Below, piece after piece: positions 1 through 64,000 of a DNA stretch of 64,000 nucleotides (the stretch's first letter is position 1; each line of letters starts with the position of its first letter). The notes below the pieces were generated by a model. That model searched no databases. It was not told where the DNA came from and was given only the letters and a program-made list of their open reading frames with translations. The stretch spans positions 1 to 64,000 of the forward strand of contig CAJOHO010000005.1 in assembly GCA_905234555.1 (NCBI GenBank). The letters run 5' to 3'. A program made the translations under genes and the position numbers. The stretch is from an uncultured Bacteroidaceae bacterium (GTDB lineage Bacteria > Bacteroidota > Bacteroidia > Bacteroidales > Bacteroidaceae).

Positions 1-478
1 GTATGTTCAACAGGGCTAAGGCCGATGTCCTGAGAGCAAAACTTCTTTATAGTGGCATGAAGTGGAACTGGAATTACCACCCAAATTGACGCAGAACCTA
101 ACTTTTGGGGATTTTGCTTTGCAAGTTTATTCAAGTTGAGCAACTTCCATTGCACAGATGGATAATCCTTGAAATAATCAAATTCATATCCGTCCCATTC
201 CGGCTGTCCTGATTCGAAACTAATCAGAAACTTCTTATCTTCTTCTGTCACGAGAGACTTGACATCCGAAATGAGTTTTGCACGAGTTTCTTCAAATTCT
301 TCGTAAGTAAATGGGATTTCTGTCATTCCAGAGAATTGATTCTTCATCGCCTCTCGTTGGTCAATCAGACTTGGTGCAAATGATTCATAAATACTCCTTC
401 TTCCATAATAATCGGAATCAGGCGTAGGAGCAATTCCACCTTTTGAGCATAAACGTTTGATTTTAGTTTCTCATTCAT
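1..478 (-). pseudogene. Decayed AbiEii/AbiGii-type nucleotidyltransferase toxin remnant
   Basis: Reading leftwards from the ATG at 478, the translation begins MNEKLKSNVYAQKVELLLRL and continues IPIIMEEGVF, which resembles the N-terminus of AbiEii-like toxins, then hits a stop after 37 codons. Another frame picks up IYESFAPSLIDQREAMKNQF, SGMTEIPFTYEEFEETRAKL and PSVQWKLLNLNKL, which resembles the C-terminal part of the same family. The middle, which should hold the catalytic GG and DxD nucleotidyltransferase motifs, is missing and the frame shifts at the junction. Below about 130 the translation no longer looks like the family. The start overlaps the end of the antitoxin remnant by a few bases, the usual antitoxin-toxin order. 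I infer a non-functional relic. Family assignment is by recognition of motifs, without a search. Confidence 0.7.
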
Positions 479-1037
479 ATTCTGCAAGTTCTTTAGAGAT
501 GGTCATGTTGTACTTTTTTATGTTTTTTCCTGTCGGCGTGATCATAAGCCTTGATGTCCCAATGTCTATGTTTTCTTTTTTTAGAGCTTTCAACCAGGGA
601 TGGTTTGCTTTCTCTGCCATATAGAGGAATAAACGTTTTACTTTATGAGAAGAGCAAACTTCCAACAAAACCTGTAGCAATTCAGGTCGCAAAGTCGTCA
701 GCCCCTCCATGATGTAATAAAGGTCTAACAGGAAAGAAGAAGCGTCTGGTAAGTTCAAGCACTCAAGAAATGCACGTTCTGGCGATGATACGAGTAAGTC
801 ATGCTGCTCTACACTCATTGTCTCAACGCCTATCAGTTCATCTCCTAAAAACGAAGTTGTCATATATCTCACCATCATATTCCAGTTTGCTTTTACCAGC
901 CATTGGGGTAGCTTATTGTTTTTATCGGTGAAAAGATATGCTGTTGGTTTCCCCATTGATAAATAATGTGAAGTTTGTAAGTGCGTTGGAAACACAAACG
1001 CAAATTGCAAATGAAAGGGTGAAAGGTGAAAGGTCAA
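471..1037 (-). pseudogene. N-terminally truncated AbiEi-family antitoxin
   Basis: This 188-residue ORF resembles the C-terminal domain of AbiEi-type antitoxins: ERAFLECLNLPD, YYIMEGLTTLRPELLQVLLE, and KVKRLFLYMAEKANHPWLKA are characteristic stretches. Family members are usually about 250 residues and begin with a winged-helix DNA-binding domain; here that domain is absent, and homology appears to begin near LQTSHYLSMGK. The first residues (MTFHLSPFHLQFAF) are translated from a short tandem repeat (GTGAAAG units), so the true protein may begin at the internal Met of LSMGKPTAYLF or not be made at all. Located directly upstream of the broken toxin on the same strand. The intact protein would repress its own operon and neutralise the toxin; loss of the DNA-binding domain suggests decay. 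Confidence 0.72.
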
Positions 1038-1151
1038 GTGTGTCTTGTAGAAAAAGGAAAAGCCAAATGTCGGTGTGTCGGTGCGTGCTAAGCAGCCCCC
1101 TGAATCAGGGTTGTGGTTTAATATTCTCTGTTAACTGCTATCTCCACCTTG

Positions 1152-1351
1152 CATAACCGAAAATAAATTTTGCCTTAAGACTTACGAAATTTTGCCTTAA
1201 GAGAAAGTTGGCTAAGTCTTAACACAAACTGGACTTTTGCCTTAACACTACTTTTTAAAGGCCTATATTTAACATTAAGTGTTAAATTCTGCGCCCGACA
1301 AAAACTTTCTTTATAATTGTTTGCATATTACAAAATAAATTCGTAACTTTG
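1152..1351 (+). repeat. 200-bp dispersed promoter module, copy 1
   Basis: This segment aligns over its whole length with 27146-27346: both begin CATAAC.GAAAATAAATTTTGCC, contain several TTTTGCCTTAAG motifs, share GCTAAGTCTTAACACAAACTGGAC, have a palindromic AACATTAAGTGTTAA or AACACTTAATGTTAA element, and end at a TAACTTTG promoter box. No ORF is evident in it. Function is unknown; it looks like a mobile or duplicated upstream regulatory block. Confidence 0.8.
1320..1351 (+). promoter_or_regulatory. Bacteroidetes-type promoter for candidate sRNA 1
   Basis: TTTG at 1320-1323 and TAACTTTG at 1344-1351 are 20 nt apart, an exact match to the Bacteroidetes sigma-ABfr consensus. No convincing ORF begins shortly downstream. 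Confidence 0.75.
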
Positions 1352-1357
1352 TGCACA

Positions 1358-1490
1358 TATTCGAACAGCATACTATAAATAAAAGCATCACTTCCCTGAA
1401 AAAAGTTAGATGATTTTTCTTTAAGCCAACAGACGACATATATAAATTAAGGTAGAGAGGAGTCCCCACGCTGGGATTCCTCTCTGCTTC
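1358..1490 (+). ncRNA. Candidate small RNA 1
   Basis: The predicted transcript begins just after the promoter box at 1344-1351 and ends at a long hairpin at 1454-1485 (AGAGAGGA-g-TCCC, loop, GGGA-t-TCCTCTCT), followed by a moderately T-rich stretch. There is no credible ORF. The paralogous promoter module at 27 kb also drives a short hairpin-ended transcript with an unrelated sequence. Inferred from promoter plus hairpin only. Confidence 0.45.
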
Positions 1491-1921
1491 TTACCCCTCA
1501 ATTCACCAAATTTATATGAAATTTAGTGAGTTCATTCACCAAATTTGGTATAAATTTAGGGATTTGGCTACAAAATCCTCAACATCTGAATACACGAAAG
1601 GTGATCCAAATCGGCTCACCTGCAAAGCCCTGTGTTTAGATTTAAACAAAAACCTCAAAAACCAATTTTCTCCATGCGCAGCCTTTTTTAGTGAAGCGCA
1701 GCGGAACGGTGTTTTTGCTTTTTGATGTTTGTAATAACGAAGTTATGTGATAAGGACTATGGCTTGACGTAGGAGCTTGCTCTTAAAGGCAAGGCATCGT
1801 ACTTAGCACACAAGGCTCTGAAAGAACTGCAAACATCAAAAAGTGTTTTTCCTGTTTTTTTCTTTATTACAATCTGCAAGCAAACACAGGAATTTACAAG
1901 TGAGACTTTTTTTGTCGTTTT
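1491..1921. other. Gene-free stretch with 14-bp inverted repeat
   Basis: No credible gene. The 69-codon ORF at 1516-1725 includes a local duplication (TTCACCAAATTT twice) and looks spurious. CTTTTTGATGTTTG at 1718-1731 is perfectly inverted as CAAACATCAAAAAG at 1830-1843, enclosing about 98 nt that contain a smaller ATAAC-gaa-GTTAT hairpin. This could be a structured RNA or an element boundary. It ends where the tdk promoter begins. Confidence 0.5.
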
Positions 1922-1952
1922 TTTGTGGTTTCAAAAAAAATACTTAACTTTG
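1922..1952 (+). promoter_or_regulatory. Promoter of tdk-ligA
   Basis: TTTG at 1922-1925 and TAACTTTG at 1945-1952 are 19 nt apart; transcription should begin about 1958, leaving a short leader before the ATG at 1973. This promoter position rules out the longer ORF start at 1925. Confidence 0.8.
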
Positions 1953-1972
1953 CAGCACTAAATAACAACAAT

Positions 1973-2575
1973 ATGTCTGAATTATCATATAGAGGTGGGG
2001 GCGAGATGACTCGCCGAGGACGCGTGGAGGTGATCTGCGGGTCGATGTTCTCTGGAAAGACGGAGGAACTGATTCGACGGATGCGACGTGCCCAGTTTGC
2101 CAAACAGAAAGTGGAAATCTTCAAGCCAAGCATCGACGTACGCTACAGCGAGGAGGAGGTGGTGTCGCACGAAGGCAACTCCATCGTCTCGACGCCTGTG
2201 GATTCGTCGCAGAGCATCCTCCTGCTGGCTGGTGACAGCGACGTCATCGGTGTGGATGAGGCGCAGTTCTTCGACGAAGGTATCGTGGGTGTGTGCAACG
2301 AACTGGCACAGCGTGGTGTGCGTGTCATCGTGGCTGGACTGGACCTGGACTTCAAAGGGGTGCCGTTCGGACCGATGCCGAAACTGCTGGCTATCGCAGA
2401 CGATGTGACGAAGGTGCACGCCATCTGTGTGCGCTGTGGCTCGCTGGCATACGTGAGCCACCGCATCGTGGAAGGAGACCGCCAGGTGATGCTGGGCGAG
2501 ACGAAGGAATATGAACCGCTGTGTCGCGAATGCTACGCACGTGCCTTGCAAAACGACCAATCCTCGAAGGAATAA
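1973..2575 (+). CDS. tdk: Thymidine kinase (type II)
   Basis: Phosphorylates thymidine with ATP in the cytoplasmic nucleotide salvage pathway. The 200-residue product has the family layout: P-loop [11 protein letters not shown] near residue 23, the [11 protein letters not shown] box with the catalytic Glu, and a zinc-binding lasso with CVRCGS and CRECYA cysteine pairs near the C-terminus. Length is normal for the TK1-like type. I chose the ATG at 1973 ([16 protein letters not shown]) because the promoter box ends at 1952; the ORF-track start at 1925 lies inside the promoter, and an internal Met at 2006 (MTRRGRVEV) is also possible. The stop is separated by only five bases from the ligase ATG, so the two are almost certainly co-transcribed. 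Confidence 0.95.
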
Positions 2576-2580
2576 ACGAT

Positions 2581-4662
2581 ATGGCAAATCCAGAGACAGC
2601 ACAACGAATGAGGGAGTTGGTGGACGGACTGAACCGAGCCGCCGACGCCTATTACAACGGGCAGGGCGAACTGATGAGCGACTACGAATGGGACGCTCAG
2701 TTCGATGAACTGAAACGGCTGGAGGAAGAGACTGGCGTGGTGCTGGAGGACAGTCCTACGCAGAAGGTGTCGGAAGACCAGATTGCCGGACAGCGTGAGG
2801 CCCACGAGTTTGCAGCACTCTCGCTGGCAAAGACCAAACAGCCAGCTGAGCTGGTGAAATGGGCAGAAGGACGACCTATCTGGATTTCGTGGAAACTGGA
2901 CGGCCTGACGCTGGTAGTGACCTACGACGGAGGTAAGCTGACGAAGGTGGTGACACGTGGCAACGGACACGAAGGCACGAATATCACCCACCTGTCTCGT
3001 GCCATCGAGGGAATTCCCCAACGCATCCCCTACAGCGGACATGTAGTGATTCGTGGCGAGGCTGTCATCTCCTACGATGACTTCAACCAGTTCCTCATGG
3101 AGACGGATTCGGACTTTGCCAACCCACGCAACTTGGCGTCAGGATCGCTGTCGCTGAAGGACGTGAACGAAGTGAAAACACGCCATATCCAATGGATTCC
3201 CTTTACCTTAGTATATATAGAGAACGACATCCCGACGTGGGGCGCACGCATGGACTGGCTGCAGCAGCAGGGCATGAAGAGCGTGGAACACGAATGCATC
3301 GAACATCCTACGCTGGAAAATGTGAACCAAAGCATAGACCGCTGGACGGAGAAGGTGACTTCGCGCCAAAATCCCTTCCCTGTGGATGGACTCGTCATTT
3401 GCTACGACGATACTGCCTACGCCCAGACGGGTTCTGTGACGGGCCATCATGCCACCCGTGCAGGCTACGCTTTCAAGTGGCAGGACGAGGCTGCCCAGAC
3501 AGAGCTGGAAGAGGTGGAGTGGTCGTGTGCTGCCAGCACCATCTCGCCAGTCGCCATCTTCCGTCCTGTTGAACTGGAAGGAACGACCGTCCGTCGTGCT
3601 TCTCTCTGTAACATCAGCGAATGTGAACGGTTAGGTATGGGCGGTCCAGGCACACGCCTCTCTGTCATCAAAGCCAATAAGATCATCCCTAAAGTCATCA
3701 AGGTGGAGCAGACGGTGGGCGACTTCGTGATTCCCACCCATTGTCCGGTCTGTGGCAGTGAGACGGAAGTAACCACCAGCGAAAGCGGCACCCGTTCGCT
3801 CCATTGCACGAACGACGCCTGTCCTGCCAAGCAACTGAAGAAATTCGCCCGTTTCGTCTCGAAAGAGGCACTTGATATCGACGGTATCTCAGAACAAACA
3901 CTCTCGAAGTTCATCAATCAGGGCTGGATCAGCGAGTATGCCGACATCATGGATTTGGGCAAATACGCCCTTCAGATAGCAGCTTTAGAAGGTTTCGGCG
4001 AGAAATCTGCTCGTAACCTGATGCAAGCCATAGAACAGGCACGTACTGTTGAGGCCCAGAAGCTGATGTACGGACTGAGTATTCCACTATGCGGCATTGA
4101 TGTATGCAAACGTCTGCTGGCTGCCTATCCTTTCCGCGAATTGATGGAGAAAGCAGCAACGGTGGAAGATCCTGCGTTCTTCTCCCATATCCCCAATATC
4201 GGTCCAGAGAAATCGTCGGCTGTGGTCGGTTGGTTCCGTCAGGAAGCGAACTACAAAGCCACAGAACACCTGCTGGAACGCCTGCACCTGCAGGAAAGCA
4301 GACAGGAGGCGGCTGGACAGCTGTGCGAAGGACTGACGTTCGTGGTGACAGGCGACGTTCACCATTTCAAGAATCGCAAAGAACTGCAGACGTATATCGA
4401 GTCGCAAGGCGGCAAAGTGACGGGCAGCGTGAGCAACGCCACCCATTACCTTATTAATAATGATGTGCAGTCCACATCCACAAAGAACCAGAAGGCTCGT
4501 GAACTGAATATCCCCATCCTGTCGGAAGAGGACTTCATCGAACGGTTCATGCGGAAAGAAGAGAATGCTGACACTTCTACCCCACCCACAGCTGACACCA
4601 ACACTCCACCTCAGCGACCAGCTTCAGAACCCCTGATGGGGGACTTATTCGGGGCTTTTTGA
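2581..4662 (+). CDS. ligA: NAD+-dependent DNA ligase (divergent LigA)
   Basis: Seals nicks in DNA using NAD+. The 693-residue product shows the LigA order: adenylation domain with active-site KLDG (Lys about 105), OB-fold region (STISPVAIFRPVELEGTTVRRASLCN), four-cysteine zinc finger (CPVCGS near 388, then C-x5-C in HCTNDACPAK), helix-hairpin-helix region (ALEGFGEKSARNLMQAI), and a BRCT domain from about 583 (GLTFVVTGDVHHFKNRKELQ). It is divergent: the usual HxxPMLSL box reads HEFAALSL and the KxDG surroundings differ from housekeeping LigA. I chose ATG 2581 (MANPETAQRMREL) rather than 2521, which would overlap tdk. The C-terminal tail after BRCT is rich in T and P. It may be an accessory LigA paralogue; whether a second ligase exists cannot be seen here. 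Confidence 0.93.
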   Translation: MANPETAQRMRELVDGLNRAADAYYNGQGELMSDYEWDAQFDELKRLEEETGVVLEDSPTQKVSEDQIAGQREAHEFAALSLAKTKQPAELVKWAEGRPIWISWKLDGLTLVVTYDGGKLTKVVTRGNGHEGTNITHLSRAIEGIPQRIPYSGHVVIRGEAVISYDDFNQFLMETDSDFANPRNLASGSLSLKDVNEVKTRHIQWIPFTLVYIENDIPTWGARMDWLQQQGMKSVEHECIEHPTLENVNQSIDRWTEKVTSRQNPFPVDGLVICYDDTAYAQTGSVTGHHATRAGYAFKWQDEAAQTELEEVEWSCAASTISPVAIFRPVELEGTTVRRASLCNISECERLGMGGPGTRLSVIKANKIIPKVIKVEQTVGDFVIPTHCPVCGSETEVTTSESGTRSLHCTNDACPAKQLKKFARFVSKEALDIDGISEQTLSKFINQGWISEYADIMDLGKYALQIAALEGFGEKSARNLMQAIEQARTVEAQKLMYGLSIPLCGIDVCKRLLAAYPFRELMEKAATVEDPAFFSHIPNIGPEKSSAVVGWFRQEANYKATEHLLERLHLQESRQEAAGQLCEGLTFVVTGDVHHFKNRKELQTYIESQGGKVTGSVSNATHYLINNDVQSTSTKNQKARELNIPILSEEDFIERFMRKEENADTSTPPTADTNTPPQRPASEPLMGDLFGAF

Positions 4663-4699
4663 GAAATGCATAAAAACAGCAAAAAACAACGATTTTTGG

Positions 4700-4715
4700 T
4701 GTGTGCGCGCACACA
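4700..4715. repeat. Perfect 16-bp palindrome downstream of ligA
   Basis: TGTGTGCGCGCACACA is a perfect palindrome about 40 bp after the ligA stop. It could form a terminator-like hairpin without a T-run or be a protein-binding site. Confidence 0.5.
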
Positions 4716-4794
4716 ACCCTTGATTTTAGTCAATAAAATAGGCTTTTTTTGAGAAAAGTAGGTAAGAAATGATGCGTAGTTCAAAAAGTCGTCG

Positions 4795-4802
4795 TAACTT
4801 TG
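4795..4802 (+). promoter_or_regulatory. TAACTTTG -7 element of small-peptide transcript
   Basis: TAACTTTGCAGCG has the strong -7 form seen at other promoters here; no clear TTTG lies 19-20 nt upstream. Confidence 0.6.
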
Positions 4803-4913
4803 CAGCGTCAAAAGGAAAAAAGGGTGACAGAGGTTACCCACCGTCAACCAAAAATGACGGTATCATAAGATTAGTTTTTTAGGTTTTAATAAATTGGTAA
4901 AAAGATTGAGATT

Positions 4914-4991
4914 ATGGAAACTATGACAGTGTTGGTAGCTGCCGTTATGGTAATTGCAGCAATCGTCAGCAATATTTCCATTATGAAATGA
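4914..4991 (+). CDS. Small 25-residue hydrophobic membrane peptide
   Basis: METMTVLVAAVMVIAAIVSN followed by ISIMK. Residues 4-24 form one hydrophobic segment long enough to span a membrane, with a single C-terminal Lys. It is too short for the ORF track. The leader is A-rich (AAATTGGTAAAAAGATTGAG) as usual for this phylum, and the ORF sits alone between its own promoter box and a strong terminator with stem-loops on both sides. The layout recalls type I toxin peptides and small regulatory membrane peptides, but I know of no specific match. Translation is inferred; a non-coding role for the transcript is the alternative. Confidence 0.45.
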   Translation: METMTVLVAAVMVIAAIVSNISIMK

Positions 4992-5190
4992 GCTGACCGT
5001 TCGGCACCAATGACCTCCGCCAACGAGGTGTCAAGCCGAACCAAAGAATCGCAACCAGTGCAGGGTTCTAAACCCTGCCATCCAGAGTGGAAATTAAACC
5101 ATTTGAACTGGAAGCGGTCATAATTGAGAGAATTAGTTAGTTAATATTAGTTAGGTTGATAAAATTAGGTGTTATTTAGTTAGAACGTTA

Positions 5191-5231
5191 GGTGGATGCC
5201 ATCCGTGAAGGACAGCATCCACCGTTTTTTT
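5191..5231 (+). terminator. Rho-independent terminator
   Basis: GGTGGATGC (5191-5199) pairs perfectly with GCATCCACC (5215-5223), followed by G and seven T residues. Confidence 0.88.
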
Positions 5232-5315
5232 GTTACTAACTATGCTTGATGCATGAAAAACGGGCCGTTTAATCATTTTTGACGTAGAATTGATGGCGGA
5301 ATAAAATTAAATGAT

Positions 5316-5323
5316 TATATTTG
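5316..5323 (+). promoter_or_regulatory. -7 element TATATTTG upstream of repeat protein
   Basis: TATATTTGCAGCC fits TAnnTTTG and lies 60 nt before the ATG at 5383. The -33 element is not evident. Confidence 0.55.
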
Positions 5324-5382
5324 CAGCCTAAATCCAATGCATAATTGAAATTCTTAATTGATAATCTAAAAACCTCAGACTT

Positions 5383-5745
5383 ATGAAAAGACTACTGATT
5401 TTGTTGGCTGTGCTGACGATGGGGCTTCAAGGAGCTTCTGCACAGAGTGACTACTACATGAGGCAGGCGCAGAGTTATCAGCGTGATGCCGAGTACTATA
5501 TGAAACAGGCGCAGGGCTACGACCGTGATGTTGAGTATTATCAGCGTCAGGCACAGGGCTATATGCGTGATGCTGAATACTATACGCGTCAGAACAACAC
5601 AGATAAGGCGAGAACTTATCAGCGCTGGGCGAGTGAGGCGATGGACAAAGCTAACTTGCGGATGCGCTGGGCGAACGAAGCACGTGAGAAGGCTCAGCTG
5701 CGGATGAAGTGGGCACAAGACGCGATGGAGAAAGCAAGGAGGTAA
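5383..5745 (+). CDS. Exported 14-residue-repeat protein
   Basis: The 120-residue product starts with a typical signal peptide (MKRLLILLAVLTMGLQGASA, cleavage before QSDYY). The mature part is built of 14-residue repeats of two kinds: three copies of YYxxQAQxYxRDxE (YYMRQAQSYQRDAE, YYMKQAQGYDRDVE, YYQRQAQGYMRDAE) and, after a short TRQNNTDKARTYQ linker, three of RWAxEAxxKAxLRM. Such periodicity predicts a long amphipathic helix or coiled coil in the periplasm or at the cell surface. I recognise no named family. It has its own promoter box and is followed after 74 nt by the GTPase-like gene on the same strand, so it may be part of that operon; this link is inferred from position only. Confidence 0.8.
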   Translation: MKRLLILLAVLTMGLQGASAQSDYYMRQAQSYQRDAEYYMKQAQGYDRDVEYYQRQAQGYMRDAEYYTRQNNTDKARTYQRWASEAMDKANLRMRWANEAREKAQLRMKWAQDAMEKARR

Positions 5746-5747
5746 AA

Positions 5748-5784
5748 AGCCTCACCCCCGACCCCTCTCCGAAAGAGAGGAGAG
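5748..5784. repeat. GC-rich dispersed hairpin repeat
   Basis: GCCTCACCCCCGACCCCTCT followed by CCGAAAGAGAGGAG forms a CTCTC-cgaaa-GAGAG hairpin. Relatives occur at 8120, 26990, 27732, 31199 and 60947. Confidence 0.6.
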
Positions 5785-5819
5785 AAACAAACTCGCAGAA
5801 AAGTTAAAACTAAAGAGAA

Positions 5820-7139
5820 ATGATTATGGATGAGCAATATGGGCTGAATGGGCAGCTTGATGGACCTATTGGGCTGAATGTGGCTGAGGCGGACGATAAT
5901 GCCTGGGCGATGTCGCAGTTCATGGGGCTGAACGGGCAGATGGAGGCTTTCCGTCTGTATCTGGCCCAGTATCCAGACGGAAGGCATGTAGAGGAATGTC
6001 GGGCCTTGCTGGATGATCCAGCTTGGTTCTTGGCTCGTAAGACCAATTCTGTCGCTGCTTTCAGCGAATATATGACAAATTTCCCTGGTCGGCACGATCA
6101 AGAGTGTCAGGAGTATATTGATCTGCTGAAGGCGGAGGAAGAGCGGCGTAGGGAGGAAACCAAGAAGCAGCGTGAGGTGGTTATTCGCCAACTTCTGACC
6201 CAACGAGACTCTTATTCCAGCATCGAACTTCGTAACTTCTTAGAGAACGCTGTGCTGTCGGAGGATGATCTGAAATCCTGCGGCTATACGGACGATATGA
6301 TTGCTTCTATCCGTCTTTATCAGCAACCCACTCGTCTGCCAGAGAACCTGCCCGACGAGAACCTGCCGAGTGGTGCTACGGAGTTTTATTTCTGGGGAAC
6401 GCCAGGTAGCGGCAAGACCTGTACGCTGGGTGCTGTGCTCAGTACGGCAAGCCGAATGGGTATGATGGGTAACATCCTGGAGGGTGGAGGCCAGCATTAT
6501 TTCAATATGCTCAAGGGCATCTTCAAGAAAAACAGTCCCTGCATCCTGCCAGAAGGCACTTCACACTCGAATATCGCCAGCGCCAAGATTGAATTCCGCG
6601 ACGAACAGAACCACATCCATCAGGCGACGTTGGTGGATCTGGCAGGAGAGGTGTTCCGCAGTATGCTGGACAAGAAACATGGTGTGATGACGGGTAGTCC
6701 GGAAGCGGCTCGCAGTCTGGATTTCACCCTAAAATATCTGAAAAACACCCGTAACCACAAGGTGCATTTCTTCCTGATTCCCTACGGAGAGGAAGAACTG
6801 GACTGGGACGGTATGTATATAGACTCCTACCTGTCGGAAGGTGCTACCTTCTTGGAACAACAAGGGGTGTTTAACAGCAGCACGGACGGCGTGTATATCC
6901 TGCTCACGAAGTGCGACCGAATGCCTCAGCATACCACTCGTGGTGAGGAGGCTCGTCGCTATATCCAGGAGAACTATCTTTCATTCTTGCGAAACCTGGA
7001 ATCTTACTGTAAGAAGCACAAAATCAAAGGATTCAGCGTCATCTCTTTCTCTATCGGCGACGTGTTTGCCAAGCAGAACTGCTGTTTCGACGAAACTGAT
7101 TCGTTGAAGGTGCTCAAGAAGATACTGGAAAAGACATAG
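5820..7139 (+). CDS. P-loop GTPase-like protein with N-terminal helical repeats
   Basis: 439 residues (the second ATG at 5826 is an equally good start). Residues 1-40 are rich in LNGQ-type sequence. Residues about 42-105 hold two helical repeats of the AF..YL..YP.GRH..EC type (AFRLYLAQYPDGRHVEECRA and AFSEYMTNFPGRHDQECQEY). A charged coiled segment (KAEEERRREETKKQREVV) follows. The NTPase domain shows P-loop GTPGSGKT (about 193-200), a VDLAGE switch/Walker B-like segment (about 271) and LLTKCDRM (about 361), which fits the GTPase N/TKxD base-recognition motif. I therefore read it as a Ras-like or TRAFAC GTPase, possibly of the double-GTPase group predicted in bacterial conflict systems. It precedes the membrane partner gene by 34 nt. 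GTP specificity and function are inferred. Confidence 0.75.
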   Translation: MIMDEQYGLNGQLDGPIGLNVAEADDNAWAMSQFMGLNGQMEAFRLYLAQYPDGRHVEECRALLDDPAWFLARKTNSVAAFSEYMTNFPGRHDQECQEYIDLLKAEEERRREETKKQREVVIRQLLTQRDSYSSIELRNFLENAVLSEDDLKSCGYTDDMIASIRLYQQPTRLPENLPDENLPSGATEFYFWGTPGSGKTCTLGAVLSTASRMGMMGNILEGGGQHYFNMLKGIFKKNSPCILPEGTSHSNIASAKIEFRDEQNHIHQATLVDLAGEVFRSMLDKKHGVMTGSPEAARSLDFTLKYLKNTRNHKVHFFLIPYGEEELDWDGMYIDSYLSEGATFLEQQGVFNSSTDGVYILLTKCDRMPQHTTRGEEARRYIQENYLSFLRNLESYCKKHKIKGFSVISFSIGDVFAKQNCCFDETDSLKVLKKILEKT

Positions 7140-7173
7140 AATTTAATGCATAATTCATAATTCATAATGCATA

Positions 7174-8415
7174 ATGATGAATGGGTTTAATGGGCAATAC
7201 GGGCAGAATGGACAGCTGAATGGTTTTCATGCGATTCGGCTTCGGATCAGTTTGCAATACGGAGAGAAGGGATCGGTCAACTATTTGCTGACACCCGACT
7301 GTGGTGACCGCTGGGAACAGGTGGTGCCGCAAGATAGTCGCACGACGATGCGTCAGTTGTTCGAATCTCCTGTCTCAGCCTATCAGCTGGGCAACTACGC
7401 CCAACTGGGTGGCTTGGTCTATACCCACATCATTCCCAATCCTGTGGATTTCAGGGGTGGGTTCATACAGACTTCGCTCTATGTGGATCGTCGTTACCAA
7501 CTGGCTGCGCCAACGATTCTTGAGGCGTTGGGTAAGACGGAACACCTGCTGTTGGCGCAACAGGAGCGGTTCCACGCATCCATCAAAGGTCAGGACTATG
7601 CCTATAAGCAACAGGTGCAGGCTGCAGCCGATGCTATGCTGCAGGAACTCACGAGACACCTGAAGCCGGCATTGGGTAAGGGTGTTGCGAAACAAGCACC
7701 TGTCTCTACGATGACTTATTACCGTGTGGTGACGAATCGTCAACAGCTGGAAGAAATCTTCAGTTATCCAGATCAAGGTATCTTTACGAAAACGCCTCTC
7801 CTGACGATTGTGGAATCAGCACCTTATCCTGCCTCTCCCCTTGGTCATTCCTTTGTTCCCTACGACCGAACGGGCAAGTGTGTGGAGGTGCGCGAACCTA
7901 TTGTCAAGCCTTCTGAGTTTGTTCCTGCCACCAACGGAAAGATGTACGGACTGAATAATGCTGTCAACTACCCCAACCAAACTGAAAAAAAATCTTTCTT
8001 CAAGAAAAACTGGCCATTGCTGGTTGCGTTCTGCTTTGGTGTGCTGTTCGCCTATCTGGTTTATTGTGTTGCCAGCGTGATGAACGATCACAATCCTTGG
8101 CCATTCCAAGGTGAAGAAGCCTCCCCCCTGCCCCCTCCGATAGAGGGGGAGAGCGATGATGAGTATGAGTGGGAGGATGATGAGTTCATGGAAGAAGATT
8201 CCCTCTATGAACAAGATTATGACCTTGACTATGAGTCAGATAAGATACCTCCTGCTATCGAGGGAGAACAACCACTTCCGATTGAGAAGGAGCGCACCTC
8301 TCTGATAGAGGAGAAGGAAAAAGCCTCGCGAGAGTCCTTCGATTATCGTAGGAATCAACACGAGGCTGTAAAAAAAGCCTCGCGACAAAATCGCGAGGCT
8401 AAGTATCAAGATTAG
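7174..8415 (+). CDS. Membrane-anchored partner of the GTPase-like protein
   Basis: 413 residues. The N-terminus (MNGFNGQYGQNGQLNGF) again has NGQ low complexity like its neighbour. A soluble domain of about 200 residues follows (RLRISLQYGEKGSVNYLLTP ... GLVYTHIIPNPVDFRGGFIQ), loosely like the GAP1-N domains that accompany predicted conflict-system GTPases; this is a guess from pattern. One membrane span lies at about 280-302 (WPLLVAFCFGVLFAYLVYCV), followed by a very acidic stretch (DDEYEWEDDEFMEEDSLYEQ) and a charged tail partly translated from repeats (PLPPPIEGE from a GC hairpin; KASR from the REP-like hairpin). The order soluble domain, span, acidic tail suggests a single-pass anchor, perhaps scaffolding the GTPase. 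No name can be given. Confidence 0.7.
   Translation: MMNGFNGQYGQNGQLNGFHAIRLRISLQYGEKGSVNYLLTPDCGDRWEQVVPQDSRTTMRQLFESPVSAYQLGNYAQLGGLVYTHIIPNPVDFRGGFIQTSLYVDRRYQLAAPTILEALGKTEHLLLAQQERFHASIKGQDYAYKQQVQAAADAMLQELTRHLKPALGKGVAKQAPVSTMTYYRVVTNRQQLEEIFSYPDQGIFTKTPLLTIVESAPYPASPLGHSFVPYDRTGKCVEVREPIVKPSEFVPATNGKMYGLNNAVNYPNQTEKKSFFKKNWPLLVAFCFGVLFAYLVYCVASVMNDHNPWPFQGEEASPLPPPIEGESDDEYEWEDDEFMEEDSLYEQDYDLDYESDKIPPAIEGEQPLPIEKERTSLIEEKEKASRESFDYRRNQHEAVKKASRQNREAKYQD
8120..8152. repeat. GC-rich hairpin repeat inside the coding sequence
   Basis: CTCCCCCCTGCCCCCTCCGA followed by TAGAGGGGGAG matches the intergenic hairpin family and is read as SPLPPPIEGE in the membrane protein. Confidence 0.65.
8376..8400. 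terminator. REP-like hairpin, likely terminator between convergent genes
   Basis: AGCCTCGCGA (8376-8385) pairs perfectly with TCGCGAGGCT (8391-8400), loop CAAAA. It overlaps the last codons of the upstream gene. Read on the minus strand it is followed by a run of T, so it would terminate the convergent phosphate transporter. Confidence 0.7.
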
Positions 8416-8421
8416 AAACCT

Positions 8422-10152
8422 TTAGATGTCAGTACGGGTGCCTAAGCGTGCTTCAACTACGTTGACAATGTAGTCGCCCAGTTTCTCGCACTCGCTGATG
8501 AGGTCGGTGTACATAGTGCCGACGGCGTAATCGTACTTGTGCTCGTCGATGGATTGGATGTTCTCACGCTTCAGACGGTCACGAGTCTGGTTGATTTTCT
8601 CCTCAATGCGGATGGTCTCGTCCATATTGAAGTCTTCGCGATGACCTGCCATCACACGATCCATCTGCGTAAGTGCATCGTCGGTGAGTTGCAGCATTCC
8701 CTTGAGTTCTGTTTCCTGATTTTCAGTAAACTGCTTGCCTGACTGATGCTTGCGATTGAGAGTGCGAGCGAGGTTGAAGCAGGAGTCGCCAATACTTTCT
8801 ATCTCGCTGATTTGACGCATCATCTGGCGGATCTTACCCTTGGTTTCGTCGCTGAGGTGGGCATCGCTGACTTGCTCCAGATAGTTGGCGATTTCAATCT
8901 CCATGTTGTCGCTGATGCCTTCGTATTTCTCAATACGTGTATAGAGCTTCACGAAATCCTGTTCGTCGGTCTTGCTGTTCATCGTCATTTCGTGGAGGTC
9001 GCGTACCATACCATACATACGGTGCATACGTACACAGAAGAGCACAATCTCCTTCTGAGCCATATAGACGGAGATTTCGGGCGTCTTCATCAGACCAGAG
9101 CTGATATAATGCAGACGCGTATCTTCTTCCTCGTCCTCCTTCTTCGACTTGATGACCTTGCAGACGAGCTTCTCAATCTGCGGAATGAACCAGATGAGGA
9201 TGAGGGTGTTGATAATATTGAAGCAGGTATGGAAGGCTGCCAGCACGAAGTTCAGTTTGGCAGCATTGGCAGCAAATCCTTCGCTTCCCTTGGTCATTTC
9301 TGCGTCGTAACCCACCAATGAGCAGACGCCATTGACAAAGGGTCTGAACACGATGAGAATCCATACCACGCCAAAGAGGTTGAAGAACATGTGGGCAAAG
9401 GCTGCACGACGTGCCTGAGTTCCTGCTGAGAGTGCCACGATGTTGGAGGTCACCGTCGTACCGATGTTCTCACCCATTACCAGCGCAATACCTTGATGGA
9501 TGGGTAGCGCTCCACTGGAACAGAGAATCATGGTGATGGCCATAACGGCAGCAGAAGACTGCACACACATGGTGAGCACACCACCGATAAGGAGGAAGAT
9601 GATGGTGGTGAGGAAGCTGTGGGGGTCGAAGCTGGAGAAGAAGTTGAGCAATGCTTCGTTCTCGCCCAAGTTCATATCCACACCCGTCTGACGCAGGGTG
9701 CCCAATCCGAGGAACATAAATGCCACACCAAAAATGAAGTCTCCGAGTGTGCGACGTTTCTTGTTGTAAATCAGCACGATGGCTGCAATAAATGCAGGAT
9801 AGACCAATGTGGTAACATTGAAGGATGCTCCTGCGGAAATGATCCACGCCGTGAGGGTGGTTCCGATGTTCGCACCCATGATGACAGAAATGGCCTGAGC
9901 CAGTGTGAGCAGTCCGGCACTGACGAAAGAAACGGTCATCACCGTTGTTGCCGTAGATGACTGGACGGCTGCCGTCACGCCTACACCTGTCAGCATTCCT
10001 GTGACGCGGTTGGTGGTCATAGCGCCGAGCACGTGGCGCAACTGTGGTCCTGCCATCTTCTGGAGGGCATCACTCATGGTTTTCATACCAAACATCAGCA
10101 ATGCCAGCGAACCAAACAGCCGGAATGCCAATACTACATAATCTTGTTCCAT
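8422..10152 (-). CDS. Na+/phosphate cotransporter family protein
   Basis: 576 residues. Two inverted PNaS repeats carry the diagnostic QSSTATT (about 65) and QSSAAVM (about 195) motifs, each in a region of alternating membrane segments (SLALLMFGMKTMSDALQKMA; MGANIGTTLTAWIISAG; MGENIGTTVTSNIVALSAG). The C-terminal 200 residues after a KKEDEEEDT linker are soluble and helical, like the PhoU domain found fused to this family. It should import inorganic phosphate with sodium across the inner membrane. Transcribed alone from a promoter at 10218-10248; the end meets the upstream operon at a hairpin. Length is typical. Confidence 0.92.
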   Translation of the reverse strand: MEQDYVVLAFRLFGSLALLMFGMKTMSDALQKMAGPQLRHVLGAMTTNRVTGMLTGVGVTAAVQSSTATTVMTVSFVSAGLLTLAQAISVIMGANIGTTLTAWIISAGASFNVTTLVYPAFIAAIVLIYNKKRRTLGDFIFGVAFMFLGLGTLRQTGVDMNLGENEALLNFFSSFDPHSFLTTIIFLLIGGVLTMCVQSSAAVMAITMILCSSGALPIHQGIALVMGENIGTTVTSNIVALSAGTQARRAAFAHMFFNLFGVVWILIVFRPFVNGVCSLVGYDAEMTKGSEGFAANAAKLNFVLAAFHTCFNIINTLILIWFIPQIEKLVCKVIKSKKEDEEEDTRLHYISSGLMKTPEISVYMAQKEIVLFCVRMHRMYGMVRDLHEMTMNSKTDEQDFVKLYTRIEKYEGISDNMEIEIANYLEQVSDAHLSDETKGKIRQMMRQISEIESIGDSCFNLARTLNRKHQSGKQFTENQETELKGMLQLTDDALTQMDRVMAGHREDFNMDETIRIEEKINQTRDRLKRENIQSIDEHKYDYAVGTMYTDLISECEKLGDYIVNVVEARLGTRTDI

Positions 10153-10217
10153 TTTGATAGTTGTTAGTTTGACAGCTAAGTGGAAAATAATGGATTATTC
10201 ATCCGTGATAAGTGCTG

Positions 10218-10248
10218 CAAAGTTACGATTAAGTGAGCACAATACAAA
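10218..10248 (-). promoter_or_regulatory. Promoter of the Na/Pi transporter
   Basis: On the minus strand TTTG (10248-10245) and TAACTTTG (10225-10218) are 19 nt apart. Confidence 0.75.
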
Positions 10249-10439
10249 ATGAAAACAAAATTTTTTCATTTTTTATTGTCAAACCGACGCCAAACCGAAC
10301 GAAATTAAACTTGTTTGGGTTTTCTGAGGTGCGAAGGAGGAAGACGTAGTCAAACGTGAGTAACTTCTGTGAATTTATGAGCAAAAGATATGAAGAATAA
10401 TTGTAACGAGCAAAAAAAAAGAAAAAAATGTCTTTGTCA

Positions 10440-10471
10440 TTTGTTTATCCCATGAATTCTTATTAACTTTG
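10440..10471 (+). promoter_or_regulatory. Promoter of the prenyltransferase operon
   Basis: TTTG at 10440-10443 and TAACTTTG at 10464-10471, 20 nt apart; ATG follows 60 nt later. The remaining 10249-10439 is AT-rich with no gene. Confidence 0.78.
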
Positions 10472-10531
10472 CTCGCAGTTTAGACGAAATGTATCGTCAT
10501 TAGTCGTAGAACTCATTTTGAAAAAGAAGAA

Positions 10532-11422
10532 ATGAAACATAGTTTTAAGGATTATGTGCTGGCTACTCGTCCTTGGTCGTTTCCTGCGAGTGCCATGCCT
10601 GTTGTTGTGACGCTGGCTTGTATGTTTGCCGTAAAAGGAAGTATCAATTGGTGGATGGGCTTATGGACGCTGCTCACAATTGTTGTGGTGCATGCTGCCG
10701 GCAACACGTGGAGCGACTATTTCGACTACAAAAAGAAGGTGGATCGTCCTGACGCTTTTGCCGTACCGACTTTGGTCAGCGGTCAGTTCCAGCCGAAGGA
10801 AATCATGCGTTTGTCCTTATTCCTTCAGACGATAGCGCTGCTTTCAGGCGTGGGTTTGGTATTGGCAACGGGTCTTCCGCTGTTGTGGATCGGACTGGCA
10901 GGCATTGCCTTGTCCTTGCTCTATCCGCCTCTCAAATACATGGCGCTGGGTGATGTAGTCATCTATTTCTGCTATGCCTTCCTGCCCATGCTGGGAACGT
11001 CGTTCATCGTGACGGGAGTGGTGGTGTGGCCTATGTTGTGGTTGAGCGTCCCTGTGGGACTCATCACGATATCCATCCTTCATGCCAACAACACTCGCGA
11101 CATCGAGACTGACGGAGAAGCTCACATCAAGACCTTTGCTATGATTCTCAGTCGTCCGGTGGCTGCTGTACTCTACTGCGCAGAAGTGATTGTCCCCTTC
11201 CTGTGGATGACGGCTTTGGTGATCTTTGGCGTATGTCCGTGGTGGACGCTGCTGGTGTGGCTGGTCTTCCCAATGGCGATGAAGAACTCGGTGGTGATGA
11301 TGGGCTACAAGAAGAACGGAGTGGCCTCGTTTGCGGCTCTCGACCAAGCTTCTGCCCAATTGCAGCTGGCATTCAGCCTTTTGCTTTCCATCGGCTTCAT
11401 TCTCTACCATTTCGTAGGATAA
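10532..11422 (+). CDS. UbiA-family prenyltransferase, MenA-like
   Basis: Likely attaches a polyprenyl chain to 1,4-dihydroxy-2-naphthoate in menaquinone synthesis at the inner membrane. The 296-residue, strongly hydrophobic protein has the two Asp-rich diphosphate-binding motifs of the UbiA superfamily: NTWSDYFDYKKKVDRPD (about 64-80) and LHANNTRDIETDGEAH (about 190-205), the second with the ANNxRDxxxD form usual in MenA. N-terminus LATRPWSFPASAMPVVVT is also typical. Substrate is inferred from these motifs; another UbiA activity is possible. First gene of a run of same-strand genes; the next begins 48 nt downstream after a CCATT-type repeat. Confidence 0.87.
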   Translation: MKHSFKDYVLATRPWSFPASAMPVVVTLACMFAVKGSINWWMGLWTLLTIVVVHAAGNTWSDYFDYKKKVDRPDAFAVPTLVSGQFQPKEIMRLSLFLQTIALLSGVGLVLATGLPLLWIGLAGIALSLLYPPLKYMALGDVVIYFCYAFLPMLGTSFIVTGVVVWPMLWLSVPVGLITISILHANNTRDIETDGEAHIKTFAMILSRPVAAVLYCAEVIVPFLWMTALVIFGVCPWWTLLVWLVFPMAMKNSVVMMGYKKNGVASFAALDQASAQLQLAFSLLLSIGFILYHFVG

Positions 11423-11470
11423 CACACGCCCATTTAATCCATACACCCCATTAACCTCATCAAAACAATC

Positions 11471-12088
11471 GTGAAACGCCTGATTCTATCTGTACTGATT
11501 GCCTTCGTGCTGTGGACGCTGATGTTCTCGCCGTGGACAGCCCACCTGTTCAAATTCTGGACAGGTATGACGGTGGCTGCCTTGGTGCTAACCACTTTGG
11601 TCTGCTGCTTTGCTCGCGACACCTGGCGATTGGTGCGATTGAACGTGGGTGACGTGTTGCTGGGCATCAGCATCGCTGTGGTGCTGTGGTGCGTGTTCTG
11701 GTTAGGCGATGTGGTGTCATCGTGGATACTACCCTTTGCCCGTGAACAGGTCAACAGCATCTATGGTTTGAAGACGGGTGAGTCACCCTGGTTGGTGTCA
11801 GCCCTGTTGTTGTTCATTATCGGACCGGCAGAAGAGCTGTTCTGGCGAGGTTATGTACAGCGTGAGCTGTCTGCCCATTGGAACCCCAACCGAGGATACC
11901 TCGTAGCCACCCTACTCTACACCTTGGTGCATATCACTTCGTTCAACTTCATGCTGATGATGTCGGCATTGGTGTGTGGACTGGCGTGGGGTGGTCTCTT
12001 CCGACTCGTTCCCCATCGTTTCGGAGCCATCCTCCTGTCTCATGCTCTGTGGGATGCAGCCGTCTTCATCTGGTTCCCCATCTCATAA
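11471..12088 (+). CDS. CPBP-family intramembrane metalloprotease
   Basis: 205 residues with about six hydrophobic segments. The CPBP/Abi signature is present: GPAEELFWRGYVQREL (EExxxR, about 117-130), the second His motif in TLVHITSFNFM (about 157) and the C-terminal SHALWDAAVF (His about 193). The family cleaves or processes prenylated or membrane substrates, but the bacterial targets are mostly unknown. The start is GTG at 11471, giving MKRLILSVLIAFVLWTLMFS; no in-frame ATG gives a complete first membrane segment. It lies between the prenyltransferase and the PH-domain gene and probably shares their transcript. Confidence 0.88.
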   Translation: MKRLILSVLIAFVLWTLMFSPWTAHLFKFWTGMTVAALVLTTLVCCFARDTWRLVRLNVGDVLLGISIAVVLWCVFWLGDVVSSWILPFAREQVNSIYGLKTGESPWLVSALLLFIIGPAEELFWRGYVQRELSAHWNPNRGYLVATLLYTLVHITSFNFMLMMSALVCGLAWGGLFRLVPHRFGAILLSHALWDAAVFIWFPIS

Positions 12089-12120
12089 TTCGTGTTCAGC
12101 GGTTCTCCCTCGAGAAAATC

Positions 12121-12150
12121 TTTAAACTGTAAACTGTAAACCGTAAAACA
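12121..12150. repeat. AAACTGT tandem repeat
   Basis: TTTAAACTGTAAACTGTAAA followed by CCGTAAAAC in the gap before the PH-domain gene; the same unit fills the gap at 13237-13253. Confidence 0.6.
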
Positions 12151-12158
12151 ATACCAAC

Positions 12159-12674
12159 ATGGCACATTACATCAGAAAAAACTTGGAGAAAGGCGAGAAG
12201 ATCGTCTTTCGTGGTCGTCTGCACTGGACCTACATTTACAAGTATTTATTTGCTTCCATCTTTGGCGTAATCTTAGCCATCGCAGCAGCTATAACAGCTT
12301 GTAAGACAGACAACAAAATTTGGTACTACGTGGGAGGCGGTATCTTATTCGTGGCACTGGTGATTTATATCATCGGTCGCATCATCCGCACCCGTACTGA
12401 GTTTGTGGTCACCAACAGCCGCTTCATCCAGAAAGACGGTATCTTTAACATCAAGATGACGGAGATTCCGCTGTTCAAGATCGAAACGGTGAATTTCGAG
12501 CAGACCTTCTGGCAGCGTATTCTGGGAACAGGCAGCGTGGAACTGGTAGGCAGCGGTGGCACTTTCCATCGTGTTCACTACATCAAGAAGCCACAACTGG
12601 TGCGCAAGACCATCGTCAGCACGATCAACCAATACAGCCTTGCCAGCGCTTCCAACGAAAAGAAGATGGATTAA
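12159..12674 (+). CDS. Bacterial PH-domain (YdbT/bPH2-like) membrane protein
   Basis: 171 residues. Two adjacent membrane spans (about 30-50 and 58-80) are followed by a PH-like domain with the family hallmarks TRTEFVVTNSRFIQKDGIF and EIPLFKIETVNFEQTFWQRILGTGSVEL, then GGTFHRVHYIKKP. The N-terminus LEKGEKIVFRGRLHWTYIYK is typical. Function of these single-PH membrane proteins is unknown; related YdbS/YdbT proteins are linked to membrane stress. Same strand as neighbours, preceded by an AAACTGT repeat that replaces a conventional leader. Confidence 0.85.
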   Translation: MAHYIRKNLEKGEKIVFRGRLHWTYIYKYLFASIFGVILAIAAAITACKTDNKIWYYVGGGILFVALVIYIIGRIIRTRTEFVVTNSRFIQKDGIFNIKMTEIPLFKIETVNFEQTFWQRILGTGSVELVGSGGTFHRVHYIKKPQLVRKTIVSTINQYSLASASNEKKMD

Positions 12675-12703
12675 GGTTAATTCATAATTGAGATTAGATA
12701 ATT

Positions 12704-13240
12704 ATGGATAAGATAGGTGTTTTTTGCTCATCCAATAATCAGGTGAGCCAAGTGTTTAAGGATGCTGCCCGTGAGTTGGGGCTGTGGTTAGGCGAGAACA
12801 AGAAAACCCTCGTCTATGGCGGCAACGCCAGTGGACTGATGGAAGAATTGGCTCAGGCTGCCCATCAGGCTGGTGCTCAGGTTTATGGCGTCATTCCTCG
12901 TAAGCTTATGGAGGAAGGAAGGGTGAGCGACGCTGTCGATATCTCCTTCCATTGTGAAGACCTTAACGACCGTAAGGAGTGGCTCATCAGCGAAAGTGAG
13001 ATCATGGTGGCAATGCCAGGTAGTGTGGGTACGCTTGATGAAGCTTTCTCGGCTATGGCTCAGAACACCTTCGGTATGCACGACAAACTGCTGGTGTTCT
13101 ACAATGTGGACGGTTTCTACGACGCCCTCTTTGCCTTCCTCGACTCCCTCGACGCTCGTGGTGTGGTCAATAAACCCTGGTCGCTCGTCTATCGTCGTGC
13201 CAACACCTTCGACGAACTCATCCAAATCCTCAATCCGTAA
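12704..13240 (+). CDS. LOG-family nucleotide 5'-monophosphate phosphoribohydrolase
   Basis: 178 residues with a Rossmann-like fold (MDKIGVFCSSNNQVSQVFKD). The family motifs are present in slightly altered form: YGGNASGLM (usually GGGxxGLM) and MPGSVGTLDEAFSAMA (usually PGGxGTxxE), with the catalytic Glu kept. Proteins of this group release adenine-type bases from nucleotide 5'-monophosphates, originally described as cytokinin-activating enzymes and often misnamed lysine decarboxylases. The G to S change in PGSVGT is conservative. Followed after 14 nt, consisting of AAACTGT repeats, by the sugar kinase, so co-transcription is likely. Confidence 0.88.
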   Translation: MDKIGVFCSSNNQVSQVFKDAARELGLWLGENKKTLVYGGNASGLMEELAQAAHQAGAQVYGVIPRKLMEEGRVSDAVDISFHCEDLNDRKEWLISESEIMVAMPGSVGTLDEAFSAMAQNTFGMHDKLLVFYNVDGFYDALFAFLDSLDARGVVNKPWSLVYRRANTFDELIQILNP

Positions 13241-13254
13241 ACTGTAAACTGTAA

Positions 13255-14190
13255 ATGGCCCGTAAAATCATAGGTATCGGAGAGACCATCATGGACATTA
13301 TCTTCAAGGATGGTCAGCCCACGGCAGCTGTGCCGGGAGGGAGTGTGTTCAACGGAATGGTGTCGCTGGGGCGTCTGGGCGAAGACGTCACCATGATCAC
13401 AGAAATCGGTAACGACCGTGTGGGGCGCATCATTCTCGACTTCATGACGGAGAACGGAGTGAACAATCACCATGTAGCCACCTACGACAACAGTAAGAGT
13501 GCCATTTCGCTGGCTTGGCTCAATGAACGGAACGATGCCGAATATATGTTCTACAAGGATTATCCGGCTGCCCGTCTCGAAGTGCAGTTCCCAGAAGTTC
13601 ATGCTGACGACATCGTGATGATGGGTTCCTACTTTGTACTCAACCCTGTGCTTCGTCCACGTGTGAAAGAATTCCTGCAATATGCACGCAGTCAGGGTGC
13701 ACTCATCTACTACGACCTGAACTTCCGCAGCAGTCATCGTCACGAACGCATTAAGATCTATGCCGACATGCTGGAGAACCTGGAGTTTGCTGATATCGTC
13801 CGTGGTTCGACCGAAGATCTTGAAAACCTCTTTGAGAACAACAATCCGCAGGATATCTACCAGCGCGAAATCTCGTTTTATTGCAAACAGATGCTCTGTA
13901 CCGATGCCGACGGTGACATCCAGCTGATTACGCCTGGCATCCGAAAGAGCTACCAGGTAGAACGCATCCCTACGGTCAGCACCATCGGTGCAGGCGATAA
14001 TTTCAATGCCGGCATTGTTTATGGACTGATGCGTTACGATGTGCGACGCGACCAACTTACTTCGTTGCCTGTCTCCACATGGGATGCCATTATCCGCTGT
14101 GGAACTGACCTCGCAGCCCAAGTCTGCCAGACCTTCGACAACAGCATCTCTCGAGAATTTGCCACTTCCTATCGAAAATCCGATTTCTGA
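13255..14190 (+). CDS. PfkB-family carbohydrate kinase
   Basis: 311 residues of the ribokinase fold. The N-terminus MARKIIGIGETIMDIIFKDG and AAVPGGSVFNGMVSLGRLGE carry the substrate Gly-Gly motif, and STIGAGDNFNAGIVYGLM (about 240) is the signature with anion hole and catalytic Asp. The sugar is not determined; fructokinase-like is reasonable. The ATG lies immediately after a TAAACTGTAAACTGTAA repeat that links it to the LOG gene. An AraC-type regulator with an N-terminal ligand domain follows 30 nt later on the same strand, which may sense the sugar, though this is only positional. Confidence 0.9.
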   Translation: MARKIIGIGETIMDIIFKDGQPTAAVPGGSVFNGMVSLGRLGEDVTMITEIGNDRVGRIILDFMTENGVNNHHVATYDNSKSAISLAWLNERNDAEYMFYKDYPAARLEVQFPEVHADDIVMMGSYFVLNPVLRPRVKEFLQYARSQGALIYYDLNFRSSHRHERIKIYADMLENLEFADIVRGSTEDLENLFENNNPQDIYQREISFYCKQMLCTDADGDIQLITPGIRKSYQVERIPTVSTIGAGDNFNAGIVYGLMRYDVRRDQLTSLPVSTWDAIIRCGTDLAAQVCQTFDNSISREFATSYRKSDF

Positions 14191-14220
14191 GTACTCAGAT
14201 TCCCTTAAATCCCTAATTAT

Positions 14221-15123
14221 ATGAGCACTATTCAACTGGTTGAACCCAGCCAAGGAAAAGACGCCCTACGCATTGGTGACAGCAATGGGCTGGTGGTTGT
14301 GGATAAATCTGAAGGATTTCCCAAGGGTGACTTTGCGGTTGCCAAGCATGCCCACGTTTTGATATGTACCAACGGTCAGGCTCAGTTCGAGTATAACGGA
14401 AAAACCATCCAACTCCGCAAAAACGACCTGTTCCTCTATATTATGCTCAACAGCGTCATCAGTAATTTTACGTGCTCACCCGATTTCAACTGCCATAAGA
14501 TTTGGTTTACGAGAGAGGAAGCATGGAACATGAACATGTATGGGAATGTCAATCTCTCGAATATGGTCGTCTCCATGAAGCAGCACCCAAAGATAACGCT
14601 CTCCGACGATGAGGCCGACTTGCTTGAAAGCTACTTCCAGGTGCTCTGCCAACAGATGCGAGACCAAGATGCTTTTCTTTATAACGATATCGTGCGTTCG
14701 CTGATTGGTACGTTCCTGCTGAGAATTCTCTCCTACTATCGAACCAAAAACGAACAAGAGGAGGACGCCCAAGAAAATCCCGTTCTCAGCGGAAAACAAC
14801 TGGCTGACCGTTTTGTGGCAATGGTGGAAAAGAGTGAGGGGCGCATCCGACGAGTCGATGACTTTGCCAGAAAGCTTAACGTCTCTCCGAAGTACCTCTC
14901 CACTGTACTTCAGGACACCATCAACCGTCGTCCAAGCGAAATTATTGCCATCTTCACCATGAAGGCGATAGAACAACGCCTTCGCTTCACCAACCAGACC
15001 ATGCAGGAGATAGCCTACGACATGAACTTTCCTAACGCTTCCTTCTTTGGGAAATATGTGAAAGCACACCTGGGTATGACTCCGATGGGTTTTCGCAGAA
15101 AATATGCTAATACTAATTCATAA
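14221..15123 (+). CDS. AraC-family transcriptional regulator
   Basis: 300 residues: an N-terminal cupin-like sensing region (about 10-110; VAKHAHVLICTNGQAQFEYN, NDLFLYIMLNSVISN) and a C-terminal double helix-turn-helix (about 200-297) with VDDFARKLNVSPKYLSTVLQ and MQEIAYDMNFPNASFFGKYV ending KAHLGMTPMGFRRKY, the AraC signature. It should bind DNA as a dimer and switch on target genes when its ligand is present. It follows the PfkB kinase by 30 nt and precedes the patatin gene by about 106 nt; the kinase is the obvious candidate for a linked function. Confidence 0.92.
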   Translation: MSTIQLVEPSQGKDALRIGDSNGLVVVDKSEGFPKGDFAVAKHAHVLICTNGQAQFEYNGKTIQLRKNDLFLYIMLNSVISNFTCSPDFNCHKIWFTREEAWNMNMYGNVNLSNMVVSMKQHPKITLSDDEADLLESYFQVLCQQMRDQDAFLYNDIVRSLIGTFLLRILSYYRTKNEQEEDAQENPVLSGKQLADRFVAMVEKSEGRIRRVDDFARKLNVSPKYLSTVLQDTINRRPSEIIAIFTMKAIEQRLRFTNQTMQEIAYDMNFPNASFFGKYVKAHLGMTPMGFRRKYANTNS

Positions 15124-15229
15124 TTAACTATGTTGAATCTTGTCGCGACTCAGCAATCATTAAGCAAGCTTATGATTGCGTTCGCTGCTCCAAGATTTCA
15201 CAATTCATAATTCATAATTGTAAATCCAA

Positions 15230-17536
15230 ATGGTAAAGCAAGCTAAATTATGGATACTTGCTGCTATGGCGGTGATGTCGATGGCAGTGAAAGCGCAGGT
15301 AAACATCGACGACAGCCTAGCAGGAAAGGATGAAGCAACGGAAACGACCGGTCCTGCACCAACGGCTCGCAAGAAAGTTGCCGTCGTGCTGAGTGGCGGT
15401 GGTGCGAAAGGTATGGCACATATCGGTGTGCTGAAGGTGTTGGAACGTGCTGGCATCCCCATCGACATCGTTACCGGCACATCCATAGGAAGCATCGTCG
15501 GCGGACTCTACTCCATCGGCTACAACGCCCATTCGCTCGACTCTATGGTGAGGGCACAGGACTGGAGTTATGTCATTACCGACAAGGAAGACTTGCGCCG
15601 TCAGAGCCTTAGCGACCGCAAGAAGCAGAACACCTATTTATTTACCACGGGCTTGACCATTGGCAAGAAGGATATGAACGCCGGTGGCCTCATCAAGGGC
15701 AAAAACCTGGCAGAGCTGTTCCAGCAGTTATGTGTGGGTTATACCGATTCACTCGACTTCTCTCGTGACCTTCGCATCCCGTTTGCCTGTGTAGCCACGA
15801 ATATCATGGACAACAGCGAAGTGGTGTTCCATAGTGGACGACTGCCGCAGGCCATGCGTGCCTCAATGGCGATTCCTGCCGCTTTCTCACCCGTGAGAGT
15901 TGGGGATATGGTGCTGGTCGATGGTGGTTTGAAGAATAATTTCCCTGTGGATGTGGCTCGTGAGATGGGTGCAGATATCGTCATCGGCATCACTCTGTCA
16001 GGCAAGCCGAAGAAAGCAGAAAACATCGGAGGCACCATGAGTATCGTGGGTCAGATTATCGATGTAAACTGTGTCAATAAATACGATGAGAACAAAGCTC
16101 TCACCGATCTTTACATGAATGTGGATCCTCACGGACTTTCTACCGCCAGTTTTACAGCAACAGCCATCGATTCGCTGATACGCTATGGTGAGGAGGAAGC
16201 TATGCGCCATTGGGACGAAATCATCGCTCTCAAGCAGCGCATCGGCATCGACGAGTCGTTCCGCCCTACCATCTATCATCCGCTGCGTCCACAGGTAATG
16301 ACAGAGAAACAGAAGGTGACGGGATATACATTCGAGAATATGACTCCGCAGGCAGAGAAATTCCTTCGTCAGAAGTTCCACCTGAACCGAATCGACAGTA
16401 TCGATGCGACAATGGAACAGGAACTGACCACTTCCATGCGTATAGATCTGTTCTACCAAACCGCAGAGTGCCGACTGGTACCCAATGGGGACGGAGTGCG
16501 TGTGGTTTTGTCAGCTGGTAACCGCAAGTCGATGCAGCTCCATGCAGGTGTGCGTTACGACACAGAGGAATATGCTGCCGTGCAGGTTGGACTGGACATC
16601 CCACTCAAAACAGCGATGCCCGTCAGCACCGACATTACCGTTCGACTGGGAAAGCGCATGAAGACACGTGCCGAACTGACTGCCCATCCACGCAGTTTCA
16701 CCAGACCTACACTCAGTTATGAATTCCGTCGAAGTGATGTGGATGTTTATCGAAAGGGTGACCGTTCCTACAACATCCTCTTCAACCAGTTCCAGGGAGA
16801 GCTGATGCCGTTCAACTACGACTTCCGCCACCTTAACATCCAGCTTGGTCTTCGCTGGGACTATTTACACTATCGTAACGCACTGGGTGCAAATACAGCC
16901 CGTCAGGTGACGCTCAAGAACGAGCATTTCATCAGCTACCGTGCCCGCTTCAAGTACAACAGCGAGGACAACTGGAACTTTCCCACACGAGGTGCCCGCT
17001 TCAATGCCGAGTATGCCTACCTCACCAACAATTTCACCAAGCTCAACAACCGTGCTGCCGACGGTTCAGTCCTCGGAAAGAAACCTGGTATGAGCGATGT
17101 CAGTGCCGATTGGCGCATGTCGTTCACCATCGGCAGTCGCTTCACACTTCAGCCCATGCTCTATGGCCGTATGCTCTTCGGTGCGGTCGTTCCTCCAGTC
17201 TTTGGCAATACTGTCGGTGGCGAGTGGTTCGGCCACTATATTGAGCAGCAGATGCCCTTTGTCGGCATCGGCAACTTGGAGTCTGTAGACCATCAGTTCG
17301 TGGCTGCCCAACTACAGGCCCAGCAGCGCATTGGCAATAACAACTATGCGCTGATCCGTCTGGTGGCAGGTCAGCAGTCCGACAAACTCAAGAGCCTCTT
17401 CGACCGCCGCACCCTCTATGGTATTCAAGCCGTATATTATTACAACACCATATTCGGACCCATTGGTGCATCCGTCGGCTACAGCAACCGTACGGAGAAA
17501 CCTTACTTCTATTTAAATATCGGTTATGAATTCTAA
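15230..17536 (+). CDS. Patatin-like phospholipase with C-terminal outer-membrane barrel
   Basis: 768 residues. Signal peptide MVKQAKLWILAAMAVMSMAVKA, then a patatin domain with oxyanion loop SGGGAKGMAHIG (about 54), nucleophile elbow GTSIGS (about 83) and catalytic DGG in VLVDGGLKNNFP (about 229). A POTRA-like linker (KVTGYTFENMTPQAEKFLRQ) precedes a beta-barrel of BamA/surface-antigen type ending in aromatic YFYLNIGYEF. This is the layout of type Vd autotransporters such as PlpD, where the lipase is passed to the surface through its own barrel; Bacteroidetes homologues may face the periplasm instead. A bidirectional terminator follows. Confidence 0.93.
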   Translation: MVKQAKLWILAAMAVMSMAVKAQVNIDDSLAGKDEATETTGPAPTARKKVAVVLSGGGAKGMAHIGVLKVLERAGIPIDIVTGTSIGSIVGGLYSIGYNAHSLDSMVRAQDWSYVITDKEDLRRQSLSDRKKQNTYLFTTGLTIGKKDMNAGGLIKGKNLAELFQQLCVGYTDSLDFSRDLRIPFACVATNIMDNSEVVFHSGRLPQAMRASMAIPAAFSPVRVGDMVLVDGGLKNNFPVDVAREMGADIVIGITLSGKPKKAENIGGTMSIVGQIIDVNCVNKYDENKALTDLYMNVDPHGLSTASFTATAIDSLIRYGEEEAMRHWDEIIALKQRIGIDESFRPTIYHPLRPQVMTEKQKVTGYTFENMTPQAEKFLRQKFHLNRIDSIDATMEQELTTSMRIDLFYQTAECRLVPNGDGVRVVLSAGNRKSMQLHAGVRYDTEEYAAVQVGLDIPLKTAMPVSTDITVRLGKRMKTRAELTAHPRSFTRPTLSYEFRRSDVDVYRKGDRSYNILFNQFQGELMPFNYDFRHLNIQLGLRWDYLHYRNALGANTARQVTLKNEHFISYRARFKYNSEDNWNFPTRGARFNAEYAYLTNNFTKLNNRAADGSVLGKKPGMSDVSADWRMSFTIGSRFTLQPMLYGRMLFGAVVPPVFGNTVGGEWFGHYIEQQMPFVGIGNLESVDHQFVAAQLQAQQRIGNNNYALIRLVAGQQSDKLKSLFDRRTLYGIQAVYYYNTIFGPIGASVGYSNRTEKPYFYLNIGYEF

Positions 17537-17592
17537 ACTTAATCCTGCCCCCTGGAACCCATAAAACTGACACAAAAATTTCTGTTATAAAA

Positions 17593-17637
17593 CGCCCGTA
17601 AGTTCACAATGAAGCATAACTTGTGAAAGTACGGGCG
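17593..17637. terminator. Bidirectional terminator
   Basis: CGCCCGTA-ag-TTCACAA (17593-17609) pairs with TTGTGAA-ag-TACGGGCG (17621-17637) between the convergent patatin and MFS genes. The T-run is stronger on the minus-strand side. Confidence 0.8.
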
Positions 17638-17669
17638 CTTTGTAGTTAGTGCAAAAGAAAGATTGGTTG

Positions 17670-19046
17670 TTAGGAGGGAATGAGTTGGATTAGGATGCCG
17701 GCGAGGAAACTGGTGGCATTGCACAGGAGGCTGTAGATGCAGGCCTGGCTCCACTTGCGGACAAACCAGAAATACCACAGGGCTTCGACGATGAGCACCA
17801 ACACCTCACCCACGATGACAGCCTCTGTGCTGATTCCGTTGGTCAGCAGGTAGATATTCAGCGGCACGTTGGTCAGGATATTCACGAAGATGGCGCCTAC
17901 CAGCACCTTCTTCCGCTTCTCGCCCATCAGCATCAACATGCCCAGTTCTACTGCGATGGTGAGGAGTAGGGCCGACAACATGAAATGGTGGTTGGGAGTG
18001 AGGTGGAGGTTGGTGGCCAACAGGTAGCCTGGAATCAGGACTGCTGCCAACAAACCAAAAGCCAATCCTTCGCATCTGGGCAACAGGCGGTTCGCCAGAC
18101 AGAGCGTCATCGGCATCGTGCAGTTGATGGCAAAGATGCCTAAAAGCACAGGCAGGAGCTGGGGAGCGTTTCCTGTTCTCAGCATCATGCAGGCAGCTGT
18201 GATGCCCACACAGAGCACGAGTGCCTGACGGATGTTCCAGGCACGTGCCACCCATCCGCCGCCAGCCTTTCCAATCATTGCCGTTGCTGCCATGAGGAGC
18301 AGGACTTCAGATGGTTTCTCCAACCCAGCAGAGATTGCTTCGCCTACGAACGCACGCAGCATAACAAAGAGAAGGATGAGGAGAAGAAAGAAAAGAGTGA
18401 AGAGTGAAGAGTGAAGTGTGAAGAATGGAGAGGAAGGAAGGCTGAGGGAAGATTCAGCGGGGAAACCGCTGGAGGCTGTGGCTAAGGGCTGAGGGGTGAG
18501 GGATTGAGGCTGAGGAAAGCGGGAAAGATAGAGAATGCCTAAGAGGTTGATGAGCAACAACATACCCGCCAGCATCCACCAGGAGGCATAGAGCACGCCG
18601 AGAGTCAGACCCATAACGCCAGACGATACAAATACGCCCAGGAACCTCATATCGTTGCCAGCCACGAGAACGGTGGTTTTTCCGCCCCATACATGGAAAA
18701 GGGAGTTGCCCAGCCCCAGCAGGACAGCGATGGTGAGCATAGAGAGGAAGTTGAATCCCCACCACGCTGTGGCAGCCAACTGAAGGATAACGGCTGTGGT
18801 GAGCAGTCCAATGGCGATGAGCAGAGCCGGTTGTTTCTGGTTCAGCCGATCCACCCACCAACCCGTCAGGGGCTGTGACATAAACGCCAATATATTATAG
18901 GTAAGGAAGAGCGCCAGCAGATTGCTTGTTCCGCTTGCGTCAGCCATCTGATACAGACTGCACGCACAAAGTCCGTCCACCAAGAGGTGGAGAGCTGTGG
19001 CGATGCCTACCGAAAAATATTTGGTACAGCCTGTTTTTTTATTCAT
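17670..19046 (-). CDS. MFS transporter
   Basis: 458 residues with about 12 hydrophobic segments. The pattern HLLVDGLCACSLYQMA near the N-terminus, FMSQPLTGWWVDRLNQKQPA (loop 2-3 motif form GxxxDRxxxK) and SGVMGLTLGVLYA suggest a fosmidomycin-resistance-like MFS member. I start at ATG 19046 (MNKKTGCTKYFSVGIATALH); the track start at 19118 adds residues upstream of any normal N-terminus. The central cytoplasmic loop (about 205-222) contains FFTLHSSLFTLFF, translated from a GAAGAGT tandem repeat, so the loop has been lengthened by repeat insertion. Substrate cannot be told. Confidence 0.82.
   Translation of the reverse strand: MNKKTGCTKYFSVGIATALHLLVDGLCACSLYQMADASGTSNLLALFLTYNILAFMSQPLTGWWVDRLNQKQPALLIAIGLLTTAVILQLAATAWWGFNFLSMLTIAVLLGLGNSLFHVWGGKTTVLVAGNDMRFLGVFVSSGVMGLTLGVLYASWWMLAGMLLLINLLGILYLSRFPQPQSLTPQPLATASSGFPAESSLSLPSSPFFTLHSSLFTLFFLLLILLFVMLRAFVGEAISAGLEKPSEVLLLMAATAMIGKAGGGWVARAWNIRQALVLCVGITAACMMLRTGNAPQLLPVLLGIFAINCTMPMTLCLANRLLPRCEGLAFGLLAAVLIPGYLLATNLHLTPNHHFMLSALLLTIAVELGMLMLMGEKRKKVLVGAIFVNILTNVPLNIYLLTNGISTEAVIVGEVLVLIVEALWYFWFVRKWSQACIYSLLCNATSFLAGILIQLIPS
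18392..18432. repeat. GAAGAGT tandem repeat inside MFS gene
   Basis: AAAGAGTGAAGAGTGAAGAG followed by TGAAGTGTGAAGAATGGAGAGG, the same array found between genes at 33119, 57259 and in the flippase gene at 63889. Confidence 0.75.
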
Positions 19047-19111
19047 GGCAAACCAGTATTCTTGATAAAAATCAAGAAAAACGAGGTTTTGGCATTTTTT
19101 TCTCAACAATA

Positions 19112-19143
19112 CTTGCAAAAGAGGTGAAAAGCCACTAACTTTG
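19112..19143 (+). promoter_or_regulatory. Promoter of candidate sRNA 2
   Basis: CTTG at 19112-19115 and TAACTTTG at 19136-19143, 20 nt apart, on the plus strand between two minus-strand genes. Confidence 0.68.
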
Positions 19144-19148
19144 CAACG

Positions 19149-19241
19149 TGTTTTTCATAGTATTAGATTTAAGGTTAACAAGATTGGGGTAAGGCGTTAC
19201 CCCTTTTTTTATGTCCGTAGGTCTCGTGGAGACCTTTTTTT
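19149..19241 (+). ncRNA. Candidate small RNA 2 with tandem terminators
   Basis: A plus-strand transcript from the promoter at 19112-19143 would meet GGGGTAA-ggcg-TTACCCC plus seven T (19186-19210) after about 60 nt, then a second hairpin GGTCTC-gtg-GAGACC plus seven T (19220-19241). There is no ORF, and the flanking genes (MFS and DUF3467) are both on the minus strand, so the promoter and terminators serve only this short RNA. Confidence 0.55.
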
Positions 19242-19251
19242 GTGCCTAATC

Positions 19252-19297
19252 GGAAATCGGTTAATCCGAAAATCCGTAGATCCGTAAATCCGTCTTA
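19252..19297. repeat. ATCCGT tandem repeat at a stop codon
   Basis: AATCCGAAAATCCGTAGATC followed by CGTAAATCCGTCTTA; the final TTA is the DUF3467 stop on the minus strand. A related array (ATTCCG units) ends in the same CCGTCTTA at the purL stop. Confidence 0.6.
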
Positions 19298-19621
19298 TGC
19301 TTCCCCTGGATTGATATTGAACGGAGCAATCGTGCTGCCTGGACGAGGACCCTGACGCTGCTGGACGCGAATTTCACCAAACTGCTGTTCGTATTTCCGT
19401 ATGTTATCCTGAAGTGCGAGGAGAAGACGCTTGGCGTGTTCGGGTGCCATGATGATACGACTGCGTACTTCTGCTTTCTGAAGACCAGGCAGCAAGGAAG
19501 CCATATCAATGATAAACTCTGAGGAAGAATGAGTAAGAATTGCCAAATTGGCATATACTCCCTGTGCCACTTCTGGCTTCAGCTCAATCTGGAGCTGTTG
19601 TTGGTTTTGTTCGTTTGCCAT
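19295..19621 (-). CDS. DUF3467 family protein
   Basis: 108 residues. The stretch ELKPEVAQGVYANLAILTHS, SEFIIDMASLLPGLQKAEVR and RIIMAPEHAKRLLLALQDNI is the full DUF3467 pattern, a small protein widely conserved in Bacteroidetes and other phyla with no known biochemical role. The Q-rich ends (EQNQQQLQ and RVQQRQGPRPG) are typical. It has its own minus-strand promoter box at 19660-19667, and its stop codon sits directly beside an ATCCGT repeat. No operon partner is adjacent on the same strand, so the context gives no hint of function. Confidence 0.9.
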   Translation of the reverse strand: MANEQNQQQLQIELKPEVAQGVYANLAILTHSSSEFIIDMASLLPGLQKAEVRSRIIMAPEHAKRLLLALQDNIRKYEQQFGEIRVQQRQGPRPGSTIAPFNINPGEA

Positions 19622-19659
19622 TTTTATCTGATTTTTAGTTATGTGATTTATTTACGGTG

Positions 19660-19667
19660 CAAAGATA
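19660..19667 (-). promoter_or_regulatory. -7 element of DUF3467 gene
   Basis: Minus-strand TATCTTTG about 40 nt before the ATG. Confidence 0.6.
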
Positions 19668-19675
19668 CGATTTTT

Positions 19676-19710
19676 AATTCATAATTCATAATTCATAATT
19701 CATAATTCAT
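19676..19710. repeat. AATTCAT tandem repeat
   Basis: Five copies of the 7-mer AATTCAT. The same unit occurs at 7144-7170, 15197-15220 and 34087-34110. Confidence 0.7.
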
Positions 19711-19727
19711 AAAAAACGCATTGATTA

Positions 19728-19759
19728 TTTCGTATTTACGAAAAAACCTATTAACTTTG
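19728..19759 (+). promoter_or_regulatory. murI promoter with palindromic operator-like site
   Basis: TTTCGTATTTACGAAA (19728-19743) is a perfect palindrome with TT in the centre, placed 8 bp before the -7 box TAACTTTG (19752-19759). The same 26-bp block GATTATTTCGTATTTACGAA plus AAAACC occurs at the same distance before the -7 box of the AAA ATPase gene at 33169. Confidence 0.65.
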
Positions 19760-19790
19760 CACCCACTTCTCACTTCCTTTCTCTCCCCCT

Positions 19791-19873
19791 GGGGGCGACT
19801 GGGGACTTTAGAGGAGGCACTGAATGTGGCTCCGACCCCACAAAGGGTTGCAAGTCCCCACTTGCAACGGTGG
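19791..19873. repeat. 83-bp dispersed repeat in the murI leader
   Basis: CGACTGGGGACTTTAGAGGA ... GTTGCAAGTCCCCACTTGCA AC. It is nearly identical to 27029-27113. It contains a strong hairpin GTTGCAAGT-cccc-ACTTGCAAC and lies between the murI promoter and start codon, so it should be part of the murI mRNA leader. Confidence 0.8.
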
Positions 19874-19900
19874 CAAGGGAGGGGGCTACTCTTCACTCTC

Positions 19901-20728
19901 ATGACTACAGCACTTTCACCCATTGGCGTTTTCGATTCAGGCTACGGCGGACTGACCATCCTTGACGGGATTCGTCGGCTGATGCCGCAGTTCGACTATG
20001 CCTATCTGGGAGATAACGCTCGTGCGCCCTACGGCACACGTTCTTTCGACGTGGTCTATCAGTTCACACTCCAAGGTGTGGAAGCCCTTTTCGACTTAGG
20101 TTGTCCGCTGGTGGTGCTGGGATGTAACACCGCTTCAGCGAAAGCCCTCCGAAGCATTCAGCAGAACTATATTGCCCTGAAGATGCCCGACCGCCGTGTG
20201 TTGGGTGTCATTCGTCCTACAACAGAAGTGGTGGGTTCGCTGTCACGCAATCTGCATATCGGCGTATTGGCAACCGAAGGTACCATCCGCAGCGAGAGTT
20301 ACAAACTGGAGATCGAACGCCTGCATCCTGGTTCTGTGGTCACAGGATTGGCCTGTCCCATGTGGGTTCCGCTGATTGAGAACGGCGAATACGACCAGCC
20401 AGGAGCTGACTATTTCGTGCAGAAATACATCGATCAGCTATTGACGAAAGATCCTCAGATTGATACCATTATCCTGGGTTGCACCCACTATCCGCTGCTT
20501 ATGGAGAAGATTCGCCAATACACGCCTCTGGGCATTACATTGGTTCCACAGGGACGTTATGTGGCTGCCAGCCTTCACGACTACCTGCATCGCCACCCCG
20601 ATATGCGTGCTCGTATTTCCACAGGTGGCACCTGTCGCTACCTAACAACGGAATCAGCTGAAAAATTCCGCGAATCTGCCTCCGTCTTCCTCCACGAAGA
20701 CGTAGAAGTGGAACATATTACTCTCTGA
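19901..20728 (+). CDS. murI: Glutamate racemase
   Basis: Interconverts L- and D-glutamate to supply D-Glu for peptidoglycan. The 275-residue protein has both catalytic cysteines in their normal motifs: VVLGCNTASAKAL (about 78) and ILGCTHYPLL (about 193), and the N-terminal signature IGVFDSGYGGLTILDGIRRL with the general-base Asp, plus YLGDNARAPYGTRS. I chose ATG 19901 (MTTALSPIGVFDSG); the track start at 19721 lies upstream of the promoter and would translate the leader repeat. The leader of about 135 nt is unusually long because it contains the dispersed repeat at 19791-19873, which could affect expression. Confidence 0.95.
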   Translation: MTTALSPIGVFDSGYGGLTILDGIRRLMPQFDYAYLGDNARAPYGTRSFDVVYQFTLQGVEALFDLGCPLVVLGCNTASAKALRSIQQNYIALKMPDRRVLGVIRPTTEVVGSLSRNLHIGVLATEGTIRSESYKLEIERLHPGSVVTGLACPMWVPLIENGEYDQPGADYFVQKYIDQLLTKDPQIDTIILGCTHYPLLMEKIRQYTPLGITLVPQGRYVAASLHDYLHRHPDMRARISTGGTCRYLTTESAEKFRESASVFLHEDVEVEHITL

Positions 20729-20751
20729 ATCAACTTTTTTCCAGAAAATAT

Positions 20752-20782
20752 TTTGTGGTTCGGAAAATAATCCGTACCTTTG
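20752..20782 (+). promoter_or_regulatory. rpsO promoter
   Basis: TTTG at 20752-20755 and TACCTTTG at 20775-20782, 19 nt apart; ATG is at 20902. Confidence 0.78.
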
Positions 20783-20787
20783 CAGCC

Positions 20788-20860
20788 GCAATTAAAAATT
20801 GCACCATCCGCTTTGCGAAAAAATCTTCGGATTAGTATGCCGTGACGACGGTCGCGAAGC
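20788..20860 (+). promoter_or_regulatory. Candidate S15 autoregulatory leader (three-way junction)
   Basis: After a GCAATT-aaa-AATTGC hairpin (20788-20802), a closing stem GCTTTGCGA (20810-20818) / TCGCGAAGC (20852-20860) encloses two hairpins: AATC-TTCG-GATT (20822-20833) and CCGT-gacg-ACGG (20840-20851). This is a compact three-way junction 42 nt before the rpsO start codon. Ribosomal protein S15 binds a three-way junction in 16S rRNA and represses its own mRNA in several phyla, so an autoregulatory role is plausible. Confidence 0.6.
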
Positions 20861-20901
20861 AAAAATTCATTATTTATCATCATCATTTAAAATTTATCAT
20901 T

Positions 20902-21171
20902 ATGTACTTAGATTCAGCAAAGAAGCAAGAAATCTTTAGCAAGTACGGAAAGTCTAACACGGATACTGGTTCTTGCGAAAGCCAGATTGCCCTGTTTTCC
21001 TACCGTATTAGCCGTTTGACCGAACACATGAAGGCCAATCACAAAGATCATAGCACGAATCGAGCACTTGTTCACCTCGTAGGTCAGCGTCGTCGACTGC
21101 TCTCTTACTTGAAGGACAAGGACATTGAGCGCTACCGCGCCATTGTGAAGGCTCTCGGTCTGCGTAAGTAA
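20902..21171 (+). CDS. rpsO: 30S ribosomal protein S15
   Basis: 89 residues, the normal size. MYLDSAKKQEIFSKYGKSNT is the usual N-terminus, followed by the rRNA-contacting DTGSCESQIALFSYRISRLTEH (the D-T-G-S motif) and HKDHSTNRALVHLVGQRRRL, ending YRAIVKALGLRK. S15 binds the central domain of 16S rRNA early in small-subunit assembly. I chose ATG 20902 over the track start at 20842, which would translate part of the structured leader. It has its own promoter and a strong terminator, so it is a single-gene transcript. Confidence 0.97.
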   Translation: MYLDSAKKQEIFSKYGKSNTDTGSCESQIALFSYRISRLTEHMKANHKDHSTNRALVHLVGQRRRLLSYLKDKDIERYRAIVKALGLRK

Positions 21172-21193
21172 TCTTGCAGGAGCTAAAAGCGAA

Positions 21194-21229
21194 AACGCAA
21201 CGTTCATCATCTGGACGTTGCGTTTTTTT
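21194..21229 (+). terminator. rpsO terminator
   Basis: AACGCAACGT (21194-21203) pairs with ACGTTGCGTT (21215-21224), running into seven T. Confidence 0.92.
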
Positions 21230-21276
21230 GTATGTTTCGTTATTCTCGTTGTCGAAAAAAGTATCTTTCTGAGTAC

Positions 21277-21849
21277 CTAATAGATGATGAGGCCGGCGAT
21301 GCCACAGAGGAGAATCATCAGGATGGGGTGAATCTTGTAGAGTCTCGTTCCCACAAAGGCAAAGCAGAACAGCAGGATGCTCACGATAAACTGGAACCAG
21401 CTTTCTTGTGGACTGCTGAAATTCTCCTTCGACATCAGCAACAACGCAGCTGCGGCAATCAGTCCGACGATGGCTGGACGCAACACGCTGAACACATCGT
21501 TCACAGGCTTCGACTTGCCGTGTTTCAGCAGGAAACGGCTGATGGTCAGCATCAGGATGAACGGAAGCCAGATGACGGACAACGAAGCCAGCACAGCACC
21601 CAGAACAGCTGCCCATTGGGGATAGCCCTCGTTCATCACAGCCGTATAACCCACATAGGTGGCGCTGTTGATTCCGATAGGACCAGGCGTGCTCTGCGAG
21701 ATAGCCACGATATCAGCAAACTCGCTGTTGGTCAGCCACGAGTTCTTCACCACCACCTCGTTGTGAATCAGCGAAAGCATGGCGTAGCCGCCACCAAAGT
21801 TAAAAATACCGATTTTCGAGAAAACCAGGAATAGTTTCAAAAAGATCAT
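21277..21849 (-). CDS. Chromate transporter half-protein (CHR, second)
   Basis: 190 residues, one CHR domain: LFLVFSKIGIFNFGGGYAML, SWLTNSEFADIVAISQSTPG, GPIGINSATYVGY are the diagnostic motifs, followed by four to five membrane spans. The CHR superfamily exports chromate in some members; in Bacteroidetes the natural substrate is uncertain. Its start overlaps the stop of the upstream CHR gene by four bases (ATGA), so the two are translationally coupled and probably form a heterodimer, as in the short-chain CHR pairs. Confidence 0.92.
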   Translation of the reverse strand: MIFLKLFLVFSKIGIFNFGGGYAMLSLIHNEVVVKNSWLTNSEFADIVAISQSTPGPIGINSATYVGYTAVMNEGYPQWAAVLGAVLASLSVIWLPFILMLTISRFLLKHGKSKPVNDVFSVLRPAIVGLIAAAALLLMSKENFSSPQESWFQFIVSILLFCFAFVGTRLYKIHPILMILLCGIAGLIIY

Positions 21850-22406
21850 CGTACGCCTCCTTTCCTGCTTTTCACTTTATCTTCAAAGAAACGGCCATAG
21901 ACATAGCCTCCCACTCCTGCCAGAAGAATAATCCAGATAGGCGATACACCAAAGGCAGCAATCAGCAGACACGCCACGATGGGAATCCACATATTATATA
22001 AGGTAATATGGGCTGACTTCGCCATCGAGAAGCAGGGAGCAGCTATGAGTGCTACCACAGCTGGACGGACACCTCGGAAGAACTTCTCCACATAGATGTT
22101 ATCCTTGAAGGTCTGGAAGAACATCGCAATGAGCAGAATGGCAATGATGGAAGGACCTGCCACACCCAATGCGCTCACGATGCCTCCCTTCACTCCACAC
22201 AGCTTATGACCAATGTGCGAAGCCATATTCATGGCGAACAGACCTGGAGTTGCCTGCGCCACCGCCAGGATGTTCAGAAACTCCTCACGGTCAATCCATC
22301 CGTGCTTATCCACCACTTCCTTCTCCAGTATGGGTACCATCGCATAGCCTCCACCCAGCGTGAAGGCTCCGACTTTAGAGAAAGTGGTGAATAATTCTAA
22401 TAACAT
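21846..22406 (-). CDS. Chromate transporter half-protein (CHR, first)
   Basis: 186 residues, the partner CHR domain: LFTTFSKVGAFTLGGGYAMV, GWIDREEFLNILAVAQATPG, LFAMNMASHIGHKL. I start at ATG 22406 (MLLELFTTFSKVGAF); the longer track ORF adds residues translated from the ATTCCG repeat. Its stop overlaps the second gene's start. It follows purL on the same strand, with the repeat at 22437-22495 between them, so it may be read through from purL, although no functional link is known. Confidence 0.92.
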   Translation of the reverse strand: MLLELFTTFSKVGAFTLGGGYAMVPILEKEVVDKHGWIDREEFLNILAVAQATPGLFAMNMASHIGHKLCGVKGGIVSALGVAGPSIIAILLIAMFFQTFKDNIYVEKFFRGVRPAVVALIAAPCFSMAKSAHITLYNMWIPIVACLLIAAFGVSPIWIILLAGVGGYVYGRFFEDKVKSRKGGVR

Positions 22407-22436
22407 TGGTTTCGATTCGCGATGATTCTTTTCGGT

Positions 22437-22495
22437 TTTTCGGTATTCCGGTATTCCGTAATTCCGGCATTCCGTGATTCCGTGGCTCCGTCTTA
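22437..22495. repeat. ATTCCG tandem repeat at the purL stop
   Basis: CGGTATTCCGGTATTCCGTA plus ATTCCGGCATTCCGTGATTC, ending CCGTCTTA, where TTA is the purL stop on the minus strand. Confidence 0.65.
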
Positions 22496-25400
22496 TTTCT
22501 GGCTTTCCACCCACTTCCGGGCATTCACGAAGGCTTCCATCCAAGGAGTGATTTCGTCCTTGCCCAGACGGTCGAGCGGATAGTTGGCTTCCTGCCAGGG
22601 GAAGATGGCACGTTCGAGGTGAGGCATCATCGCCAGATGGCGTCCGTCGGCACTTGCCAACGCTGCCACGTCATAGTCGCTGCCGTTGGGATTGCCTGGA
22701 TAACCAGAATAGCTGTATTTCGCCACGATGTTGTAGTTGTCTTCTGCCTGAGGCAGCGAGAAGCGTCCTTCGCCGTGAGCCACCCAGATGCCCAGTCGGC
22801 TGCCGCTCAGCGAGCCGAACAGCACGCTGTCGTTCTGAGGGATGCTGACGGTGAGGAAACCACTCTCAAACTTATGGGAGATATTATGCTGCATGGTGGC
22901 AGTCTTGGGCTTAGCTCCTTCTCCACGATTCAGCAAGCCCAGTTCTACCATCAGCTGGCAACCGTTACAGATACCCAGCGAGAGGGTGTCCTTGCGGGCA
23001 TAGAAGGCGTCGAGGGCAGCCTTGGCCTTGGGGTTGTAGAGGAACGCACCAGCCCAGCCCTTCGCACTTCCCAGCACGTCGCTGTTCGAGAAGCCGCCGC
23101 AGAACACAATGAACGAGATGTCTTCCAGCGTCTCGCGTCCACTTACCAAGTCGGTCATCATCACGTCCTTCACCTCAAAGCCTGCCAGCCATAGCGAGTA
23201 GGCCATTTCACGTTCACCGTTCGTACCTTTCTCACGTATAATCGCTGCCTTGGGACGTGAAGATTGGTGGGCAGAGAGGGAAGCGTCCTTCCAGCGGTCT
23301 GGGTCCAGACCGTACTGGCTCAGCTTGCCCGTGAAGTCCTTGTTGAACACCTGCTGGATGGGCTGTGACTTATAGTTCTTAAAACGCTCGTCTGCCATTC
23401 CGTTGAAGCTCTGCTTCTGATCCAGGCGGGCCGATGTGCTGTACCACACATCACGCAGATAGTCTATGTCGTAAGTCAGCGCCTTGTGCTCCTGCTTCAG
23501 AATCAGCTTGCGTTCAGCGATGGGATGGCCCAGCGGCACGAAGCCGACACCTTCATTTTCGAGCAGGTTTTCCACAGCGGCCTTGTTCTTGTTGGCAACC
23601 TGAATCACCACACCAGGGTTCTCAGCAAACAGAACCTTTACCATATCTTCCTCTGCAAAGCCCTTCAGCGAGATATTCAATCCGCCTTTCGTGTTGGCAA
23701 AGGTCATTTCGAGCAGGGTGGTCACCAGACCGCCTGCGCTGATATCGTGTCCTGCCAGCAGCAGACCGTCGTTCACCAGCGTCTGGATGGCATTGAAAGC
23801 ATCTGCGAAATACTCAGCATTCTTCACCGTCGGCACATCGCTGCCCACATAGCCCAGACTCTGGGCAAAGGCGCTACCACCCAAGTGCAGGGAGTCGAAG
23901 GAGAAGTCGATATGATAAAGCGTAGAGTCAGGAGTGTTGACGATGACCGGACTGACCACCTTCTTCACATCGCTCACCTCTCCGCCAGAGCTGACAATTA
24001 CGGTTCCTGGGCTAATCACCTTGCTGCCGTCAGGATATTTCTGCGTCATAGAGAGCGAATCCTTACCCGTCGGCACATTCACGCCCAACGCAACACAGAA
24101 CTCACTCAGCGCCTCCACACCCTGATACAGACGGGCATCCTCGCCTTTCTGCGAACGGCAAGGCCACATCCAGTTGGCACTCAGCGACACGCTGTCCAAT
24201 CCTTCTGCCAAGGGTGCCCAAACGAGGTTCGTCAGCGACTCTGCCACACTCAGCACACTACCTGCAGCAGGATCGGCAAGACCTGCCTGCGGCGCATGAC
24301 CGATGGCGGTGGCAATACCTTTCTCGCCACGATAGTCGAGAGCCACCACACCACAGTCGCTCAACGGCAACTGCAGTTCACCCACACACTGCTGACGTGC
24401 AATCTTACCCGTCACGCTGCGGTCCACCTTGTTGGTCAGCCAGTCCTTGCAAGCCACACTTTCCAGCTTCAGCACACCTTCAAGGTAAGCATCTGTCTTT
24501 GTACTGTCGTATTCCACATCCTGATAAGTACGCACCACCGTCTCGTCCTTCATCACCGTCTTGGGCGAATGGCCGAACATCTGTGCCACCTCCAGGTCGA
24601 AGGGACGCACACCGTCACCTTGCTCAAAGGCAAAATGGGCATCACCAGTTGTCTCACCCACCACATACAGCGGGGCACGTTCGCGTTCAGCCACTTGACG
24701 CACATGTTCGATGTGCTCCTCCTGTATCAGCAGTCCCATGCGTTCCTGGCTCTCGTTGGCGATGATTTCCTTCGACGACAGCGTCTGGTCGCCAATAGGC
24801 AACTTGGTCATGTCGATAAGACCGCCACACTCCTCCACCAGTTCACTCAGGCAGTTCACATGACCTGCGCTACCGTGGTCGTGGATAGATACCACAGGAT
24901 TCACATCCTCTTCACACAGCGAACGCACCAGGTTGTAGGCACGCTTCTGCATCTCAGGATTGGCACGCTGTACGGCGTTCAGCTCAATTCCGCTGCTGTA
25001 GCGGCCTGTGTCAACCGACGACACAGAGCCTCCACCCAGACCGATGCGGTAGTTATCACCACCCACCACAACAATCTTGTTGCCCTTCTCAGGAGTGCCC
25101 TTCAAGCAGTCGCGCTTAGTGCCGTAGCCCACACCACCAGCCAGCATGATGACCTTGTCGTAGCCATACTGCTCACCGTTTTCTTCGTGGTCGAAAGTCA
25201 GCACCGAACCCGTAATCAGCGGTTGACCGAACTTGTTGCCGAAGTCGCTGGCTCCGTTCGAAGCCTTGATCAGAATCTGTTCTGGAGTCTGGTAGAGCCA
25301 GGGACGGTCTGCTGTTGTCGGACTGGTCATATACACAGCCGTTCCGGCAATCGGCCAGGAGCCAACGCCACCGCCCATACGGTCGCGGATTTCACCGCCC

Positions 25401-26185
25401 GTACCAGTGGCAGCGCCGTTGAACGGCTCCACCGTCGTTGGGAAGTTGTGAGTTTCTGCCTTCAGCGAGATGACGGATTCAATCTCCTTCACCTCGAAGT
25501 AATCGCTGGTGGCATGATCCTTCGGCGAGAACTGCTCCACCATCGGACCCTGTGCAAACGCCACATTATCCTTATAGGCAGATATGATTTGGTTGGGATT
25601 CTCCTGCGTTGTCCGCTTAATCATCTGGAAGAGAGAGGATTCCTTCTCCACGCCGTCAATCACGAATGTACCGCCGAAAATCTTGTGGCGGCAGTGCTCC
25701 GAGTTGATTTGGGCAAAACCGAACACCTCAGAGTCCGTCAACTTGCGTCCCAGCTGACCCTCCACCTTGTGCAGATACTCAATCTCCTCAGGGCTGAGTG
25801 CCAGACCTTCCTGTTCGTTGTAAGCCTCCAAGTCCTCGATGTGGAGAATGGGGGCAGGTTCGATATTCACCGTGAAGATATCCTGGTCCAACCCCTTGTA
25901 GCGGCGTTGCAGCATCGGATCGAAGTCCGCAGCAGCAGGGAAATACTCTTCAATGCGATCTATGCCCTGCATAGCCATGTTCTGCGTGATTTCCACCGCG
26001 TTTGTGCTCCAGGGAGTCACCATTTCGCGACGAGGGCCAATCCATTCGCCCTCCATCGTCTCACTCTCTACCTGTTGTGCTTCGCCAAACAACCAGCAAA
26101 GCTTGTCCGTCTCCTGCTGCGTCAATGCATGGTTCGCACTGACAGCAACAACAGTTTCGGATTTAGTCCTAAAAAAATAAATCAT
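22493..26185 (-). CDS. purL: Phosphoribosylformylglycinamidine synthase (large single-chain PurL)
   Basis: Catalyses the ATP- and glutamine-dependent fourth step of purine synthesis. The 1230-residue size is that of the single-chain form that fuses PurS-like, synthase and glutaminase parts. Seen motifs: FGFAQINSEHCRHKIFGG (linker/active-site region), KAETHNFPTTVEPFNGAATG with GGEIRD, two PurM-like halves (SIHDHGSAGHVNCLSELVEE; LAGHDISAGGLVTTLLEM), and a class I glutaminase with nucleophile Cys in LGICNGCQLMVELG (about 1070) and a His near HNISHKFES/WVAHGEGRF. A minus-strand promoter lies at 26217-26247. Very long ORFs on the opposite strand (for example 23486-26251) are codon-bias shadows. 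Confidence 0.97.
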   Translation of the reverse strand: MIYFFRTKSETVVAVSANHALTQQETDKLCWLFGEAQQVESETMEGEWIGPRREMVTPWSTNAVEITQNMAMQGIDRIEEYFPAAADFDPMLQRRYKGLDQDIFTVNIEPAPILHIEDLEAYNEQEGLALSPEEIEYLHKVEGQLGRKLTDSEVFGFAQINSEHCRHKIFGGTFVIDGVEKESSLFQMIKRTTQENPNQIISAYKDNVAFAQGPMVEQFSPKDHATSDYFEVKEIESVISLKAETHNFPTTVEPFNGAATGTGGEIRDRMGGGVGSWPIAGTAVYMTSPTTADRPWLYQTPEQILIKASNGASDFGNKFGQPLITGSVLTFDHEENGEQYGYDKVIMLAGGVGYGTKRDCLKGTPEKGNKIVVVGGDNYRIGLGGGSVSSVDTGRYSSGIELNAVQRANPEMQKRAYNLVRSLCEEDVNPVVSIHDHGSAGHVNCLSELVEECGGLIDMTKLPIGDQTLSSKEIIANESQERMGLLIQEEHIEHVRQVAERERAPLYVVGETTGDAHFAFEQGDGVRPFDLEVAQMFGHSPKTVMKDETVVRTYQDVEYDSTKTDAYLEGVLKLESVACKDWLTNKVDRSVTGKIARQQCVGELQLPLSDCGVVALDYRGEKGIATAIGHAPQAGLADPAAGSVLSVAESLTNLVWAPLAEGLDSVSLSANWMWPCRSQKGEDARLYQGVEALSEFCVALGVNVPTGKDSLSMTQKYPDGSKVISPGTVIVSSGGEVSDVKKVVSPVIVNTPDSTLYHIDFSFDSLHLGGSAFAQSLGYVGSDVPTVKNAEYFADAFNAIQTLVNDGLLLAGHDISAGGLVTTLLEMTFANTKGGLNISLKGFAEEDMVKVLFAENPGVVIQVANKNKAAVENLLENEGVGFVPLGHPIAERKLILKQEHKALTYDIDYLRDVWYSTSARLDQKQSFNGMADERFKNYKSQPIQQVFNKDFTGKLSQYGLDPDRWKDASLSAHQSSRPKAAIIREKGTNGEREMAYSLWLAGFEVKDVMMTDLVSGRETLEDISFIVFCGGFSNSDVLGSAKGWAGAFLYNPKAKAALDAFYARKDTLSLGICNGCQLMVELGLLNRGEGAKPKTATMQHNISHKFESGFLTVSIPQNDSVLFGSLSGSRLGIWVAHGEGRFSLPQAEDNYNIVAKYSYSGYPGNPNGSDYDVAALASADGRHLAMMPHLERAIFPWQEANYPLDRLGKDEITPWMEAFVNARKWVESQK

Positions 26186-26216
26186 ACCTTAATGAGTATC
26201 TTATACAAATTTTGTA

Positions 26217-26247
26217 CAAAGTTAGTGCAAATCAAGCGAAGAACAAA
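26217..26247 (-). promoter_or_regulatory. purL promoter
   Basis: Minus-strand TTTG (26247-26244) and TAACTTTG (26224-26217), 19 nt apart; ATG at 26185. Confidence 0.78.
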
Positions 26248-26521
26248 ATAAAGTGCACAAAACTTTCATTTTTATGAACGAACAAGTGTAACTTCGGCGG
26301 ATTTTGAACTAAAGTTACTCTGTTTTTCGTTCGTACACATAAAATTGCCCAAATAATTGCGCAATTAATGCTGTTTTTTGCTCGAAAAATTCGTAATTTC
26401 AGGAAAAACACCCTGCCAAACAGCCCTCCAACAAGAACACATTATATTGCAGAAATGGCGCCACACCACTGATAATCAATATATTAACGTGGATACCACA
26501 TCTTCATTAGGGGGATAAATC

Positions 26522-26750
26522 GTGACAATGACAAAATGACAAAATGACATTAAGGTGTTTTCAATGTGCAGATAAACGAACGGGGTAACAATCAAGCACG
26601 AAACAGCCCCCAAAAGTAACAGATTGTAAGTATAGAAATTTTATAATATTATAACTCATAGCATGTGCACACTTAGAAAGTGCTTATTGTCATTTTGTCA
26701 TTCTGTCATTTGTCACTTTTGGGAGTGTTTAAAAAGCTATGTGCTTGATT
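26522..26750. repeat. Nested inverted repeats in a gene-free region
   Basis: GTGACAATGACAAAATGACA plus AAATGACA (26522-26549) is inverted, with minor changes, at 26688-26716. AATCAAGCAC (26590-26599) and CCCAAAAGT (26609-26617) are inverted at 26741-26750 and 26715-26723. There is no ORF. The rest of 26250-27494 holds a GC hairpin near 26990, two dispersed repeats and candidate sRNA 3; I see no protein gene. Confidence 0.7.
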
Positions 26751-27028
26751 GAAAGCTAATTAGCATTCAGCTCGGTAAACCTCAAAAACAAAATGTAGGT
26801 AAAAGTAGCAAAATTAGGGCTATTTTCTGGTTCAAATTTGTGCTATTTTTAGCACATTTCTGACTTTTTTCGTACGTTTTGTGAACAAATCACGCTTTTT
26901 CATGAGAAACTTGTATATCTTAACGTTAACCTTACCTTTGACTTTATCTTTTTCCCTGAATACACCAGTCAATGGCGGACTATATACTCCCCTCCCTCTA
27001 CGGGAGGGGTTTCTGTCCCCCGATTAAC

Positions 27029-27113
27029 GGGGGTCGACTGGGGTCTTTAGAGGAGGCACTGAATGTGGCTCCGACCCCACAAAGGGTTGCAAGTCCCCCA
27101 CTTGCGACGGTGG
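27029..27113. repeat. 83-bp dispersed repeat, second copy
   Basis: Nearly identical to 19791-19873 in the murI leader (TCGACTGGGGTCTTTAGAGG ... CACTTGCGACGGTGG). The GTTGCAAGT hairpin has one mismatch and one extra loop base here. Confidence 0.8.
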
Positions 27114-27145
27114 GCGCGAAGGGGGTGTAAAGACCATTGAGATGA

Positions 27146-27346
27146 CATAACTGAAAATAAATTTTGCCTTAAGAGAAAATAATTTTTGCCTTAAGAGAAA
27201 AATTGCTAAGTCTTAACACAAACTGGACCTTTGCCTTAACACTACTTTTTGAGGACCTTTTTTTTAACACTTAATGTTAAATTCTGCGACAGATAAAAAG
27301 TTCCCAGCGATTTACTTGCGTGTTTCAAAAATATTTCGTAACTTTG
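27146..27346 (+). repeat. 200-bp dispersed promoter module, copy 2
   Basis: Aligns end to end with 1152-1351, including the TTTTGCCTTAAG motifs, GCTAAGTCTTAACACAAACT, the TTAACACTTAATGTTAA palindrome and the final TAACTTTG. Confidence 0.8.
27315..27346 (+). promoter_or_regulatory. Promoter of candidate sRNA 3
   Basis: CTTG at 27315-27318 and TAACTTTG at 27339-27346, 20 nt apart. Confidence 0.7.
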
Positions 27347-27352
27347 CGTAGT

Positions 27353-27470
27353 GTTTAAAAACAGCGCGATTGGCTTGAAATAGGATAACAAGGGGCGTTG
27401 AAGACGCTGATTTACGGCTGTCAAAGAACAAAAATGAGGGTGTGTCTAAACAGGCACATCCTCATTTTTT
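27353..27470 (+). ncRNA. Candidate small RNA 3
   Basis: A transcript from the module promoter would contain a GCGT-tgaag-ACGC hairpin (27395-27407) and end at AAAATGAGG ... CCTCATTTT (27431-27468) with a T-run, a good intrinsic terminator. No ORF of credible quality; the next gene (DUF2795) is on the other strand. Sequence downstream of the promoter is unrelated to candidate sRNA 1. Confidence 0.55.
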
Positions 27471-27494
27471 ATCCGATTACACCGACGATCGCGG

Positions 27495-27716
27495 TTAATA
27501 TTCTTCTTCATCCCACAGAAAATCTTCTTTTGAAGGGTAGTCGGGCCAAATCTCTTCGATTGACTCATACACATCGCCTTCATCTTCAATTTCCTGAAGA
27601 TTCTCTATTACTTCCATCGGCGCACCGCTTCGGGTTGCATAGTCGATGAGTTCTTCTTTGGTGGCCGGCCAAGGTGCATCTTCCAGTGAGATAGCCAATT
27701 CCAATGTCCAATACAT
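27495..27716 (-). CDS. DUF2795 family small acidic protein
   Basis: 73 residues: MYWTLELAISLEDAPWPATK, EELIDYATRSGAPMEVIENL, then a very acidic tail (EIEDEGDVYESIEEIWPDYP, DFLWDEEEY). The first half, with alternating WPATKEELIDYA and MEVIENL helices, is the DUF2795 pattern common in Bacteroidetes and other phyla; function unknown. No neighbour on the same strand is close enough to suggest an operon; the upstream gap contains a GC hairpin (27732-27760), and I found no clear promoter. Confidence 0.85.
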   Translation of the reverse strand: MYWTLELAISLEDAPWPATKEELIDYATRSGAPMEVIENLQEIEDEGDVYESIEEIWPDYPSKEDFLWDEEEY

Positions 27717-27731
27717 AATATTTAGTTTAAG

Positions 27732-27760
27732 GCCCCCACCTACTCCCCAAGGGGGAGAGA
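27732..27760. repeat. GC-rich dispersed hairpin repeat
   Basis: GGCCCCCACCTACTCCCCAA followed by GGGGGAGAG; the remaining gap to 27919 has no gene. Confidence 0.5.
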
Positions 27761-27919
27761 TTTGATGATGAAAATGGGGCTAAAGATGAGAATTTTTGAA
27801 AAATGTGCGCAAAATTAGTGCAAAGTGTTGAATTGGCAAAATATTAAGATTAAAAAAATGTTAAACCTAAGTCGGTTTTTAGGATTTATGACAGATTGGG
27901 CGTTTTATTGAACGGATGC

Positions 27920-28489
27920 TCATTTTTTACGGGGTTGCCAGAGGATTTCTTCTTTCCCTGCCTCGACATTGAGTTTGCGTGAGAGTGCGAAGAAATAATC
28001 GGACAGGCGGTTGACGTAGGCAAGGACCTGCGGATCGAGTGGGAAGCCGAGTTCTTCCTGTAAAGCGAGGATTCGCCGTTCTGCCCTGCGACAGACGGTG
28101 CGGCAGACGTGGGCAACACTGGCGCCACGCGTTCCGCCTGGCAAGATAAACAGGCGAAGTGGGGGCAGAGAGGCATCGAGGAGGTCGATGGTGTGTTCGA
28201 GCTGGGTCACCATCTCTTCGGTCACGATGCTCTGCTCACGCAATTCACGCTGGGTGGTGTCGGTGGCGAGATAGGAACCGACCACGAACAGTTTCGACTG
28301 GATGTCGATGAGTTGCTGACGGTCTTCCTCGCCGGTATAGGTGGCAAGGAGTCCAATCTGGGCGTTGAGTTCGTCGATGGTGCCATAGGATTCCAGACGT
28401 GCGCTGTTCTTGCGAACTCGCTGTCCCCCAACGAGGCTGGTCATACCTGCGTCGCCGGTACGGGTATAAAGGATGGATTTTTTTGTCAT
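27920..28489 (-). CDS. Cob(I)alamin adenosyltransferase, PduO type
   Basis: Transfers the adenosyl group of ATP to cob(I)alamin to make coenzyme B12. The 189-residue protein has the PduO-type N-terminal ATP site YTRTGDAGMTSLVGGQRVRK, the SYGTIDELNAQIGLL helix, and the C-terminal signature LPGGTRGASVAHVCRTVCRR AER plus YVNRLSDYFFALSRKLN. Length is normal for the stand-alone domain. It lies upstream of nothing obviously cobalamin-related here; a REP-like hairpin separates it from the next minus-strand gene (28531). Assignment by motif is strong; the in vivo partner (for example methylmalonyl-CoA mutase) is not in this window. Confidence 0.93.
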   Translation of the reverse strand: MTKKSILYTRTGDAGMTSLVGGQRVRKNSARLESYGTIDELNAQIGLLATYTGEEDRQQLIDIQSKLFVVGSYLATDTTQRELREQSIVTEEMVTQLEHTIDLLDASLPPLRLFILPGGTRGASVAHVCRTVCRRAERRILALQEELGFPLDPQVLAYVNRLSDYFFALSRKLNVEAGKEEILWQPRKK

Positions 28490-28503
28490 AGGTTGATCGT
28501 TTC

Positions 28504-28523
28504 CCTCGCGGAAAAGCGCGAGG
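28504..28523. repeat. REP-like CTCGCG hairpin
   Basis: CCTCGCG-gaaaag-CGCGAGG, core of the dispersed family also at 57298, 60385 and, degenerate, 61441. Confidence 0.7.
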
Positions 28524-28530
28524 CGCTGTT

Positions 28531-28968
28531 TTATAATAGATATCTTTGGCGTTGGCGGGCGGGGTCGAAGAAGGCGATGCCGCGATGGCGGAGGTCGAAG
28601 GTGGAGGTGTGCTTGAGAGATTGGTGTATGCCTTCCCAGAGTCCACGGTTCTTTCCCTGTATGTCTTCGATGATGAGGCAGGTGTCAGGACGGATGTCCT
28701 TGGCGTCGTAGGGCAGGATCTGCACGTCGGCTTTAGCTGCATGGATATAGGCTTCTGCCTGCGGACTGCCATCGACAAGCATCAGGGACTTGGGTTGCAG
28801 CCAGTTGACGATACGGAACAGCTGTTCGTCGTCTTCCGTTCCCTGAAGTGTGTCGAAGGCGTAGTAGCGGTGCTTCTCAAAGAGCACGTCCCTGACAAAC
28901 TCGTAGGCCCAAGGCGACTGAATGCCAAATCCGTGGCGATGTTTCCAACGTGTGAAGCTACAATTCAT
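28531..28968 (-). CDS. Hypothetical protein resembling a class I methyltransferase relative
   Basis: 145 residues. HRHGFGIQSPWAYEFVRDVL at the N-terminus and STFDLRHRGIAFFDPARQRQ at the C-terminus match a Bacteroidetes family annotated as SAM-dependent methyltransferase-like, in which HGIHSP-type N-termini are common. Only about 145 residues are present, and the glycine-rich SAM-binding motif is not evident (SLMLVDGSPQAEAYIHAAKA occupies that place), so it may be a shortened or inactive member. Between the ABC exporter (upstream, 9 nt) and the cobalamin gene on the same strand, so probably the tail of the argS-rnhA-ABC transcript. Confidence 0.6.
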   Translation of the reverse strand: MNCSFTRWKHRHGFGIQSPWAYEFVRDVLFEKHRYYAFDTLQGTEDDEQLFRIVNWLQPKSLMLVDGSPQAEAYIHAAKADVQILPYDAKDIRPDTCLIIEDIQGKNRGLWEGIHQSLKHTSTFDLRHRGIAFFDPARQRQRYLL

Positions 28969-28977
28969 AATGCATAA

Positions 28978-30807
28978 TTACAACGCCTGCATGTCGTTGA
29001 GTTTCTTGTAGTAACCATCCATGGCGATGAGTTCCTCGTGTGTTCCCTCTTCCACGATGCGTCCCTCGTGGAGCACATAGATGCGGTCGGCATTCTTGAT
29101 GGTGGAAAGGCGGTGGGCAATAGCGATGGTGGTACGCGACTTCATGAGCCGTTCGAGGGCATCCTGCACGAGGCGTTCGCTCTCTGTATCAAGGGCGGAG
29201 GTGGCTTCGTCGAGGATGAGGATGGGCGGGTTCTTCAGGATGGCACGTGCGATGCTGATTCGCTGGCGCTGACCACCTGAGAGACGTCCGCCTCGGTCAC
29301 CCACCTTGGTGTTGTAGCCTTCTTCCATCTCCATGATGAAGTCGTGGGCGTTGGCGATACGAGCCGCTGCCTCCACCTGCTCCTGTGTGGCGTTTTCCAT
29401 ACCGAAGGCGATGTTGTTGAAGACGGTATCGTTGAAGAGGATGGCTTCCTGGTTGACGTTGCCGATGATGCCTCGCAGACTCTTGACCTTCAGCGACTTG
29501 ACATTACGTCCATCGATAAGGATTTCGCCATCGGCGATGTCGTGGTAGCGAGGGATGAGATCGACCAGCGTAGATTTGCCAGAACCCGATTGACCCACAA
29601 GTGCGATAGTCTTACCTTTGGGAACGGTGAGGTTGATGTCGTGCAGCACTTCACGCTGGCTGTTATAGGAGAAGGAGACGTGACGCAGTTCAATCTTCTC
29701 GTTCAGTCCGTCGATGGTCTGAGCGTTAGGAGCGTCCTTGATGGGGTTCTCCGCATTCATAATCTTGTTGATGCGTTCCATCGACGCCAACCCCTTCTGG
29801 ATGCTGTAACCCGCTTTGGAGAGTTCCTTCAGCGGCTGCAGCATGGTGTAGAGGATGATGAGGTAGTAGATGAACGTGCTGCCGTCGATGGGTGAGTTGC
29901 CTGAGAAGATGAGGTAACCGCCAAACCACAGCACAAACACAATCATGAGGGTTCCCAGAAATTCGCTGACTGGATGAGCGGCACTCTGACGAATCGCCAC
30001 TTTCATGGCAGCAGAACGGTGTTCGTTGTTCACTTTTGTAAAGCGATCCTCCATCTTTTTCTCAGCAATGAACGCCTTGATGATGCGCAGTCCGCCCAGC
30101 GTCTCCTCAATCTGACTGAGTCCGTCGCTCCACTTCGACTGGGCGAAGAGGGAACGGCGCTTCAGCGTCTTGCCGATGCGTCCGATGCCAAACGCCATGA
30201 GTGGCACCACGAGCAAGGTAAAGATGGTGAGCTGCCAACTAATAGCGACCAAGGTACCCATATAAATAAGGATAAAGATGGGGTTCTTGATGATCATATC
30301 GAGGGACGAAGTGATGGATGAATCGACCTCGTTCACATCGGTGCTGACACGAGCCAGGATGTCGCCCTTGCGTTCCTCTGAGAAGAAGGAAAGGGGCAAG
30401 GATAGAATCTTGCGATAGAGGTTGTTGCGGATATCACGCACGATACCCGTCTTGATGGGCATGAGTGTGGCGCTGCCACCAAAATAAGAGGCGGTCTTGA
30501 GCAGCGTCATGAACGCCAGTCCCAAACCCAGCAGCAGGAGAGTGGTGGATTCGCCATATTTCTCTATCAGCTCTTGGGAGAAATAATAGAGGTTATTGGT
30601 GGCTGTTTCCTTCAGGTCGCCTTCACCCCAAGGGATGTACTCATAGTGAATTTGCTCAACTTTGAACAAGATATTGAGAATAGGCAGGAGCAACGTGAAG
30701 GTGAACACGTTGAAGATGGCGGTAAGGATATTGAGTCCGAGCGTTGCCGCCATGTATTTTTTGTAGGGGGCGAAGTAATGCCCCATCGTCTTGAAGAATT
30801 CTCTCAT
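28978..30807 (-). CDS. ABC exporter, fused permease and ATPase (MsbA-like)
   Basis: 609 residues: six membrane spans in the first about 320 residues (type IV exporter fold), then an ATPase domain with Walker A GQSGSGKST (about 403), signature LSGGQRQRISIARAIL (about 512), Walker B LILDEATSALD (about 533) and the H-loop IAHRLSTI. Homodimers of this type flip lipids or export drugs; MsbA-like lipid export is a reasonable guess, but the substrate is not shown. Its ATG overlaps the rnhA stop (ATGA), so the two are coupled, and rnhA in turn follows argS by 3 nt. Confidence 0.9.
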   Translation of the reverse strand: MREFFKTMGHYFAPYKKYMAATLGLNILTAIFNVFTFTLLLPILNILFKVEQIHYEYIPWGEGDLKETATNNLYYFSQELIEKYGESTTLLLLGLGLAFMTLLKTASYFGGSATLMPIKTGIVRDIRNNLYRKILSLPLSFFSEERKGDILARVSTDVNEVDSSITSSLDMIIKNPIFILIYMGTLVAISWQLTIFTLLVVPLMAFGIGRIGKTLKRRSLFAQSKWSDGLSQIEETLGGLRIIKAFIAEKKMEDRFTKVNNEHRSAAMKVAIRQSAAHPVSEFLGTLMIVFVLWFGGYLIFSGNSPIDGSTFIYYLIILYTMLQPLKELSKAGYSIQKGLASMERINKIMNAENPIKDAPNAQTIDGLNEKIELRHVSFSYNSQREVLHDINLTVPKGKTIALVGQSGSGKSTLVDLIPRYHDIADGEILIDGRNVKSLKVKSLRGIIGNVNQEAILFNDTVFNNIAFGMENATQEQVEAAARIANAHDFIMEMEEGYNTKVGDRGGRLSGGQRQRISIARAILKNPPILILDEATSALDTESERLVQDALERLMKSRTTIAIAHRLSTIKNADRIYVLHEGRIVEEGTHEELIAMDGYYKKLNDMQAL

Positions 30808-31265
30808 TTCCGTCCAAAGTCAGCGGGGATTTCTCCCCAGTTGTCTGTATCCCATTTGAGAATGGGGTTGGTATAGGTGTTGGTCTGGAGCCAGCGTTCA
30901 GCACGGGCGATGATGTCGAACAGTTTCTCGGTCTGCGGCGTGCGTTGGAGGGTGGTCTTGCATTTCTTCTTCTGCACCCATATCTGAGCCGTACGGCTGT
31001 CGCTGTAGATGGGCATATTGGGCAGGTTCTTCTGCTTGAGCAGCGCCAGGGCATGGACGATGGCGAGGAACTCGCCGATGTTGTTGGTTCCCTGCACAGG
31101 CCCGAAGTGGAAAATCTGCTTTCCACTGGGCAGGTGCACACCCCGATATTCCATCGGTCCTGGATTTCCGCTACAGGCGGCATCGACAGCTAAGGCGGAC
31201 CCACCCCCTTGCCCCTCTCCTGTAGGGAGGGGAGTGGTTACCTTTCCTGTACCATCATTATCCAT
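30804..31265 (-). CDS. rnhA: Ribonuclease H family protein
   Basis: Cleaves RNA in RNA-DNA hybrids. The 153-residue product carries the acidic active-site residues of RNase HI: VDAACSGNPGPMEYRGV (first Asp), GTNNIGEFLAIVHAL (Glu), IYSDSRTAQIWV (Asp), and the C-terminal WGEIPADFGRK (last Asp) typical of the Bacteroidetes subtype. The N-terminus MDNDGTGKVTTPLPTGEGQG is partly translated from a GC-rich hairpin repeat (31199-31240), an apparent insertion between the start and the first strand. Tightly packed between argS and the ABC exporter. Confidence 0.9.
   Translation of the reverse strand: MDNDGTGKVTTPLPTGEGQGGGSALAVDAACSGNPGPMEYRGVHLPSGKQIFHFGPVQGTNNIGEFLAIVHALALLKQKNLPNMPIYSDSRTAQIWVQKKKCKTTLQRTPQTEKLFDIIARAERWLQTNTYTNPILKWDTDNWGEIPADFGRK
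31199..31240. repeat. GC-rich hairpin repeat in the rnhA 5' coding end
   Basis: CACCCCCTTGCCCCTCTCCT followed by GTAGGGAGGGGAGTGG, translated as TTPLPTGEGQGGG in RnhA. Confidence 0.7.
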
Positions 31266-31268
31266 AGC

Positions 31269-33086
31269 TTACATTCTTTCAGGCATTTCGATTCCCAGAA
31301 GCCCCATACCGAGAGCCAAAACTTTGGCAACGGCCTGAGCCAGCACGAGGCGGAAGGAACGCGTCTGCTCGTCGGTCTCGCCGAGGATGCTGAAATCGTG
31401 GTAGAACTGGTTGAATTCCTTTGTCAGCTCGTAGCAGTAGTTGGCGATGCCTGAAGGACTGTAGTCGATGCCAGCCTGACGAACTGCAGCACGGAAGCCA
31501 TAGAGCTTCTGGATGAGGGCAATCTCCTTTTCTGAGATGGCAGGAACGCCTGTTATCTTGATGTCAGAGATACCTGCATCCTTCGCCTTACGAAGGATGG
31601 AGGCGATGCGGGCATAGGTGTATTGGATGAACGGACCTGTGTTTCCGTTGAAGTCGATGGACTCTTCAGGGTTGAAGAGCATATTCTTGCGGGCATCCAC
31701 CTTCAGGATGAAGTACTTGAGCGCACCCATTCCCACCTTGCGAGCCACTTCGCGTGCTTCTTCCTCTGTGAGCTGGATTTTCTTCGTCATTTCCTTCGAG
31801 GCAGCATAGGCATCCTCTATCATCTGAGCCATCAGGTCGTCGGCATCCACCACCGTTCCTTCGCGACTCTTCATCTTGCCGTTGGGCAGTTCCACCATTC
31901 CGTAGGAGAAGTGAACGAGGTCCTTGCCCCAGGCGAAGCCGAGTTTGTCGAGCAGGATGGAGAGAACCTGGAAGTGGTAGTTCTGCTCGTTGCCCACGAC
32001 ATAGATCATCTTGTCGATGGGATAGTCCTCGTAGCGAAGCTTCGCCGTACCGATGTCCTGGGTCATATAGACAGATGTACCATCGGAACGCAGCAGGAGT
32101 TTCTCGTCCAGTCCGTCAGCTTCGAGGTTTGCCCATACGCTGCCGTCCTCACGTCGGTAGAAGAGTCCCTTCTCCAGTCCTTCAAGCACTTTCTCCTTGC
32201 CTTCGAGGTAGGTGTCCGACTCGTAGTAGATCTTGTCGAACGAAACGCCCATCTGCTTGTAGGTTTCGTCGAAACCGGCATACACCCATTCGTTCATGGT
32301 GCGCCACAGGCTGCGTACTTCCTCGTCACCTTGCTCCCATTTCACGAGCATTTCGTGGGCTTCCTTGATGAGGGGAGCTTCCTGCTTGGCTTTCTCCTTG
32401 GCTTCTTCGATGCTCAGTCCTTCTGTCATGAATTGATGGGTAAGTTCGTCGCACTCAGCTTTATAGTGCTTGTCGAAAGCCACATAGAAATCGCCGATGA
32501 GGTGGTCACCTTTCTTGCCAGCAGTCTCTGGTGTGATGCCGTTGCCCCACTTCAGCCAAGCCAACATGGACTTGCAGATATGGATGCCTCGATCGTTCAC
32601 GATGTTGGTCTTCACCACTTTGTTGCCGTTGGCTTCCACGATGCGGGCGAGCGCCGAACCCAGCAGGTTGTTGCGCACGTGTCCCAGGTGGAGCGGTTTG
32701 TTGGTGTTGGGCGATGAGTATTCAATCATCACCAAGGGGCTGTTGTCGGTGGCGGCGGTGAAGCCGAATCGTTCGTCGGCAGCTATATCGTTGAGAAGGG
32801 CAATCCAAGCCGCAGGACTGACCACGAGGTTGAGGAATCCCTTCACCACGTTGTAGGCTGCCACCACGTCGGCTGCGTTCTCCTGGAGATAGGCACCCAA
32901 TTCCTGTGCACAGGCTTCTGGGCTTTTGCGTGCCATCTTCACAAAGGGGAATACCACGACTGTGAGGTGTCCTTCAAACTCTTTCTTGGTTTTCTGCAAC
33001 TGCACCTGCTCGGCAGTCACGTCGGTGCCGTACAAAGCCTTCACTCCAGCTACGACGGCATTCGTTATTTGCTGTTCTATTGTCAT
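31269..33086 (-). CDS. argS: Arginine--tRNA ligase
   Basis: Charges tRNA-Arg. The 605-residue class I synthetase shows the N-terminal additional domain (VVAGVKALYGTDVTAEQVQL), the HIGH motif as HLGH in EYSSPNTNKPLHLGHVRNNL (about 135), a KMSKS-equivalent in LPNGKMKSREGTVVDAD (about 400), and the C-terminal anticodon-binding helices ending ALGMGLLGIEMPERM, the standard ArgRS end. A minus-strand TAACTTTG box lies 20 nt before the start. First gene of the argS-rnhA-ABC-28531 group. Confidence 0.97.
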   Translation of the reverse strand: MTIEQQITNAVVAGVKALYGTDVTAEQVQLQKTKKEFEGHLTVVVFPFVKMARKSPEACAQELGAYLQENAADVVAAYNVVKGFLNLVVSPAAWIALLNDIAADERFGFTAATDNSPLVMIEYSSPNTNKPLHLGHVRNNLLGSALARIVEANGNKVVKTNIVNDRGIHICKSMLAWLKWGNGITPETAGKKGDHLIGDFYVAFDKHYKAECDELTHQFMTEGLSIEEAKEKAKQEAPLIKEAHEMLVKWEQGDEEVRSLWRTMNEWVYAGFDETYKQMGVSFDKIYYESDTYLEGKEKVLEGLEKGLFYRREDGSVWANLEADGLDEKLLLRSDGTSVYMTQDIGTAKLRYEDYPIDKMIYVVGNEQNYHFQVLSILLDKLGFAWGKDLVHFSYGMVELPNGKMKSREGTVVDADDLMAQMIEDAYAASKEMTKKIQLTEEEAREVARKVGMGALKYFILKVDARKNMLFNPEESIDFNGNTGPFIQYTYARIASILRKAKDAGISDIKITGVPAISEKEIALIQKLYGFRAAVRQAGIDYSPSGIANYCYELTKEFNQFYHDFSILGETDEQTRSFRLVLAQAVAKVLALGMGLLGIEMPERM

Positions 33087-33105
33087 GATTTTGCTAATTT
33101 GGGTG

Positions 33106-33113
33106 CAAAGTTA
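33106..33113 (-). promoter_or_regulatory. -7 element of argS
   Basis: Minus-strand TAACTTTG, 20 nt before the ATG, giving a leader of about 13-15 nt. Confidence 0.65.
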
Positions 33114-33118
33114 CGAAA

Positions 33119-33151
33119 AAAAGTGAAGAGTGAAGAGTGAAGAGTGAAGAA
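33119..33151. repeat. GAAGAGT tandem repeat
   Basis: About four copies of AGAGTGA between the divergent argS and AAA ATPase promoters. Confidence 0.75.
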
Positions 33152-33173
33152 TTTACAAAAAAAGTACAGATTA

Positions 33174-33205
33174 TTTCGTATTTACGAAAAAACCATTTAT
33201 CTTTG
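33174..33205 (+). promoter_or_regulatory. Promoter of the AAA/DUF4435 pair with palindromic site
   Basis: Perfect palindrome TTTCGTATTTACGAAA (33174-33189) followed after 8 bp by -7 box TATCTTTG (33198-33205). Same arrangement and sequence as the murI promoter. Confidence 0.68.
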
Positions 33206-33257
33206 CAAAAAATACAAAACGTTTGATTAACATCCGTCATCAACCGACAAACGATTC

Positions 33258-34088
33258 ATGGACAAGATAGCAGATTATATCAGCAGTATCGAGATCAAGG
33301 CGCTGTGGAAGGGTGGCAGACACATCAAGTGGGAACTGCGACCCGATGTGAATATCCTCAGTGGCATCAACGGAGTGGGCAAAAGCACCATCATCAACCG
33401 TGCTGTCCACGGTCTGAACCTGATGGACTCCGGAGAACTGCACCCAGGAGAGATAGCCGAAGGCATCACCATCGAGCTGTCGCCTGCCGACGCCACCACC
33501 ATCCGCTACGACGTCATCCGTTCGTTCGACCGTCCCCTGCTCCGCTCCGACCTTCTGGAGAAACTGGCAGATTCACGTGTGAAGACCGAACTTGACTGGC
33601 AGATCTACAAGTTGCAGAAACGCTATTTGGACTATCAGGTGAACATCGGTAACCGCATCATCGAACTCCTCACCAGCGGCGACCCGCAGGATGCCCTTCA
33701 GGCAGCAGAGGTGTCGCGGCCCAAAGCCCTTTTCCAGGACACGATGGACCAGTTGCTGGCTGACACGCACAAAGCCATCGACCGCCGCTCGAACGAAATC
33801 CAGTTTGAGCAGAACGGCGAGTTGCTCACACCCTATCAGCTCTCATCGGGCGAGAAGCAGATGCTGGTCATCCTGATGACGGTTCTGTTCGAGTGTGGCG
33901 AGCCCTATGCCCTCCTGATGGACGAACCTGAAATCAGCCTGCATATCGAGTGGCAGCAACAGCTCATCACCCTCATCCGACGACTCAACCCCAACGCACA
34001 AATCATCCTTTCCACTCACTCCCCTGCCCTCATCATGGACGGATGGACTGACGTGGTGACGGAAGTGGAAGAGATAACCAATGAATAA
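33258..34088 (+). CDS. AAA/ABC-type ATPase, partner of DUF4435
   Basis: 276 residues of the RecF/SMC-like ATPase class (AAA_21/OLD-type): Walker A GINGVGKST (36-44), a signature helix LSSGEKQMLVILMTVL (about 195), Walker B ALLMDEPEISLH (about 222) and the His switch LSTHSPALIMDGW (about 252). A helical insert (about 100-180) separates the lobes. Followed after 23 nt by a DUF4435 gene. ATPase plus DUF4435 is the gene order of PARIS defence systems (AriA-AriB); this ATPase is shorter than known AriA proteins and the pair may instead be a conserved housekeeping relative. Its promoter carries a palindrome shared with murI, hinting at regulated expression. Confidence 0.85.
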   Translation: MDKIADYISSIEIKALWKGGRHIKWELRPDVNILSGINGVGKSTIINRAVHGLNLMDSGELHPGEIAEGITIELSPADATTIRYDVIRSFDRPLLRSDLLEKLADSRVKTELDWQIYKLQKRYLDYQVNIGNRIIELLTSGDPQDALQAAEVSRPKALFQDTMDQLLADTHKAIDRRSNEIQFEQNGELLTPYQLSSGEKQMLVILMTVLFECGEPYALLMDEPEISLHIEWQQQLITLIRRLNPNAQIILSTHSPALIMDGWTDVVTEVEEITNE

Positions 34089-34111
34089 TTCACAATTCAT
34101 AATTCATAATT

Positions 34112-35182
34112 TTGCCTAAACACCTCACTGCCAACATCAACTCACGCTACCTCGAAGCTGCTAACCGCATGCGTCCTGGTGGACGACAGAAGAAGCGCAT
34201 CATTGCCTACGTGGAGAGCTATGACGACATCTTCTTCTGGCGGAGTGTGCTGAGTGAGTTTGAGAACGAAGAACGGGAGTTCCAGGTGATGCTTCCTTCG
34301 CGTACCTCGCTGGTGAGAGGCAAGAAACAGGCGATGACCAACAAACTGGGCGAAGGACTCGGCACCAGTATGATTGCCTGTGTGGATGCCGACTACGACT
34401 ATCTGATGCAGGGACACACGCCTTACTCCGAGTCCATGCTCCGCAATCCTTATATCTTCCACACCTACGCCTATGCCATTGAGAACTACCAATGCTACGC
34501 CCCTTCGCTCCATAATGTCTGTGTGATGTCCACGCTCAACGACCGGCCTATCTTCGATTTTGAGGACTACCTGTTGCAATACAGCCGCATCGTCTATGAC
34601 CTCTTCGTCTGGAGCGTGTGGCTCTATCGCCGACAGATGTATCGCGATATGCCGCTGAACACATTATGCAATTTCATCAGCGTAGATAAGCTGAACCTCT
34701 TCAACCCCCATACTGCGCTTGAGGAACTGCGCAGGAAGGTGAACCGCAAACTGGCGTGGATGCAGCGTCAATACCCGCAGGCAAGGGGAACGTTCAAGCC
34801 TCTGAAGGCAGAACTCGAAACGCTGGGCCTGACACCCGACACCACTTATCTCTTTGTGCAGGGACACCACATCATGGAGAACGTGGCGATGGCTGCCCTC
34901 GATCCTGCCTGCACCATCCTGCGGCGTGAACGGGAAAAGGAAATCAAACGGCTCGCCGGCAACAACAAGCAACACATGGACAACGAACTGGCGAGCTACC
35001 AGCACAGCCAGATGCCCATCCAGCAAATGCTACGCCGAAACACCTCCTTCCATTCCTGTCCCCTCTACCAACGCCTTCGCGCCGACATCATGCATTTCCT
35101 CGGCATTGAGGAAAAGATGCCCGATACAGAAGGTGTGTCGAGCGGTTCCCCCACAGGAACTCAACCCGAACAACATTTCTAA
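34112..35182 (+). CDS. DUF4435 (TOPRIM-like) protein
   Basis: 356 residues. The TOPRIM-type acidic motifs are visible: YVESYDDIFFWRSVL (Glu35, Asp38/39) and ACVDADYDYLM (Asp92, 94, 96), with AIENYQCY (about 124) typical of DUF4435. In PARIS systems the DUF4435 protein AriB is a toxic nuclease released by the ATPase; in OLD nucleases the two parts are fused. The start is TTG at 34112, needed for the conserved N-terminus PKHLTANINSRYLEAANRM. The C-terminal 150 residues are helical and basic. Gap to the ATPase gene is an AATTCAT repeat. Nuclease activity is inferred. Confidence 0.82.
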   Translation: MPKHLTANINSRYLEAANRMRPGGRQKKRIIAYVESYDDIFFWRSVLSEFENEEREFQVMLPSRTSLVRGKKQAMTNKLGEGLGTSMIACVDADYDYLMQGHTPYSESMLRNPYIFHTYAYAIENYQCYAPSLHNVCVMSTLNDRPIFDFEDYLLQYSRIVYDLFVWSVWLYRRQMYRDMPLNTLCNFISVDKLNLFNPHTALEELRRKVNRKLAWMQRQYPQARGTFKPLKAELETLGLTPDTTYLFVQGHHIMENVAMAALDPACTILRREREKEIKRLAGNNKQHMDNELASYQHSQMPIQQMLRRNTSFHSCPLYQRLRADIMHFLGIEEKMPDTEGVSSGSPTGTQPEQHF

Positions 35183-35229
35183 ATTTTTAAATCCTAAAAA
35201 ACATTATTTATAAACCCCTAAAAAAACAA

Positions 35230-36222
35230 ATGACAATGAAAAAAATGTATTTCTGGATGCTGGCTCTCCTGATGGTGGGCGGCATGACTTGTGTGTCTTG
35301 CGACGACGATGACGAGAAGGATAACGGTGGTGGCGACAGCAAAAACGAACTGGTGGGCGTATGGGCCTCAACGGATAACCCTATACCCATCGATTATGAT
35401 GATGACGAAGGAGGCCCCAAGGCCAAGCAGACCCGCTTAATTTTGCCTTCCGAAGAAGCTACCCATGAGGACGGTTACATGATTTTCCGTGAAGACGGAA
35501 CGTTCTACGGCTTGGATGTTTACTTCAAACAGAATGGCTCAAAGATGGTGTATCTGACCTTCGACATGAACAAGGGCACCTACAAAGTGAAGAACGGAAA
35601 AATCACCGTTACATACGATGACGACTCCGACCCAGAAGATGGTCCGCTGAATGTGAAGTACTCCATCAAGAGCGGAAAGCTCACAATTTACGATGACAAA
35701 GGCAACGGCTACACCTTTAAACGCGTAGAGGAATCGGAAGTCAAGGAGTATCTCGATCAGTACGAAAAGGACGAAGAAGCAAAGAAGCTCCTGGCAACTG
35801 GTTATTGGGCATATGCTGAAAACCCCTATAAAGATTCTGACGGAGATTATTGGCGCTATTTTTATGAGTACAACCTAAATGGCTCATGCCAATACTACGA
35901 GTTCTACTTTGGCAATTCGACCGCTTCCTGTAAGAGTGGAGTTACCTATGGGGGCCATTGGGACATCATAGGCGGTTACTACTATGAATCCTACGCATGT
36001 TATGACGGAGATGGAGACTTTTTCGGCTATGACACAAATGTCTTTACCTATTCTTTTTATACGAATGAACAGATAGGAAGAGTCTATCTCACCCTTTCTA
36101 ATGGCGAAAACACTTGGAGATATTTCCAGGTTTCACAGTCTTACATCGATGATTACCTGCCCTATCTGAATAACGACAACATAAGAGCGCCTATGCGTTC
36201 GTTCGCTCCTCATTGCAAATAA
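35230..36222 (+). CDS. Predicted surface lipoprotein
   Basis: 330 residues (ATG 35236 is an alternative). A lipoprotein signal peptide ends at the lipobox-like GGMTCVSC, and the mature N-terminus is CDDDDEKDNGGGD; a cluster of acidic residues right after the lipidated Cys is the surface-export signal described in Bacteroidetes. The rest has repeated beta-rich stretches (MIFREDGTFYGLDVYFKQNG, GTYKVKNGKITVTYDDDSDP, KSGKLTIYDDKGNGYTFKRV) resembling lipocalin-like lipoprotein domains, then a Tyr-rich C-terminal half. No known function. It follows DUF4435 by 47 nt, but whether they are co-transcribed is unclear; a terminator follows it. Confidence 0.75.
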   Translation: MTMKKMYFWMLALLMVGGMTCVSCDDDDEKDNGGGDSKNELVGVWASTDNPIPIDYDDDEGGPKAKQTRLILPSEEATHEDGYMIFREDGTFYGLDVYFKQNGSKMVYLTFDMNKGTYKVKNGKITVTYDDDSDPEDGPLNVKYSIKSGKLTIYDDKGNGYTFKRVEESEVKEYLDQYEKDEEAKKLLATGYWAYAENPYKDSDGDYWRYFYEYNLNGSCQYYEFYFGNSTASCKSGVTYGGHWDIIGGYYYESYACYDGDGDFFGYDTNVFTYSFYTNEQIGRVYLTLSNGENTWRYFQVSQSYIDDYLPYLNNDNIRAPMRSFAPHCK

Positions 36223-36277
36223 TTTCTCACGTAAGATTTACGATGCTGCCTCTTTTCGGCAACTATGAAAAAAGGTG

Positions 36278-36306
36278 CCCGTCGCCCCAGCGACGGGTTC
36301 CTTTTT
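36278..36306 (+). terminator. Terminator after the lipoprotein gene
   Basis: CCCGTCGC-ccca-GCGACGGG (36278-36297) followed by TTCCTTTTT. Confidence 0.85.
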
Positions 36307-36356
36307 ACCTTATCTTCCCTGTTTTTTCGGCTGATGTAATCATGTGTAATGATTTT

Positions 36357-36388
36357 TTTGCAGGTTTTGGGAAAACGCCGTAATTTTG
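36357..36388 (+). promoter_or_regulatory. Promoter of the TonB-domain/TPR pair
   Basis: TTTG at 36357-36360 and TAATTTTG at 36381-36388, 20 nt apart. Confidence 0.75.
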
Positions 36389-36472
36389 CATCGTCCGGAC
36401 AAGACAACAGCCCCACGATCTTTCCCCAAAAAGGGGGGGCGTGATTGTAAAACCAATTAAAATTTAAAAACG

Positions 36473-36877
36473 ATGAAGAAATTTTTATTTATGGCGTTGA
36501 TGGCAATTTTCTGCCTCACGACGGCAAGCGCACAGAAAACGGTAGTTGCCAAGAAAAATCAGAAAGTCTATGACGTAGTAGAGAAGCTGCCAGAATTCCC
36601 TGGTGGAATGGAAGGTATAATGAAATTCTTTGCGGAAAACATCAAATATCCGGAAGAAGCCAAAAACAAAGGTGTGGAAGGCAGGGTAATGGTACGTTTT
36701 ATTGTGGAAACGGACGGTAGTCTCAGTGAAGTGGAAGTTGTTCAGAAGGCATTCCCATCACTTGATGCCGAAGCCGTCAGAGCTGTAAAAGCTATGCCCA
36801 ACTGGACTCCAGGCATGCAAAAAGGCAAAAAAGTTCGTGTTCATTTCACCATTCCCGTATCATTCAAATTGCAGTGA
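36473..36877 (+). CDS. Secreted TonB C-terminal-domain protein
   Basis: 134 residues: signal peptide MKKFLFMALMAIFCLTTASA, then a single TonB C-terminal fold (VEKLPEFPGGMEGIMKFFAE, IKYPEEAKNKGVEGRVMVRF, FPSLDAEAVRAVKAMPNWTP, KVRVHFTIPVSFKLQ). The PEFPGG and YPEEA stretches are the usual Bacteroidetes version. There is no membrane anchor or Pro-rich spacer, so it is not a full TonB; such proteins may act in the periplasm on TonB-dependent transporters, but the role is not established. The stop overlaps the GTG start of the next gene, so the two are translationally coupled. Confidence 0.87.
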   Translation: MKKFLFMALMAIFCLTTASAQKTVVAKKNQKVYDVVEKLPEFPGGMEGIMKFFAENIKYPEEAKNKGVEGRVMVRFIVETDGSLSEVEVVQKAFPSLDAEAVRAVKAMPNWTPGMQKGKKVRVHFTIPVSFKLQ

Positions 36878-38424
36878 AACACCTTTTATTATTTATCCTG
36901 TCCATCATCGTTGTGGGCTGTTCACGCGAGCAGTCCCACAACGCCCTTCTTTCCCGTGCCGAAGAGATGGTGTTTGAGAACCCAGACTCCGTCATCATCA
37001 TGCTGGAGCCGTGTTGGGGCGATTCAACGTTGACACAGGCCGACCAGGCTCTCTTCGGACTTCTCTATACCGAAGCACTCCATCGTAGCGGTCTGAAAAT
37101 GGAGTCTGACTCACTGATTCTCGCCAGCAGAAAGTACTTTGAGCAGCATGACGATCAACCACGTCTGGCACGTGCCTTGCTCCATCACGCCATCGCGCTC
37201 TATCATCAGCAACAAACCCACGAGGCCGTATTAACCATGAAGCAGGCAGAGCTGCTGGCTACGGAAGTGGACGCCCCCGCTTTCAACTGTTATCTTTATG
37301 CGGTTCTGGGTGACATTAACGACAATGTGGACAACTCCACCCAGACACTCTACTATTATAAAAAGGTTTTAGAGGCTGCTCACTTATGTAAAAACGACAC
37401 GTGGACCGTCCGCGCCCTGAATAACATCGCACAGACCTTCGACCTGTTAGGCGAGACCGACAGCCTGCATTACTACATCAATCAGGCCAAACCCTATGCA
37501 CCTCATACGGACGGCGAGGTTTATGCCACCTATCTCGCTAATCAAGCCAGCTACTTGCTTCATCAAGGGAAAAACAAGCAAGCAAAATTCTTATTGTTAA
37601 AAGCTCAACAGCAGTTACCTACTGACAGAGCGTCAAAACTGTTAGCCGACGTATATCTAACCGAAAACGATACGGTCAAGGCTGCTGAACAGTGGTATCA
37701 GCTGGTCAATTCCTTCTCGCCGGATGTCTGCATCAGTTCCTACCACCTGCTAATTGACTACCTGATGCAACGTGGAGAGGTGGAGAAAGCATCTATCTAT
37801 AGCCAACGCCTCAACGAAGTCTATCAGAATCTTTATAAGCACAGTGATGCTGCCGCTATCATCGACCTGCAATCACAGTTCGACGAACAGCAGGCTGAGC
37901 GCCGCCAATACAGAACTACGATTATCATGTTGGCTGCCATTATCCTGCTCATCCTTGCCTCCATGTTAATTATCTGGTATAGCAGACGACGCATCGACCG
38001 GCTCAATACCCGTTTTGTGGAAAGTCAGCAGAAATACGACCTCACCCGTCAGGAGCTGACGCAGATGCGCAAGCAGAAGGAACGAGAAGAACGTGTGAAC
38101 TCAGAGCAGCTAAAAGCCGTCATATCTCATCTCCACGCATTGGCGAACAAAGGTCGCGAAGCCACCGATGAGGACATGAACGCATTGGCTCAACACTCCT
38201 ACGCCCTCAGTCCTAATCTGCAACTGCTGCTGACTTCCGTCACCATAAAAGAACAGAACATTTGTCTGTTGGTTCGCCACAACTTCCAACCTACGGAAAT
38301 TGCCTCACTCACAGGCTCTTCACCTCAAATCATCACCAACACACGCGTCCGCCTACTCCGAAAACTCTTCAACGAAACAGGTGGAGCCAAGGACTTCGAC
38401 ACCCGCCTCACACAAATCAATTAA
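36874..38424 (+). CDS. TPR-domain membrane lipoprotein with C-terminal helix-turn-helix
   Basis: 516 residues. N-terminal lipoprotein-like signal (LLLFILSIIVVGC), then about six tetratricopeptide-like repeats (for example ARALLHHAIALYHQQQTHEA; WTVRALNNIAQTFDLLGETD), one membrane span near 345-368 (TIIMLAAIILLILASMLIIW), a coiled coil (VESQQKYDLTRQELTQMRKQ) and a C-terminal LuxR/SigmaF-like HTH (IKEQNICLLVRHNFQPTEIA, SLTGSSPQIITNTRVRLLRK). This layout, periplasmic TPR sensor with cytoplasmic DNA-binding end, is common in Bacteroidales. Start is GTG at 36874 overlapping the previous stop (GTGA), implying coupling with the TonB-domain protein; that protein may be its ligand or target, which is inference. 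Confidence 0.83.
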   Translation: MKHLLLFILSIIVVGCSREQSHNALLSRAEEMVFENPDSVIIMLEPCWGDSTLTQADQALFGLLYTEALHRSGLKMESDSLILASRKYFEQHDDQPRLARALLHHAIALYHQQQTHEAVLTMKQAELLATEVDAPAFNCYLYAVLGDINDNVDNSTQTLYYYKKVLEAAHLCKNDTWTVRALNNIAQTFDLLGETDSLHYYINQAKPYAPHTDGEVYATYLANQASYLLHQGKNKQAKFLLLKAQQQLPTDRASKLLADVYLTENDTVKAAEQWYQLVNSFSPDVCISSYHLLIDYLMQRGEVEKASIYSQRLNEVYQNLYKHSDAAAIIDLQSQFDEQQAERRQYRTTIIMLAAIILLILASMLIIWYSRRRIDRLNTRFVESQQKYDLTRQELTQMRKQKEREERVNSEQLKAVISHLHALANKGREATDEDMNALAQHSYALSPNLQLLLTSVTIKEQNICLLVRHNFQPTEIASLTGSSPQIITNTRVRLLRKLFNETGGAKDFDTRLTQIN

Positions 38425-38428
38425 CTCT

Positions 38429-38464
38429 AATCGGTCGTCAGGAATGATGGTCTAATGACCGATT
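38429..38464. terminator. Bidirectional terminator
   Basis: AATCGGTC (38429-38436) pairs with GACCGATT (38457-38464) between convergent genes. Confidence 0.72.
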
Positions 38465-38475
38465 TGGGTTGAATA

Positions 38476-39663
38476 CTACTTCATAAACAGGTTGAGATCA
38501 ATACAGTTACCCATTGTCTCGTAGCCTTTGGCGTTGAAGTGCAGCCAGTCGTTCTCGAACAGGAATTGCGACTGCATGGCCTCTGGGTCTTGCGGATTGC
38601 GTACGGCCTGGTCGAAGTCGATCACTCCGTCCAGCAGCTCCGTCGTGCGAATCCACTCGTTCAGCGTGGTGCGACCTTTCTCGTGATCCTCTGAATAATA
38701 GTTGTTGCCCTTGAACGGCGTGATGGTGGCACCATAGACGCGGATGCCTTTCTCGTGGGCTTCACGAATAATTCCCTTGTAAACCTCGATGACACGCTGA
38801 GCGGTTTCCACTCCATTCCGCGAGCCACCTAAGTCGTTGACTGCCTCGAAGAGGATGATCCATTTCACTCCTTCCTGTCCGAAGATATCACGTGGATAGC
38901 GCTTCTCGCCCGTAGGACCTAATCCGCCACGCAGCACACAGTTGCCGCCGATACCCATATTGAGCACTCCCACCTGACGGGTTTTCTTGTTCTGAAGCAG
39001 GCGACGTGAAAGCACGTCGGCCCAGCGGTTCTGCTGATTGGTGGTAGAGCCGCGTCCGTCGGTGATGGAATTGCCCAGAATTGCCACAGCACCCGCTTTC
39101 TTCGGAGCCATCACCTCCAGCGTCTGAATGTTGTACCAATGGTCCGTCCTCACAGCCTTGCTGAAGTCGGAAGTATTTCCTTCAGCCAGATAGGAAGTGG
39201 TGCGAGAGCCTGGGTGTCCGCTGACGGTGGGCGAAGTCTCACCATAGTGGATAGTAATCGCCACGTTCTCGCGGTTGCCCATCTTGAATTTCACTGGGTC
39301 GGAGACCACCTTTTCACCAGCAGGAATCGTGACAGAAGGCTTGCCGTCGAACGTCAGGCTGACCGTTGTCGCCTCATCAATCTCGCTGCTGCTGCCGGCA
39401 GTCTTGGCAATGGCCAGTTCGACAGCCTTGATTTCCGTAGGCTGCTGGCTGAACTCGTTCGTCAGTTTCAGGCGGACCTGCTTGCCGCCGATAGACACCT
39501 GCACGATTTCCCTCAGCGAATTGTTTGTCAATCCTGGAGCTGGCGGATTGTTGTGACGTTCAACCAACTGTGGAGCTGTGCCCCATGTTCCCACCCAGTG
39601 CTTCTGACCAAGTGCCACACCTGCTGTCAAGATGCAGGCAAATACCAATACGATTTTCTTCAT
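38476..39663 (-). CDS. Secreted SGNH/GDSL-family hydrolase
   Basis: 395 residues with signal peptide MKKIVLVFACILTAGVALG. A beta-rich N-terminal region (about 25-190, KHWVGTWGTAPQLVERHNNP) precedes the SGNH domain with block I VAILGNSITDGRGS (nucleophile Ser), block II NMGIGGNCVLRGG (Gly), block III FEAVNDLGG (Asn) and block V ENDWLHFNAKGYETMG (Asp-x-x-His). Note that block I reads GNSI rather than GDS, a known variant. Likely an esterase acting on acetylated or feruloylated plant polysaccharides or similar esters in the periplasm; the substrate is not shown. Monocistronic, with its own promoter. Confidence 0.9.
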   Translation of the reverse strand: MKKIVLVFACILTAGVALGQKHWVGTWGTAPQLVERHNNPPAPGLTNNSLREIVQVSIGGKQVRLKLTNEFSQQPTEIKAVELAIAKTAGSSSEIDEATTVSLTFDGKPSVTIPAGEKVVSDPVKFKMGNRENVAITIHYGETSPTVSGHPGSRTTSYLAEGNTSDFSKAVRTDHWYNIQTLEVMAPKKAGAVAILGNSITDGRGSTTNQQNRWADVLSRRLLQNKKTRQVGVLNMGIGGNCVLRGGLGPTGEKRYPRDIFGQEGVKWIILFEAVNDLGGSRNGVETAQRVIEVYKGIIREAHEKGIRVYGATITPFKGNNYYSEDHEKGRTTLNEWIRTTELLDGVIDFDQAVRNPQDPEAMQSQFLFENDWLHFNAKGYETMGNCIDLNLFMK

Positions 39664-39699
39664 TTTAATCTAAAATTAGGTTTTGGAAGCTTTTCCATG

Positions 39700-39707
39700 C
39701 AAAGTTA
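39700..39707 (-). promoter_or_regulatory. -7 element of the GDSL gene
   Basis: Minus-strand TAACTTTG, 37 nt before the ATG. Confidence 0.62.
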
Positions 39708-39896
39708 CAAAAAAAATGAAAAAGGAAGAATAAAGAATAAAGATTTTTTTTGTTGAGCGAAAGTAACTTATCTGAAGTTACGATTAAGCGAGAACAACAC
39801 AAAATAATAAGGAGAAAAACTCCTTTTATTCTTTTTGTTTTATTGTCGAGCGAGATGTCCTCACCAAGAACGCCCTGTCTCTTAGCAAAGAATCTG

Positions 39897-40064
39897 AAAA
39901 GTGTTCAAAGAAAAAGTGAAAAGTGTTCAGAAAAAACTTCAAAAGTGTTCAGAGAAAAATTAAAATCTCATTGTGATTTATAAGAATCATATTGTGATTT
40001 ATAAGAATCATATTGTGATTTATAAGAATCTCATTGTGATTTCTGAGAATCACATTGTGATTCC
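39897..40064. repeat. Tandem repeats in a 675-bp gene-free gap
   Basis: Three imperfect AAAAGTGTTCAGAGAAAAA units (39897-39958) are followed by a 21-bp tandem array, four full copies plus a part (39966-40064), with consensus TCATATTGTGATTTATAAGAA. Each junction gives a GTGATT...AATCAC-like dyad. The rest of 39710-40338 is AT-rich and contains no gene I can support. Confidence 0.8.
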
Positions 40065-40283
40065 AATTTTTTTGTTAAGGAAAAAGAATTTTTTTGTGAA
40101 GAAAAAAGGGATTATATGCGAAGGGTAAAGGATTTCTGTGTGAAGGGAAAAGGAAGGGGGTGCAACGACGACTTGCTCTGCTAACGTGCTTTTTTGTTGC
40201 TCTTTTTACAGGTTACGCAATGATAATAAAAATGTTTTCATGTTTTAGGGTTAAATGTTGGATGTTTTTTGAAAAAAATTTTT

Positions 40284-40291
40284 TATCTTTG
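40284..40291 (+). promoter_or_regulatory. -7 element of uxuBA
   Basis: TATCTTTGCAC, 48 nt before the uxuB ATG; -33 not evident. Confidence 0.6.
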
Positions 40292-40338
40292 CACAGATAT
40301 TCATCATGCATCATGCATAATTTTATTCCTTAAAATAT

Positions 40339-41925
40339 ATGAAACTTAATGACATACTGAGCGGCCAGTATAATGCCGCTGAGTGGGAAGCCAAAGGCTA
40401 TGAGCTTCCTAAGTTTAACATCCAGGCTGTACGTGAGAAGACAAAGCAGGAACCCACTTGGGTTCACTTCGGCGGTGGCAACATCTTCCGTGCCTTCCCT
40501 GCTGCCATTCTGAACGATGCCCTGAACACGGGCAAGTATGACCGCGGTGTGATTGTGGCTGAGACGTTCGACTTCGAAGTGATTGACAAGGCGTATGCTC
40601 CTTATCACAACCTCTCGCTGCTGGTAAGCCTGCAGTCTTCGGGAACCATCGAGAAGAAGGTGATTGGAAGTGTGACGGAGGCGCTGAAGGCTGATCCTCA
40701 GTTTGAGGACTGGAACCGGCTGGTAGAGATTTTCCGCAATCCGAGCCTCCAGATGATTTCGTTCACAATTACGGAGAAAGGCTATACGTTCAACGAAGCC
40801 GACTTGGCTCGTAGGCTGAAGCCGCTGTTTGCAATGGGTAAGGTGACGGCTTTGCTGTACGAACGCTTTAAGGCAGGAAAACTGCCCCTCACCGTGCAGT
40901 CGATGGACAACTGCTCACACAACGGCGACAAGGTAAAGGCAGGTGTCTTTGCCTATGCTGAGCGATGGGTGAAGGACGGACTGGTGGAAGAGGCTTTCCT
41001 CAACTACCTGAAGGACGAGACGAAGGTGACTTTCCCTTGGTCGATGATTGACAAAATCACGCCTCGTCCACACGAGAAGGTGAAGGAAATGCTAGCTCAG
41101 GACGGTTTCGAGGACAACGAATACATCGAGACGGAGAAGCACACGTTCACGGCTCCCTTCGTGAATGCCGAGGAGGTGCAATATCTGGTCATCGAGGACA
41201 ACTACACCAACGGACGTCCCCCACTCGACCTGGGTGGCGCACTCTACACCACTCGCGAAACCGTCGATAAGGTGGAGACGATGAAGGTAACTACTTGTCT
41301 GAATCCGCTCCACACGGCAATGTCGATTTATGGCTGCATGCTGGGCTACACGCTGATTTCGGCTGAGATGGCAGACGAGGACCTGCGTCCGTTCATTCAG
41401 AAAATCGGCTATATGGAGGCTATGCCCGTAGTCGTTGACCCAGGTGTGCTGAATCCTTATGAATTCATCGGTGCCGTGATTAACCGCCGTCTGCCCAATC
41501 CTTTCATGCCTGACGCTCCACAACGTATCGCAATGGACACCAGCCAGAAACTGCCTATCCGCTTCGGAGAGACGCTGAAGAAGTACTGTGCACGTGGACT
41601 GGACAAGTCGAACCTCGTGCTGATTCCGCTCACGCTGGCTGGATATGCACGCTACCTGAAAGGTATCAAGGACGACGGCACTCCGTTTGAGTGTTCGCCC
41701 GACCCCATGCTGGCAGAATTGCAGGCTATCGTGGCTCCGCTGGAAATCGGCAAGGACGATCAGGACTGGAGTCCGCTGAAGCAGCTTTATTCTCGCAAAG
41801 ACGTCTTCGGTCTCGACCTCTACGAGGCTGGTCTGGGCGAGCAGATTGAAGGAATGGTGAAGGAACTCTTCGCTGGCAACGGTGCCGTTCGCAAGACCCT
41901 CCACAAGTATGTGGCTGCCCGCTAA
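40339..41925 (+). CDS. uxuB: Mannitol dehydrogenase-family oxidoreductase (fructuronate reductase)
   Basis: Reduces fructuronate to mannonate with NADH in hexuronate catabolism. The 528-residue protein belongs to the long-chain mannitol dehydrogenase family: Rossmann start TWVHFGGGNIFRAFPAAILN (about 40), catalytic region with the ITEKGY and QSMDNCSHNGDKVK motifs, and the C-terminal VTTCLNPLHTAMSIYGCMLG helical domain. The UxuB assignment rests mainly on the next gene, which is mannonate dehydratase, 49 nt downstream on the same strand; other MDH-family activities would look similar. The gap between them is an array of ACCCATAAA repeats. Confidence 0.88.
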   Translation: MKLNDILSGQYNAAEWEAKGYELPKFNIQAVREKTKQEPTWVHFGGGNIFRAFPAAILNDALNTGKYDRGVIVAETFDFEVIDKAYAPYHNLSLLVSLQSSGTIEKKVIGSVTEALKADPQFEDWNRLVEIFRNPSLQMISFTITEKGYTFNEADLARRLKPLFAMGKVTALLYERFKAGKLPLTVQSMDNCSHNGDKVKAGVFAYAERWVKDGLVEEAFLNYLKDETKVTFPWSMIDKITPRPHEKVKEMLAQDGFEDNEYIETEKHTFTAPFVNAEEVQYLVIEDNYTNGRPPLDLGGALYTTRETVDKVETMKVTTCLNPLHTAMSIYGCMLGYTLISAEMADEDLRPFIQKIGYMEAMPVVVDPGVLNPYEFIGAVINRRLPNPFMPDAPQRIAMDTSQKLPIRFGETLKKYCARGLDKSNLVLIPLTLAGYARYLKGIKDDGTPFECSPDPMLAELQAIVAPLEIGKDDQDWSPLKQLYSRKDVFGLDLYEAGLGEQIEGMVKELFAGNGAVRKTLHKYVAAR

Positions 41926-41927
41926 AA

Positions 41928-41971
41928 CCCATTCACCCCATAAAACCCATAAAACCCATTAAAACCCAAAT
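41928..41971. repeat. ACCCATAAA tandem repeat
   Basis: CCCATTCACCCCATAAAACC followed by CATAAAACCCATTAAAACCC in the uxuB-uxuA gap; reverse-strand relatives at 56172 and 11424. Confidence 0.6.
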
Positions 41972-41974
41972 AAC

Positions 41975-43228
41975 ATGGAAAGAACATGGAGATGGTTTGG
42001 CAAGAAAGATAAGATCACCCTTGCCATGCTCAGACAAATCGGAGTGGAAGGTATCGTTACTGCCCTCCACGATGTGCCTCTGGGCGAAGTATGGACACGC
42101 GAGAAGATTCGTGACCTGCGTGAGTATATCGAAAGTTATGGTATGCGCTGGAGCGTGGTGGAAAGCCTGCCGGTGGTGGAAACCATCAAGTATGGAGGTC
42201 CTGACCGCGACCAGCAGATTGAAGTGTATAAGGAGAGTCTGCGCAACCTCTCGGCTGAAGGCATCCATTGTATCTGCTACAATTTCATGCCTGTTCTGGA
42301 CTGGGCACGTACCGACCTTTTCCACAACAACCCCAACGGTGCCACGAACCTCTATTTCAACTACGCCGAATTTGCCTATTTCGACATCTATATCCTCAAG
42401 CGCCCAGGTGCACGCGAGGAATGGGCACAGTTCCAGTTCCCAGAGGGCTGGGGCAAGGGACGCAACGTGTTGGCAGAGTGTGACGAACTGGCTAAGACGA
42501 TGACACCTGAGAAGGATCACAAACTCGTGGAGAACATCGTCATCAAGACACAGGGATTCGTCTCTGGCAATTTCAGCGAGAACGACGAAGCACCTGTTCA
42601 GAAGTTCCGTGAATTCCTCGACCTTTACAAAGGTATCGACAAAGCTCAGTTGCGTGCCAATATGAAGTATTTCCTGGAGGCCATTATGCCTGTTTGCGAG
42701 GAATGCAACATGAATATGTGTGTTCACCCCGATGATCCCCCCATCGAAATACTGGGTCTGCCTCGCATCGTCCGCACCGAAGAGGATATCCAGTGGTTCC
42801 TCGATGCTGTGCCTAACAAGCACAACGGTCTTACGTTCTGTGCCGGAAGCCTTTCTGCAGGTGCCTATAACAACGTGGTGGAGTTGGCAAAGAAATTCGC
42901 ACCACGCACCCACTTCGTTCACCTGCGTTCGTGCCACATCTTCCCCAACGGCGACTTTACGGAAGCCAGCCACCTGGGTGGACGTGCAGACTTGATAGAA
43001 CTCTGCCGCATCTTCGAGAAAGAAAACCCACAGCTGCCCATGCGTGTGGATCATGGAATGACCTTCACCGATGAGCCTGGCGGTATTATGGATGAATCCA
43101 GCCACGGACACAACGCTGGTTACACGCTCCTGGGTCGTATGTTCGCACTGGGTCAGGTGCAGGGCATCCTTGCCACCGTTGATCGCGAACTCGGCATTGA
43201 ATACAAGCAACCTGGATTCTTTGATTAA
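41975..43228 (+). CDS. uxuA: Mannonate dehydratase
   Basis: Converts D-mannonate to 2-keto-3-deoxygluconate. The 417-residue protein has the usual UxuA sequence: MERTWRWFGKKDKITLAMLR at the start (the RWFG motif), GVEGIVTALHDVPLGEVW, the metal-binding region NMNMCVHPDDPPIEILGLPR and the C-terminal RVDHGMTFTDEPGGIMDESS H containing metal ligands. Length is normal. Together with uxuB it forms a two-gene hexuronate operon ended by a strong terminator. The upstream isomerase (uxaC) and downstream kdgK/kdgA are not adjacent here. Confidence 0.96.
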   Translation: MERTWRWFGKKDKITLAMLRQIGVEGIVTALHDVPLGEVWTREKIRDLREYIESYGMRWSVVESLPVVETIKYGGPDRDQQIEVYKESLRNLSAEGIHCICYNFMPVLDWARTDLFHNNPNGATNLYFNYAEFAYFDIYILKRPGAREEWAQFQFPEGWGKGRNVLAECDELAKTMTPEKDHKLVENIVIKTQGFVSGNFSENDEAPVQKFREFLDLYKGIDKAQLRANMKYFLEAIMPVCEECNMNMCVHPDDPPIEILGLPRIVRTEEDIQWFLDAVPNKHNGLTFCAGSLSAGAYNNVVELAKKFAPRTHFVHLRSCHIFPNGDFTEASHLGGRADLIELCRIFEKENPQLPMRVDHGMTFTDEPGGIMDESSHGHNAGYTLLGRMFALGQVQGILATVDRELGIEYKQPGFFD

Positions 43229-43248
43229 GATCCAACTCCGACTAAAAC

Positions 43249-43287
43249 AAAGCCTCCTGCTCAGCACAACGCTGAACAGGAGGCTTT
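43249..43287. terminator. Strong bidirectional terminator
   Basis: AAAGCCTCCTG-c-TCAGC (43249-43265) pairs with GCTGA-a-CAGGAGGCTTT (43271-43287) between the convergent uxuA and repeat-protein genes. Confidence 0.9.
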
Positions 43288-43309
43288 CAGTTTAGAGGCA
43301 AAGTCCGTA

Positions 43310-46201
43310 TTAACGGAGTACCTTTGTGCGAGATACCTTGCCGTCGGCCTGACGAACCTGCTTGATGAGGATGCCCTTGGCGTTGGCATTGGCTACGCGA
43401 CCCTGGAGGTCGTAGTAGGTAACAGCACCTTCAGTCTTAGAAGTAGCACTGATGCCTGTCTCGTAATCACGTACGTATTCTTTGATGTCGTACCAACCGA
43501 TGTTAGAGTAGTTCTCTTCATCAAGACCACGATAGATGCTACGAACACCAATCTTGCTCCAAGAGAGAATTTCCTCTACTGGCTGGTTGAGGCAGAACGT
43601 CTCACCACCACGATCGATGTCGTATTCGTCAGTAAAGGTGTATGGGAACTCACTCATGCTCTCTTCCAGTGCAATGTAAAGATCTGGAGTTGCTGTGAGG
43701 GTAGAAACCACTCCATCTTTCTCGATAAGAACCTCATAAGAGAGCTTGCTGAGCACCATGTATTCACCTTCGGTATCAACTGTTGGAATATTGAACTCCA
43801 CGTATGGATACTTGGCACCATAAACCTCGAATCCAACAACAGAAGGATCTGCAGGAATGGCTGCTTTCTCCACAAGCTTGGTAATGGTTACATCAGCCAT
43901 TTCGTCCCAAGAACTGCCAGACTCACCAACGCTCTGGAACTCAGCGCAAGTAAAGGTAGAAGTAGCTGCGTCGTACTGCATGGTTGCCCCAGAGAATGCC
44001 AACTCGACATCGCCAAAGAATGATTCATAAACACCCAGATACCAACCAGGAATCGTGACAACACCATCAACCAGTGTTCCCTTCACCCAGGCGTCTGGAC
44101 AATATTGGCTCAAACCCAGGAAGTAAACATCGTTGCCATCGAAACCAACCTGTACCTCGTAAGTTGTTTCTTCCTCATAGTAAGTATCAGTACCTTTCAG
44201 CAAGTAAGCCTCTGTGATGAGAGCTGCTGGAAGTTCAGGCGTCACCGTGGAGTAATCAACATAGTATACGTCCATCTTCACGATACGAGTCTGAAGACCC
44301 TTACCAGGAATGGTGAAAGTCACTTCGTTGGCAGCACCTGTCCAAACGAGCTTCGTGTCAGATGTAGCTTCTACGGTGCCAGTGCTGGCTTCCATCTGGT
44401 TGTCATCCTTACCGGAACGAGGAGCCGTCACATAGAAAATGACCTTACCGATAGGCTCAGCGGTGGAAGTGAGGGTCAGCGTGTTGCCGGAATAGGTGCG
44501 GAGGGCGTTACCCGTAGTGTAGAAAGCAGGTGCGCTGGTTCCTGTTCCCTGAGCGAGAACTCCTACAAGAGTCTCAGAGATGGTGATTCCTTCGATTACC
44601 TGAGAATTCTCAAAACCTTGCTCAGCAGCTACCCAAGTAGCATCTGCTGAGATACCGATGAGCAGACCGGCTTCAATGACGCTGTAGAAGTAGAGATCGT
44701 TGCTCTTTCCGTTCACATAGAGGTTGTTGAGCAGTTCAAACTGACCCTTCTCTGCGTTATAGCGAAAGTAAACATTGTCAAGCTCTGTTTCTTCTTCCTC
44801 GTCACCATCGTATTCTTCGTCATAGTCTTCTTCGTCAGCGTATGGATCGTCGCCAACAACATATACAGAAGTACCGTATTCTGCGTGGACACCTACATAC
44901 TGACCACAAGGAATGGTCACAATGTTATCAGTAAGTGTACCCTTCACCCATCCGTCTGGAACTTCAGGAATGAGGTTCTGGAAATAAACGTCTGTGCCGT
45001 CGATACCAACAACGACAGGACCTGTGAATTCCTCTTCTTCATCTGTGTAGATGAATCCTTCGCAATCCTTCTCCACGGTTACCAGTCCTTCTGGAGGAGT
45101 GACTACCTCAGGACGAGTACCGATATACATAGATGAGAGATAAGCATACAGTCCATCCATGCTGAACATTATACCGTCCGCGTTGATGGTGATGAGGCCG
45201 TCGAGTTCGAAAGTCCCGCGTGCTTCATCGTAAATCATTTCAAAAGGCAAAAGAGTATTGTTGTCTTCTTCGTAACCAGCCAGGAAATACTTGTTGTTTG
45301 CTTCGTCGTAACCGATGAACTGAGGTTCAAATACGACTACTCCGTCCTCAAGCGTACCTTTTACCCATGCACTTGGTAAGCTCTCGCCTAAGGTGAAGAA
45401 CATATAGACATCAGAGCCGTCGAAGCCAACCTTGGTAACGAACTGGAAAGGTGATTGTTGGGCGTCACCCTCTTCATCCCAGCTTACGACTATACCTTCT
45501 ACTGGCATATCCTGAGTTTTGAGTTCGGCTGGAGGAGTGACGAGAGTGAGGTCTTCCTTGACTTCCGTATATACGGAATTCCATTCTGAATAGCCTGTCC
45601 ACGAGTTGTCGTCGGTCCAGAAGCAGCTGAGAATCAGATCCTCGGAAGCACCGTTCAGGGTAATGGTATTGCCATCAATGGTATAAGTCACCTCCGTGAT
45701 GGTTCTGTTGGGAGTGACACTCTCGCCATTGTTACCAAACCACATTTGGATGCCTGCATCATAGTTGGAGCTATAGTACAGGTTCTGGCCAAGAGGAACG
45801 GTGATGGTTTTCTTGTCCTCACTCAGCGTACCCTTCACCCACGATTCTGTGGTATATCCACAGATAGGCTCATAGATGTACACATCGTTACCTGCGAAAA
45901 CCATCGAAATAGCTCCACTCTGTGTGCCCTGATAGGCATAACCACCATTAACATAGGTGCAGTCGCCACTACGTTTGTACACCTTGACTTCGCCTTCGGG
46001 AGCCTCCGTTATGACGGGGAAGTCGGCGGCAGCCTTGCGAGGAGCCTTACGCAGGGTAAGCTGTTCCCTTAAGGACAGCATGCGTTTGGCGTTCTTGGGC
46101 TGCGTTTCTTTCAGACTTCGGTCCGAAATCTTCAAACCAGTCTGAGCGAATGATGTAACAGCAATGAATGCTGCCATCAGAATGAAAGTAAATCTTCTCA
46201 T
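43310..46201 (-). CDS. Large secreted repeat protein
   Basis: 963 residues from ATG 46201 (MRRFTFILMAAFIAVTSFAQ, a signal peptide; the track start adds 25 residues upstream). The body repeats a module of about 100 residues containing VGFDGxDVYFxGL, a PDxWVKGTLxDGxVTIPxGQY step and an AExGTFEL/YNAEKGQFELL-like step; five or so copies are visible (for example GFDGSDVYMFFTLGESLPSA; GIDGTDVYFQNLIPEVPDGW; GFDGNDVYFLGLSQYCPDAW). The C-terminus VTYYDLQGRVANANAKGILI plus KQVRQADGKVSRTKVL is the short beta-strand tail typical of exported Bacteroidales proteins. Acidic, Tyr-rich, no catalytic motif seen. Probably a surface or extracellular beta-propeller-like or adhesive protein. Confidence 0.82.
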   Translation of the reverse strand: MRRFTFILMAAFIAVTSFAQTGLKISDRSLKETQPKNAKRMLSLREQLTLRKAPRKAAADFPVITEAPEGEVKVYKRSGDCTYVNGGYAYQGTQSGAISMVFAGNDVYIYEPICGYTTESWVKGTLSEDKKTITVPLGQNLYYSSNYDAGIQMWFGNNGESVTPNRTITEVTYTIDGNTITLNGASEDLILSCFWTDDNSWTGYSEWNSVYTEVKEDLTLVTPPAELKTQDMPVEGIVVSWDEEGDAQQSPFQFVTKVGFDGSDVYMFFTLGESLPSAWVKGTLEDGVVVFEPQFIGYDEANNKYFLAGYEEDNNTLLPFEMIYDEARGTFELDGLITINADGIMFSMDGLYAYLSSMYIGTRPEVVTPPEGLVTVEKDCEGFIYTDEEEEFTGPVVVGIDGTDVYFQNLIPEVPDGWVKGTLTDNIVTIPCGQYVGVHAEYGTSVYVVGDDPYADEEDYDEEYDGDEEEETELDNVYFRYNAEKGQFELLNNLYVNGKSNDLYFYSVIEAGLLIGISADATWVAAEQGFENSQVIEGITISETLVGVLAQGTGTSAPAFYTTGNALRTYSGNTLTLTSTAEPIGKVIFYVTAPRSGKDDNQMEASTGTVEATSDTKLVWTGAANEVTFTIPGKGLQTRIVKMDVYYVDYSTVTPELPAALITEAYLLKGTDTYYEEETTYEVQVGFDGNDVYFLGLSQYCPDAWVKGTLVDGVVTIPGWYLGVYESFFGDVELAFSGATMQYDAATSTFTCAEFQSVGESGSSWDEMADVTITKLVEKAAIPADPSVVGFEVYGAKYPYVEFNIPTVDTEGEYMVLSKLSYEVLIEKDGVVSTLTATPDLYIALEESMSEFPYTFTDEYDIDRGGETFCLNQPVEEILSWSKIGVRSIYRGLDEENYSNIGWYDIKEYVRDYETGISATSKTEGAVTYYDLQGRVANANAKGILIKQVRQADGKVSRTKVLR

Positions 46202-46244
46202 ACGCAATTTGTTTTGAGTTAATAATAAAAGAATAAATGAATGA

Positions 46245-47318
46245 TCAATTATTTTGCTTTGCAAGAATAGTGGCAAGCATGGGTTGGAGTCGTTCCCAGA
46301 TGCGGTCTGCCGTGAGCAGGTTCATCCGCTCGGCATAGGTCATCTTGCGTTCCAGCTGCACATCCAACGGCACAAAGTCGTCTGGACTGATGCCTGCATA
46401 GCGTTTTCCTTCGTTGGGAAGCCAGATGGACTTGCGGATGCCAGGAGGGAAGATTGCAAACGACGGAACTCCAAGTGCCTGAGCCAGATGGCGCGGACCT
46501 CCTTCATTGCCGAAAAAGAAGTGGCAATTGGCAGTCAGGGCACAGAGGTCTGGCAGGCTGGGTGCTTCAATCGTGGTAAAGATATGCGGATCGTCGTTCA
46601 GCTCATGCTGATAACGGAGGGCGATGTCACGTTCCTTGCCTGCGAAATTGAAGATGATCTGTGCATCGAAGGTCTGGATGATGCGTCGCAACACTTCCTT
46701 CATCGTCTCTGCCGGCAACACCTTGTATTCCAGTCGGGCAGTAGGTGTAGCCAACAGCACAGGACGCTTGAAGTCTATCCCTTTCTCCTCCATCAGCTGG
46801 TGGTAGCGCTGACGCTGCTCATCGCTGACATAGAGGCGGAAATCCTCCGACGGCTTCACATGAACGTACTCGTCGAGGGGACGCAGCAGCAGGTTGTTCT
46901 GCTGAATACGATTGCCTGTTCCCTTTGCATGGTGATCCACACGGTGGGAGAGGATGCCACAGGAGTACCATTTCCTTTCACCGATACGAAGTGGGGTGCG
47001 GAAACGGGTAAAGAGCGAGAAAAGGAGGGTGCGAACTGTCGTCCGCATATCGATGATCAGGTCGTAGCGGGTATCATGCACCGTTCGCCATACCTTTTTA
47101 ATATATGTAAAGAAGTGCTGGTTCTCATCGTTGTTGAAGGTGATGCAACGATCCACGTCCGGATGATTCTCGTAGAGGGTGTGGATGCCTTCGTTGATAA
47201 CAAAGTCAATCTGTGCCTCAGGAAATGTCTGACGCAGTCCATGACACAAAGCCATCGAGAGGACGGAATCGCCCACTCGCCGAAAACGGATAACCAGTAT
47301 ATGTCTAATCTCTCTCAT
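46245..47318 (-). CDS. Glycosyltransferase family 9 protein
   Basis: 357 residues of the heptosyltransferase-like GT9 fold (GT-B). N-terminal HILVIRFRRVGDSVLSMALC with the RxGD motif, and the C-terminal donor-site region CHFFFGNEGGPRHLAQALGV PSFAIF (normally GNDSGxxHxAxA; here GNEGGPRHLAQA). It would transfer a heptose or similar sugar in lipopolysaccharide core synthesis on the inner face of the inner membrane. Its ATG is immediately next to the stop of the upstream GT4 gene, so both belong to one transcript; the secreted repeat protein follows 43 nt later. Confidence 0.9.
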   Translation of the reverse strand: MREIRHILVIRFRRVGDSVLSMALCHGLRQTFPEAQIDFVINEGIHTLYENHPDVDRCITFNNDENQHFFTYIKKVWRTVHDTRYDLIIDMRTTVRTLLFSLFTRFRTPLRIGERKWYSCGILSHRVDHHAKGTGNRIQQNNLLLRPLDEYVHVKPSEDFRLYVSDEQRQRYHQLMEEKGIDFKRPVLLATPTARLEYKVLPAETMKEVLRRIIQTFDAQIIFNFAGKERDIALRYQHELNDDPHIFTTIEAPSLPDLCALTANCHFFFGNEGGPRHLAQALGVPSFAIFPPGIRKSIWLPNEGKRYAGISPDDFVPLDVQLERKMTYAERMNLLTADRIWERLQPMLATILAKQNN

Positions 47319-48377
47319 TTATACACTTAACAGTTTTCTGTAAAGCTCGATGTATTGCTCTATGTGGCGTTCGTAGCTGAAACTGAGGGCATACTGCTTG
47401 ATGGCTTCCATCCGTTTCTCGTCTTCATAGAAATGGGGTAGGAAATCCTTGATGCCTTCCACCAGCGTCTCTGTCCGCAGGTCTTTCCACACGTATGCAT
47501 AATCGCCTGCAATCTCAGGCAGACAGGTGCAAGGTGCCACAAAGACAGCACGGCTGAACTGCATTGCTTCGATGACAGGCAGACCGAATCCCTCACCCTG
47601 ACTGGGGAAGAGGAATGCTTCGCAATGGGCATAAAGCCAGGTACGTTCTGGGTCAAACACCTTGCCCACGAGATGAACATTGGTGATGTTCTCCTGCTCT
47701 ATCCGCTTGCGAATCAGTTCACCAGCAGCAAAATGGTCGTCACCGGCAATGTAGAGTTCCTTGTCAGGAAATGCCTTCATCACATCAAGCAGCAGGTGAA
47801 AGTTCTTCTTCAAACGAATCTGACCGATGGTGAAGAAGAAAGGGCGATCACCCACAAACGCAGGTTTCTGCTGAGGCTTGGTGTCTATTCGCTCCACACC
47901 GTTGTAAATCACCAGCATAGGCTTCTCTCCCAAATGAAAATTTGTTTTCACCTCGTCACCCACAAAACGGGAAATCGTAGTGATGGCATCAGCCTGACGA
48001 ATCTGGCGGCGCAGGAGCAGTTTATGCTTCATGCGGCTCAGCCAGCCTTTCTCACGCAAGTAGTTGAGGTCGTGGATGGTAAGTACCCGCTTCTGACCTT
48101 CCTTCCCATTGGAGAGGCGCAGGTTCTGATTGACAAAATGCCACAGATCCACTTTCGGAATGGCGGCATAGGAGTTCGCACTCCTACGTTTAACGTAATA
48201 GCAATCCACATCTTCTCCTTCGATTTTTCCTTCATAGCCTTCCGGCAAGACAAAGGCAAATCGCAGGTCGGGTAGGCGCAACTCGCTGAACTTTTGAGCA
48301 TAGTTCACGGCTATCTGTCCGAACCCACAAGTGGGATTCTTGATGTTCGTTAAATCAAGGAGAATCGTTTTCTTCAT
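47319..48377 (-). CDS. Glycosyltransferase family 4 protein
   Basis: 352 residues from ATG 48377 (MKKTILLDLTNIKNPTCGFG). GT-B retaining fold: the N-terminal half has VLTIHDLNYLREKGWLSRMK and AITTISRFVGDEVKTNF, the C-terminal half has FFTIGQIRLKKNFHLLLDVM, and the donor-binding signature AFLFPSQGEGFGLPVIEAMQ with the conserved E-x7-E. Likely a mannosyl- or glucosyltransferase for surface glycan. Divergent promoters at 48403-48434 (minus) and 48449-48480 (plus) separate it from the LicD operon, suggesting a shared glycan locus. Confidence 0.92.
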   Translation of the reverse strand: MKKTILLDLTNIKNPTCGFGQIAVNYAQKFSELRLPDLRFAFVLPEGYEGKIEGEDVDCYYVKRRSANSYAAIPKVDLWHFVNQNLRLSNGKEGQKRVLTIHDLNYLREKGWLSRMKHKLLLRRQIRQADAITTISRFVGDEVKTNFHLGEKPMLVIYNGVERIDTKPQQKPAFVGDRPFFFTIGQIRLKKNFHLLLDVMKAFPDKELYIAGDDHFAAGELIRKRIEQENITNVHLVGKVFDPERTWLYAHCEAFLFPSQGEGFGLPVIEAMQFSRAVFVAPCTCLPEIAGDYAYVWKDLRTETLVEGIKDFLPHFYEDEKRMEAIKQYALSFSYERHIEQYIELYRKLLSV

Positions 48378-48402
48378 ATCGGGAGAGTGTGAATTCAAAC
48401 TG

Positions 48403-48434
48403 CAAAGTTAGCGTTTTTTCGCCGAACAGGCAAA
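48403..48434 (-). promoter_or_regulatory. Promoter of GT4-GT9 operon
   Basis: Minus-strand TTTG (48434-48431) and TAACTTTG (48410-48403), 20 nt apart. Confidence 0.78.
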
Positions 48435-48448
48435 TTAGGGTCTTATTT

Positions 48449-48480
48449 TTTGCCTAACTCACTATTTTTTCGTACTTTTG
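48449..48480 (+). promoter_or_regulatory. Promoter of LicD operon
   Basis: TTTG (48449-48452) and TACTTTTG (48473-48480), 20 nt apart, back-to-back with the GT4 promoter. Confidence 0.75.
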
Positions 48481-48507
48481 CATCAATTTTAATCCCTTTC
48501 AGATATC

Positions 48508-49347
48508 ATGCCGGAAAAAATAGTAAAATGTACGATACAGGAACATCAACAGTGCTCCCTGAAAATTCTGCTGGAAGTAGATCGCATTTGTCGCAAGCAT
48601 GACATCCCCTATTTTCTCACCAACGGAACGCTACTGGGTGCGGTGCGACACAAAGGGTTTATTCCTTGGGATGACGACGCTGACGTCGGGATGTTTCGTC
48701 CTGACTACGAGCGTTTTGTCAGCATCGTGCAACAAGAACTGCAGCCTCCCTACGAGTTTGTGGGAATGGAGACAAGCGACAAATATCCGATGGAACTCAG
48801 CAAGGTCATCAACGGCAACACCACCCTGATTGAACGCTGGGGCTTCAACCAACTGGGAGGTGTCTATCTGGATGTCTGGCCTCTCGATGCCGTTTCCGAC
48901 TGCAAGTTTCTGAGATCCATACACTTTTCTCTCTTTAAGATTGCAAACCGCCTCCTCTATATGCGGAACCGTGATCCTTACAAACGTGGACACGGATTGT
49001 CCTCCTGGTGGCCTCGCTTCATTCAGTTCTGCTTCAAGAACCGAACCCTCCAGCGGTTCATCCATTGGGTGCAGACTCTCTGCAATTTTGAGAAGCACGA
49101 ACGCATCTGCATGCTCGACAACGGCGAGAAGACCATCATCACTAAGTCTGTCATCGGTCAGCGCAAAGAGTACGAATTCGAAGGTCACAAGTTCTTTGGT
49201 CCAGAAGACTACGACACCTATCTGTCGCGCCTCTATGGTGACTACATGAAGATCCCTCCAGAAAACAAAAGACGTATTCATCGTCCTGACTATCTGGATC
49301 TTGAACATTCCTACCACGACTATCACGATACCCGTAAATTCAAATAA
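48508..49347 (+). CDS. LicD-family phosphotransferase 1
   Basis: 279 residues. The LicD signature is intact: CRKHDIPYFLTNGTLLGAVR HKGFIPWDDDADVGMFRPDY (about 32-72), then GGVYLDVWPLDAV (about 115). LicD proteins transfer phosphocholine or related CDP-activated phospho-groups to surface glycans or teichoic acids. Which group is used here is unknown; a CDP-forming cytidylyltransferase two genes downstream fits. It opens an operon LicD - kinase-like - cytidylyltransferase - LicD with short gaps. Confidence 0.9.
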   Translation: MPEKIVKCTIQEHQQCSLKILLEVDRICRKHDIPYFLTNGTLLGAVRHKGFIPWDDDADVGMFRPDYERFVSIVQQELQPPYEFVGMETSDKYPMELSKVINGNTTLIERWGFNQLGGVYLDVWPLDAVSDCKFLRSIHFSLFKIANRLLYMRNRDPYKRGHGLSSWWPRFIQFCFKNRTLQRFIHWVQTLCNFEKHERICMLDNGEKTIITKSVIGQRKEYEFEGHKFFGPEDYDTYLSRLYGDYMKIPPENKRRIHRPDYLDLEHSYHDYHDTRKFK

Positions 49348-49350
49348 AAG

Positions 49351-50103
49351 TTGAAAACCTACATCAGCCCTGCATACCAGCACCTCGTAAAAGAATTCGT
49401 AGCTGCTCTCCCAAGCCGCTTCGAAACCGAAGGCACTATGCTTTACAACAAACGCAACGTGGTGAAGCGGTTTGAGGTGAATGGCTTGACGCTGGTGGTG
49501 AAACGCTACAAAGTGCCGTTGTGGTTCCAACGCATCGACTACACGTGGTTTCGTCCGTCGAAAGCCTTGCGCGCCTATCGTTTTGCCTTGAGACTGAAGC
49601 AACTGGGCATAGACACCCCTGAAGCTGTTGCTTGTGTCGAAGTGACGCGCAGAGGTTTGTTCCGCCAGGGATTCTTTGTCTCTACGGAGTGCAGCGATCC
49701 TAACCTCAAATGCCTCGTGGAGAACGACCCCGCTCCTGACGATCTGTTCGAAGCCTACGTGTGTTTCCTTTTGGAGATGCACGAGAAGGGGTTCCTGCAC
49801 GGCGACCTCAACCTGAGCAACATCCTCTACCGTCGCCAGGAAGACGGATCGTTTCATTTTACGGTCATCGACACCAACCGTTCGCATTTCGTCAGTCATC
49901 CCACACGCTGCCAATGTCTGAAGAACCTGATGCGCATCCAACGCAACCGTGCCTTCAGCCGCAAGGTGGTCAGCCGCTATGCTCAACTTCGAGGATGGGA
50001 CGAGGAAGAAAGCGTGCAGTTTGTATTCCACCAGATTGACCGCTACGAACGCAAGCGGCGAATGCGGAAAATCAGCAAGAAAGTCATACGTCAAGAGAAA
50101 TAA
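49351..50103 (+). CDS. Lipopolysaccharide-kinase-like (InaA/Kdo kinase family) protein
   Basis: 250 residues. The protein-kinase-like fold is indicated by VNGLTLVVKRYKVP (ATP-binding Lys), the catalytic loop LHEKGFLHGDLNLSNILY (HGDxxxxN; about 144) and the metal-binding VIDTNRSHFV (DxN in place of DFG or DxD). Such proteins phosphorylate Kdo or heptose of lipopolysaccharide. The start is TTG at 49351, three bases after the LicD stop; it gives MKTYISPAYQHLVKEFVAAL, the expected N-terminus. A single base separates neither gene, so translational coupling with LicD 1 is likely. Confidence 0.85.
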   Translation: MKTYISPAYQHLVKEFVAALPSRFETEGTMLYNKRNVVKRFEVNGLTLVVKRYKVPLWFQRIDYTWFRPSKALRAYRFALRLKQLGIDTPEAVACVEVTRRGLFRQGFFVSTECSDPNLKCLVENDPAPDDLFEAYVCFLLEMHEKGFLHGDLNLSNILYRRQEDGSFHFTVIDTNRSHFVSHPTRCQCLKNLMRIQRNRAFSRKVVSRYAQLRGWDEEESVQFVFHQIDRYERKRRMRKISKKVIRQEK

Positions 50104-50145
50104 TCCAATTCACACGTCAAATCGTAGCTTATACAACATATTCCC

Positions 50146-50550
50146 ATGAAGAAAGTATTTACCGTTGGTGTTTACGACCTGCTCCATATCGGACACGTAG
50201 AGCTGTTCCGTAAGGCACGAGCTCTGGGCGATTACCTCATTGTGGCTGTACAGGATTCGGAAGTGGTGAAGGCATTCAAGCCCGAAGCCCAACTGCTCTA
50301 CACCACAGAGGAACGCTGCTATATGGCCCGCGCCATCCGCTACGTAGATGAGGTGGTGGTTTATCGCGATGTGAAAGACATCGTGAAGGAAGTGGATTTC
50401 GACATCTTCGTAAAAGGTCCCGACCAGCAACATGCCGGTTTTCAAGAAGCCGTACGCTGGTGCGAACAGCAAGGTCGCCAAGTCGTCACCCTCCAGCGCA
50501 CCGAAGGCATCTCCACCTCCGAACTCAAAGAACTCATCAAACATCTATAG
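50146..50550 (+). CDS. TagD-like cytidylyltransferase family protein 1
   Basis: 134 residues of the nucleotidyltransferase superfamily: VGVYDLLHIGHVELFRKARA (HIGH-type HxGH catalytic motif at about 14-17) and the C-terminal RTEGISTSELKELIKHL (ISTSxL motif). This is the layout of glycerol-3-phosphate cytidylyltransferase and relatives, which make CDP-glycerol or a similar activated alcohol. The actual alcohol is unknown. It is followed by a second LicD gene 19 nt downstream, which could use the product as donor. Confidence 0.9.
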   Translation: MKKVFTVGVYDLLHIGHVELFRKARALGDYLIVAVQDSEVVKAFKPEAQLLYTTEERCYMARAIRYVDEVVVYRDVKDIVKEVDFDIFVKGPDQQHAGFQEAVRWCEQQGRQVVTLQRTEGISTSELKELIKHL

Positions 50551-50569
50551 TGTGCCTCTCGTTTAGCCT

Positions 50570-51436
50570 ATGTCTTACGATATTCGTCCCCTTCAGCTTC
50601 ATCTTCAGAAAAATTTAGAAGAAATCCATCGTGTTTTTAGCGCCAACGGTCTGCGTTACTTCATGGTGAGCGGCACCATGCTGGGTGCTGTGCGTCATCA
50701 AGGCTTCATCCCTTGGGACGATGATGTGGATATCGCCATGCCTCGTGCCGACTATGAACGTCTGCTAAAAGAGTGGCGTCAGCTCTTGCCCAATCATCTG
50801 GAGTTTGTATCAGCAGAACAGGACGAGAACTATCCTCTGCCCTACGGAAAGATTCAGGATGCACGTACCACCGTCATTGAGAAGTCTTATCGTCAGTATA
50901 TCGGCGGTGCTTATATTGACATCTTTCCGCTTGATGGCGTTCCCTCTGGTTCTGTCGCCCGTTGGTGGCACTTCACCCGCTACCTCTTCTGGTACAAAAT
51001 GCTCTATTACAGCTGTCGGGATCCCTATAAACATGGACATGGCGTGAACAGCTGGGTACCTCTGCTGGTGCAGAAAGGGTTTAAACGGAAGACCATTCAT
51101 CGTCACCTGCGACGCATCCTTATGAAACGTGATTACGATGCCTCTCCCTTCATTTCAGAACATTACAACCGCCAGCGTCGCTTCTTTCCTCGCGAAGTCT
51201 TTGGCACACCCACGCCCCTTCTTTATGAAGGAGCCATGCTGATGGGTGTGGAACAACCCCACGAATATCTTCTGGAGGAATATGGAGACTACATGACCCT
51301 TCCCCCTGAGAACAAACGCCACCAGCACAACTTCTTCTACCTGAATCTCCACCGACCCTATCGCGACATGCAGGAAACCTATCAACGTTGGCTTGCTGGC
51401 GACATCAAGGAATTGCCGGAAAGCAACGCTTCCTGA
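50570..51436 (+). CDS. LicD-family phosphotransferase 2
   Basis: 288 residues: FSANGLRYFMVSGTMLGAVR HQGFIPWDDDVDIAMPRADY (about 23-63) is the complete LicD signature, with GGAYIDIFPLDGVPSG (about 107). It is paralogous to LicD 1 in the same operon and to LicD 3 at 61472. Last gene of the operon; the convergent endonuclease-fold gene begins 28 nt beyond. Two LicD enzymes in one operon suggest two attachment sites or two donors. Confidence 0.91.
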   Translation: MSYDIRPLQLHLQKNLEEIHRVFSANGLRYFMVSGTMLGAVRHQGFIPWDDDVDIAMPRADYERLLKEWRQLLPNHLEFVSAEQDENYPLPYGKIQDARTTVIEKSYRQYIGGAYIDIFPLDGVPSGSVARWWHFTRYLFWYKMLYYSCRDPYKHGHGVNSWVPLLVQKGFKRKTIHRHLRRILMKRDYDASPFISEHYNRQRRFFPREVFGTPTPLLYEGAMLMGVEQPHEYLLEEYGDYMTLPPENKRHQHNFFYLNLHRPYRDMQETYQRWLAGDIKELPESNAS

Positions 51437-51464
51437 CAACAAAAAAGGGAAAACAGGGGAAAAG

Positions 51465-52592
51465 TCAATCCTTATCTAAGGTCAGCCAACAGATGATGGG
51501 ATAATGGTCGCTGGTATGGATGTCGGAATCGACATAGCAGCGATAAGGAGTCATGGCTGGCGAATAGAGAATATTGTCGATACGGAAATACATACCCGAT
51601 CGATGATAAGTAATGCCTGGTCCATTGCCCGAACGTGTAAAGGCATCGTTGAGATGGCGAGTCATGCGCCAGTGCACATACGACAGGCTGGCATCGTTGA
51701 AGTCGCCACAAGCTATGATATAGCGATAGGGGGATTTAGCGATTAGTTCATCGACAATATCTGCCTGCTTGGCACGAATGGCATTGGCTGCCGCCACCTT
51801 CGTAGAAAGGTCTTCGAAGTTCTGACGGGCATTCTCGTCGTCAGGATGCACCACCAACTCCTTGTATTCAGCCTTGTCGGCATCGTTCAGCTTGTAAGAC
51901 TCAAAATGGTTGTTGATAACCAGAACAGTATCACCCTTCACAAGCACCTTAAAAGCCACCGAACCGTTTCCAACAGAAGGATAATCGATACTGTCGCTGC
52001 CAACAATAGGGAAACGGGACAGACAAGCCACCGTCTCCGTGTGCACCTTCACATATTCACGATAAGGATATGCCGTAGCCAGAACCGAATCCACTTTCGC
52101 CTCCTTCAGAGGGAAGGCCTCCTGACAACAGACGATGTCGGCATCGCTGGCAACCAGATAATTGACAATCGGGCTTTCTTCCTTCGGTATGCCCGCCTCG
52201 CTCCAACTCTTTCCATCCACATTCTTCCCTAACTGATAGATGTTGTAGGACATCACCTTGATGGCTCCGTCTGGCGGTCCCGAAGGAAAGTTCAGAGGGA
52301 AGTAAGTACGGATGGCGACACAGCAGACCATCAATCCGATGCCCGAGATCAGTCCCCACCAACGTCGCAGGCAAAGCCAGAGGATGCCAAACAAAAAGGT
52401 AGGAATCAAGAATAAGGGAAAGGCCAAACCCCAATAAGAGAGACGAGGATGAGTCTGTGGGTCGAAATAAATGCTATAGGCACAGGCCACCATTCCCAGC
52501 ACACAGATGCTGTTCAGCACGATAGCCACGTACTTCACCATCTTGCGTGGGATCTTCACCCATAGCCGTTTCCACTTAAACCCTTTATTCAT
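51465..52592 (-). CDS. Membrane-anchored endonuclease/exonuclease/phosphatase-family protein
   Basis: 375 residues. Three hydrophobic segments in the first 100 residues (MVKYVAIVLNSICVLGMVAC; LAFPLFLIPTFLFGILWLCL; LISGIGLMVCCVAIRTYF) anchor a C-terminal EEP domain, whose catalytic motifs are VMSYNIYQLG (Asn), DIVCCQEAF (Glu), IACGDFNDASLSY (GDFND) and SDIHTSDHYPIICWL (SDH). The family includes nucleases, phosphodiesterases and sphingomyelinase-like enzymes; Bacteroidetes have many membrane-anchored members of unknown substrate. Convergent with the LicD operon; a REP-like region lies upstream. Confidence 0.9.
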   Translation of the reverse strand: MNKGFKWKRLWVKIPRKMVKYVAIVLNSICVLGMVACAYSIYFDPQTHPRLSYWGLAFPLFLIPTFLFGILWLCLRRWWGLISGIGLMVCCVAIRTYFPLNFPSGPPDGAIKVMSYNIYQLGKNVDGKSWSEAGIPKEESPIVNYLVASDADIVCCQEAFPLKEAKVDSVLATAYPYREYVKVHTETVACLSRFPIVGSDSIDYPSVGNGSVAFKVLVKGDTVLVINNHFESYKLNDADKAEYKELVVHPDDENARQNFEDLSTKVAAANAIRAKQADIVDELIAKSPYRYIIACGDFNDASLSYVHWRMTRHLNDAFTRSGNGPGITYHRSGMYFRIDNILYSPAMTPYRCYVDSDIHTSDHYPIICWLTLDKD

Positions 52593-52604
52593 GTCTCTTT
52601 AATC

Positions 52605-52748
52605 TATGCTTCGCGTTTTGCCACTGTGCCCTCGGCATCAGCCGTGGGTTATCCATCGTATTTCGCGTTTTGCCACCGTGCCCTCGGCATCGGCCGTGGA
52701 CCTTGTCCCGTCCTTTTTCAGGCGATTGAATCGCCGTCAGCCGTGGGT
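52605..52748. repeat. REP-like repeat cluster (inverted orientation)
   Basis: Two units of TTCGCGTTTTGCCACTGTGC plus CCTCGGCATCAGCCGTGGG, followed by a third degraded CGATTGAATCGCCGTCAGCC unit. Reverse complement of the arrays at 57298 and 60385. Confidence 0.8.
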
Positions 52749-52751
52749 TAG

Positions 52752-53642
52752 TTACTTATTGCTGGCATCGAAGAGGCGTTTCTTCTCATCTGCAGTCAGA
52801 CTCGAATACCCTCCCTTGCGAATCTTGTCGAGAATGCGGTCAATCTCAGCACTGTCTGCCGCCTTGCGCGCATTATATTCGTGATCCTTATTATAGTGAG
52901 GACTCTCATTCTCGTAGCTGATATGCATCTTCACCTTGGGCTGCTTCTTGCCACCCATCGATTTCTGCAGACGCGACCAGATACTTTCCCCTCCACCTCT
53001 GTCATAACCTCCAGCAGTAGTCGTCGTGTTCCAATAGCCGCCACCTGCCGTCTTTCGCTTCTTCTTTGCCTGCAGCTTCCAATATAATATAAGGAATAGG
53101 CCCACCACCATTCCACCTAAGTGAGCATAGTGAGCCACATTGTCACTGGAATGCATACCCTCCAGCAACTCAATAGCTGCATAAATCAGCACAAACCACT
53201 TTGCCTTGATAGGGAACGGAAAGGGAATGATGAAGAGCTTCTCTTCTGGGAACGTCATACCGAAAGCCAGCAACACACCAAAGACCGCCCCCGACGCACC
53301 GATGGTACTGCCGTATGGCGAGATGAGTCCTATGGCCTGACCGATTTCCTGAGCCAAACCTGCTCCGATACCGCAAAGCATATAATAGATCAGGAACCGT
53401 TTCGAGCCCCATGCCTGCTCAATGAATCGTCCGAACATCCAAAGCGCAAACATATTGAAGAAAATATGCATGAAGTCAGCATGCATGAACATATAGGTGA
53501 CCAACTGGAAGGGATAGAAGTAAGGAGACTCCAAATAGTAGAGAGCACCATACCCCGTAATTGGCTTAATAGCCAGTTGGAGGACAAACACCACAAGGTT
53601 CAGCAGCAACAAATATTTTACAACTGGTGGATATATCTTCAT
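52752..53642 (-). CDS. Rhomboid-family intramembrane serine protease
   Basis: 296 residues, six membrane spans. Catalytic Ser lies in IGASGAVFGVLLAF (GxSG, about 118) and catalytic His in DNVAHYAHLGGMVVGLFLIL (about 176). The HADFMHIFFNMFALWMFGRF (HxxxN, about 55) motif is also present. The C-terminal 90 residues are soluble, basic, and include a GGGYWNTTTTAGGYDRGGGE stretch and the KIRKGGYSSLTADEKKRLFD segment typical of Bacteroidetes rhomboids. Cleaves membrane-protein substrates, unknown here. Own promoter box (minus TAATTTTG, 53734-53727). Confidence 0.94.
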   Translation of the reverse strand: MKIYPPVVKYLLLLNLVVFVLQLAIKPITGYGALYYLESPYFYPFQLVTYMFMHADFMHIFFNMFALWMFGRFIEQAWGSKRFLIYYMLCGIGAGLAQEIGQAIGLISPYGSTIGASGAVFGVLLAFGMTFPEEKLFIIPFPFPIKAKWFVLIYAAIELLEGMHSSDNVAHYAHLGGMVVGLFLILYWKLQAKKKRKTAGGGYWNTTTTAGGYDRGGGESIWSRLQKSMGGKKQPKVKMHISYENESPHYNKDHEYNARKAADSAEIDRILDKIRKGGYSSLTADEKKRLFDASNK

Positions 53643-53726
53643 ATTTTAAAATAAATGTACAACGTAGTTAATGATACATGATGCACGAAGCATGATGAAT
53701 CCTGTGTAAAGAATTGATTTCGACTG

Positions 53727-53734
53727 CAAAATTA
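53727..53734 (-). promoter_or_regulatory. -7 element of rhomboid gene
   Basis: Minus-strand TAATTTTG, 85 nt before the ATG. Confidence 0.5.
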
Positions 53735-53816
53735 CTTTTTTTTTGCCGATTTTAGGTCATTTTTGGGGTAAAGAGTAGTTTTTTTAGCAATTTTTGTAAT
53801 TTTTTTCTCAAAAATG

Positions 53817-53847
53817 TTTGTTAGTTGATACTAAAAGTATAACTTTG
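53817..53847 (+). promoter_or_regulatory. HU gene promoter
   Basis: TTTG at 53817-53820 and TAACTTTG at 53840-53847, 19 nt apart; a leader of about 110 nt follows. Confidence 0.8.
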
Positions 53848-53966
53848 TAACCAAACTCCGCTTTCCGACAGCGAAATGGAGAGAAAGACCGAGTCTGAAC
53901 AGATAAAACAAAACGATTATAGTTTAACTATTACAGTTTTTAATAACTAATTTAATTTCTAATTTT

Positions 53967-54239
53967 ATGAACAAAAGTGAACTCGTAAGCGAAATCGCAG
54001 CAAAGGCTGGATTGAGCAAGGCAGACGCAAAGAAGGCTCTCGACGCTACCGTTGAAGCTATCGCTGACGCATTGAAGGCAGGCGACAAGATCGCACTCGT
54101 TGGTTTTGGTACATTCTCAGTAGCTGAGCGTGGTGCTCGTCAGGGTATCAACCCACTCACCAAGCAGACTATCACCATCGCTGCCAAGAAGACTGCCAAG
54201 TTCAAGGGTGGTGCAGAACTCAATGCTGCTCTGAACTAA
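53967..54239 (+). CDS. HU-family DNA-binding protein
   Basis: 90 residues, the normal HU size. [20 protein letters not shown] and [20 protein letters not shown] form the helical dimerisation part, [20 protein letters not shown] the first strands with the conserved GFGxF, and [20 protein letters not shown] the DNA-binding arm with the RxGxNPxT motif. HU bends and compacts DNA in the nucleoid. It has a full promoter, a long leader of about 110 nt that could carry post-transcriptional control, and its own terminator. Confidence 0.97.
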
Positions 54240-54259
54240 TCGTCAGAACCTTCAAAAGA

Positions 54260-54290
54260 AAAAGGAATCTCTACCAGAGGTTCCTTTTTT
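54260..54290 (+). terminator. HU gene terminator
   Basis: AAAAGGAATCTC (54260-54271) pairs with GAGGTTCCTTTT (54277-54288), followed by T. Confidence 0.88.
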
Positions 54291-54326
54291 GTTGCAACCA
54301 ACACAGACTTTTAAGTTCCCTTCCCT

Positions 54327-56117
54327 TCACTCTAACCAGCCCTCACGATCCAAGTTGCGATAACCGATGGCCTCAGCGATATGATGGGAGAGAATATTGG
54401 CTGAACCATCAAGGTCGGCAATGGTACGGGCAACTTTCAAGATACGGTCATAAGCACGAGCAGAGAGGTTCAGCCTCCGCATAGCCATACGCAGGTGGTT
54501 CATCGACTCATCATCCAGAGATGCATACTTCTGCAGAAGAGAAGTCGTCATCTGCGCATTGCAATAAACACCCTTCACACCACGGAACCGCTCCTCCTGT
54601 ATCTTGCGGGCACGAATCACACGCTCGCGGATACTCGCACTCGATTCACCCTTCGGAGCCTTGGCAATATCCTCGAAAGGAACACTTTCCACCTCAATCT
54701 GAATATCAATGCGATCGAGCAACGGTCCGGAAATCTTGTTCATATAACGCTGAATCTGCGCAGGCGTACAAGCACATCGATGCGTAGGATGATGATGATA
54801 GCCACAAGGACACGGGTTCATCGAGGCAACCAGCATGAACGAACAAGGAAGCGTGAATGTGTAACGGGCACGGCTGATCGTGATGATACGGTCTTCCAGC
54901 GGCTGACGCAGAGTTTCGAGAACCGAACGCGAAAATTCAGGCAGTTCATCAAGGAAAAGCACACCATTATGAGCCAGACAGACCTCACCAGGCGTAAAAG
55001 TATTGCCACCTCCCACCAACGCCACGTCACTCACCGTGTGGTGGGGCGAACGGAAAGGACGTTGACTGATAAGCGTAGAATGGCGGTTGAGCTTGCCTGC
55101 CACGCTGTGAATCTGCGTTGTTTCCAAACTTTCTTCCAAAGAAAGAGGAGGGAGGATGCTGGGCAGGCGCTTCGCCATCATCGACTTTCCACAACCAGGA
55201 CTACCCACCAGCAGAATATTGTGACCACCGGCAGAAGCCACCTCGAAAGCACGCTTCACGTTCTCCTGACCCTTCACCTCATCAAAATCATAGTCAAACA
55301 CACACTGCTGAGCATAGAACTCCTCGCGCGTGTGAACCACAGTAGGCTTATAGAACGCCCGTGCACAGAGAATGTTCACCACCTCCGAGATATGACTCAC
55401 CCCATAAACCTGCAAGGTATCCACCACGGCAGCCTCACGGGCATTCTCTTCCGGCACGAACAACGCTTCAAACTTCTCAGCACGCGCCTTGATAGCAATA
55501 GGCAACACCCCCTTGACAGGCTGGATGCTACCATCCAGTCCCAATTCCCCCACAAACATAAATCGATCCAAATCCTGACTCACCCCCTGACTCTGAACCA
55601 TATTCGCACCATTGGTCAGATTTGCGCCGTTGGTCAGATTTGCGCCGTTGGTCAAGTTCGAGAGTTGAATTTGGTTTTGATTAGGGTTCGAGCTTAGAGG
55701 TTGATTGGAGTTCAAACTAAGGGGTTGGGAGGGGTTAGAACTTAGAGGTTGGGAGGGGTTAGAGGCGCTGTTGGGTTTGGGATTGGGATTAGGGGGGCAG
55801 TTAGGATTGGAGTTGGAGGGGCGGAGCATACCGAAGGCGGCCATCATACCGATGGCGATGGGGAGGTCGAAGCCGGACCCTTCCTTTCGGAGGTCGGCAG
55901 GAGCGAGGTTTACCACCGTGCGGTGTACGGGAGGCTGGAAATTGTTCACCTTTAGGGCCGACAGAATGCGCTCCTGACTCTCCTTGACCGCATTGTCGGG
56001 AAGACCCACAATCACCACCGCCGGATGATCATTACACGGCTCCGTATTGATCTCAATCGTAATCGGAATCGCCTGCAACCCCTGCAGCGTCGCACTATAT
56101 ACTTTCGCAAGATTCAT
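54327..56117 (-). CDS. YifB/ComM-family Mg-chelatase-like AAA ATPase
   Basis: 596 residues. N-terminal ChlI domain (LAKVYSATLQGLQAIPITIE, IVGLPDNAVKESQERILSAL), then a MoxR/MCM-like AAA domain with Walker A LLVGSPGCGKSMMAKRLPSI, Walker B NGVLFLDELPEFSR, sensor ASMNPCPCGYHHH with a Cys cluster (CPCG...HRCACTPAQ), and the C-terminal Mg_chelatase_C helices (RAYDRILKVARTIADLDGSA). ComM is a helicase that extends recombination during natural transformation. Residues about 98-186 are an N/Q/P/S-rich insertion (NPSQPLSSNPSQPLSLNSNQ and NLTNGANLTNGANLTNGAN) encoded by tandem repeats, absent from the usual family length of about 510. Confidence 0.93.
   Translation of the reverse strand: MNLAKVYSATLQGLQAIPITIEINTEPCNDHPAVVIVGLPDNAVKESQERILSALKVNNFQPPVHRTVVNLAPADLRKEGSGFDLPIAIGMMAAFGMLRPSNSNPNCPPNPNPKPNSASNPSQPLSSNPSQPLSLNSNQPLSSNPNQNQIQLSNLTNGANLTNGANLTNGANMVQSQGVSQDLDRFMFVGELGLDGSIQPVKGVLPIAIKARAEKFEALFVPEENAREAAVVDTLQVYGVSHISEVVNILCARAFYKPTVVHTREEFYAQQCVFDYDFDEVKGQENVKRAFEVASAGGHNILLVGSPGCGKSMMAKRLPSILPPLSLEESLETTQIHSVAGKLNRHSTLISQRPFRSPHHTVSDVALVGGGNTFTPGEVCLAHNGVLFLDELPEFSRSVLETLRQPLEDRIITISRARYTFTLPCSFMLVASMNPCPCGYHHHPTHRCACTPAQIQRYMNKISGPLLDRIDIQIEVESVPFEDIAKAPKGESSASIRERVIRARKIQEERFRGVKGVYCNAQMTTSLLQKYASLDDESMNHLRMAMRRLNLSARAYDRILKVARTIADLDGSANILSHHIAEAIGYRNLDREGWLE
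55603..55656. repeat. 18-bp tandem repeat inside yifB-like gene
   Basis: Three copies of TTGCGCCGTTGGTCAGAT-type units, translated (minus strand) as NLTNGA. Adjacent 55690-55760 has repeated GAGGTTGGGAGGGGTTAGAA units. Confidence 0.8.
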
Positions 56118-56171
56118 ATATTATCCTCTTAAATTGATACAACTTCATGAAAGCTCTCATACTGAGCTGTT

Positions 56172-56224
56172 TTTTTAATGGGCTGAATGGGTTTATTGGG
56201 CGGAATGGGCGGAATGAACCGAAT
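56172..56224. repeat. AATGGGC tandem repeat
   Basis: TAATGGGCTGAATGGGTTTA plus TTGGGCGGAATGGGCGGAATG between the GT9 and YifB genes. Similar to the DNA encoding the NGQ-rich N-termini near 5840 and 7180. Confidence 0.65.
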
Positions 56225-56229
56225 GAAAC

Positions 56230-57255
56230 TTAAGTTACATGCTCTATCACTCGTTCCACGATTTGCTGGGGGGTGATATGGGTCATGCAGCGCAAATCTC
56301 CGAATTTGCAGGGTTTCTTGCCGTAGATGGAGCAGGGTCGGCACACCAGGTCTGCATCCTGAATGATGAGGTTGTCGGGCTGCTGCCAGGGGGTGAAACC
56401 TGCCTTGGGATGGGTGGCTCCCCAAATGGAGATGACGGGGATGCCGGTGAGGGTGGCGATATGCATATTGGCTGAATCCATGGCTATCATCACGCGCAGA
56501 CGACTCATAAGCTGCATCTCCTCATGCAGCCCTTCAAGCTTTCCGCATACTGACGTTATCTGTGGCTGCTCCCAACTCTCCATCAATGCTGTCTCGTGAG
56601 GACCTGCACCAAAAAGGAGCACTTCGAAGCCCAGACTTGCCAGTTGTTTTGCCACATCGTGCATCTGCTCCAACGGATAAATCTTGCCTGGGTGAGCTGC
56701 AAAGGGGGCAATTCCAATCCAGGGCTTTTCCCGATGAATTCGCAGTTTTTGACTTATTTCCGCCAGTTTTTCCTCTGACGGAACCTCAAAAGGAGGAAGG
56801 GGTGCCGACAAATCTACGGGCAGGGAAAGTCGCTTCAACACATCGGCATAACGCTCTACGGTGTGGCACAGGGGTGAGGCGTCGAGTCCGTGACCCAGCA
56901 ACTGCTTCTTCTCCGCACGTCCCTTGTCGATAACTGCTACCTTCACACCTGCCCAACGGAAACGGCGACGCAGGTATTTCGTGCGTAGTACATCGTGGAA
57001 ATCTGCCACTGCATCGAAGGGCGTGGCCTTTACTTTCTTGAAGAGTCGATTGAGTCCTCCAAATCCTTTATACTGGTTGAGATCCACACCCATGAGATGG
57101 ATGTTCGGCTCGGCTGGGACAAAGAGCTGCGTAAGGCGCTGACGCGTCAGCACTGTAATATCCAGGTCGGGATATTGCAGTGCTAACCTTCTCACCAGGG
57201 GAACCATCATGGCTACGTCGCCCATGGCGGAGAAACGGATAATGAGCAGCTTCAT
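56230..57255 (-). CDS. Glycosyltransferase family 9 (heptosyltransferase-like) protein
   Basis: 341 residues from ATG 57255 (MKLLIIRFSAMGDVAMMVPL); the track start at 57339 adds residues translated from repeats. The RFSAMGD acceptor-loop motif, RFRWAGVKVAVIDKGRAEKK, IGIAPFAAHPGKIYPLEQMH and the donor-site MIAMDSANMHIATLTGIPVI (MDSxNMHxA) with SIWGATHP are all GT9 hallmarks; WGATHPKAGFTPWQQP is typical of Bacteroidetes heptosyltransferases. It ends with a Cys-rich RPCSIYGKKPCKFGDLRCMT segment. Likely builds the LPS core. Downstream of DUF4254 on the same strand across a REP-like gap. Confidence 0.93.
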   Translation of the reverse strand: MKLLIIRFSAMGDVAMMVPLVRRLALQYPDLDITVLTRQRLTQLFVPAEPNIHLMGVDLNQYKGFGGLNRLFKKVKATPFDAVADFHDVLRTKYLRRRFRWAGVKVAVIDKGRAEKKQLLGHGLDASPLCHTVERYADVLKRLSLPVDLSAPLPPFEVPSEEKLAEISQKLRIHREKPWIGIAPFAAHPGKIYPLEQMHDVAKQLASLGFEVLLFGAGPHETALMESWEQPQITSVCGKLEGLHEEMQLMSRLRVMIAMDSANMHIATLTGIPVISIWGATHPKAGFTPWQQPDNLIIQDADLVCRPCSIYGKKPCKFGDLRCMTHITPQQIVERVIEHVT

Positions 57256-57258
57256 TGA

Positions 57259-57398
57259 GTGAAGGGTGGAAAGTGAAGAGTGAAGAATGGAGAGTTCCTC
57301 GCGGAAAAACGCGAGGCACAGTGGGGGAACGCGAGGCACTGTGAATAACCCACGGCTGACGCCGAGGGCACAGTGGCAAGACGCGAGGACAGCGGGAT
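57259..57398. repeat. GAAGAGT array plus REP-like repeats
   Basis: AGTGAAGAGTGAAGAATGGA GAG runs into CCTCGCGGAAAAACGCGAGG, a second CGCGAGGCACTGTGAATAAC and CCACGGCTGACGCCGAGGGC plus ACAGTGGCAAGACGCGAGG. Confidence 0.8.
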
Positions 57399-57399
57399 C

Positions 57400-58002
57400 C
57401 TATTTCTTATAAAGGATGGGGTTGGTGCTGGGGTCGTTGTACATCTTCATCTGCTTATACACTTTCATGTATTTGCGGCCTGCAGCGATGTCGTCGAGCA
57501 GCTGGTCGATGGCAGAAGAGAGGTCCTTCCGCTGTTCGAGGAGCACGTCGAGTTTCTGCTGACACTTGGCGATGTGTTCGGCGCTGGCATCTGTACGTGC
57601 CACCTGTTCACGCATGTGGTAGATCTTCAGTGCGAGGATGCTGAGGCGATCGACAGCCCAGGCAGGACTTTCAGTGTTGATGACTGCATCAGCCTGTGGC
57701 TTCACGTCCTTGTAGAAGTCGAGGAAATAGCTGTCAATCATCTCCACAAGGTCTGTGCGGTCCTGGTTGCTCTTGTCGATACGACGTTTCAGCGTCATAC
57801 CTGCCACAGGGTCGATCTGAGGATCACGAATCAAATCCTCGAAGTGCCACTGAACGGTGTCAATCCAGTTCTTCAGGTACAGGTAGAACTCGATGCTTCC
57901 CTGAACGTACGGATTGTGGATGGGCTGATCGACATTGTCTGTCACATGATAATCTGCAATTGCCTGTTCGAAAATAGGCATGGCTCTCTGAGTAAAAGTC
58001 AT
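57400..58002 (-). CDS. DUF4254 family protein
   Basis: 200 residues, mostly helical. The sequence MTFTQRAMPIFEQAIADYHV, SIEFYLYLKNWIDTVQWHFE and LIRDPQIDPVAGMTLKRRID with RTDLVEMIDSY is the DUF4254 pattern, a Bacteroidetes family of unknown function commonly found next to glycosyltransferase (GT9) genes, exactly as here: the downstream same-strand gene is a GT9. This suggests a role in lipopolysaccharide synthesis, but only by association. A minus-strand TAGATTTG box lies at 58056-58063. Confidence 0.9.
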   Translation of the reverse strand: MTFTQRAMPIFEQAIADYHVTDNVDQPIHNPYVQGSIEFYLYLKNWIDTVQWHFEDLIRDPQIDPVAGMTLKRRIDKSNQDRTDLVEMIDSYFLDFYKDVKPQADAVINTESPAWAVDRLSILALKIYHMREQVARTDASAEHIAKCQQKLDVLLEQRKDLSSAIDQLLDDIAAGRKYMKVYKQMKMYNDPSTNPILYKK

Positions 58003-58055
58003 TTTATTTACAATTTAAAGATTGACGATTTACGATTTATTGATGATTTATAGTG

Positions 58056-58063
58056 CAAATCTA
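58056..58063 (-). promoter_or_regulatory. -7 element of DUF4254 gene
   Basis: Minus-strand TAGATTTG about 55 nt before the ATG. Confidence 0.55.
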
Positions 58064-58137
58064 CATAAAGAAAACGACTTTCGCAACTTTTTTGCCTTTT
58101 TCTTTATACTTTGTACTTCGTTCTATGTACTTTTTCT

Positions 58138-58145
58138 TAACTTTG
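58138..58145 (+). promoter_or_regulatory. -7 element of pdxB, abutting the start codon
   Basis: TAACTTTG ends 5 nt before the ATG at 58151, so transcription would begin at or within a few bases of the start codon. Confidence 0.68.
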
Positions 58146-58150
58146 CACCC

Positions 58151-59197
58151 ATGGAAGCAGTTGTAGATGACAAAATTCCGTATATCCAAGGACAGATAGA
58201 ACGGCTCGTTGACGAGGTGGTTTACCTGCCTGGCAGCGAGATTTCGGCTGCTGTTGTTCGTGATGCCGACATCTTAGTTGTAAGAACGCGGACACATTGC
58301 AACCGTTCCCTTCTGGAAGGCTCCCAAGTACGCCTCATCGTCACAGCCACCATCGGCTTCGATCATCTCGACACCGACTACTTGGAAGCAGCAGGCATCC
58401 GCTGGACGAACTGCCCTGGTTGTAACGCATCGTCTGTCTGCCAGTATGTGCACAACTCCCTGCTGGCAACTGGCTTTCTCACGTCCTCCTCTCCAGAACC
58501 CTTAGTGGCAGGTGTGGTGGGCGTAGGTCATGTGGGCAGTCTGGTGGCTGCCGACCTTCAGGCAGCAGGACTGAAAGTTCTGCTCTGCGACCCTCCACGT
58601 GCAAGAAAAGAAAAAGATTTTCGTTCTATTCCCTTGGAACGACTGGCTGAGGAGTGTGACATCATCACGTTTCACACTCCTCTGAACCGAGAAGGTGAAG
58701 ACGCCACCTACCATCTGGGTGATACGGCTTTTTTCAGGTCTTTACGCCGTTGTCCTGTCATCATCAACTCCAGCCGAGGCGAAGTCATCGACAACGCAGC
58801 GCTGGTCCAAGCCTTAGACTCCCGTCAGGTGCGAGCTGCCATCATCGACACCTGGGAAAACGAACCCGACATCAATCCCGACCTCCTTCAGCGGGCTGTC
58901 ATTGCCACACCACATATTGCCGGTTACAGCGCCGACGGCAAAGCCAACGCCACACGTATGTCGCTGCAAGCCATTGCCGAGTTCCTCCACAAACCTTTCA
59001 CATTAAGCATCCAGCCCCCTACCCTTCCCTCCGATTATCACTACGGAGCCGTCGCAGAAGGTCCTCTCCGTCTCTACGATCCTCGCGTCGATACACAGCA
59101 GCTACAATCCCATCCTGCTTCCTTTGAACAACTCAGAGGCAACTATCCCCTCCGTCGCGAACATCTCAATCCTATCGGTCGACTGATAGGGTTCTGA
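58151..59197 (+). CDS. pdxB: 4-phosphoerythronate dehydrogenase
   Basis: Oxidises 4-phospho-D-erythronate in the DXP-independent pyridoxal-phosphate pathway. The 348-residue D-2-hydroxyacid dehydrogenase has PdxB features: VVDDKIPYIQGQIERLVDEV, ATIGFDHLDTDYLEAAGIRW, NCPGCNASSVCQYVHNSLLA, the NAD-binding AGVVGVGHVGSLVAADLQAA (GxGxxG), the catalytic Arg in NSSRGEVIDN, Glu region DTWENEPDIN and His in ATPHIAGYSADGKANA. I chose ATG 58151 over the track start at 58022 because the product begins with MEAVVDDKIPYI, as family members do, and the -7 box lies directly upstream. Confidence 0.93.
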   Translation: MEAVVDDKIPYIQGQIERLVDEVVYLPGSEISAAVVRDADILVVRTRTHCNRSLLEGSQVRLIVTATIGFDHLDTDYLEAAGIRWTNCPGCNASSVCQYVHNSLLATGFLTSSSPEPLVAGVVGVGHVGSLVAADLQAAGLKVLLCDPPRARKEKDFRSIPLERLAEECDIITFHTPLNREGEDATYHLGDTAFFRSLRRCPVIINSSRGEVIDNAALVQALDSRQVRAAIIDTWENEPDINPDLLQRAVIATPHIAGYSADGKANATRMSLQAIAEFLHKPFTLSIQPPTLPSDYHYGAVAEGPLRLYDPRVDTQQLQSHPASFEQLRGNYPLRREHLNPIGRLIGF

Positions 59198-59210
59198 CAG
59201 TTTTATTGAA

Positions 59211-60377
59211 CTAAATACTTATCATGAGTTTGGCAAGAGCGAAACCCATGTAGGTACCGATGGCATAGCCGAAAAGACCGACGGCTATGCCTGGACCGAT
59301 GACGGCTTTGTTCTTCAGGGCGCTGCCCATGACAGGAGCAAAAGGTGGGGAACAGATAAGCGAGATGCTGGTGGTGAGGGTGGTGTCGGTGTCGATGCGG
59401 AAAATGGCGCTGAGCAACACATGGAAAAAGAGGGAACCGAGGGTGGCGACGGTGATGAAGAGGAAGACGTCGGTGTTGACGTCGGTCAGCGTCTTCAGGC
59501 TTACTTGTGAGGCTACTGCCACACTGAAGATGAGGATGAAGAAGGTGCCTGCCTCGAAGGTTCGTTTCAAGGAACGGACTTTGGGATGCAGCGAGGAGAG
59601 AACGGACAGCAGGCTGAGACTCAGGATAAATACGCTTTGGAAGGCATCCTTGGGCATGAGGCTGGCGATGCCTGCGCTGACAGCAATGATTCCAATGGTA
59701 AGCAGGAGACTGTACCCCAGGTCTTTCATGTTATCTCGACGGAAGAGACCTAAGAAGAGTTCTTCCTCGTGGTTTTCGGCAGAGAGACCGCTGAGGGCTG
59801 TACTTTCTGTATTCTTGTCGGCTTTGAAATCGGGCATAAACAGGCGGAGGACGCGCTTCCCTGCTATAATCACAAAGAAAAGATAGACGGCACTCATCAC
59901 TGTGCTATAAGCTGAGGTGAGGATGTAGGTTGTGTCATCGACGCCGAGGGCTATCTTCAGGGAGGCAAGGTTGGCATTTCCGCCTGTGTAGAGTCCTGTG
60001 AGCATACCACCGATATTGGCGAAGAGTGAAGGGTTGCTCTGCCCATAAAGGAGGAATCCCAAAAGGATGGCGAGGGCACAACCCAACAGCGCAAGGATGG
60101 TGCTTTTGATGAATGAAGGAGCCAGCCGTGCCCACGCTTTCAGGTCGGCAGAGAACAGCAGCAGAGGGATGGCAAAAGGAATGGCTGCTGAGGCAACGGT
60201 GGTCTGAACGGCGTGGGTCTGTTCTGTGTCGGGGATGAGTCCTAACAGGCCTAATGTGCAGCCAATGATATAGGCGAGGATGATACTGCCGATTCGTCGC
60301 AACACGCGGCTTTTGTATGTGAGCCACAGGATCAGGAGCGGCGATAGCAGGCAAATGAGGATGATGACGATGTTCAT
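59211..60377 (-). CDS. DUF819 family membrane protein
   Basis: 388 residues from ATG 60377 (MNIVIILICLLSPLLILWLT); the longer track ORF starts in a REP-like repeat. About ten membrane spans. The family motifs GGMLTGLYTGGNANLASLKI (about 132) and ICSPPFAPVMGSALKNKAVI with GPGIAVGLFGYAIGTYMGFA (about 360) match the DUF819 pattern, related to bile-acid/sodium symporter-like permeases. Substrate unknown. It is the last gene of a minus-strand run (cytidylyltransferase, SDR, LicD, GT) separated from the GT by a REP-like repeat, so it may have no functional tie to the glycan genes. Confidence 0.88.
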   Translation of the reverse strand: MNIVIILICLLSPLLILWLTYKSRVLRRIGSIILAYIIGCTLGLLGLIPDTEQTHAVQTTVASAAIPFAIPLLLFSADLKAWARLAPSFIKSTILALLGCALAILLGFLLYGQSNPSLFANIGGMLTGLYTGGNANLASLKIALGVDDTTYILTSAYSTVMSAVYLFFVIIAGKRVLRLFMPDFKADKNTESTALSGLSAENHEEELFLGLFRRDNMKDLGYSLLLTIGIIAVSAGIASLMPKDAFQSVFILSLSLLSVLSSLHPKVRSLKRTFEAGTFFILIFSVAVASQVSLKTLTDVNTDVFLFITVATLGSLFFHVLLSAIFRIDTDTTLTTSISLICSPPFAPVMGSALKNKAVIGPGIAVGLFGYAIGTYMGFALAKLMISI

Positions 60378-60383
60378 GTTTTT

Positions 60384-60450
60384 TCCTCGCGGAAAAGCGC
60401 GAGGCACTGTTAATGACCCACGGCTGACGCCGCGGGCACGGTGGCTAAAC
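60384..60450. repeat. REP-like repeat
   Basis: CCTCGCGGAAAAGCGCGAGG followed by CACTGTTAATGACCCACGGC and TGACGCCGCGGGCACGGTGG. Confidence 0.8.
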
Positions 60451-60455
60451 GGGGC

Positions 60456-61427
60456 TTAATGTTTGACGAGGTGGTAGAACCAACGAAGGGTTTTTCCTAA
60501 CCAGGTGTAACGGATGCCCCAATCGCGGATGGCTTCGCGGAAAAGGTCTTCGATGGCAGGATCGACTGCTGGTGTCTGACGGGTGACGGGAACAGGATGC
60601 TGAAGCGGTTCACGGTCGAAGGCATAGCGCTGCAGCAGTCGTGACGAAGAGAAGTGAGTGCCGTTACGTAGTCCGATGTTACGAACGAGTGTGTGGGTGG
60701 GATAGAGGCAAAGACCGCCAGCCTTACGGATGGCAATCTCCCAGCAGCAATCCCAAGGGATGGGATTTTTCTTCAACGATTTGAGGCAGGGGAACACGCC
60801 TCCATATTGTATGGCATCGATATCTTCGGGTGTCAACACGGCAAGGGCTTCTTCCTCGCTTTGGAAATGGTGGAAATGCTGCTGCCAGCGGTCGCGCCAG
60901 GTTGCCCAACCCCAGCCAGCCATGTGGGGAGTGAAGTAGAAGGCAGACCCCTCCCCAGCCCTCCCACAAGGGGAGGGAGTAGTTACTCCGTCTGCAGACT
61001 GATTCATTGAAGAGATTTCCAGGTTGGTGAAACCACCTATGTGCATGACGCGAGGGTCGTCCTGATAGGTGGTGAGGGCATCGTTGATGAACTGGAGGAA
61101 GTAGGGAGAAGTAACGATGTCGTCTTCGAGGACACAAATGGTGTCATAATGTTGCAGCACATAGTCGATGCCTTCGATGATATTGCGCTCAAGATAGTAA
61201 TTCTCTGGACGCAGTACCAACGTGAGACTGCGGAACGGATGGTTCTGCTCCAGCTCATGCAGATAGCTGCGGACTTCGTTGACCTGCTTCCACGAACGTT
61301 CGTCCTTGCCTCCATCGGCAAAGACATAAACGTCGGTCTCAGCTACCAGCGTGTTCTGCATGAGGGCAGCGAGGGTGCGGCGGGTATTATCCACGCGGTT
61401 ATAGACGAAAACGGCAACGGGAGTCAT
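60456..61427 (-). CDS. Glycosyltransferase family 2-like protein
   Basis: 323 residues of GT-A type: VAVFVYNRVDNTRRTLAALM at the start, CVLEDDIVTSPYFLQFINDA with the EDD (DxD-like) motif (about 95), and the GWGWATWRDRWQQHF segment (about 173) typical of a Bacteroidetes sugar transferase group. It contains an in-frame insertion DGVTTPSPCGRAGEGSAF, translated from a GC hairpin repeat (60947-60990), directly before FYFTPHMAGWGWATW. Whether the insertion disturbs activity is not known. Part of the minus-strand glycan group with LicD 3. Confidence 0.87.
   Translation of the reverse strand: MTPVAVFVYNRVDNTRRTLAALMQNTLVAETDVYVFADGGKDERSWKQVNEVRSYLHELEQNHPFRSLTLVLRPENYYLERNIIEGIDYVLQHYDTICVLEDDIVTSPYFLQFINDALTTYQDDPRVMHIGGFTNLEISSMNQSADGVTTPSPCGRAGEGSAFYFTPHMAGWGWATWRDRWQQHFHHFQSEEEALAVLTPEDIDAIQYGGVFPCLKSLKKNPIPWDCCWEIAIRKAGGLCLYPTHTLVRNIGLRNGTHFSSSRLLQRYAFDREPLQHPVPVTRQTPAVDPAIEDLFREAIRDWGIRYTWLGKTLRWFYHLVKH
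60947..60990. repeat. GC-rich hairpin repeat inside glycosyltransferase
   Basis: ACCCCTCCCCAGCCCTCCCA followed by CAAGGGGAGGGAGTAGTTAC. Confidence 0.7.
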
Positions 61428-61440
61428 CTCTATTGATTAT

Positions 61441-61466
61441 CTTCTCGCGGAAAAACCGCGAAACGC
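61441..61466. repeat. Degenerate REP-like hairpin
   Basis: TTCTCGCGGAAAAACCGCGA AACGC between the glycosyltransferase and LicD 3. Confidence 0.6.
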
Positions 61467-61471
61467 TTTGG

Positions 61472-62290
61472 TTAATCCTGAATGGTGAGTTCGTCGGAAT
61501 GGAGATGCATATCATCCAGGTTAGGAAGTTGCATGTAGTCACCGAACTTATCACAGAGATATGGGTCGCAATCGTGGGGAACAGGCATGGGATGTTCCTC
61601 AAACGGACGGGTGGAAAGTGGGAACATATAGCTGTCTCGTCGGATATCGTCGTAAGGAATGCCGTAGCTGTAGCGAATTTTCTTTCCTACAGGACAGATG
61701 TGGGCAAAGGCACGAAGCATCGGGAAGACAAAACGGGCATTGAAACGATAGATGCGGCGCACACGTCTTTTGGCTTCGTCATCGGAGTATTTGGGGTTGT
61801 TCAGCACCTTATAGGTACGACCTAAGGTTCGGCAGGAAATCCATCGGAGCCATTGAGGAGCACGTTCCATCGGGAAGATGTCGATGTAAATGCCTCGCAT
61901 CTGGAAGATACGGTCGTAGCGGTTGGTCTCAGCCAAATAACTGCGTTTATCGCGCAGTTTGGCGTAAGCATAAAAATAACCGTCGTCAGTCTCAGGAGTC
62001 TGAAGCTGCAAGTTGTCGGGGAGTTCCTGAGGCAGTATTTTAAGAAGACGAAGATAGTCGGACCGCAGCATCTCAACATCAAGGTCGTCGTCCCAAGGGA
62101 TATAACCACCATGCCGAACACAACCCAACAGCGTTCCAGAACAGAGCCAGTACTGGATGTTATGCTTCTGGCAGATGCGATCGAACGTCAGCAGCATTTC
62201 CGTCATGCGGTTTTGCTGACGACGCAGAAGCGAACCTTCGGGATTGAAACGTTGTTTGAGTTCTTGGGGATCAAATTCTGTTGATTTCAT
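61472..62290 (-). CDS. LicD-family phosphotransferase 3
   Basis: 272 residues: CQKHNIQYWLCSGTLLGCVR HGGYIPWDDDLDVEMLRSDY (about 35-75) is the LicD signature, then GIYIDIFPMERAPQWL (about 133). It lies 27 nt downstream of the SDR gene and, through it, of a cytidylyltransferase, giving the order cytidylyltransferase - SDR - LicD. This arrangement would make a CDP-activated polyol phosphate and attach it to a glycan. The donor is unknown. Confidence 0.91.
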   Translation of the reverse strand: MKSTEFDPQELKQRFNPEGSLLRRQQNRMTEMLLTFDRICQKHNIQYWLCSGTLLGCVRHGGYIPWDDDLDVEMLRSDYLRLLKILPQELPDNLQLQTPETDDGYFYAYAKLRDKRSYLAETNRYDRIFQMRGIYIDIFPMERAPQWLRWISCRTLGRTYKVLNNPKYSDDEAKRRVRRIYRFNARFVFPMLRAFAHICPVGKKIRYSYGIPYDDIRRDSYMFPLSTRPFEEHPMPVPHDCDPYLCDKFGDYMQLPNLDDMHLHSDELTIQD

Positions 62291-62317
62291 GATAACGCGA
62301 GAACGATTTTGCCGTAT

Positions 62318-63055
62318 TTAACGCTGATCTCTTACCTTTACTTTATAGTCATAGCTGTGACGGCCCTCCGCACGGAAATCTTCGTGATAGCGCCGCAACA
62401 CATGTTGATACACTTCGTCGTATTGTGGAATGAAGAGATCGTCTCCCTGCTCCAAATGAGTGATAATGTCACGGGCAAGGGGTTGGATCTCTGGCAGGTC
62501 GTTGGTCGCAGCACCATTAAAACGTGTACCTCGGATAGAGCCAGGAGCCACGCAAAGGACACGATTCTGTGTGCCGGCTTTCTCCAGTTCCACGTTGACA
62601 CTCTCGCAAAAGATGCGAAGGGCTGCCTTCGTAGCAGCATAGACCGAAAAGAACGGTGAAGAAAGATAGCCGGCAATGCTGGACATCAATCCACAACGGA
62701 AAGGTGTGGGCGAAAGCAAGCGATCGTAGAAGCGACGGATGATGCGGATGGTGGCAACCGTGTTCACTTCGAACGAACGACGGATGGTGTCTTCATCGAC
62801 TTCCGAGAAAAGCGCCAGCCGTCCAAACCCAGCCGTAAGCATGAGCGCATCGATGTCCTGATACTGATCAAACAGGCTGTAGTCTTCACTACACACATCG
62901 AACTGCACACTGCTAATCTTGGGATGAGAGAATTCTGCAGGGAACGGGGCTTTGTCCACCACATATACCTGCTCACAATCATCTCGCTGGGCCATCTCCA
63001 CAGCGACACCCAGTCCTATGCCGTTGGCTCCTCCAACTATCAGAATCCGTTTCAT
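62318..63055 (-). CDS. Short-chain dehydrogenase/reductase
   Basis: 245 residues. Classical SDR: ILIVGGANGIGLGVAVEMAQ with the GGxxGxG cofactor motif, DALMLTAGFGRLALFSEVDE (NAG-like motif as TAG), catalytic Ser in RCGLMSSIAGYLSS (about 140), and YAATKAALRIFCESVNVELE containing the YxxxK pair (about 154). The stop and the next start are 27 nt apart, and the upstream cytidylyltransferase stop is 1 nt away, so all three are one operon. The neighbours suggest reduction of a sugar phosphate to a polyol phosphate, as in ribitol-phosphate synthesis, but the substrate is inference. Confidence 0.9.
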   Translation of the reverse strand: MKRILIVGGANGIGLGVAVEMAQRDDCEQVYVVDKAPFPAEFSHPKISSVQFDVCSEDYSLFDQYQDIDALMLTAGFGRLALFSEVDEDTIRRSFEVNTVATIRIIRRFYDRLLSPTPFRCGLMSSIAGYLSSPFFSVYAATKAALRIFCESVNVELEKAGTQNRVLCVAPGSIRGTRFNGAATNDLPEIQPLARDIITHLEQGDDLFIPQYDEVYQHVLRRYHEDFRAEGRHSYDYKVKVRDQR

Positions 63056-63056
63056 G

Positions 63057-63515
63057 TTATTTGACCCTCACATCTGGGTTAACACGACTCTCTACCTGAC
63101 TCTTCATGTCCTGATAATTGGCAAGAATCTCTTCCTTAATCTTCGTACTGCTTACGCCTTCGCCGTAGGGGAAATAAAAGACTGTGACGCCCAGTTCTTT
63201 CAGATAGTCGTACTTACCAGTCCAGTCGTCACCAACGACAAACACATCGATATTCAGTTTTTTGACAATCTCTGTGTGGTCGAGCGAATGCTGTGGAATG
63301 ACCACATCAGGATATTTCAGCGCCTCAATGATGGCAATTCGCTCCTCAAACGGAATGATGGGAGGACGCTTATAACTGCACACCAGTTCATCGGTACTGA
63401 CGCCGACGATGAGCGTATCGCCCAGCCCGCGTGCATACTTAATCATCTTAAGATGGTTGGAATGGAACATGTCGAAGGTTCCACTGGTGTAAACGACAAC
63501 TTTATTGTTATACAT
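63057..63515 (-). CDS. Cytidylyltransferase family protein 2 (HxNH motif)
   Basis: 152 residues of the TagD-like nucleotidyltransferase type: VVYTSGTFDMFHSNHLKMIK YARGLGDTLIVGVSTDELV, VFVVGDDWTGKYDYLKELGV and YGEGVSSTKIKEEIL (the C-terminal SSTKI motif). The HxGH catalytic motif reads HSNH, with Asn in place of the usual Gly. The two histidines are kept, so activity may remain. First gene of the cytidylyltransferase-SDR-LicD-GT group, with a minus-strand TATCTTTG box at 63545-63538. Confidence 0.88.
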   Translation of the reverse strand: MYNNKVVVYTSGTFDMFHSNHLKMIKYARGLGDTLIVGVSTDELVCSYKRPPIIPFEERIAIIEALKYPDVVIPQHSLDHTEIVKKLNIDVFVVGDDWTGKYDYLKELGVTVFYFPYGEGVSSTKIKEEILANYQDMKSQVESRVNPDVRVK

Positions 63516-63537
63516 ATATGGTATGAATTTGAATGTA

Positions 63538-63545
63538 CAAAGATA
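63538..63545 (-). promoter_or_regulatory. -7 element of cytidylyltransferase operon
   Basis: Minus-strand TATCTTTG, 23 nt before the ATG at 63515. Confidence 0.62.
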
Positions 63546-63571
63546 ATACTTTCCGTTGAAAACAGAAAATA

Positions 63572-64000
63572 TCAGGAGCGTTTTCTAAGATATCCGACGC
63601 TTTCGCGAAGGATTTTGGCGTGTGCCAGCCAAAGAATGGCGAAATAGAGAGCAGCTGTGAGCAGAATGCGGCTGATGAGCAGCAGCAACAAATTGTGAAT
63701 GCCACAAGTAAGGAAGAAGGTGACGGCCAGACTGACAAGAGCAGTCAGGGCAAACGGCATCATGTCCTTCAGTGCCGACCAGAAACTCAGACGGATTTCA
63801 CGCCACACGAAGTAGTGCCAGATTAGCAGCCAGAGGATATAGACCAAGACGTAGGTCATCACCATCAGATGCAGAGGAGACAGATGAAACGTGAAGAGTG
63901 AAGAGTGAAGAGTGAAGAGTGAAGAATGAGGTAAGAGGTAGTGGATGGCTGCGAGGAGTCCCAAGACGAGGAGTCCTTGCGACAGGATATTCCACATATA
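63572..64000 (-). CDS. Polysaccharide flippase C-terminal part (partial)
   Basis: At least 142 residues, running off the right edge of the window; the in-frame Met at 63997 is probably internal. Four hydrophobic segments are visible (ILSQGLLVLGLLAAIHYLL; VMTYVLVYILWLLIWHYFV; MMPFALTALVSLAVTFFLTC; LLLISRILLTAALYFAILWL). The stretch WREIRLSFWSALKDMMPFAL resembles the pre-C-terminal region of Wzx-type oligosaccharide flippases. A loop (PHSSLFTLHSSLFTFHLSPL) is translated from a GAAGAGT array, so the loop has been lengthened. It would move lipid-linked glycan units across the inner membrane. Confidence 0.72.
   Translation of the reverse strand, partial: YMWNILSQGLLVLGLLAAIHYLLPHSSLFTLHSSLFTFHLSPLHLMVMTYVLVYILWLLIWHYFVWREIRLSFWSALKDMMPFALTALVSLAVTFFLTCGIHNLLLLLISRILLTAALYFAILWLAHAKILRESVGYLRKRS
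63889..63928. repeat. GAAGAGT tandem repeat inside flippase gene
   Basis: ACGTGAAGAGTGAAGAGTGA AGAGTGAAGAGTGAAGAATG. Confidence 0.78.

Follow-up and report, generated by a model that had tools for sequence, protein, structure and literature searches.

A GTPase and its membrane partner in an uncultured Bacteroidaceae bacterium: a probable remnant of a Srf-type operon of Bacteroidota

In a 64-kb window (the whole stretch of DNA that was analysed, 64,000 nucleotides) from an uncultured Bacteroidaceae bacterium, we identified a gene for a Ras-fold GTPase directly followed by a gene for a partner protein with a single transmembrane (TM) segment, the same arrangement as in a Srf-type operon of other Bacteroidota. 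We consider it probable (roughly 60%) that this GTPase/partner pair is a reduced remnant of that operon. The original prediction, made from the letters of the same DNA, had joined to these two genes a preceding one, for an exported repeat protein, as one three-gene locus. The GTPase and the membrane partner hold as a set, the two genes being adjacent in the Srf-type operons of relatives, whereas the exported protein does not belong to it. The locus comprises:

5316–5323, + strand: Bacteroidota-type -7 box (TATATTTG) upstream of ORF1, a regular-expression match only.
5383–5745, + strand: ORF1, exported protein with 14-residue repeats (120 aa), adjoining the GTPase pair and judged to lie outside the system.
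5749–5784, + strand: GC-rich hairpin repeat that separates ORF1 from the GTPase gene, with four more copies in the genome.
5820–7139, + strand: ORF2, GTPase gene (439 aa), with a disordered NGQ tail (residues 1–18), BamD-like helical repeats (about 21–165) and a Ras-fold domain (about 185–439), as delimited by alignment, AlphaFold2 and PDB fold search.
7174–8415, + strand: ORF3, partner gene (413 aa), with a predicted cytosolic, putatively longin-like N-domain (about 20–215), a linker, a TM segment (282–300), a PWPF motif and a short, acidic, low-complexity tail.
8116–8152, + strand: second, divergent hairpin repeat, in frame within the partner tail and encoding ASPLPPPIEGE.

The three ORFs are on the same strand and, as originally described, consecutive with short gaps (74 bp between ORF1 and ORF2, 34 bp between ORF2 and ORF3). 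No -7 box was found by regular expression between the three genes, and the GTPase/partner pair may therefore depend on read-through. The GC and GC3 contents of the pair fall inside the range of the window, and a recent foreign origin was rejected on these grounds; no relatives were found in viral contigs; an empty-site comparison at the ligA-NaPi junction with genomes of the same genus was uninformative, because synteny is not conserved there. The GC-rich hairpin (GCCTCACCCCCGACCCCTCTCCGAAAGAGAGGAGAG type) occurs in five copies in the genome within 3 mismatches, namely in the window at the position given above and on contigs C2, C7, C11 and C61 of G000, with none for the reversed control, and the hairpin in the partner tail resembles, by eye, the 5749 copy.

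ORF2 carries the G1 (GTPGSGKT, residue 193), G3 (DLAGE, residue 273) and G4 (TKCD, residue 363) motifs and retains every column that is invariant in an alignment of 46 sequences. Its AlphaFold2 model has a pLDDT of 91.9, with 18 disordered N-terminal residues that hold most of the NGQ stretch, and a fold search of the PDB matched Nog1, EF-Tu, EngB, Rab (TMt up to 0.62) and LRRK2 ROC. The P-loop, DxxG and [NT]KxD motifs within a Ras-like fold, by which TRAFAC/Ras-fold GTPases are defined, are all present in the focal protein, which, as judged from sequence and model, is a Ras-fold GTPase with intact G1, G3 and G4 motifs and is predicted to bind GTP. A P-loop GTPase-like protein with N-terminal helical repeats had been proposed for this ORF, and motifs, model and fold search agree with it. 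The repeats resemble BamD-like lipoproteins at the sequence-profile level, and weak matches of the GTPase alignment in many genomes, which cover these repeats only, were not counted. The gene retains coding bias (GC3 of 0.607 versus 0.508 overall). Searches of the three focal proteins against Pfam, NCBIfam and PADLOC gave nothing above the cut-offs, and PDB sequence searches with the single proteins gave no matches. The NGQ-rich N-termini reported earlier for both ORF2 and ORF3 are indeed seen; NGQ/NGP N-termini were found in none of 73 GTPase homologues and are absent from 67 of 69 partner-position genes; they are a local trait and not a family feature.

In relatives, the GTPase is embedded in a highly conserved operon with the order SrfB, SrfC, S8 subtilase (TM), two-TM protein, GTPase, single-TM partner and, usually, an N-terminally anchored protein, after which exported coiled-coil proteins often come. 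With the operon genes labelled by HMMs made from the first neighbourhoods, SrfB, SrfC and S8 were found together upstream in 51 of the 57 GTPase loci with enough upstream DNA, and the two-TM protein in 52/57. A long same-strand gene occupies the partner position in all 55 loci with enough downstream DNA; the position is defined by place and length, and some of the genes in it fell short of the partner HMM. The anchored protein is present in 48 of the 55. The SrfC homologues score 307–414 bits (Pfam cut-off about 28) and the SrfB homologues 605–936 bits (cut-off about 27). Most of these GTPase loci are from Bacteroidota; two belong to Fibrobacterota, and one is on a contig binned as a betaproteobacterium. 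The SrfB-SrfC operon of gut bacteria is apparently undescribed; no paper describing it was found in the open literature, where a search for SrfB with Bacteroidetes was likewise empty, and the term "Srf" does not occur in the text of the work that described DO-GTPase systems (PMC7159879).

Other arrangements were also observed around GTPases. At L176, L186, L189, L195 and L197, a second operon type contains two adjacent GTPase ORFs (about 700–740 and 380 aa), followed by a protein of about 600 aa and then by the anchored protein, with no SrfB, SrfC or S8 labelled nearby. A variant at L055 and L057 (G042 and G013) consists of a two-TM gene and genes for a GTPase of 620 aa that is extended at the C-terminus, a multi-TM protein of 1020 aa, a P-loop protein of 535 aa and a protein of 830 aa; the subtilase and the usual partner are both absent. 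In L113 (11855–17595, G146), genes read by eye as type I restriction-modification-like lie upstream of SrfB, possibly a defence-island setting.

None of the SrfB, SrfC, S8, two-TM and anchored-protein genes is adjacent to the focal pair, and SrfC (PF10139) was not found in the focal genome, which is 81% complete (the control genomes were silent too). The sole S8 found in this genome is at another place, where its neighbours are unrelated genes and include neither SrfC nor a GTPase of the family, and it was rejected as the missing operon part. In the tree, the focal GTPase grouped with the clade L118–L134 (100/97), on a long branch (1.36). This clade includes full loci (L118–L120) as well as partly reduced ones, L121 retaining GTPase, partner and anchored protein, and L122 additionally the two-TM gene. 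A lone GTPase homologue at L050 (8268–9431), with a broken P-loop (GVPGSGIT) and no system neighbours, appears to be far advanced in decay.

The single-span membrane protein with an acidic tail that had been read from ORF3 agrees with both TM prediction and sequence. Its homology to the gene that follows the GTPase in relatives is solid at the sequence level: against an HMM of the N-domains of 12 relatives, from which the focal protein had been left out, it scored 41.8 bits (E = 2.3e-11), and, with 5000 shuffled sequences included in the search, the best 40 matches contained no shuffle, the rest being almost all partner-position proteins. Weak partner matches in G199 and G313 were rejected, the neighbourhood in G199 being unrelated. 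The PWPF motif, just past the TM segment, is common to the focal partner and two of its nearest relatives (L118 and L119), and neither the PEGA-like stretch nor the C-terminal domain found in relatives is present in the focal protein. The N-domain was modelled with moderate confidence (pLDDT mostly 65–95), and its best PDB matches were the Lst4 longin (probability 0.99, TMt 0.53, rmsd 5.3 Å) and TagF (E 7e-4). No sequence-level support for the longin match was detected, and we treat the longin-like assignment as a lead at the level of the predicted fold.

The exported protein with 14-residue repeats is itself confirmed, ORF1 having a signal-peptide-like N-terminus and 14-residue units encoded by 42-nt direct repeats. 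Its homologues, in four other genomes of the same genus and in several more distant ones, are neighboured by rpoC, by transporter/proline genes or by unrelated exported proteins; none adjoins a GTPase of the focal family, most are in genomes without the GTPase, and the genome-level co-occurrence of ORF1 and GTPase is not significant (Fisher p = 0.19; 200 genomes). We judged ORF1 to be an orphan, unrelated to the neighbouring GTPase/partner pair. A true three-gene envelope unit, with ORF1 as the outer component of the GTPase pair, would agree with the adjacency of the genes, their common strand and the lack of a promoter-like box found between them, but the unrelated loci of the ORF1 homologues, the co-occurrence value and the GC-rich hairpin that separates ORF1 from ORF2 all speak against it, so that this highly improbable arrangement is already largely refuted. 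Lack of co-occurrence in related genomes, named in the original prediction as the result that would count against it, was observed for ORF1, whereas GTPase and partner stand side by side in relatives. The proposed link of a cytosolic NTPase to an envelope structure is plausible through the TM partner, and not through the exported repeat protein.

The pair could also be explained by decay or by conflict. The eroded partner tail and the long GTPase branch fit decay as well as function, and a relic, left after most parts of the Srf operon were lost and with no present function, would be consistent with the absence of any other operon part nearby, with the loss of the PEGA-like and C-terminal domains from a partner that has a repeat element in frame, and with the 12 other genomes of the genus, in which no true GTPase homologue was found. 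Nevertheless, both ORFs are intact, and the invariant columns, the well-modelled fold and the coding bias of the GTPase are all preserved, and we regard such a relic as rather unlikely. Somewhat less likely still is a divergent DO-GTPase/GAP1 conflict system, of anti-phage or self-killing type. The resemblance to GTPase-plus-GAP1 conflict systems that had been noted stands for the GTPase at the superfamily level, DO-GTPase (PF19975/PF19993) being the nearest Pfam family, with the focal protein below the cut-off (13.2 bits versus 27) and two GTPase relatives above that of DO-GTPase1 or DO-GTPase2 (32.4 and 27.2 bits); moreover, GTPases occur together with HSP70, PEGA and TM proteins in described GAP1-N2 systems too (PMC7159879). 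It fails for GAP1, which was not detected in the partner or the partner family by sequence-level tests, including a direct GAP1 comparison, and GAP1-N1/N2 were not found in the focal genome by a sequence-level search. The N-terminal zinc ribbon present in 60% of DO-GTPases (PMC7159879) and paired GTPases are both missing from the focal locus, which has TPR-like repeats and a single GTPase instead; in addition, no GAP1 or effector domain is adjacent, and the PADLOC search with the three focal proteins yielded no convincing match.

For a remnant of a Srf-type operon that still functions, the cytosolic TPR-GTPase would act as a nucleotide-dependent switch and dock on the partner's longin-like N-domain, which would place it at the inner membrane, and the partner would couple the GTP state to a cue from the envelope side, for which the PEGA-like and C-terminal partner domains would be the sensors in relatives. 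In the full operon, this switch may gate the assembly of SrfB/SrfC or the membrane-bound subtilase, while in the focal genome only switch and tether would be left, with a shortened output tail, working alone, working with other proteins, or being lost. We infer every step of this mechanism beyond homology and fold. With somewhat less than even odds, we tentatively suggest that SrfB and SrfC are parts of a widespread GTPase machine that spans the envelope and has apparently not been described, composed of an actin/Hsp70-like SrfB, a P-loop SrfC, a membrane subtilase, a TPR-GTPase and a longin-PEGA membrane partner, whose GTPase-partner core could be retained alone as a minimal membrane-tethered switch.

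For a long time, SrfB and SrfC have carried the annotation "virulence factors" with no mechanism attached to it. In commensal and environmental Bacteroidota, the conserved operon connects them with a GTPase, a membrane protease and a sensor-like protein that faces the periplasm, which makes a general role in the cell envelope likelier than a dedicated role in virulence. An envelope role of SrfB/SrfC becomes testable in tractable commensals, and what is left at the focal locus suggests that GTPase and partner form the core switch.

Complexes of the FLCN/FNIP type have Rag GTPases as their targets. Lst4, a longin/DENN-family protein, is the yeast orthologue of FNIP (PMC4703059), and the likeness of the focal partner to Lst4/FNIP longin regulators and to the T6SS regulator TagF lies in the predicted fold of its N-domain; in contrast to these proteins, to which no sequence similarity was detected, the focal partner is membrane-anchored, and no T6SS genes were seen near the pair. 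With the DO-GTPase/GAP1 systems, the family described here shares the broad GTPase superfamily and the association with TM, PEGA and peptidase components (PMC7159879), but TPR-like repeats replace the zinc ribbons, SrfB/SrfC and S8 are found instead, no GAP1 is detectable and no GASH or FNIII protein was recognised. Loss of srfABC affects swarming in Salmonella (PMC4219756), and the srfABC of Xenorhabdus is cytotoxic upon expression (PMC6950479). In comparison with enterobacterial srfABC (SrfB PF07520, SrfC PF10139), the focal locus is devoid of both SrfB and SrfC, whereas the full-length relatives of the pair sit downstream of bona fide SrfB/SrfC homologues, in a Bacteroidota operon that adds to these the S8 subtilase, the two-TM protein, the GTPase, the TM partner and the anchored protein.
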